DNA from: Siphonodentalium dalli
Taxonomy: Eukaryota; Mollusca; Scaphopoda; Gadilida; Siphonodentaliidae
Assembly (NCBI GenBank): GCA_032622095.1
Contig: CP136065.1
Location: 115,609,195-115,673,194, forward strand
Length of the DNA stretch: 64,000 nucleotides
Direction: 5' to 3'
How positions within the stretch are numbered: the first letter of the stretch is position 1; each line of letters opens with the position of its first letter. The notes under the pieces were generated by a model. The model did not search any database and was not told the DNA's origin. It worked only from the letters and a program-made list of their open reading frames with translations. Positions 1 to 64,000 of the stretch are shown piece after piece. The translations under genes and the position numbers were made by a program.

Positions 1-63
1 CCCCCCCTGAAGAAAACACAGTTACTCTCTGCCCCCTCCCCTGCACAAACCCTGAATCTTTGA

Positions 64-871
64 GGCCAGTTTTATACGTCGAGCCAGACACGGGTCGCGC
101 CAGGCTAATTAGTGTGGAAATGACAAAGTCCAAGATAGCGCAATTGGAGCACAACATATAAAACCAACTGGCGCGTCAGAATTTCTCTGGCAACGACCCG
201 ACGTGCTACACGTCTGATACCGACGTGCTACACGTCTGGGGCTCGACGCTGTTTTATACGACGTGCTAAACACGGGTCGCGCTAAGATGATTCAGTGAAA
301 ACCATTCCCCATTTAGGACCCCTTTGGTGGAGAGCATGCACAATTTGAAGTTTTTGGCGTCATTACATTATCTCTCGAGTCATCCTAGTGCGACCCGTGT
401 CTGGCACGTCGTATAAAACAGCGTCGGGCCACAGACTTGCGAATCTTGGCCGTTGTAAATATACATTGAAGGCAATTGTACGGTACTACGGGGACATGCA
501 TATATCGACTGACAAACGACGTTGCGCGAAAGTTGGGAATAAATATATATTGCAGAGATATATATTCGAAGGTTCAAGGGAAATGAATGACAAGATCCCG
601 ATTTTGAAATCAACGAAAGCGTAAATTATGAGATTCATGCACTGTATATAGAGGGCCAGTTTATAGTGCATTATCAGAGGACCCTATAGCGGAAATGATT
701 ATAGCCGACGGCATTTTGTATCAGAAATGCTAAAATTGTTCGAAATATATGATTACAGCACTCGACTGGCTCAACGTATAAATCAAACAAACGTAACACG
801 AGCCAGAGACGCGCCAATGTCAAGCCAGGGGAAGATAGTGCGACCCGTGTTTGGCGCGTATAAAACGGGCC
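64..871. mobile_element. Foldback element with nested inverted copies (copy A)
   Basis: Four copies of a motif of about 35 bp (core GACCCGTGTYTGGC followed by GTATAAAAC) are arranged symmetrically. Two are inverted (near 64-101 and 243-286) and two are direct (near 388-431 and 837-871). The outer pair begins and ends with GGCC and forms imperfect terminal inverted repeats; the inner pair looks like a second, nested copy. No transposase is present and no clear target duplication was found, so the superfamily is unassigned. Confidence 0.6.
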
Positions 872-1166
872 TAATATTAGTGGAGAAAACATTCAAACCT
901 AGCTGTTACATTACATAGATTGTATAGATGCATGGTCATCTGGTATTGCAACATTTCTGAAACAATATTCATAAATTCAATATATCATAATAAGATCGAG
1001 GTACATGTAAGGATCGACTGTAAATTAGTAAAATTGGACTATAAATATATATGTATACAGGAGGTATGGCACAGCAGCAATGTTATATATTTTATGCCTC
1101 CGAAACATGGCGAGCATTGCTATTAGAACATGCTTGGGACTATACAACACACCAGGCGCCTATTTT

Positions 1167-1430
1167 TAGAAGCAAATTTGATTTTTGAGACCAATGCAAA
1201 TTTTTTGAGATTGGGTGGGATACGAACCCCGGCCCGACGGCGAGCGCGCCTTGCGACTCAAAGTCCGACGTCAATACCACACGGCCACCGAAGCAACGGC
1301 GTTGCTTCGGTGGCCGTGTGGTATTGACGTCGGACTTTGAGTCGCAAGGCGCGCTCGCCGTCGGGCCGGGGTTCGTATCCCACCCAATCTCAAAAAATTT
1401 GCATTGTCTCAAAAATCAAATTTGCTTCTA
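1167..1430. repeat. Long near-perfect palindrome with tRNA-like arms (copy A)
   Basis: Two arms of about 131 bp pair almost perfectly around a centre at 1299. The right arm, read on + from 1309 to 1385, resembles a serine/leucine tRNA head: GTGGCCGTGTGGT resembles an A box and GGTTCGTATCC resembles a B box. The left arm carries the same sequence on the minus strand. The structure looks like two tRNA-derived SINE heads joined head to head. The cloverleaf is imperfect and no anticodon can be assigned, so this is not called as a tRNA gene. Confidence 0.75.
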
Positions 1431-1849
1431 TAAATATATAGTTTGAGGCCAATGTGTAATAATTTAATATAATATAATTAAAATTTGAAAAATATTCAGT
1501 GTGAAAGTGTCAGTGTCCCAGCCTTTTTAAAGATTCTTGAACAATGGTTTTGTATAATCATATACAATGAATTTGAGTCTTTTGACCATCTTGTTTATAT
1601 GTTCCAAATTTGTCTATAGCTCTCAAGCAGACTTACTTTTAAATTTCATCATTTTACATATGCATGCACTTACCTCCAATAATTTCTACAATAAACAGGA
1701 CAGTCAATAGTAAAAATTACTTCTTTGAACCATTCCAGTATGAATTTTTATGAGAGCAGAGTATGTTAACACCTTTTGCAGTGAAGTCTGTCAATAACTG
1801 TTAGTTTCAAATGACATCATATATTCCATAGAAACAAATCTTCTTCACT

Positions 1850-2205
1850 AAGCTTCAAACTCTATTTAGTCTTCCAAAATTAATTTTTGGAAGACTAAGC
1901 TAATAGTCTTCCAAAATTAATCTTCTTCTCAGCTAGTCTTAAAAAATTAAGCTTCGACTCAATTAGGTCTTCCAAAAATTAGTCTTCATCTCACCTAGTC
2001 TTCCAGAATTAAGCTTCGACTCAATTAGTTTTCCAAACTTAATCTTCCATTTGCACTTAGTCTTTCAAAATTAATCTTCTCATTATGTCTTCTAAAATTA
2101 CTCTTCAATTGCAAATCAGGAAGACTATTTAGTCTTCGTTGTCCATTTGAAGACTATTCAGTATACATGAAGACTTAGGGAAGATTAGTGGAAGACTATG
2201 TTGGG
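1850..2205. repeat. AGTCTTC / GAAGACT-rich degenerate repeat (copy A)
   Basis: Short blocks such as AGTCTTCCAAAATTAA recur in both orientations about every 40 bp. Related blocks occur at 5400-5465, 5901-6382 and 8697-9055. Confidence 0.75.
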
Positions 2206-2881
2206 TATAGCACTGTAATCAGTGTGAATATTTTCGGGGTATGTCGGCATTTATCGTCTTATTATGGCGATCGGTGAGCGATCGCATGCATTCATCTTCA
2301 TAACACTAGCAGTCAACGCACACAACGCCAATATTTTATCGACATCGGTCATCTCATAGAAAACACACATCGCACATGTTGGGTCCCCATTGATACATTT
2401 TGTTATAATTTATAAATAGAATAAGTACTTCTTCCAAGTTCTCGCCGTTAAAGTTTTCACAGACTACAAAATTGGCACATACGTTCTCATTCGTACATCT
2501 GGTCATACTCTTCCTGCTTGCGTGACGTCTGAAAGTCCACTTGCTGTCAGATTCTTCGAGCCCTGTCGTGGAGAACATATGTACAGAGCCTCCGCCTCGG
2601 ATGTTTTCACTGTTCAGTGCTCAGGCATTGAGAAAGTTCTCAGTGAACCAGACGTAATCTCTGCTGGTTCTCGTAGCCTTCTCTACAAATTCATCGACAT
2701 CTGACTTTAATTGAGCTGTCAATTTGCAAGATATTCTTGTACAGTGATATACTAGTCACTTTTGAAATGTTATTTTGAAACATGTGTCTGGTATATAACC
2801 ATATAGTTTCTTCCTTATGCAATGATGCTGTAAAGTAAATGATTTATTATCCACTGCAGAATTATGGGAATTTGTTCTTAA

Positions 2882-3375
2882 AGGCACGTGAGGCCTTAAT
2901 TGTCGAAAATATTCATATTTGTTCCAAACATCGTAAACAGAAAAACATTAAAACGCATACAGTTTCGTTCATATATACCATGACCATCGCGTAAACAGCA
3001 TGTTATCATAAATACCTACTATATTTTACCTAAGCAAGAGCCTGATTGGGTTACATAGGACAGCACAATGCCACTGGCTAATCACACACAAATGGCATAA
3101 ACGCTCTTTATTAGTTCCATATCAGGAATTCACCAACAAAGAACGCTCTTTATGTTTACCATCATAATATAAACAAACACCAGAAAAGTAACTTTTTATG
3201 CTTTTGTTTACATAACAATGGTTAAACATATGAGAATAACATACTGCTTATGCGATATTTCTTATTTATATACGGACAAAGTCTGTCTACATTTTGATGT
3301 TCTTTCTGTTTGTGGCGGTTTTTGACGGGTGGAAATATTTTCACAGGATACCCACCGCCAAGGCCAACCGTACCT
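2882..3375. mobile_element. 494-bp TTAA-flanked insertion, absent from copy B
   Basis: TTAA sits on both sides (2878-2881 and 3376-3379), while copy B has a single TTAA at 9731-9734 at the same point. The ends AGGCACGTGAGGCCTT and, reverse-complemented, AGGTACGGTTGGCCTT match at 12 of 16 positions. TTAA duplication is the hallmark of piggyBac-type transposition, but these termini lack the usual leading C run, so the superfamily is tentative. It has no coding capacity. Confidence 0.75.
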
Positions 3376-3663
3376 TTAATTGATTTGAAAATCATGTGTC
3401 TTGTAATTCATTTATCAGAGTTTTAAAAGCTAAAATCATGAAAAAATTCCCAATATTCTACTGTGGCTAAGGAACCATGCATTCATTTTAAACATCAATG
3501 TATTATCCAAAAATGTGGGTGACACTTGGTATTACATGTAGTTCAAAATGAATTGAATACTTTGAACAGTTATTAGGTTCAATTTTCTCCAATGATATCT
3601 GTATGAGAACATATGAAACTAACCACAATTTTTTACCCATACTTAGTGTTGATTTGCGAAAAT

Positions 3664-3665
<2 letters not shown>

Positions 3666-3698
<33 letters not shown>
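3666..3698. repeat. Poly-C run
   Basis: An uninterrupted C homopolymer of about 33. The same position in copy B has only about 11 C (10020-10030). Confidence 0.95.
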
Positions 3699-3703
<5 letters not shown>

Positions 3704-3832
3704 CACCGGCCCTGTTTTCAGAATTCCACATTTTGATGAAAACCAAATGTCATGTCCAGTAAACTGAATTTATGGGAAGAGAAGATGTTACCAACAAATT
3801 TTAGCTGCATACCCGTGTGAAATGTGCATTTT

Positions 3833-5032
3833 TAGCTCAACTTACTTGTAAGTTTGAGCTATTGCCATGGTTTGGCGTCCGTCGTCCGTGTGTGCGTGTG
3901 TCCGTGTGTCCGTCAACAATTTCCTTTGGCGCGGGCTACAGGTTGTACCTTTGGTCTGATCTTCGTGAAATTTGTCATGAATGTTGACATTGACATGTAG
4001 ATGGGAACGAGTCATTTTTGGGTCATTCGGCCAAAAAACATGGCCGCTGGCAGCCATCTTGGATTTCAAGATTCAATCCATTGGCGCGGCCTACAGGTCG
4101 TACTGTTCATCTGATCATCATGAAATTTGTCATTGATGTTAATAATGACATGTAGATGGGAACGAGTGATTTTGGGGTCGTTCGGCCAAAAAACATGGCT
4201 GCCAGTAGCCATCTTGGATTTTACTCTTTGCATGACTAAATCCTTTGGCGCGGGCTACAGGTCGTTGTTTTGGTCGGAAGTTTATGAAATTTGTCATGGA
4301 TGTTAACACTGTCATGTAGATGGGAACGAGTGATTTTGGGGTCGTTCGGCCAAAAAACATGGCTGCCAGCAGCCATCTTGGATTTTACTCTTTGCATGAC
4401 TAAATCCTTTGGCGCGGGCTACAGGTTGTACCTTTGGTCTAATATTTATGAAATTTGTCATGAATGTTGACATTGACATGTAGATGGGAACGAATCAATG
4501 TGGGGTCATTCTGCCAAAAAACATGGCCGCTGGTGGCCATCTTAGATTTCAAAATTCAATCCATTGGCGCGGGCTACAGGTCGTACTGTTCGTCTGATCA
4601 TCATGAAATTTGTCATGGATGTTAATATTGACATGTAGATGGGAACGAGTCATTTTGGGGTTGTTCGGCCCAATAAACATGGCCACCAGCAGCCATCTTG
4701 GATTTTACTCTTTGCATGACTAAATCCTTTGGCGCGGGCTACAGGTCGTAGCTTCGATCGGAACATCATGAAATTGGTCATGGATGTTAACAATGACATG
4801 TAGATGGGAACGAGTGATTTTGGGGTCGTTCGGCCCGAAAAACATGGCCGCCAGCAGCCATCTTGGATTTTACTCTTTGCATGACTAAATCCTTTGGCCC
4901 GGGCTACAGGTCGTACCTTTGGTCTGATCTTTATGAAATTTGTCATGAATGTTGACATTGACATGTAGATGGGAACGAGTCATTTTGGGGTCATTCTGCC
5001 AAAAAACATGGCCGCTGGCAGCCATCTTGGAT
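3833..5032. repeat. TAGCTCAACTT element with 155/164-bp tandem array, cut by assembly gap
   Basis: It begins with TAGCTCAACTT and its partial inverted copy (AAGTTTGAGCTATTGCCATGG), then a GTCCGTCGTCCGTGTG tract, then tandem units of about 155-164 bp. Each unit contains a GGGCTACAGGTCGTAC block, a GACATGTAGATGGGAACGAG block and an ACATGGC...GCCATCTTGG block. It runs into the N gap, so the 3' end is not seen. Small ORFs inside recur with the repeat and are not genes. Confidence 0.9.
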
Positions 5033-5132
5033 NNNNNNNNNNNNNNNNNNNNNNNNNNNNNNNNNNNNNNNNNNNNNNNNNNNNNNNNNNNNNNNNNNNN
5101 NNNNNNNNNNNNNNNNNNNNNNNNNNNNNNNN
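5033..5132. other. Assembly gap (100 N)
   Basis: Exactly 100 N, a common placeholder for a gap of unknown size. It lies inside a tandem array and between two duplicated segments, both likely causes of assembly failure. Confidence 1.
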
Positions 5133-5516
5133 AGTCAATAGTGTGTATTTATAGAGAAGTAACTGTAAAATGAAATGCGTACGTGTATAGGCAGTACATA
5201 GTATCAGTTTGCGCGAATAATATGTCGCAACCACGAGTGTACTGTTGAGGCGAACTTCCCTATAGAGCAGTAATGAATGCGCCCATGCACTGTGAGTTCG
5301 GTTTCGGCAAGCACGTGTTCGCAGGGGTTCACAATGGGGATTGCAATAAACTGAACTGCTGGTACATTTAATAAATCCCATACCGAAATATTAGTCTTGC
5401 GCTAGTCTACAGTAAGTCTTCAAATATGAAGATCATGTAGTCTTCAACTCCGAAGACTAAAATAGTTTTCACATGGAACCTAATAGAGAAAATTAAGCTT
5501 CGAAGCTCTATTTTAA
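5133..5516. other. No gene seen; unassigned sequence
   Basis: Unique-looking DNA after the gap. A short GAAGACT/AGTCTTC cluster lies at 5400-5465. No splice-bounded reading frame was seen. Confidence 0.6.
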
Positions 5517-5896
5517 CCCTTTACCCAACAGAACGGCCCTGTGCCAATGCATTCTCTTATATATGCGAGTCGACCATAGGTCGCCTCGCATATATATGAG
5601 AATGCATTGGCTTAACATATTAAAAATGATAAAATTGTCAAAGAATGTAGAAAAATATTATAAAAATTGTTTTTTTAGGCCAATGCATTCTCTTATATAT
5701 GCGAGGCGACCTATGGTCGACTCGCATATATAAGAGAATGCATTGGCACATGGCATAACTGTAACCATCACAATGTGGTCAATGAACTGGTTCCAATGAT
5801 ATCCATATTTGTATGGTGTTATTGAGACAGGCCGAAGATATTTTAGGCTGTTGAAGCTTTATTTGGGCGTTTTTGGCCGTTTTGTTGGGTAAAGGG
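5517..5896. mobile_element. piggyBac-type MITE carrying two 69-bp hairpins
   Basis: A 380-bp element flanked by TTAA at 5513-5516 and 5897-5900, with perfect 14-bp terminal inverted repeats CCCTTTACCCAACA. TTAA duplication plus CCCTTT ends is the piggyBac signature. Inside are two self-complementary blocks of exactly 69 bp (5543-5611 and 5679-5747), each folding as a 27-bp stem, one mismatch, a 5-bp inner stem and an ATA or TAT loop. There is no transposase, so it would depend on one elsewhere. Confidence 0.9.
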
Positions 5897-5900
5897 TTAA

Positions 5901-6382
5901 GTCTTCGAAGACTACTCAGTCTTCGCTTAGTCTTCGAATGGGGCGAAATATTTAAATGAGCTAAGTCTTCGAAGACTTATTTTAGTCTTCGAAGACTTAT
6001 TTTGAAGACTTGGTTTAGTCTTCGAAGACTTATTTTGAAGACTTATTTTAGCTTTTGAAGACTTACTTTGAAGATCTAATTTAGTCTTCGGAGACTTGTT
6101 TTGAAGACTTATTTTCAATTCAATTCCTTAGTTGGCAACATGTCTTCGAAGACTACTCATTCTTCGCTTAGTCTTCGAATGGGGCGAAATATTTAAATGA
6201 GCTAAGTCTTCGAAGACTTATTTTAGTCTTCGAAGACTTATTTTGAAGACTTGGTTTAGTCTTCTAAGACTTATTTTGAAGACTTATTTTAGCTTTTGAA
6301 GACTTACTTTGAAGATCTAATTTAGTCTTCGGAGACTTGTTTTGAAGACTTATTTTCAATTCAATTCCTTAGTTGGCAACAT
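5901..6382. repeat. 241-bp tandem duplication of AGTCTTCGAAGACT-rich DNA
   Basis: Two adjacent copies (5901-6141 and 6142-6382) are nearly identical. Each contains many GTCTTCGAAGAC palindromes and ends TTAGTTGGCAACATG. It starts immediately after the TTAA of the preceding MITE. Confidence 0.93.
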
Positions 6383-6870
6383 GCTTTTACATGTATTCAT
6401 ATAGAGACATGTACATGTATGGCTTATTCAGCCGCCAATTACCTCTAGCACAATGCAGATTAATCCCTGGTTTATCAGTTTGTTAATTAGCCGTCAACAG
6501 AGAAATAAAGCCACAAACTGAAAACATTGTGCTTAAATTATCGATGATTAAGTTACTTAGTTTCAACTTATATAGTGTCTAAATAGCCCAAACCACTACA
6601 CAATACTAATAACAATACTGGAACGAATGTTTATTCTTCCATATTTATATCTTATTTGTTTCTGCCCGGTTCTGCTTCAGTATAATAAGAAATCTCAGCC
6701 AGAAATTAGGCTGAACCTTGCCAGTTGGTAAAGTTGAATGCTGAAACTCAAAGTTAGTATCTGGTAATTTTCAGTAAATGCAGGAAAAGATAGCTGTCTA
6801 AAATGATATACCAGCAGAAATTGGTGTAATTTAATTGTTTACATTTAAGAAACACAGTTAATACTTTTTG
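6383..6870. other. No gene seen
   Basis: AT-rich sequence with no splice-bounded ORF or recognised repeat. It ends at the C-run that opens duplication copy B. Confidence 0.5.
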
Positions 6871-6939
6871 CCCCCCCCCCCCCCTGAAGAAACACAGTTA
6901 CTCTCTGCCCCCTCCCCTGCACAAACCCTGAATCTTTGA

Positions 6940-7740
6940 GGCCAGTTTTATACGTCGAGCCAGACACGGGTCGCGCCAGGCTAATTAGTGTGGAAATGAC
7001 AAAGTCCAAAATAGCGCAATTGGAGCACAACATATAAAACCAACTGGCGCGTCAGAATTTCTCTGGCACGACCCGACGTGCTACACGTCTGATACCGACG
7101 TGCTACACGTCTGGGGCTCGACGCTGTTTTATACGACGTGCTAAACACGGGTCGCGCTAAGATGATTCAGTGAAAACCATTCCCCATTTAGGACCCCTTT
7201 GGTGGAGAGCATGCACAAGTTTTTGGCGTCATTACATTATCTCTCGAGTCATCCTAGTGCGACCCGTGTCTGGCACGTCGTATAAAACAGCGTCGGGCCA
7301 CAGACTTGCGAATCTTGGCCGTTGTAAATATACATTGAAGGCAATTGTACGGTACTACGGGGACATGCATATATCGACTGACAAACGACGTTGCGCGAAA
7401 GTTGGGAATAAATATATATTGCAGAGATATATATTCGAAGGTTCAAGGGAAATGAATGACAAGATCCCGATTTTGAAATCAACGAAAGCGTAAATTATGA
7501 GATTCATGCACTGTATATAGAGGGCCAGTTTATAGTGCATTATCAGAGGACCCTATAGCGGAAATGATTATAGCCGACGGCATTTTGTATCAGAAATGCT
7601 AAAATTGTTCGAAATATATGATTACAGCACTCGACTGGCTCAACGTATAAATCAAACAAACGTAACACGAGCCAGAGACGCGCCAATGTCAAGCCAGGGG
7701 AAGATAGCGCGACCCGTGTTTGGCGCGTATAAAACGGGCC
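6940..7740. mobile_element. Foldback element with nested inverted copies (copy B)
   Basis: Counterpart of 64-871, with the same four-motif symmetric arrangement and GGCC ends. Confidence 0.6.
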
Positions 7741-8035
7741 TAATATTAGTGGAGAAAACATTCAAACCTAGCTGTTACATTACATAGATTGTATAGATGC
7801 ATGGTCATCTGGTATTGCAACATTTCTGAAACAATATTCATAAATTCAATATATCATAATAAGATCGAGGTACATGTAAGGATCGACTGTAAATTAGTAA
7901 AATTGGACTATAAATATATATGTATACAGGAGGTATGGCACAGCAGCAATGTTATATATTTTATGCCTCCGAAACATGGCGAGCATTGCTATTAGAACAT
8001 GCTTGGGACTATACAACACACCAGGCGCCTATTTT

Positions 8036-8284
8036 TAGAAGCAAATTTGATTTTTGAGACAATGCAAATTTTTTGAGATTGGGTGGGATACGAACCCCGG
8101 CCCGACGGCGAGCGCGCCTTGCGACTCAAAGTCCGACGTCAATACCACACGGCCACCGAAGCAACGCTGTGTGGTATTGACGTCGGACTTTGAGTCGCAA
8201 GGCGCGCTCACCGTCGGGCCGGGGTTCGTATCCCACCCAATCTCAAAAAATTTGCATTGTCTCAAAAATCAAATTTGCTTCTAT
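8036..8284. repeat. tRNA-like palindrome with centre deleted (copy B)
   Basis: The arms are the same as at 1167-1430, but the exact centre and part of the adjacent right arm (the GTTGCTTCGGTGGC segment) are missing, leaving an unpaired asymmetric centre. One arm also differs by a substitution in the GCTCGCCGTC stretch (now GCTCACCGTC). Confidence 0.8.
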
Positions 8285-10081
8285 AAATATATAGTTTGAG
8301 GCCAATGTGTAATAATTTAATATAATATAATTAAAATTTGAAAAATATTCAGTGTGAAAGTGTCAGTGTCCCAGCCTTTTTAAAGATTCTTGAACAATGG
8401 TTTTGTATAATCATATACAATGAATTTGAGTCTTTTGACCATCTTGTTTATATGTTCCAAATTTGTCTATAGCTCTCAAGCAGACTTACTTTTAAATTTC
8501 ATCATTTTACATATGCATGCACTTACCTCCAATAATTTCTACAATAAACAGGACAGTCAATAGTAAAAATTACTTCTTTGAACCATTCCAGTATGAATTT
8601 TTATGAGAGCAGAGTATGTTAACACCTTTTGCAGTGAAGTCTGTCAATAACTGTTAGTTTCAAATGACATCATATATTCCATAGAAACAAATCTTCTTCA
8701 CTAAGCTTCAAACTCTATTTAGTCTTCCAAAATTAATTTTTGGAAGACTAAGCTAATAGTCTTCCAAAATTAATCTTCTTCTCACCTAGTCTTAAAAAAT
8801 TAAGCTTCGACTCAATTAGGTCTTCCAAAAATTAGTCTTCATCTCACCTAGTCTTCCAGAATTAAGCTTCGACTCAATTAGTTTTCCAAACTTAATCTTC
8901 CATTTGCACTTAGTCTTTCAAAATTAATCTTCTCATTATGTCTTTTAAAATTAATCTTCAATTGCAAATCAGGAAGACTATTTAGTCTTCGTTGTCCATT
9001 TGAAGACTATTCAGTATACATGAAGACTTAGGGAAGATTAGTGGAAGACTATGTTGGGTATAGCACTGTAATCAGTGTGAATATTTTCGGGGTATTGTCG
9101 GCATTTATCGTCTTATTATGGCGATCGGTGAGCGATCGCATGCATTCATCTTCATAACACTAGCAGTCAACGCACACACGCCAATATTTTATCGACATCG
9201 GTCATCTCATAGAAAACACACATCGCACATGTTGGGTCCCCATTGATACATTTTGTTATAATTTATAAATAGAATAAGTACTTCTTCCAAGTTCTCGCCG
9301 TTAAAGTTTCCACAGACTACAAAATTGGCACATACGTTCTCATTCGTACATCTGGTCATACTCTTCCTGCTTGCGTGACGTCTGAAAGTCCACTTGCTGT
9401 CAGATTCTTCGAGCCCTGTCGTGGAGAACATATGTACAGAGCCTCCGCCTCGGATGTTTTCACTGTTCAGTGCTCAGACATTGAGAAAGTTCTCAGTGAA
9501 CCAGACGTAATCTCTGCTGGTTCTCGTAGCCTTCTCTACAAATTCATCGACATCTGACTTTAATTGAACTGTCAATTTGCAAGATATTCTTGTACAGTGA
9601 TATACTAGTCACTTATGAAATGTTATTTTGAAACATGTGTCTGGTATATAATCATATAGTTTCTTCCTTATGCAATGATGCTGTAAAGTAAATGATTTAT
9701 TATCCACTGCAGAATTATGGGAATTTTTTCTTAATTGATTTGAAAATCATGTGTCTTGTAATTCATTTATCAGAGTTTTAAAAGCTAAAATCATGAAAAA
9801 ATTCCCAATATTCTACTGTGGCTAAGGAACCATGCATTCATTTTAAACATCAATGTATTATCCAAAAATGTGGGTGACACTTGGTATTACATGTAGTTCA
9901 AAATGAATTGAATACTTTGAACAGTTATTAGGTTCAATTTTCTCCAATGATATCTGTATGAGAACATATGAAACTAACCACAATTTTTTACCCATACTTA
10001 GTGTTGATTTGCGAAAATTCCCCCCCCCCCTGTACTATTATTGCCCCTTTTAGCTGCATACCCGTGTGAAATGTGCATTTT

Positions 10082-10651
10082 GTTATAGTTTTACAGCTGA
10101 ATAAACTTTATTATATCAATATTTTCGTTAAAAATCAATGACATAATTTTCATCCAACTTCCGGGTTGGCACATGGATAGGAATAGAAACGCTAGACGGC
10201 TCATTTGCTTACCCCAGCTGTGACCATAATATCTAAATTAGTCATTTGTGTTACTATATATGATCATCGACTTCGATATAATGACAATTCATGTTCAAAA
10301 TGCTGGTTATAATGATGAAATATCCATCTCAACGGCCGTTGAACTGGGGATAGAGACAGTGAAATGGGCTCCGTTTTGCAAATGTCTCTATTTTAATGAA
10401 AACGAAGTGTCATGCAAAACAGAAATAATTTTTTTAAGGCATATGTATTTCCCCTCATTGAATTTAGCTTCATATTGATGTAAAACCTATTTTGTGTGGT
10501 ATTATAGCAGTGTAAAATTGTTTGTTTATATGCTGTTAAGAATGTGATGACGTCATAAAAAAATTCCGGTTGCTCACAGACCCATGTGGCCTAATTAACA
10601 GCCTATTTTCGACACTTGTTGGAGCAGTTTACTGTAATTATTTTATGCTAA
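10082..10651. other. No gene seen
   Basis: AT-rich sequence. A 76-codon frame at 10248-10478 lacks domain similarity and splice context and is not supported as a gene. Confidence 0.5.
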
Positions 10652-11342
10652 GGCCAAAGAAAAAAGATACTATGTTTCCGTACATCGACCGACCCTAAAA
10701 ATAACCCGCCGACCCTAAACTTTTTATTGATATTTTGAGAAAAAGTCAAAATTTTAATTTCCTGAGAGTGGATCTCCTGCCTGCTTTATGTCTTGTTTGG
10801 GACTTATGGAACACTATCAACAGACATGGTGGGTGTGTATCTGTATATATACATGTAAAGAGGTTATCACTGCATATATTAGGGGTATACATGTACCGGT
10901 AGCTACTGTTTCCAAAAACCAGGCATGCTCGGTGGGTGTACTGGCTACCCCCAGACAATGGGATGTAATCGTCACAATACATGTACGGTATAATGGCGGT
11001 ATTATTGGTAAAATTCTTATAAAAAGTTAGTGACATCAATTTTGTACCAAGTTTATAGCCAAATTTATGAAAATGTGGTATTAGATATAATAAAAAACAT
11101 ACGTAAGCATGAAGTAAGTTTGATTTTTTATCAATCTTAATGTATATTTCCACTGTGTTGATCAAGTAATACTTTCCCCATGGCACGGGTTGGCATTTTA
11201 TGTCACTTTGGTCGAGGTAGTTCAATATTTCTGCAGCTGGATAAAAAATATCAAAATAAAATAAAATAAAAAAAATTCCCTACCTACCTACCCTAAATTT
11301 TTCGCTATGTTACCGGAAACATACAATCTTTTTTCTTTGGCC
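10652..11342. mobile_element. PIF/Harbinger-like MITE (TAA target duplication)
   Basis: A 691-bp element with termini GGCCAAAGAAAAAAGAT in inverted orientation, continuing as imperfect TATGTTTCCG. It is flanked by TAA at 10649-10651 and 11343-11345. A 3-bp TWA duplication suits PIF/Harbinger. The 159-codon frame on the minus strand within it resembles no transposase I recognise and is probably chance. Confidence 0.8.
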
Positions 11343-11345
11343 TAA

Positions 11346-12437
11346 GGATTATCGCTATGATAAATACATCTAAAATTCTTTTCCCAAGCCAAACTTAGCA
11401 TAAAACACGATTATATGCTCTAAAGAAGACAATATGAACTCGTAACTATTCAACTTCTGTACAATGAATGACAAATAAACTCTAGCTACATAAAAGTGAA
11501 AACCACTACGGCACCGAAAGAGTTAAGACATCAAATTAGGAGACTCACGGGCAAAACGGGAGATTATATAGTTCATGTGCTTTCCGTTTGAACGTTTTGA
11601 AACAGAAAGTTAGGATATTCAAAACTGCGATGCCACATGGCCCATTTTATACATGTCATATGGGCATAGAAACGGAAACTCTCGGAAGGGGTCCGACTAA
11701 TTGAATAGTATTTGATTACCTCTGTCAGATAGTCGACTCCTAAAAATCCCTGAGCATTTCAACAAAACATACAGAGAACACATGCTTTAACACAACATGT
11801 TATAATATGGAATAACTACATAATTCTACATACTAACTTATACCAAGAATCAATCAAATATAGAATAGTCCTGACTAGGCTGACTTTAACCCCTCCCTAC
11901 CATAATTTTATGCCCCCGTCACTGGAAACGAAGGTAATATTTTATTTGGCCTAAGTGGAGCGATAAATAATACCAGACCTGCTTAATATATTGTCTGCAA
12001 AAATCAACCCGGTAACACCATAAGTAATAAGCGGTAATAAGCAGTAACTTTCCTGCGTTGTTGGCCGTAATACCATAGTATTACCGGGGTGAGACCACTT
12101 AGAGGTGGTTAATTACTTTAAGTATAGCTGTAGGATTATAAGGGTCTTGATTAACTCAGTTGTAGTAATAACACAGTTTATTAGCTAAATAATAGAATAA
12201 AAATGATGAAACATATTTAAACAATCTCATAACATTTATTTATTTATGATGTAACAAACAATACAAAAAAAAAACAATTGACATTTTAACTGAACAAAAT
12301 CAACATTTTATCTTTTATTTGAAAACACAAAATAAAACATAACATTAAATCATGGATAACATCAATAGAATTATATTTCTTTATTCTGAAATATTAAAAT
12401 CATATTATACTTACAGTAAATTAAATGTGTGTGTGTA
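11346..12437. other. No gene seen; AT-rich
   Basis: No supported coding sequence. A GGCCTAAG end-like motif at 11951-11959 and an AGTATAGCTGTAG motif near 12120 look like worn fragments of neighbouring MITE families. Confidence 0.5.
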
Positions 12438-12439
12438 TA

Positions 12440-13093
12440 CAGCTAAGCTCTAATTGACCCCTTTAACGATGTTGTAGGCCGGTATTGACTGCGGTCATAC
12501 AACCAGTCAACTGCGGTCAAATGGTATCCACCGGTAATCTTAGTGCAGCAATATTTGATTAACCTCTTTAACCAAGTGAATTATCACAGCTTTAATTTTT
12601 TTTTGCGACCATCATACAGCACATTAATTTTTCTCATGACCGCCATCCACCCAGTTCATTTTTCGTGAGCGCCTTGCACTGCATTAATTCTGTACTGTTC
12701 GATCTAGAAATTTTGAAACACGTGAGCGTTCGACGTCCGATACCATTTTCAATCACCAAGTTTTAAATTGATAAATACCATATCTACACCATCGGAGGTA
12801 TCTTTATTTTCAAATTAACTATACAAAAAATTAATAAATTGTTTACGGTTTATTCAACATACGAAGTTGCTCACTGACCAACATTTGTGATTGCCTGATA
12901 TAAACAAAATCTCTGGTGTGGTTATAATGATGACTTAAAAAAATAACATTTGTATATAACACATTGCATGTAAAATGCGGTCTTACCTTGAATGTGAGGT
13001 GGTGTCACGATATAATTGATAGCATGAATATGTTCTGCGCTAATACTGGTGGTCAACCTCGTTAAGGAGAGTCGATTAATTAGAGCATAGCTG
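12440..13093. mobile_element. Tc1/mariner-like MITE (TA target duplication)
   Basis: A 654-bp element with inverted termini CAGCTAAGCTCTAATT and CAGCTATGCTCTAATT (15 of 16), flanked by TA at 12438-12439 and 13094-13095. It has no transposase. The TA duplication and CAG start suit Tc1/mariner. Confidence 0.75.
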
Positions 13094-13210
13094 TATCATC
13101 AATCAATTGATATTTTGACTTTAAAATAAAACAATGACACATAAAGAGAGTTCATAATTATCAGTTTTCTGGAGAAAAAAATTAGGGGGAGGGGTGGTAT
13201 TTTAATTTTT

Positions 13211-13690
13211 TAGCTCAACTTTAAAAATGTCAAGTTCGAGCTATTGCCATGGATAGGTCATCCATCCGTCCATCAGCAATTTCCTTTAGCACATCAGGGC
13301 TACAGGTAACAGCTCTCATCTGAACGTCAACAACCTCCATTTGGATCTTTGGAGTGACATAGATTAGAGCTTACCATTTTTTCCGAATTCTGTTAAAAAA
13401 CATTTCACATTTGAATACATCAGTACATCCTGCCACCCACAATTATTGGCCAAGTGTTTTGAAAATTTAAAGACATTTTTCCGATCGCCTCTAAATGGAA
13501 GCTTTCAAATTTGCATCACTAAATACTTTGGCATGCCATACAGCCAACATTTTTTTTTATCCCAAACTTTATATGGGCTCTTCGGATTGACCTCTGGTAT
13601 TACTTAAACTTTCTGCATTCCCTTTCACTCCATTGAATTTGACTGTAATATGACATTATCCCCTCTCCAAGTTGAACTACAGTGTTCATT
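13211..13690. repeat. Degenerate TAGCTCAACTT element without array
   Basis: It begins TAGCTCAACTTTAAAAATG with its inverted echo, then ATTGCCATGG, a GTCCATC tract and a TTTCCTTTAGCAC block, and ends CCTCTCCAAGTTGAACTACAGTG. Start and end match the array-bearing copies, so this is an old, short family member. Confidence 0.75.
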
Positions 13691-14460
13691 CCAAATTTCG
13701 AGTGATGGGGCCCTTGTAATCACAACAAACTTATGTTGAAGTTTATATTTATTGGACAATAAATCATTAAGTGTTAGTCTTCTTAGATTCTTTCGTGCGC
13801 ATCTGTCATATCCTCTATGTCTTCGTCATCTGGATACACTTTTCCAGTTTTATGCAGAACATAATCTGACGTTCAGGTTGCATTTCCATGCTTACGACTA
13901 AAACGGAAACTTGTGCAGATTAGCAGTAAAGCAGACGTATACATTGTTCCGACACAAAATTTTATATAATACACTGCTGGCTGTGTCTGGTTAATTGTCT
14001 GATCTTGATATATAAGGTGCTCAAGGGCCAGTCCACCGCCAGTTATGCAAACACACTTAGTGCCAACTAAACACGAACAAAGTGTGAATAACTGAACGCC
14101 CTATCAAACATTTTCAACTTACTTTTTCCCCTTGCACATTAATAGTAACATTAACTTATTATAGCACTGGAACGTGATATTTGGATTTACCCGACAATTT
14201 GTAAGTAATAACAACGATTTATTTTTGTAATAAAATATTTTCAATCGAGTCAAAGTAACTATAATAATACACAATAAAAACAATAACTTTGATTTATTCA
14301 TAAAATATTATAGGGGTGGTATACGTGAATGATACTGAATCCGACCATTCATTAAATGCCTATCACATCATCCAATGGAAAATATGCTACAAATGATTAA
14401 TTTGAGTTGAGGATGCATGCTGATTACACACACATACTTAAAATAACCACAGATATCAAC
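13691..14460. other. No gene seen
   Basis: Non-coding, AT-rich. No supported exon or recognised repeat. Confidence 0.5.
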
Positions 14461-15530
14461 ATGGCCAAAGGATTTAGTCATACAAAGAGTAAATTCCAAG
14501 ATGGCTGCTCTTGGCCATGTTTTTAAAAACAAATTTCGGTAAAAATAGGAGGCTCCTATCTAGATGTCGCCTCGAAGATCCATATGAAATTTGGTGATCA
14601 TCAGATGAGGGATGTGGTCTGTAGAGTGTGCCAAAGGATTGTCATGCAAAGAGTAAAATCCAAGATGGAATCCAAGATGGGTGCTTCATCGAAAATTTTT
14701 CATATTTGATAGCTCCCATCTAGAGGTGATTTTAAACATGCCTGTAAATTTTCCAATAAATGCAGGCTTCGGGGTGTGCCAATGGATTCAAATTTGATAT
14801 CCAAGATGGCTGCCTACAGCCATATTTTTGGACAAATTTCTGTCAAAATAGGAGGCTTCCATCTAGATGTCACTCCGAAGATCCATATGAAGTTTGGTGA
14901 TGATCAGATAATGGATGTGGTCTGTAGGGTTTGCCAAAGGATCTACAGTAATGCCTAAAGTATGACCCTTTAACCACAGCAGAATTATTGGAAATTTTTC
15001 AGGATTTAGTCGGAAATATGGCTTATTGCCATTCATTGGAAAGCTCTCACTGGGAGCTTTCCGATGAATGGCAACAAGCCATATTTCCAACTAAATTCTG
15101 AATAATTTCCCATAATTCTGCTGTGGTTGAGCTAACTTGAGGGGTTGATTATTTAGGATATTACTGTAGTGTTGCAAAGAGTAAAATGTTTCATCGAAAA
15201 TCGTATAAATTTGATAGCTCCCATCTACAGGTGATCACATTCGTGCCTGCAATATTTAAAAATGATCCGGCCATAATACGGGCTGTAGGGCGTGCTGATG
15301 GATTCAAATTTGAAATCCAAGATGGCTGTTGGTGGCCATGTTTTTCATCGGAAAATTTTATAGCTCCCATCTATAGGTCACCTTGAAGCTGCATAATGAA
15401 GTTTGCTGAAGATCGGATGAGGGATGCGGCCTGTAGGGTGTGCCAAAGGAAATTGTTGATGCACAGACTGACAACGGATGCCAACCCATGGCAATATCTC
15501 AAACTTTACTTTGTAAATTTGAGCTAAAAT
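14461..15530. repeat. Worn copy of the TAGCTC-family array, interrupted by a hairpin MITE
   Basis: Degenerate units contain GGATTTAGTCAT, AAATCCAAGATGGCTGC and ATATGAAATTTGGTGATGATCAGATGAGGGATGTGG-type blocks. It ends near 15520 with TCAAACTTTACTTTGTAAATTTGAGCTA. The copy is split by the TA-flanked element at 14946-15176, which is therefore younger. Confidence 0.75.
14946..15176. mobile_element. TA-flanked hairpin MITE with inner palindrome
   Basis: Inverted termini beginning CAGTAATGCC and, at the other end, CAGTAATATCC. TA lies at 14944-14945 and 15177-15178. Nearly the whole element is self-complementary, with a GAAAGCTCTCACTGGGAGCTTTC-type centre. It belongs to the same family as 54681-54807 and 54854-54982. 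Confidence 0.8.
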
Positions 15531-15762
15531 GTATTAATTAATACCTGGATGTGGTAACATAGATCTTAACATTTTATTTGGCACAATCGTCTGGAAATAG
15601 TATGAGAAGAATTAGAAGAGCTCATTGGCGATCGTAGTGCATGTAGTTAATCATTCCGGTATTTTGTTTCATATGTAAATTAGTATCATTCAGTGATTCG
15701 ACTATCATACTCAAACTCCAGACTTCTAATTCACAGGCTATCATTGTACCTTATTTTTACAG

Positions 15763-41477
<25,715 letters not shown>

Positions 41478-41679
41478 CAAAAGGTCTTTCTGAAGTAGAC
41501 TTCCAATGAAGAGGACCAGGCTATAATGTGTTATGTTAACACCTATAATACAAGTCTGTCCGATGAAGTTATATTAAGAAATTCGGGAAAGATTCTGCAT
41601 TTATGTGCAATGTGCGTCGATCATTATGTTAAATCATTGTCTTGCGGGATACTGATTGTTCAGCCTCAGTTCAAATTAA

Positions 41680-41934
41680 CCCTTTCATGATGGAAGCCAC
41701 GCTGGTTCAACATTAAATATCCTGTGCCAGTGCATTATCTTATATATACGAGTGTCTCATAGGGAGCCTCGCATATATAAGAGAATTCACTGGCTTACAA
41801 GGTCAAGATAAATATTGTTAGGCCAATGTATTGTCTTATATATGCGAAGTTCTCTATGGGAAACTCGCATATATAAGAGAATGCATTGGCACAGGGTTTT
41901 CACAAAATTTCAGGAGGCTCCAGTCATGGAAGGG
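41680..41934. mobile_element. piggyBac-type MITE with paired 69-bp hairpins, just after FOXK stop
   Basis: A 255-bp element flanked by TTAA (41676-41679 and 41935-41938), with imperfect inverted ends CCCTTTCATGATGGAAGCC and CCCTTCCATGACTGGAGCC. It contains two self-complementary 69-bp blocks (41726-41794 and 41822-41890) homologous to those in 5517-5896, spaced by 27 bp instead of 67. Confidence 0.88.
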
Positions 41935-42064
41935 TTAATTGATGTATATATCTTAAATTATGAATTGAAAGGCATCACTTACATTCATGATTCTGTCTCT
42001 CAAACATGTCTACTGATTGCTGAAACCATGAGGCATTTTATATCTCAAACATCTAACTTTTCAA

Positions 42065-42070
42065 AATAAA
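42065..42070 (+). promoter_or_regulatory. Candidate poly(A) signal AATAAA for FOXK
   Basis: First AATAAA seen downstream of the FOXK stop codon, about 590 nt after it. Confidence 0.4.
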
Positions 42071-42308
42071 CCAGCTTGTACAAGTTACAGTAGTGTAAGC
42101 CCTTTTCAGGCTTGGCATTTTCAAGGCATTGGGCATGCTGCACATCTTCCCTTTCCAATTATTTGTGGACACTATGATTCTATTGAGTATTGTAATTTAA
42201 ATTTATATTGGTGAAGGTCCATTGATTTGAAAAAAATTACCTGCATTTTCTGCTTATAAATTGACTAAATGTCACTTAGGTTAACAGAAAGTTATGGTTT
42301 AGCCCATA

Positions 42309-43766
42309 CATTATCACTGGGGGGTGGGGGAGACTGCTCCCAGAGAATAGGTCCACTTTTGATTTTCCGTCCAGTTCACTGCCAGTATAGTCCAGTTCAC
42401 TTGAGTTAAGTAAACACACCTGCGTTTGTAAATTGATTGAAATTTCCATAAAGCTGAGGTTATGCGCATTCTTTTTATTATTTATTTGTAAATAAATGAT
42501 TGAACCTTAAAAATCATAAAAAATAATACTAGTATAACACCGTAATTTCACCAGATTTCTAATCTTTGTTACAATGTGTAAATCCCTATACAAAAGCATT
42601 GAAAATTTATTTGCCGTTTTTTCACAAATATGTCGCCCAGACACACAATTTTTTATATACGCAGCAACGTTCCATTGTATTTCACTCACTGTGAGTTAAC
42701 AATGACAAACAATGTAGGAAACATGGAGAGAATTAAGTTTGAAAATTGTGAAAAAAAATGCTCCGGTTCACCAATTATTTATCGGTTCACTCACGGAATT
42801 AAATTAACATCTATATGATGTATTGTTATCTCTATGGCACATTTTTGTAATAAATGTTGGCTAAATATTGGATGTTACTCATTCCATTCAATTCCTGGCA
42901 TGCTTTAAATTTGATTGTACCCGTATTATCCAGTTACAACAACATTTTCTTATTACCGAAATCGCCATATGCATATACGTGCAACACCAACAAACACACG
43001 CACACACATATATCACATGTATAGATTGACCCCTGTTTTTGCAATTTTATTGGCGTTGTATTAAAAGCCATCACAACTGACAAAAAATAAAGAAAACATA
43101 TAACCCGTGTGTCTCTATCCATGCATGATTCTATTTTAATAGACCATTAACCATCAACATAAATTATATATGCCATGAAATAACAATTTGAACAAAAACA
43201 TGACAATTACAGGTATAATTCTGGCTAAAGTAAGTGATTGATTTCCAAAACTGAATGGGAGCAACAACCTACGAACTGGAGCGTGCTACAAGTGAACTGG
43301 ACGATACATGACCCCTCACCTTATTCAATTATATGAGCATCTTGTTGACATTTTTAACAATTACACCTGCTTATTTCAATGACGGGATGTCAATGAACAA
43401 TTAGCGTGTATGTTTACCTCACAGGAACGTTCATTTAGTATATAAATCAATCAATATTCAAGAGTTTGCTCTATTATTTTTTTTAGAAGAAAACAGTTAA
43501 TTAGTGACCTTTATTGGACAATGTACAACACATAAACATGAATTTTCTCATATTTCAGCATAAGGCTAATCTAGGCACATCCACAATAGGCATTCGTACT
43601 GAAATTTATTGAAAAACATTCTTTGGTCATCAAATACAGTAGTCGATAATAACAAGGAGTGAACTGGAGCATACCGGCAGTGAACTGGATGGAAAATCAC
43701 AAGTGGACCTATTCTCTAGAAGCAGTTCCACCCCCCACCCCCCCCCCCCCCCCCCCAGTGATAATG
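42309..43766. mobile_element. Foldback element with ~90-bp inverted ends and poly-C/G termini
   Basis: Both ends begin CATTATCACTGGGGGG, continue through a G-rich stretch, then AGAGAATAGGTCCACTT and TCCAGTTCACTGCC. The right end carries a C-run (about 43735-43756). Element length is about 1.46 kb. No transposase and no obvious target duplication were found. An internal GAACTGGA...GTGAACTGGA block near 43275 echoes the subterminal motif. Confidence 0.8.
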
Positions 43767-44443
43767 CAAAGAAATAAAGATGTCTTGAGCGGGTTAATTC
43801 AGTGATGTAACTAGGCCCCATGAGATACACTATTTTGTGAACAGAATCATGCCTGCAATTACACTTCACAACAATGAATATCATTTTCACAATAGATATT
43901 TCTGTTTTTCACAACATTTAATGCCAATAATTCTCTATTGCTCCCAAGCATAAATGGGACTAACATATTATGTCCCCAAATTTTTAAGTTAATATATTTC
44001 TCCTAAAAATGCATATACATGTACATGTGATCTGTTTGATGATCTTTCCAATGTTACCAATTTTTCAGAAGGTTGGACCAGGTTGGACTGGATCTCAATA
44101 TGCGAGGAAAGTGTAGTAATACTGCCATGTTTAGGCCACGCAAAGACAATTTCCTGTTTCTCTGGCCCCGAAACCCGCATTTGCAACTATTTATTGGCGT
44201 AACCAACAAACAAAATAAATTATTTTTAAGTCAAATTTTTTTTCTATTACAAGCTTATTTTGAGGAGTTAAAGCCTGTTGTGCATGATATATAAACTTTT
44301 TTAAATGGGGGCATGTAGTTTAATTAATATAGGTCATGGTAGTTGAACATGGTACTTAAATTGTTTTGAACTTTCGTCTATACATGACATAGCATTAATA
44401 TCTAACTTTTAAGAGAATTGAAACTACTAAATGTAGTTGGGGA
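43767..44443. other. No gene called; downstream of a minus-strand exon candidate
   Basis: AT-rich. Frames on both strands at 43989-44294 lack splice signals or family similarity. Confidence 0.45.
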
Positions 44444-44449
44444 TTTATT
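44444..44449 (-). promoter_or_regulatory. Candidate poly(A) signal for minus-strand gene
   Basis: AATAAA on the minus strand, about 20 nt past the stop codon of the exon candidate at 44469-44656. Confidence 0.4.
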
Positions 44450-44468
44450 ACATGTAAATATGCAAATA

Positions 44469-44656
44469 TTAACTAATAAAATCAGCAAGTCCAAGGCAGC
44501 TTTGATTTTGTACAGAAACACTCTTGGACGCATTCTGTTGAGTCACGTCAGCCATCTCATTCTGTAGGTATATCTCGATAGCAAGATTATGTAGTCTCTG
44601 ACTACTCAAATACATGCATATGTCACAGTTAAACTGCTTGAGAATGATATTAGGGC
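44469..44656 (-). CDS. Candidate terminal coding exon, unidentified gene
   Basis: On the minus strand an acceptor (GTTTTTTGCAG) is followed by 188 bp of open frame ending in TAA at 44469-44471. After a split codon it reads PNIILKQFNCDICMYL, then QRLHNLAIEIYLQNEMADV and ends CLGLADFIS. Mixed polar, acidic and hydrophobic composition without low complexity, plus a close AATAAA, favours a real last exon. The gene would run from higher coordinates and converge on FOXK. I do not recognise the family, and no upstream exon was found. Confidence 0.45.
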
Positions 44657-45210
44657 CTGCAAAAAACATTATGTTCACTTAATATGAATACATTGATTAA
44701 AAGGTATCGATTATGGCTGCCGATCTGATATTTCTCCTAGAAATAACAAAATAAAATAAACTTGCACATGCGCATGCTTTATAAAAATTTTGGCCTAAAA
44801 ACCGGAAATTGACTTTGTGTGGCCTTAATAGCATGCAAAACTGTTAATATCATTACATTTGGTGATAGTGGTACATATTCAATAGGTGAATTTATATTGA
44901 TGAATCTCAGACTGGATTTAAAACTGATTATCAAAAAAGCTTAATTTGGAAGGCTCCAATATGTAAAGTAAAACTCCAATATGTAAAGTAAAACATGTAC
45001 TCTGCTCTTTATTAAAGGCCACCATTGGTGAGAATTATAATTGCACTCCTGATTTTAGATGGGCATTTTTTAAAATCTGTTGTACTTTATCATGTATTCA
45101 AGGATTGACTTGACAAAATTTATGCTAACTGAGTTACTATGATAAGATATTCAATCATGTCAACAAATTATTGGGTTCATATGTAGGTGATCTATATATA
45201 ATCAACAGCT
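44657..45210. other. No gene seen
   Basis: AT-rich. An 18-bp direct repeat (CTCCAATATGTAAAGTAAAA, twice) lies at about 44955-44993. Confidence 0.5.
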
Positions 45211-45600
45211 TTTTAGCTCACCTGAGACGAAGTCTCCAGTGGAGCTATAAGTCATCACTCCTCGTCCGTCCGTCCATCCATATGTCTGCCGCGCCGTCAG
45301 GAATCATCTTCTCCAGAACTGTAAGACTTAAAGTGTTCATATTTGGTGTGGATGTTCCCTAGGTGTATCACATTTAGATTTGTTCAAATGAGGTCACCCG
45401 GTTAAATAGTTGTAAAGCTAGGACCATAACTATTTCCCACCATAGTAATTCTTACAATGACTTCTTCTCAAATTTCATCAGGTCGAATGGGTTCATAATT
45501 GGTACAAAGGGTCCTTGGGCGACTGGTTCAGATTTGTTCAAATGAGGTCACTGTGTTGAATGTGGACGGAGCCAGTGACATAACTAAAAAAAAAAACTAA
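45211..45600. repeat. AGCTCACCTGAG-type dispersed repeat
   Basis: It begins TTAGCTCACCTGAGACGAAG with a partial inverted echo (CTCCAGTGGAGCTATAAGTC), then CTCGTCCGTCCGTCC, CTTCTCCAGAACTG, CATATTTGGTGTGGATG and GTTCAAATGAGGTCAC. Related copies are at 58357-58660 and, fragmentary, at 50330-50480. From memory this family type is frequent in mollusc genomes. Confidence 0.75.
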
Positions 45601-45931
45601 AAAAATTCAGATTGAACTCCTTACTCAATTTAACACACAACAACCCTGCCCCCAAACAACAGCACCTCCACCCCATATCATATCACAAGTTACCTCTAGG
45701 CTCTAACCAGAAACAGTTTTTATATCTGCCAGTATTATATCTCAGTCAGGTATTTGCTTCAGAGAGACAAAAGTCAGGTAATTAATTGAGATTAGAATGA
45801 CAGATTACAGATTAGAATGTTATTGGACAGGCGTGTGTAAACAATTGCACTAGCACTGGTGCTTGTTGTTATTATCAAATTAAAACAAATTCTTTTCCCA
45901 AGCCTGAATTTAGTGTGTTTGACATTTGCAG

Positions 45932-46060
45932 AATGAGGTCCCCAGAGGGTGAATTTAGTGTTGCTCCCCCGTACAGCAGGCTAGCATCACAAAATACACC
46001 ACCCAGGGACCTCATTCTGCTTAGGCCTCGTCTTCTGGGAAGTATCTTGAGTAGTGGAGG
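45932..46060 (+). CDS. Weak candidate coding exon, unidentified gene
   Basis: It follows an acceptor (TTTGACATTTGCAG) and stays open from 45933 to a TGA at 46074-46076, reading MRSPEGEFSVAPPYSRLAS then NTPPRDLILLRPRLLGSIL. A weak donor GTGGGT at 46061 would leave a phase matching the candidate exon at 47391. Against it, a perfect 15-bp inverted repeat (GCAGAATGAGGTCCC at 45928-45942 and its complement near 46006-46020) suggests a short foldback element instead. No family is recognised. Confidence 0.25.
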
Positions 46061-46627
46061 GTGGGTGGAGTTTTGACCCCCTACTTTGATGAAAATTTAA
46101 ACAGTTGAAAATTTCATGCCTGATACATGTTGTAGATTAGATATTCACACCAAAAATAGGTTAGAATTGTTCTCATTGTTTGGTTTGATTTTCCAACATG
46201 TATGATTTTAAGTCAACACTTCAGGTTAAACTGTTGGACAAAATTGGCTACAAATTTTAACTTTATGGGGGAGTCAGGTTGGTAATTTTCAAAAGTTAGA
46301 GAGCTTGAAGTACTGGTACCAGTTGTAAAATTCAACCTAAGAGGGATGTGCAAAAGGTATTTTGTGAACTTAGTACTGTGGTATGGTTTTATTCTTTAAA
46401 AGGTAAGAGGTTGGAGATTTGTCAGTGGTGTGCAATTGGAAAGTTCAGGGTGAAGAGCCCTGCTCATCTGAGAACCTTCAGCTATGTCCATGTTTAAAAC
46501 TACATGTACTTGTCTTAAGTGATTTTGTCAAGTATTGACTGTTGTAGTCTTCAGAGTCCCAATCTTCTCAGTCTTTACAGTCTGGTGAGCGACCCACAGT
46601 AATTGACTGTCTTGTCTTTTCTATTTA

Positions 46628-46980
46628 ACTAAACTTGACAATGTCAAGTTTGAGCTATTGCCATGGTTTGGCATCCGTCGTCCTGTTTGTGTGTGCATCC
46701 ATCAACAATTTCCTTTGACACACCCTGCAGGCCAGATCCCTCATCTGATAGTCAACAAACTTCATATTGATCCTTGGGTAACCTCGATGGGAGCTTACCT
46801 TTTTTCCGAATTCTGTTAAAAAAAACATGGCTGCCAGTGGCCATCTTGGATTTTACTTTTTGTAGGACTAAATCTGTTAGGTCTTTAGTATTACAAAGTC
46901 ATACAAACTTTCTGCATTCCTTATCGCCCCATTAACTGTAACATTTGACATTAGCCCCTCTCCAAGTTGAGATTCAGTGT
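46628..46980. repeat. Worn TAGCTC-family element without array
   Basis: AAACTTGACAATGTCAAGTTTGAGCTATTGCCATGG start, TTTCCTTTGACACACCCTGCAGG, ATGGCTGCCAGTGGCCATCTTGG, and CTCTCCAAGTTGAGATTCAGTGTCATT end. Confidence 0.75.
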
Positions 46981-47390
46981 CATTATTTTGCTGAGCTATC
47001 GTCATGTGTTCATCTCAGTATTCTGTATGATCAATAATTGTGTCCACAGGCAACTAGAGGATATTGTTGGTTGATTCTTTGACACACTCTACACTACAGT
47101 TTCACATGGATCATTTCTATTAAACTACTTCTTATATGATTCCTAGTATCAGTATTTCGATTTTGAAAACTGGAGACGCTCTGCATATGGGTTCAGGTCA
47201 TTTCAGCACCTTGAAAATTTGGTACATGATTTTGTCTGCGTCCAGTCATATTGGCACCTTTGTTTCTTTTTAATCTTTGCCGTTATCATTAAGCATTTTC
47301 ATAGTTATGAATTGAGGAGAGTTTTGTATAGATTAGAAATGCACTCGTATGTATACATGAAAGAAAGTTTTATAAACACAATTATTTTTA

Positions 47391-47473
47391 GATTCAACAG
47401 AGTAGGCCTGATGTTGGGCAACAATGAGTATCCTTCACTGTCCGATTCCTCATCCGAAATGGACTCCATATGA
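47391..47473 (+). CDS. Candidate terminal coding exon, unidentified gene
   Basis: An acceptor-like ACAATTATTTTTAG precedes 83 bp that read FNRVGLMLGNNEYPSLSDS then SSEMDSI and a TGA at 47471-47473. A Ser/Asp/Glu-rich C-terminus is a common protein ending and unlikely from AT-rich noise, but the exon is short and the gene is not recognised. It would join in phase with the weak exon at 45932-46060. The open frame upstream of the acceptor is AT-rich and looks non-coding. Confidence 0.3.
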
Positions 47474-49400
47474 CCAGTTATTGAGTTATCAAAGAAAATA
47501 GTGCATTATTGATTTTATTCATAGTTTTCACTATTAACTGGGAGTGATTAGAGATTCTAGTTTTCCCATTGCTTTGGATCCTGTCATCTGTATGTTTTTG
47601 TGACTGCTTGATTGCTCATAATCCTGTAGAATATTCCTGAGATAGAATTGACATTACAGAGCAATGGCAGCTTGCCTCATAATCAAAAGACTGCTCACCA
47701 TTCATCATGCAACCAATAATTGATATAATTGATTTAATATTGTCAAATTAAGCTTTGGTGTTATTGACACTGTTATCTCAATTAAGCCTACCTGTCTTCC
47801 TGAAGCCATTGTTATACCTTGCTGTTCGTTAGTTCTCACTGTTTTTTGAACTCTTGCTAATTTGTCTTATTTTGAAATTTATTGGAAGACAAATTTTCTG
47901 GATAAACTTTTAACAGTTACAGATAAATTCTGCAGTTGTCCTCATCACGGACACACATTTTCAAAGCTCGCATAATGTATAAAGCCAATATATAACATTT
48001 TCTAGGGAAGAAAGTATTGAAATAGTTGCCATATGTCTATATTATAACATTATGTCTCTGAGTTGAAGGACTGTTGAGTTGAATTATGTTAAGAGTTTTG
48101 GATATTCCTTATGTTGATGTTGTCAAACTTTTATGCTACATGTACATAACAAGTTATGTGAATATATTTGATTTCATTTAATGATAAAAGTGCTTGCAAA
48201 TTTTGTTGCTTTAATGTAGACTGTGAGTCAACAATAGATATTGTAGCAGTCAAGTTAAAACAGGACATAATTTACTTGATATTCATTCGTCATTGGGAAC
48301 CAAGGAACAGATTCCATTTCCGAACAAAGACAACGCCTGTCCCCCCACTAGATAAAAACTAAAAGTCCACTGGCCTACTTCAACATGCTGAATTAAGGAC
48401 AACCAGTGGTTTTGTTACTGAAGAGATGAATGCCACAATTTGTGCAGGCATTTCAATAAGCAAGCAGCAATGTGGTTGGCTAACATTTAGCAATGCAAGA
48501 GTTGAATGGCCTGTCAATTGCACTATTAAACTGTTTAGTTACTTGGAACTGTTCTTGTTTGATTGCTATTTATGCCATATAATTTATAATTGTTTTCTGA
48601 TATTCTGCAGTGTAATAAACATTGACACGATTATATGTAGAAATGCAGCAATAGTTTATGCTGAAACCCATGACATTACCAGACATAACATTTGTCAGTT
48701 GGGAAATGGAATTACTTTTAAGTTTCTGCATGACCTGTAAAACGAGTGAAGCAATTATGTGTTTAGTTTTAACTTGACTGATATTGTAGTATGAGGATAT
48801 GTATAATAAATATTACTGTTTATTTAATTTATACCACCAGACAATAATTACACCAATACACTCCCATCCAGTGACTGGTGAACTGAATCATCTTAAAAAA
48901 AACTACCAATTTAATTACATAAAATGCAGTCTGTTTTCATTAGATATTGAGTTATCTTTACCCATTGTCATGTCCCAGGATATAACAGCAAAAACTGCAT
49001 TGACCTTAATTGATTTAAGAAATAACCTCTGTATTTTTTAAGTTTATGAAGTCATCGAGTTCGAAAATTAGTAGATTTTGCTTTACATTTAATGTTATAA
49101 CTTCATACATAAACATACCAAGAGATTATTTTCTTAAAATAAGTTATCCATTTTCATACCTATCCATTCTTAATTCATCACCGAATAAGTTCTTATCTGA
49201 ACATTTCCCACCAATGAATAAGAATCATTCTGCTCTTTTGTTATCTGTTTTTCTGTCTGTAGTCTGCTTTTATTACCTGATAACCCCTTCAAATGAATAA
49301 TAGACCATTCCACTGTATACTATTATAACTGGAGAATCCATTTAGTATAGAACGAGTTAATTCTGAAAAAACATGCAAGAGTCGCATCAGAATGAAGATA
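47474..49400. other. AT-rich DNA, no gene supported
   Basis: Several frames of 60-104 codons occur because stops are locally sparse. None has a domain or good splice context. Confidence 0.5.
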
Positions 49401-49599
49401 CTTTATTCACACATAATAAAATGTGGTATCCAGGACAGGTTCAGGTACAATATAATGCCTGTAAGGTGGTTTTGGTGTGCTCACTGATTTCATTTAGGTA
49501 TTGGCAATAGTTCCTATAAAAGAAGTAATGGAAAATATGGGTTGGATCCATGAAATTATCCCGAGTAATTAGTCCAGGAGATATTGGTCGACCTCGGCA

Positions 49600-49630
49600 C
49601 CACCCTCCCCCCCCCCCCCCCCCCCCCCCC
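49600..49630. repeat. Poly-C run
   Basis: A C homopolymer of about 24 preceded by CCACCCT. On the minus strand it yields a false Gly-rich peptide. Confidence 0.9.
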
Positions 49631-50327
49631 TGACTCAACTCCTCTAATTTTTTTCGGTTGTTAACAAGAAAAAAAAGTGGCCGCAGAGACTCCAGACAAG
49701 ATGACGTCCCATCATGGTGGCCATTTTTTTTTATATGCACCAGGTCTCTTTGATCGCCGTTATAGTAAAGATGATATCACATGCGGTCTTGTTGTCCGCT
49801 CGATTCATTATGCTAATATACAACCCTTACAAATTAGCCAAAAATACGACACCAGAATCCAAGATGGCCACCGAAATGTGAAAATATGCTATTTTTCTGA
49901 CGTTTCACCACCTTTCGTTTGTCTCTGTGGGAAAATATTGGCATCTTGGCGTGATGTTATACATTTATTGTATAGAAGAGTCATTGGCGAACATATGAGG
50001 ACCATAATATACATTCATTGTGGGATATTTTTGTTCGATATCATGTTTTCCCAAATGCCGGTATAATAGGTCAAAGCTGAATCTACGTTAATAACGCGAT
50101 GTAATGTTTGAATCAATGAATGTTATTGCTATCATAACAACACCCATGCATATATATGTGCAGGAGATACTCGAGCTAGGATTCCTCTTATACCTGAGTT
50201 GAGGAATATTCACCCAAATCCAAGATGGCACCAAAAGAGAATTCACTTTAAACTTAGTGTTCTCGCTTAGACTCTCATTTACTGAATACTGAGTTGGGCT
50301 TAATTTGGTGCACGACAAGTGCGTTAT

Positions 50328-50870
50328 TAGCTCCCCAGATCTAGAAACAGTCTCGGTGGAGCTATAGTCATCACTCCTCATCCATCTGTCTGCCATCAAC
50401 TTATTCTCCAGAATTGCAACTCCGAAATTGAGTCAAATGCATGGTACCCATATGACTTGGATTTAGATTTGTTCAATTTGGGGGCAGAGCCGTGGGGTTT
50501 AAGTTTTAACTCTTTTTATGTGTAGCCATACCATAGTAAGGTACACATAGTGTCAATGTCCGGATTGACCAATCGCCATTCATCCGTCTGTCTGTCCATC
50601 CATCCATAGACACTTTATGCATAACGAGATAACATTTTCTATCGATCGGAACCAAATTTTTTATATGAGTTTCTCAGCCCAAAATGAGATAAAATATGAA
50701 TATGGATCAGATTTGTTTTTAACAGAGTTATGGCCCTAAATAATTTTGGCATATTTTGAAGCCTTATTAAATTGGCAACTTCATTTATCATTGTTGTCTC
50801 CTCAAAAGATTGCTGAAATCCTTCCGACCTAATGCTATACTTTTCTACCATAAATTTCTACCAAGGCTTA
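50328..50870. repeat. Fragments of two dispersed repeat families
   Basis: 50328-50480 is a worn AGCTCACCTGAG-type piece (CAGTCTCGGTGGAGCTATAGTCATCACTCCTC). 50517-50870 is a different repeat starting TATGTGTAGCCATACC with a CCATTCATCCGTCTGTCTGTCC tract and an ACCAAATTTTTTATATGAG block. Confidence 0.55.
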
Positions 50871-51423
50871 AAATGTAGTGTAGATCCCCATCAACTAATT
50901 CAAAGTGAACTCAGTAGTCATTGGATTCGGTATGTAGTAATGAGTTCTCTGTGAATTACACATGACATCCGCAATAGATTAAGTTGACGCTTGAAGTTTA
51001 CATGTTTGTATAAATATTTATCGATATTTCTGCTGAAAAAATATATCACAATATATATTATATTATATTTTGATGGCAGTAATAATGAGATCATTAAATC
51101 TATTATAGGATAAAATGTGTCTTAAAAGATATTGCTCCCAGGTGGTAAAGCGATCATGTAGGTTGTTAATTCAGCTCTCTTTGGTGGGCCACACTTCCGA
51201 ATTTTGGGATGTCGCCCTGCGGCCAGCCCCCTTGGGGCGATGTCATGACGCCTGTCACATCAAACTTTGATTGTTCGTTGCTCCATTATCGCTAACACAT
51301 TGTATGTAATATTTAACACAAATAATTTCTTATCTGCGTGCATATATAAAACAATTGGACCGTCTTCACTACAACAAGTACCAAAAACAAGCGATACACA
51401 TGGATGATCAGTTGACTTATCAG

Positions 51424-51765
51424 TGATTAATACTTTCTGGCCCAGAACACAGTCAAAATTGCGTTATTATTACCACTTGATTTTAGAGTTATCCATCCTT
51501 GTCTGTTTGAATAGTATTTTGGTGTACATATCTCGAGCAGATTACAAAATTGAATGCAATTATTAGTACTCATCTCGAGAAAATAACAAATTTCAAAATC
51601 AATATCTAATAACTCTGAGCTTTGTTTGATGGGTTCCTCGACTCGAATCAAATATTTTTTACCCCCAAAGCCAAAGAAATAGTAATATAGGACCCTCTGA
51701 TCGGATTGTTGTTGTTGGAATCTGTTGAGATGGGGACCCTCTGATCGCATTGAGTACCTTTAATA
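51424..51765. mobile_element. GGTACTCAATSCGA-ended element, fragment
   Basis: It contains CCACTTGATTTTAGAGTTATCCATC, an AATCAAATATTTTTTACCCCCAAAGCCAAAGAAATAGTAAT-type block and ends GATCGCATTGAGTACCTTTA. The same blocks are at 52232-52640 and, inverted, at 61700-62325. Confidence 0.65.
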
Positions 51766-52231
51766 GCAATGATTAAAATTCACATATCATGGTTTGGAGC
51801 AATACAATTATATAACCAACATATTTATACGATATCATTTCGGTCACTTGACAAACCCTAACGAAGCCATGAAATATTTCATAATGATCCGTAAATCCGC
51901 ACGGTCTTCTTACTTCACTCATGGGCCGGGTTGCTGACGCGGCGTTCAGCATGCCTCTTACCATGAATTATATGATCAAACAATCAGAATGGTTAATATA
52001 TAAGAAATAGATAATATCGTGAAGAACGTTTGTATAATAATTTTCAATTAGCAGACGATATAATGGTACAGGGAACGTAAACCGAGCATTCGGAAATGCA
52101 AAGGACGGAATGTAAATCCGGGCGACGAGATATCTCGTTACCGGCATGCAACGTCATGACGTCGGGCGATGAGATATCTCGTCGCCGTCGTTCAATGAGT
52201 TAGCTCTTTGTTTGCTTTCTTCGGTCTACTT

Positions 52232-52640
52232 AAAGGTACTCAATCCGATTCGATGTTCCCCATCAGACAACAACGTTTTTTTGAATGCCGCTCCAGTTAT
52301 CAGAATCGATTAATTGCTCGAAAATAATGCTAACCACAGTCAACTATAGTATAAAATTGCCCAAAACATGATAACATTTTGTTCCACAAAATTTTGCCGG
52401 TTTGTCAAATATCTGACCCAAAAAAGCCACTTGATTTTAGAGTTACCCATCTTCATCCGCAATTTGGTTCCGAGACTGCCTTCTCGTTGCCCATTTACTG
52501 GGCCACAAACAATTATAGGTGGTGAAATAAATGGATTTCAAAAATTGATATCTGATCACTCTGACCTTTGATGGGTGGGTTCCTCGATTCGAATCAAATA
52601 TTATCGATCCCCGAATCCAAGGAAATAGTAATTTGCGAGT
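52232..52640. mobile_element. GGTACTCAATCCGA-ended element, second copy
   Basis: It starts AAAGGTACTCAATCCGATTCG, then GCTAACCACAGTCAACTATAGTATAAAATTGCC, CCACTTGATTTTAGAGTTACCC and a closing CGAATCAAATATTATCGATCCCCGAATCCAAGGAAATAGTAAT-type block. It is homologous to 51424-51765 and 61700-62325. Confidence 0.65.
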
Positions 52641-52641
52641 G

Positions 52642-53121
52642 TTAATTCGGATTATCCATCTTTAATTTTGAATCCCTGTTTAGTAAATTCATGTTATCGT
52701 TTCTTTTAAATTTTGCCGATTGCCTTTGTGTCATAATTGAAATTGCAACCAGTTGACAATGATCAGAATACTCACAGGGTAACTTAACACAAAAATAATT
52801 AACATCAGAAAATATATCTGTCTGAGGTGAAAATATATATATATAATCTACCACGCTAGCTCCATTGTACTGGCAACTGGTAAAATGTCCTAAATTGTCA
52901 ACCATGATACGACCGTTCAACATTCGGACACCACTTTTCATGTGAAATGAGAGTAACTGGTAATACCAAAAGAATTGACCTTCAAGACCATGTATATAAC
53001 CCTTTCTCGTGGTGTTTCTGTGTCCCGTAGCCGATGTGGTTCGGTCATGGATAAGATCGTTGCAGAGGCTGGCGTATACGTTCGAATCGCGGCATGGACG
53101 AAAATCGGAACCTATTTTCAA
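52642..53121 (-). pseudogene. Non-LTR retrotransposon endonuclease fragment
   Basis: A 159-codon minus-strand frame contains RMLNGRIMVDNLGHFTSC, YNGASVVDYIYIFS and a later EYSDHCQLV. This order (NGR, F-T-x-N-G-x-S-V-V-D-Y, S-D-H-C) matches the C-terminal part of the endonuclease/exonuclease/phosphatase-type domain of LINE retrotransposons, where the SDH histidine is catalytic. The N-terminal endonuclease motifs and the reverse transcriptase are absent, so this is a dead fragment. It is AT-shifted in codon use like its surroundings. Confidence 0.7.
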
Positions 53122-54676
53122 ACTTGTTCTGGTTTGAGGGAATGTGCCATTCCGATTTAAATATGGACATTACGATAAGAAATGAGAATTGTTCATGCTC
53201 ACCGAGTTAAGCACATATGAAGCAATGAACACTCATACTGAGTCTGTGTCGCCCTAACTCTGATATATAATATATGTATACATGTATAGCTATCTGTCAG
53301 TGTTATATATGCGTTTTATCATTGTCTCCCGCAACGTGGTCCAGCTTACTTCCAGTTCTGGCATTCAAATCATCACCTACTCGTTTCAATTTCACCAAAT
53401 ATATTTCCATCGATTTCTCTTTGATTCCCGGTAACTAGAATTTTTTGGAAGCAAGACTTGGCACTGAAATTCCACAAATACAGCTAACTGCCCAATCGAT
53501 TGAATTTTATATTTCTTACTAAAATAGAATACAATATCTACACGTCTGCCAGTTTGACAAGTTAGTTTAACTAACTCATACCCTGGAATATCGACGTCAT
53601 TCGTAGCTCAATGCCATGGTTCAACTATATAGTGTTAAGAACTCGTGGAAGTATATATTTGATACAAACCATACATATGATTAAACAAGAAAACCATAGT
53701 CAGAAATGGTAACGCCACCAAGATTATAGTATTACATGTACATATAAATAGAAATTACATAAAATACATAAAATATTTTGATAACAATTGCGTTTAAACA
53801 AGTAATCCTTCAAATTATTACTAACAAAGTAAATGACTGTGGGGTCACTCAACAGATTATAAAGACTTGGACATAGTATACTGTAAATACTAAAATTTAA
53901 ATGAAATAATTAAAAGATAAAATTAAGCAAGAAGTAAAAGTTAATTTCTCTTCTTTTTTTTTTTGGTTAAATAAAGCAATAATTTAAATGTAACATTTGG
54001 TTTAAAAAAAATGATTGACCGTGGCTCTTCCAATAATTGCGCGACTGACCTGGTCAATTGTTCTTAAGAAGTTGTTTTGAGAATTACTATGGAGGGAAAT
54101 AGTTATGGCTGTGGCTTCGCAAGTAATTAACTTGGTGACGTGATGTTAACAAATCTGAACTCCAGTTAACCAAGGACGCTTCATACCAAATATAAGGTGA
54201 ATTAATAATTCTTTAGAAGTTGTTTTAAGATTTACTATGGAGGGAAAGAATTGTGGTGCTGGCTTCGCAACTATTTGACCTCATTGTAACAAATATAAAT
54301 ATTAGTCACTCAGGCAATAGATGTATCTATTCTGTATATTAAGTTATTGGGTCTTACGTGTCTTGAGATGTCTAAATAGTTTTCGATGGACAGATCGCGC
54401 AAGGGACCCACGCCAATCTTCTCTGTTGGGATTCCAATTGTTGGCTCATTAAATATGCACATATGCTTAAGATACAGTCGCACGCTCCCGTAAGTCGGGT
54501 TTTGGATCCCAGTTAATGAAAATATCATTGAAATAATCAGTTTCCCCCAATAAACATCCATATATTGAATATACATGTTTTGGAGCAGAATTAGGCAGTC
54601 CATATTGGACGCCGTCATGGAATTTATTTTTGTTTTTTAATTTTCACACATAATTATTAGTTATGTGGATGTATTG
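53122..54676. other. No gene seen; one internal repeat
   Basis: Mostly AT-rich non-coding DNA. A block near 54069-54160 (GAAGTTGTTTTGAGAATTACTATGGAGGGAAA then TGGCTTCGCAA) recurs near 54215-54300. A 102-codon minus frame at 54310-54618 has no recognised similarity. Confidence 0.5.
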
Positions 54677-54680
54677 GTTA

Positions 54681-54807
54681 CAGTAATGCCCAAAGTAATT
54701 GACCACTTAACCACAGCAGAATTATGGGTATTTTTTCAGCATTTACAATCCTCAAATTACCCATTATTCTGCTGTGGTTAAGTGGTCAATTGCTTTGAAC
54801 ATTACTG
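54681..54807. mobile_element. TA-flanked full-length hairpin MITE
   Basis: A 127-bp, almost fully self-complementary element with ends CAGTAATGCCCAAAGTAATTG and CAGTAATGTTCAAAGCAATTG, stem block CCACAGCAGAAT, and TA on both sides. Confidence 0.88.
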
Positions 54808-54853
54808 TATGATGATTGAGTTATCATTAAACCTCAAATCCTTATATTGGTTA

Positions 54854-54982
54854 CAGTAATGCCCAAAGTAATTGACCCTTTAACCACAGCATAATTATGG
54901 GTAATTTTTCAGGATTTAGAATCATGAAAAAATACACACAATTTTGCTGTGGTTAAGTGATCAATTACTTTGGACATTACTG
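54854..54982. mobile_element. TA-flanked full-length hairpin MITE, second copy
   Basis: Same family and orientation as 54681-54807, about 46 bp downstream. The 5' flanks also match (TTGGTTA), so the pair may be a tandem duplication rather than two insertions. Confidence 0.88.
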
Positions 54983-55269
54983 TATGTAGATGGAGTTAAA
55001 CCTCACATCAGTGTGTTGGGGATTTGGACCTTGACTTGGGACCTTTGGTTTTTAACGCAACAAATGCGCGTACACCTTATACACAAATTTCTTATGTAAC
55101 CAGAGTTTTTCTTGGATAAGATGAGTTTGAAGCCTGCTTACATTTCAAAATGTTGTCAGTTTTGTATTGTCTGCAGTGGATCTCGACGCGTTGAAGCAAA
55201 AGTTACAAAAGATCAAATGTGTATGTGACGAGACTATAATACAAATGAAAAAATAAATTGAGGGAGGGG

Positions 55270-56215
55270 TGGGCGATACAGGGAACTAAGGGTTGAACCG
55301 ATATAAATTTGTAGAGCGATAACGACCAATGTTGACATATTATGCATATAAACTCTACTGTTGCAACAAGGCTATAAAATAGGGGGGTGTCAGAATCTTA
55401 GTCATCTCTATATAGTGCCAGAATAGTCATTTATGGAGTTCTATAAGATGTTGGGTTGGTTATATGGACTCGGAGAAAAAGGGGTTTGTACCGATGAACT
55501 GACATAAATTAGTGAATCGATGTTGCCATGTAATGCATCGTGACTGTACTAAAGCAGCAATTGTATAAAATTGGGGAGGGGTCTGAAATTATCTCTATAG
55601 TTGGCACCAGGATTATATAGAAAGGAATAGCAATTGATATACATATACGGTATACTATAGTAATACCATAGACATATAAGTACAAGTATCACGAGATAAA
55701 ATATTACGTAACATGACTATATACCGATGAAAGAAATAAATAAATTGGACCGGGATTAGAGGTTGGGTTGGTTATATGTGGATAATTGGATATGGAATTC
55801 ATACCGATGAAACGATACAAATTAGTGGAGCGATAAAGACTACACGGGGGAAATAGGGGTTGATACGATAGACCGAAATAAATTTGTCGAGTAGTAATGA
55901 CCAATGTTGACGTATAAAGTAACGCGACTACTGTCACACAATTATCAGGTAGAACCGGTCAAATATGACAGGGTACAGCACGTAATTATTTCTTAGATCG
56001 AAGAAATGATTTTTTTTTTTCGATGATAAAATTTAACACACGATTTCCCATTAAAATCGATTTATGTCTATAAAACTGTCATTTTTCAAAATTATGAGCT
56101 GAAAATTGGTGTGTAATACTACTATATTCTTAAAATGACAGAGTTCAGTGCGTAATTATGTTTTAGATGGAAGAAATTGAATTTGTTTTCGATAATAAAT
56201 TTACACTAATTACAG
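55270..56215. repeat. Degenerate tandem repeats of ~180-240 bp
   Basis: Blocks GATATAAATTTGTAGAGCGATAACGACCAATGTTGAC, ATTAGTGAATCGATGTTGCC and AAATTTGTCGAGTAGTAATGACCAATGTTGAC recur at 55300, 55500 and 55880. A second pair built on GTACAGCACGTAATTATTTCTTAGAT lies near 55973 and 56145. No gene. Confidence 0.55.
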
Positions 56216-56491
56216 CGTGGAGTGGACGGCCGGGTCATCGACTCAAGTAGACGCAGTTTGTAAACAAGCTTTTGTCAAATTGACAATAGCTATTTTGGTA
56301 AAACTAAACCCTTTTCGACCGGGACAGCAGATCCGAATAGTAGCTAGGATGTATTTAGATAGAATTATCAAAAGAATTTGACCGATCAGGGTACATTTTA
56401 AGAGAATCGAGTGGAGAAATCTTGGTGATAATTCCAGAAAATAAAGATAGAGGAGAATCACAATTAAACTTCCCACAATGCACTTCACTAA

Positions 56492-56948
56492 ACCAGGGGT
56501 TCCCAATGGGTTACACATTATTTTCAGTCTATCAGATTATTTATATTTTCTACAACAAGTGACTTTAAGTTTACAATTTCAGCCTGTCCTGACTATCGAT
56601 ACGATTTAACACATTTTCAAAAACGTATTATACACCGGTGGCGTTAACTTTACAATTTAAGCATCTACGTGATTCTATCGGTACGATTGAGTAAGGTACA
56701 AATAAAAATATCCAAAAATACACCAGGGGCTCCCAATGGGTGATATATTATTTTCAGGCTATCAGAGTATTTATATTTTCAACAACATATTATTACGCCG
56801 GTGACTTTAAGTTTACAATTTCAGCCTGTCCTGACCCTATGGATACGATTTATCATATTTTCAAAAACGTATTATACACCGATGCAGTTAACTTTACAAT
56901 TTCAGCATATACGTGATTCTATTGGTACGATTGAGTAAGGTACAAAAT
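56492..56948. repeat. 231-bp tandem duplication
   Basis: Two copies begin CCAGGGGTTCCCAATGGG (56492) and CCAGGGGCTCCCAATGGG (56723) and both run to GTACGATTGAGTAAGGTACAAA. They share several blocks such as TTTACAATTTCAGCCTGTCC. Confidence 0.88.
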
Positions 56949-57293
56949 AAATACATTCCCCCAGTCGACCATGAGTCTATACAAATCTGTACACCAGTGT
57001 ACACCACTTTGTGGCGGTAATGAAAAGAAATCATGGAGCAATTAAATATGCTATAGGGTAAAGCAGGGTAATATGGAGAATGTGGACACCCCATGATTCT
57101 GCCTGATTTGTTAAATGTTGTGCATTTTAATTTTCAAGCAGACTGCAATTCCCACTAATATAGGACAAGATATATACTCGTCAGTTAACAATTTTTTTTT
57201 AATATTTTACAGAATTATTAAAACTCCTGGAATACATGTTAGCAAGGTATTTTTTTTCTCTTCCGCATATCCTACATGAGTCATGACTCTTGA

Positions 57294-57466
57294 TCAGGGT
57301 GGAATTACCGCCAATATTGATCAATTAATCAATTTGCATCTTGTTTTATCATTTGCGAATGTGGACTGTCAGTGTCACGTCAGTCGTCACTCAGTGATCC
57401 GAAGTTAAACGACAAATGATAACACAAACTGCAAATTGATCATTATTGATGGTGGTCCCACCCTGG
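57294..57466. repeat. Foldback hairpin with ~60-bp arms
   Basis: The left arm TCAGGGTGGAATTACC...TTGATCAATTAATCAATTTGCA pairs with the right arm TGCAAATTGATCATTATTGATGGTGGTCCCACCCTGG; TATCATTTG and its complement extend the stem. No flanking duplication was identified. Confidence 0.75.
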
Positions 57467-57477
57467 TATTGGACATG

Positions 57478-58036
57478 CATGCAGGGGGGGGGGTGGAAAA
57501 AAAAAATCCGGCACGTATGCCGGGGTGGGTGGGTGGTCAAAGCCACCAACAAGCAATTTTTTCCGCAACTAAAAAAAAAATTCTGCTTGTTTTTTTTTAG
57601 TGTTTTGGCAATGAGTTGGGCTTCAAAACCACTTTGAGTGAGAGAAATAATGTAATTCTAACTGGTAAACTGACTGCAGGCAGTTATCGTGTTGTATTTT
57701 GTTGCAAATTTTGAAATCCAAGATGGCCGCTGGCAGCCATGTTTTTTTGGCCGAATGACCTCAAGATGACTCATTCCTATTTACATGTCCATGTTAACAT
57801 CCATGATAAATAGTATGCACAGAAATTCATATACAGCTGTTTACAGTGAATTGTCACCCGCAAATCTCTGTTTTAGTGTTAAAAGGGGGGGTGGGTGTCA
57901 AAAAATGGTCGAAAAAAACTGCCGTAAACGGAAAAAAATTTGGCGGTGGGGGTGGGTGGGTACAAAAAATGATCGAAAGGGAAAAAATGCCATACGTGCC
58001 TGAATTTTTTTTTTCGACCCCCCCCCCAGATGCACG
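57478..58036. mobile_element. G/C-run foldback element enclosing a TAGCTC-family piece
   Basis: The left end TGCAGGGGGGGGGGTGGAAAA continues GGCACGTATGCC; the right end is its imperfect complement (CATACGTGCCTGAATTTTTT, CGACCCCCCCCC). Between them 57712-57812 is an inverted fragment of the 155/164-bp unit (AAATCCAAGATGGCCGCTGGC). Confidence 0.65.
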
Positions 58037-58149
58037 TGGAAGAAATAACAACAAAATCATGCCTGGCTAACATGAAAAGCCTGGTCAATACTTTAAACAA
58101 TGGCGGTCAATATAAAGTTTTACTCCGCATAGATAATTCCACAATGAGG

Positions 58150-58211
58150 CACTAATCAAATGACGTGCCGTAGAAACTTCCACTAATCAAATGACGTGCC
58201 GTAGAAACTTC
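58150..58211. repeat. 31-bp direct tandem repeat, two copies
   Basis: The unit CACTAATCAAATGACGTGCC plus GTAGAAACTTC occurs twice without change. Confidence 0.9.
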
Positions 58212-58356
58212 ATATACTAATTTGCATGTAAGTGTAATTTCAAATGCCCCTTATCATCGTAGTATCAATGCTACTCTTAAAGGGTGGTATTATGATTTCA
58301 GAACTCTGCGAAGGTGTTACAATTGAAATTCCAAGTGTAAGATGTAGCACTTGAGT

Positions 58357-58660
58357 TTGTAGCTCACCTGAGAGGAAGTCTCCGGTGGAGCTATAGTCAT
58401 CACCCATTGTCCATCCATCCGTCCGTCATCAATTTTTTTAACATCTTTTCTAGATCCATATGACTGAATGGGTTCATATTTGGTGTGGATGGTCCGTAGG
58501 TGACTCACATTCAGATTTGTTCAAATGAGGTCACTGGGTCAAATAGTTGCGAAGCCAGGGCATTACCTCTTTCCCTTCATAGTAATTTTCAAAATGACTT
58601 CTCATGTACCATCTGGGTCCACTGTGGACGGAGCCAGGGACATAACTAAAAACTGTTGAT
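58357..58660. repeat. AGCTCACCTGAG-type dispersed repeat
   Basis: TAGCTCACCTGAGAGGAAGT, CTCCGGTGGAGCTATAGTC, a GTCCATCCATCCGTCCGTC tract, CATATTTGGTGTGGATGG and GGAGCCAGGGACATAACTAAAAAC. Homologous to 45211-45600. Confidence 0.75.
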
Positions 58661-59096
58661 TTTAACTCATTGCTCAATTTAACAACAACACAAAACGCAT
58701 TAAAAAACAATATCTTTGAATTTTTTTTGTTTATGAAATTTTATTTTCAATTTTCAAATTTAAAAAAAATAACCACATAACATCCGCAGTGGTACATCTT
58801 TCACATTCCTGATGCCACAATATTAATTGAGAAGTCATCTCTTTCACTAGCAATATAAGGCTTGTCTGCCTGCCATTTCTAATGACAGATAATGTTTATT
58901 TGTGTCATTCATTTCAATTTAAATTAGATTAATTCACATGTGCGCTGTTCTATGCAGTTGTCCAGGTATGTGTTTATATGGCTATTGATTACTATTCATC
59001 TGTGATAATGATGTGTCTTACATGTATTTATTATGCTGATGATTTCAAGGAACAATTATCTGAGGTGCCATATGTTAATAACTCTTCCCTTAATAT

Positions 59097-59555
59097 TTAG
59101 CTCAACTTTACTTTGTAAAGTTTGAGCTATTGCCATGGCTTGGTATCTGTCTTCTGTGTGTGTGATTCGTCAACAATTTCCTTTAGCATGGGCTACAGGT
59201 GGTACCTTTGGTCGGATCATTATAAAATTTGTCATAGCTGTTGACATTGACATGTAGATGAGAACGAGTCATTTTGGGGTCATTCGGAAAAAAACATGGC
59301 CGCCAGTGGCCATCTTGGATTTCAAAATTCAATCCATTAGCATGGGCTACAGGTCCTACTGTTCGTCTGATCATCATGAAATTTGTCATGGATGTTAATA
59401 TTGACATGTAGATGGGAACGAGTAATTTTGGGGTAAATCAGCCATAAAACATGGCCGCTGGCAGCCATCTTGGATTTTACTCTTTGCATGACTAAATTGT
59501 TTGGCATGGGCTACAGGTCATACTTTTGTTCGGATCATAATGAAATTTGTCACTT
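59097..59555. repeat. TAGCTCAACTT element with short array (about two to three units)
   Basis: Canonical start TAGCTCAACTTTACTTTG, inverted echo and CCATGG, then units with GATGAGAACGAGTC, GCCGCCAGTGGCCATCTTGG and GCCGCTGGCAGCCATCTTGG. It is truncated, with no TTGAGCTACAGTG end. Sequence beyond 59560 matches the dispersed repeat at 18195-18460. Confidence 0.85.
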
Positions 59556-59962
59556 CAACTTCTTTAATATACCATTTCAAATTACAAGATCAATTGATCT
59601 CATAGATTGGGATTTACATTTGATTCAAATAGGGGCAGAGATAGGAGATTTAACACTCCCGCGCCCAACCTATCTATGCTATGAATTTATGTTTGGTACT
59701 TGTATATAGATTCCTATATTACATGTAATAATTTTGATATATACTGGTATTATCAGTAAGGTTTTGATAACTTTCCAACAGATGAAGATCTAAACTCAGA
59801 TCTTGAAGTACCAGTTGTAATTTAGTTTGGTCCAGTTGGGAGGTATAATGGGCAATGATCTATTGGGGGAGGGGATGGATGTGCAGTTAGAAATTTGAAG
59901 GTGAACACTTGACGCCCTCCCACTGTTCAACAAAGACCCTCTACCTGTGCCCTTGCTTATTA

Positions 59963-61345
59963 GTCGAGTTTTTTTTCCAAAACTCGACTTATAGTTTGAT
60001 GGTGGGCGGGCGGGCGGCGTGTTTTGCTTATAACTCAACTGTTTATTGACGGATTAAAAAAAAAATTGGTGTGTGAGTACATATCCATGCACGTAAGCTG
60101 CACATTTATTACAGAGTTATGGCCCTTTGCCATTTTTCACTGATTTTAGGCTCGTTAGCGCAACAACTTCAACAAACGTTATCTGATTCGATTGAAATTT
60201 GGGATATAGGTGTCTCCCAAGAATATCTCGGAATAGTTCGAAAACCGGCCTGGTCCGATAAAATTTGATAGAGTTATGGCCCTTAATTAGTCATTTTTCA
60301 CGAATTTTCAGCTCGTTAGTGCGATAACTTCAACAAATGTTATCCGATTTGATTGAAATTTGGTATATAGGTGTCTCCCAAGAATATCTCGGACGAGTTC
60401 GAAAACCGGCCTGGTCCGATACAATTTGATAGAGTTATGGCCCTTAATTTGTCATTTTTCACGAATTTTCAGCTCGTTAGCGCGATAACTTCAACAAACG
60501 TTATCTGATTTGATTGAAATTTGGTATATAGGTGTCTCCCAAGAATATCTCGGTCGAGTTCGAAAACCGGCCAGGTCCGATAAAATTTGATATAGAGTTA
60601 TGGCCCTTAATTAGTAATTTTTCACGAATTTTCAACTCGTTAGCGCGATAACTTCAACAAACGTTATCCGATTTGATTGAAATTTGGTATATAGGTGTCT
60701 CCCAAGAATATCTCGGTCGAGTTCGAAAACCGGCCAGGTCCGATAAAATTTGATAGAGTTATGGCCCTTAATTAGTCATTTTTTCACAAATTTTCAGCTC
60801 GTTAGCGCGATAATTTAACAAACATCATCCTATTTTATTGAAATTTTGATATATAGGTGTCTCCCAAGAATACCTCCCAAGAATACCTCGGACGAGTTAG
60901 AAAACCGGTCCGGTCCGATAAAATTTTATAGAGTTATGGTCCTTATTAAAAAATATAAAGTAGTTATTTTGTACGAATTTTGAGCTCGTTAGCGTGATAA
61001 CTTCAACAAACGTCATCCGATTCAACTAAAATTTGGTACATAAGTGTCTTCCAATAATATCCTGGACGAGTTCGAAAACCAGCCTGGCCCGATAAAATTT
61101 GATAGAGTTATGGCCCTTAATTAGTCATTTTTCGTGAATTTTTAGCTCGTTAGCGCGATAACTTCAACAAACGTCCTCCGATTTGTTTAAAATTTGGAAT
61201 AGACATACTTGCCAAGAATATTTCGGACGAGTTCGAAAACCAGCCTGGCCCGATAAAATTTGATAGAGTTATGGCCCTTAATTAGTCATTTGTGAATTCT
61301 TCGCGATTTTGAGGCCGTTAGCGCGATAACTTGAACAAATATTAA
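59963..61345. repeat. TCGAGTTTT element with ~161-bp tandem array (about eight units)
   Basis: It opens with a hairpin (AGTCGAGTTTT and its complement), a GGTGGGCGGGCGGGCGGCG tract and TTATAACTCAACTG. Units of about 158-175 bp follow, measured by GAGTTATGGCCCTTA at 60113, 60271, 60432, 60595, 60756, 60931, 61105 and 61266. Each carries AGCTCGTTAGCGCGATAAC, TTGAAATTTGGTATATAGG and GAGTTCGAAAACCGGCC. Its architecture parallels the TAGCTC arrays, with no sequence shared. Confidence 0.9.
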
Positions 61346-61585
61346 CCGATTTTACCTATTAATTAGTCTACCGATACTGATGCACACCAATTGGCGGTAG
61401 ATACCGGCGGTAAGCCACCGAAAACGAGACACAGCATCTCTGATGCCACCTCTTGTAACTACTTGTTTTAAGGTGGTTTGACAAGTACTGACTATTCTAG
61501 TCTTCAGAGTCTCAGTCTTCTCTGACTGTACAGTCATTGACTGTCATGTTTGAGTATATGTTCATATGACCAGGGTAATATCATG

Positions 61586-61609
61586 GCCGGGGGGGGGGGG
61601 GGGGGGGGT
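61586..61609. repeat. Poly-G run
   Basis: A G homopolymer interrupted by few or no other bases, flanked by ATCATGGCC and TATCATGGG. Confidence 0.9.
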
Positions 61610-61699
61610 ATCATGGGGTAGGCGCCTTTGACATCAGCTAACTACTTAGAGGGGGGAACTAATACATTGCATGATAAATAAAGAGTGTTTATCAGCTCA

Positions 61700-62325
61700 G
61701 AAGAAATATGCTAAAATTGGCTCTCAGAGTGATCAGATATCGAATTTTGAAATTTGTTATTTCCCGACATATGTAATTATTGGCGGCCTGGCAAATATTC
61801 GTCAAACCGAACAAATTGCGAATGAAGATAGATCACTCTAAAATCAAGTGGCTTTGTGTGTTAGATCACAGGAGCTTGGAATTTGGTCAACACCCCTCTT
61901 TTATTGGCAGAACCACCACCCGGGACCATAGGTCAATTTCGAAAACATCGCGAGTCCAACGGAACGTGAAATGAGATCGATCAACGCTCTAGACGAGAAA
62001 CTTCGCCACAAAACTTAATCGAACACACACACCACAATCCTTATCCATGCCGCCCCGGGTGGTGGTTCTGCCAATAAAAGAGGGGTTTTGACCAAATTCC
62101 AAGCTCCTGTGGTTAGATATTTGACAATCCGGCAAAATTTCGTTGAACAAATTGTTGATAAATAACACGTTTTTTTGGCAATTTTATACTATAGTTGACT
62201 GGTTAGCATTATTTTTCGGGCAATTAATCTTCTGGCATTCAAAAAAAAATTGTTGTTGTTGTTGCTGCTGCTGTTGTTGGAATCTGATATAGCGACCATC
62301 GAATCGGATTGAGTACCTTTATGTT
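61700..62325. mobile_element. GGTACTCAATCCGA-ended element with internal 56-bp hairpin arms
   Basis: An inverted relative of 52232-52640 (TATACTATAGTTGACTGGTTAGCATTA, AATCGGATTGAGTACCTTTA end). Inside, 61869-61924 is nearly the exact reverse complement of 62054-62109, with about 130 bp between. Hairpin stem blocks are CTTGGAATTTGGTC and GGCAGAACCACCACCCGGG. Confidence 0.75.
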
Positions 62326-62669
62326 AAGACAGAAGTCACATATGCTAACTTGGTCAACCTAATTTTAGTCATCAGCATATCCTTCGGATACGATGGACAT
62401 GCATCCCGTTTATGGTGATGAAAATTTCAATTAAAACATATCTGGACGTTGATCTGGCAAGGTTAATTATACAAGTGCCCTTGGGGTAATATGGACACCC
62501 TCATATAACATGAGACAAAACTGTCGACTAATCATTTTCTTTGCGAATTTTGAAAGACTGAAAGAAAAAGAATCATGAAACATAAATAAACATAAAATAA
62601 ATTTGAGGATATATTTTATTATATTTTCAACTCAGCTCCATCTGTGTGCGCCGACCCTTACGCTGTCAC

Positions 62670-62693
62670 CCCCCCCCCCCCCCCCCCCCCCCC
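62670..62693. repeat. Poly-C run
   Basis: A C homopolymer of about 24 following GCTGTCA. It creates a false Pro-rich frame. Confidence 0.9.
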
Positions 62694-64000
62694 CATCGTA
62701 TCACCCAACTCGCATGCAGCCATCGTAAATATATGAAGTGCTACAGTGCTAGGCAAACGTATATTCTTACGTCGTTCCCATGCACATGGCTATTTAGGTC
62801 TCGTGTTGGGATAATGAAATGTTTATAAATATTATGTTGCATATCTTAAATTGCGTATCAAAATACTGATACTGTTGTCTACATCATTGATGTTTTAGTA
62901 ACAAGGCCAAAATGATGAGAAACTTAATTATTTTATTCACATAATTATATATGACGTGTTATTTTGCAACAATTTGACGATAAATGTGTCCATATTAGGC
63001 CTATCCTGCGACCGGGGTAATATATTACCTGACCACATGGGCGTGTTGTTAAAACAAGTAAAATATAAATTTAAAAATATACCCTGTGCACCTGACCCAA
63101 AATAAATCTCCAAATGTTGTTTCATGAAATTTGTCAATCTATAGATCTGGAAATACAAGTTAATGGAATATGTGTGGTTCTCAATATTTTAAAGATGCAT
63201 AATCCGAATTAACGCTCCCAAATTACTATTTCATTGGCTTCGGGGGTAAAAAGTTGGGAGATATGATACCACAATGCCGTCAAGGTACCATAGATCTGTA
63301 CCGAACGAGCGATAATGCAACTAATAACTATTACATAATACACCAGCAGATCTCTGGCTTTCATAACGAACAATATATATATCTTTATTGTCCTCCATTG
63401 GTGGAGAGTTGTTATATAATATAAATACAATTTATCACAGTAGCATCACAAAAGCAAACATATATACAAGTACTGACATGAACAAAATGTTACATAATAA
63501 TAAGGAAATATCCAAAATATTTACAGTTAGTTTTGGCACGCACAAAATGCGAAGTCACACATGTATACCGCAATCACGCAGAGACATCCACTAACATTGA
63601 CACATATACACCTGGTATACCCAGCATCACACACATTCTCTCACACTCTCTCATACAAACACGCGCACACACACGAACGCACACACATGTTGTCCACTCA
63701 GACAAACATTCACACAAAACAACAGATGAGAGAACACTACATGCACTAGCTGCTTATATTGGTAGTTATACATCAAGTGGTTGTTGATCAGGTATAATGG
63801 TATCCGAATAACGACCATCATGTTGAAGGTGGAAGCAATACCATAGTTTTATGCTCGATTTTGCAAAGAATCGCAAGACGAAATGAAAAGAGTTAGTTCC
63901 ATCTTCAAGAACTTCAGATGGAACTTTTCCCAAAAATACTGCTAGTTGCGAGCACTTAGGTAGGGAATCTAGGAATATGAAGACGTTTATTCCGAATGTG
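62694..64000. other. No gene seen; CA-rich microsatellite
   Basis: AT-rich DNA. A CACACA-rich imperfect microsatellite lies at about 63625-63720. A minus-strand GGACAATAAAGATATAT motif near 63370-63395 could be a worn LINE 3' tail. No supported exon. Confidence 0.5.

Follow-up and report, generated by a model that had tools for sequence, protein, structure and literature searches.

Two piggyBac-type MITEs of Siphonodentalium dalli share a pair of long palindromes whose arms were probably homogenised by copying

Two short TTAA-bounded elements in a 64-kb stretch of the Siphonodentalium dalli genome (64,000 nucleotides, hereafter the window) carry the same module, a 69-bp quasi-palindrome followed by an inverted copy of itself. 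The elements are best read as non-autonomous TTAA (piggyBac-type) MITEs, ordinary in kind and new as members of a family, of which the window holds two copies. We propose, with a probability of a little under 0.6, that they come from a piggyBac-type MITE family in which the arms of a shared four-unit module were homogenised by template switching or conversion, the outer 27 bp were kept for transposition, and each copy decayed after insertion.

Element 1 (5513..5900) measures 388 bp with both TTAA copies included, and element 2 (41676..41938) measures 263 bp; no strand is assigned to either. Both lie within the MITE size range (less than about 500 bp, no coding capacity), and no stop-to-stop ORF of at least 120 aa, the length class that was listed, overlaps either of them. 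TTAA flanks both ends of both elements, in the manner of a TTAA target-site duplication, and the terminal inverted repeats (TIRs) have the length (12-19 bp) and the start (CC[C/T]T) of piggyBac/TTAA MITEs. The TTAA at both ends and the CCCTT(T) TIRs support the type that the preliminary description of this DNA had named. The layout of element 1 between its TTAAs is asymmetric, with 26 bp, the first palindrome (H1), 67 bp, the second palindrome (H2) and 149 bp in that order. Its left TIR (CCCTTTACCCAACA..., 5517..5538, + strand) and right TIR (5875..5896, - strand) form the inverted repeat I5, and the inverted terminal 26 bp, TTAA included, match at 25/26 positions. In element 2, the left TIR (CCCTTTCATGATGG..., 41680..41698, + strand) and right TIR (41916..41934, - strand) form the inverted repeat I4, which is 84% identical over 25 bp with AATTAA included; 21/25 of the terminal bases match when the two bases outside TTAA are counted. 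When 14-bp termini were scored, CCCTTTACCCAACA of element 1 matched at 14/14, and none of 20 Markov shuffles gave a case at 0-1 mismatches, whereas CCCTTTCATGATGG against CCCTTCCATGACTG of element 2 matched at 11/14, and three mismatches correspond to 0.3 chance cases per window. Despite this weak 14-bp TIR, element 2 is secure, since its alignment to its own reverse complement runs from one end to the other (74%, 274 columns). The two elements had been described as differing in their termini, which is true beyond CCCTTT and not of the outermost bases, since both start with TTAACCCTTT and have the TIR matches just given. The hairpin pair is indeed common to the two elements, and their ends beyond CCCTTT, their flanks and their spacers gave no useful alignment.

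Element 1 adjoins a 241-bp tandem duplication (5901-6383) in which GTCTTCGAAGAC palindromes are abundant. Positions 1-2881 and 6878-9734 form a duplicate of 98.6% identity around an assembly gap (Ns at 5033-5132), and may represent two haplotypes joined one after the other. No empty site for element 1 was found in this neighbouring tandem duplicate. The two copies of the duplicate are filled (2878-3379) and empty (9728-9740) for a TTAA-flanked 498-bp insertion, the empty site reading TTCTTAATTGATT. The insertion ends in AGGCACG/AGGTACG, matches at 12/20 of its first terminal bases, and is distinct from elements 1 and 2. Thus, TTAA elements have moved here, by insertion or by clean excision, since the duplicate or haplotype pair split. 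Another palindrome lies at 1161-1436 and 8030-8289, with 107-bp perfect arms (1192-1406) in the first copy and 15 nt absent from the centre of the second, which indicates that palindrome centres have been remodelled in this window. It contains stretches that we take to be tRNA-like A- and B-box-like motifs; ARAGORN found no tRNA in the window. Two of the four translated exon candidates in the window carry parts of a forkhead domain (PF00250), and the solved structures closest to the second part are FOXK1 and FOXK2 (best four, E 7e-29 to 6e-26).

The four palindromes are where the preliminary description had placed them, with 69 bp in each, outer arms of 27 bp, an ATA loop (TAT in the inverted copies), and spacers of 67 bp in element 1 and 27 bp in element 2. 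H1 (5543..5611, + strand) occupies bp 27-95 from the left tip of element 1, and H2 (5679..5747, - strand) occupies bp 150-218 from the right tip as an inverted copy of H1 (68/69, one difference between H1 and reverse-complemented H2). H3 (41726..41794, + strand) occupies bp 47-115 from the left tip of element 2, and H4 (41822..41890, - strand) occupies bp 45-113 from the right tip as an inverted copy of H3 (58/69, or 11 differences). All four represent the GCCAATGCATTCTCTTATATATGCGAG palindrome, and each element contains a unit of about 33 bp four times in alternating orientation. In one polarity, 53 of the 69 columns are identical in H1-H4, and the base that prevails among the four outer arms of element 2 agrees with that of the element 1 arm at 26/27 positions, position 5 being a tie between A and G in element 2. 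A T-C mismatch at columns 28/42 has the same polarity in all four palindromes (4/4), which places the inverted pair already in the common ancestor; judged by the aligned columns, the module and its inverted pair clearly predate the split of elements 1 and 2. H1-H4 are not chance palindromes: they are among the nine found when the window was scanned without gaps for palindromes with loops of 3-4 nt, at a threshold reached by 0/10 first-order Markov shuffles, and the only copies of the 27-bp arm in the window, when up to 9 mismatches in 27 were allowed, were these eight.

As RNA, each single hairpin is predicted to fold with a z score between -6.8 and -14.3, and 0/200 shuffles were as stable for each of the eight strands. 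The lowest-energy predicted RNA fold of the whole element, on either strand, is a single long hairpin in which H1 pairs with H2 or H3 with H4 (z -25.4 and -21.6 for the two strands of element 1, -17.6 and -18.2 for those of element 2). Two separate hairpins per element are, in these predictions, an alternative that is less stable than the single long hairpin.

The preliminary description had drawn attention to the inner stem, as altered on both sides between the elements with pairing kept. The change is real and small: it comprises two adjacent pairs in all arms and a third in H4. At pairs 30/40 and 31/39, the GA that element 1 has at arm positions 30-31 is replaced by TC in all four element 2 arms. 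Pair 29/41 shows changes on both sides in H4 alone; one H3 arm carries G there, and its partner retains the C of element 1. The reported inner stem TCTC/GGGA fits H3 (GTCTC/GGGAG) and does not fit H4, which reads TTCCC/GAGAA in the same polarity. In the outer stem, pair 5/65 is changed on both sides in H3 only, and all other changes of element 2 are one-sided within each hairpin.

With the palindromes in a common polarity, the 32 pairs amount to 128 cells, and the commonest pair occupies 112 of these while 16 depart from it; columns 28/42 stand outside these counts and would add four unpaired cells. Six of the departing cells are changed on both sides and pair (30/40 and 31/39 in both H3 and H4, 29/41 in H4, and 5/65 in H3), two are G-U and eight are unpaired; on the + strand the figures are six, three and seven. 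When G-U is allowed, pairing is thus kept in eight and broken in eight of the 16 cells in the common polarity, and kept in nine and broken in seven on the + strand, close to the even balance that the preliminary description had named as evidence against its claim. Under Watson-Crick rules, 6 cells are kept and 14 mismatched among 132, or 10 mismatched without 28/42. Element 2 has 9 broken pairs without 28/42 and 6 kept cells, 4 of which belong to pairs 30-31. The covariation score was reached by 1/500 column shuffles in the common polarity and by 2/500 on the + strand, fractions that come from four related rows and are not a probability, and in the true register it exceeded the score of all six slid versions. 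The covariation is real, yet small: it comes from two elements and about three events (30-31; 29/41 in H4; 5/65 in H3).

Divergence within element 1 is too low for comparison (1/69 between H1 and H2, 1/26 in the TIR). In element 2, H3 and H4 differ at 11/69 positions (16%) and the TIRs at 4/25 (16%), or 4/19 without AATTAA. Since both hairpins and TIRs have diverged further than in element 1, element 2 is the older insertion; its hairpins and its termini have changed to the same degree, so that constraint after insertion is not visible. When neutral decay at 8% per site was simulated for a symmetric ancestor, the result was 9.7 broken against 0.14 restored pairs for each element, with at least one restored pair in 13% of the runs. 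The differences between H3 and H4 fall on partner columns above random expectation (four pairs, 5/65, 12/58, 29/41 and 32/38; P 0.001, post hoc). The outer arms of element 2 carry eight changes, which are confined to 5/27 positions (P 0.016). This clustering could reflect site-specific tolerance before insertion. Along 41726-41890, the arm changes of element 2 repeat at positions 5, 8, 12, 29 and 32, often to different bases.

A second palindromic MITE family in the window, which starts with TACAGTAATG (14944-15168, 54679-54809 and 54852-54984), was used as a control. Two of its copies are 42 bp apart, and the first copy has a longer inner stem. Among the 196 cells of this family, one is changed on both sides and 35 are mismatched, some of the latter at ragged alignment ends. 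More pairs are kept in H1-H4 than in the control when cells are counted (6:14, Fisher P 0.006; 6:10, P 0.002); counted by events, the same contrast is weak (3:10, P 0.05; 2:10, P 0.15 if 29-31 is one event). The excess of kept pairs argues against pure independent decay, and for concerted copying or selection.

We prefer copying to selection on two grounds: the main change forms one contiguous block that is found on all four element 2 arms, and, as the section of the published work compared here reports, template switching can produce multibase compensatory changes in hairpins (PMC8794818). The family would have begun as an ancestral TTAA MITE already bearing the 69-bp quasi-palindrome and its inverted copy, and its subfamilies would have come to differ in their ends, their flanks and the spacer. 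Template switching or conversion between the inverted repeats would have re-copied the arms in mobile master copies, spreading a change near the palindrome centre onto every arm, while the outer 27 bp would have been retained between lineages as double-stranded palindromic subterminal transposase-binding sites; each inserted copy would then have decayed without visible constraint. Several findings count against this proposal. The T-C mismatch at 28/42, directly beside the main change, was left unrepaired although homogenisation should mend it. The changes at 29/41 (H4) and 5/65 (H3) are not common to all arms and need an event inside one hairpin. A 69-bp palindrome far exceeds the 12-19-bp sites of known transposases, only two elements are available, and the clustering of H3/H4 differences on partner columns is left unexplained.

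The transposase-site role of the 27-bp arms is the most economical guess because the interior of the coral CMITEs is conserved and piggyBac and piggyBat transposases bind duplex palindromes. The CMITEs are piggyBac-type MITEs of Acropora corals; in the published account, as far as it was available to us, their interior is more conserved than their TIRs, and its authors suggested that the interior takes part in transposition (PMC2872659). They resemble elements 1 and 2 in the TTAA target-site duplication, in CCCTTT-type ends (most CMITE families) and in an interior that varies less from family to family than the TIRs do, and differ in having interiors of about 75 bp within elements of about 100 bp (PMC2872659, same portion). 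The printed 60-bp CMITE consensus had no match inside element 1 or 2 at E up to 10. The CMITE interior was also considered as a second case of paired palindromes and set aside, the fold of the printed 60-bp consensus being not unusual (z -0.65). The window also holds arrays of 164-bp tandem units (3922-5032, 25133-27518 and 30998-35028), in many of which 11-13 nt match the interior of the coral CMITEs (AGAGTAAAATC; E 0.04-0.6), a match that may be due to chance. In the excerpts compared here, the subterminal palindromes of piggyBac and piggyBat are bound as duplex DNA by two transposase C-terminal domains (PMC7351741, PMC11707139). They lie within about 120 bp of the left tip in piggyBat, and three of the four palindromes of elements 1 and 2 are found no further than 115 bp from a tip; unlike the 69-bp H1-H4, those of piggyBac and piggyBat are 12-19 bp long (same excerpts). 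Of the printed motifs, neither the piggyBac left-end palindrome nor the piggyBat GCGGGA motif has a close match, the nearest being a single 9-mer, located at the end of H2, that carries two mismatches. By analogy with these systems, H1-H4 may plausibly be double-stranded transposase-binding palindromes.

Like foldback or palindromic MITEs (the Made1/mir-548 type and the second family in the window), elements 1 and 2 consist mostly or entirely of a long inverted repeat; unlike them, each half contains its own palindrome, giving four alternating unit copies. Stem patterns gave no match in viral_contigs (exact and gapped) or genome_contigs (exact), which cover viruses, bacteria and archaea, where animal repeats are not expected. 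In the open-licence PubMed Central literature that was searched, stem strings had no match, the matches to TIR strings were, among those listed, not on transposons as judged by title and abstract start, and no published report of these elements was found.

It is unlikely that the hairpins are instead under selection as folded structures, with extruded DNA hairpins or cruciforms read in transposition or replication and the inner-stem changes being compensatory. The both-sides changes at 30/40 and 31/39 (H3, H4), 29/41 (H4) and 5/65 (H3), the covariation score against shuffled and slid alignments, and the excess of kept pairs over the control family would all fit such selection. The exact 69 bp in 4/4 palindromes would fit as well, although four palindromes that descend from one unit and have changed little are expected to be equal in length. 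Against it stand the two elements and about three events, the 10 Watson-Crick mismatches outside 28/42, the equal divergence of hairpins and TIRs in element 2, and a lowest-energy fold that is the H1:H2 or H3:H4 duplex on both strands. The observations do not support the constraint on folded DNA or RNA that the preliminary description had proposed.

The palindrome pair could also be a mobile or acquired module that became nested in two TTAA elements of unrelated origin, a possibility that we hold to be improbable. The alignment between the elements is limited to the module (5538-5753 with 41721-41896), and their ends and flanks differ, as such an insertion would predict; however, no exact target duplication of 2-10 bp is present at the borders of the module or the hairpins, both hosts are TTAA elements starting with CCCTTT, and element 2 is symmetric around the module. 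Quite improbable, in our judgement, is a structure-selected module passing between TTAA elements with different ends, which the transposition machinery would read either as hairpins in extruded form or as a double palindrome of unusual length; the inner stem would then be free in sequence and not in pairing.

It is very improbable that the stems give rise to small RNAs as miRNA- or siRNA-like precursors (compare human mir-548 from Made1 MITEs): their size and stability are pre-miRNA-like, miRNAs derived from MITEs exist according to the part of PMC1784062 compared here, and a relaxed Rfam search gave 33 sub-threshold matches in the element 1 region and 13 in the element 2 region, nearly all to miRNA families (mir-3927 on H1-H4 at 25-39 bits; the best, MIR841, over H1-H2 at 94.5 bits, E 1e-20), but these scores are far under the gathering scores (90 for mir-3927, 200 for MIR841), and the matches span many family names, mostly of plant and animal miRNAs, on both strands. 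At gathering score, Rfam found 0 families in the window. The sub-threshold matches probably reflect hairpin models responding to any long hairpin, and an RNA role for H1-H4 finds no support here.

If independent compensatory changes were seen in many copies of the family, they would suggest that folded DNA is read in piggyBac-type transposition, a reading of internal palindromes that is not described in those portions of the literature compared here. As they stand, elements 1 and 2 are a compact case of an easily misread pattern, in which the base-pair covariation of a MITE can stem from DNA copying between inverted arms, not from selection on RNA.
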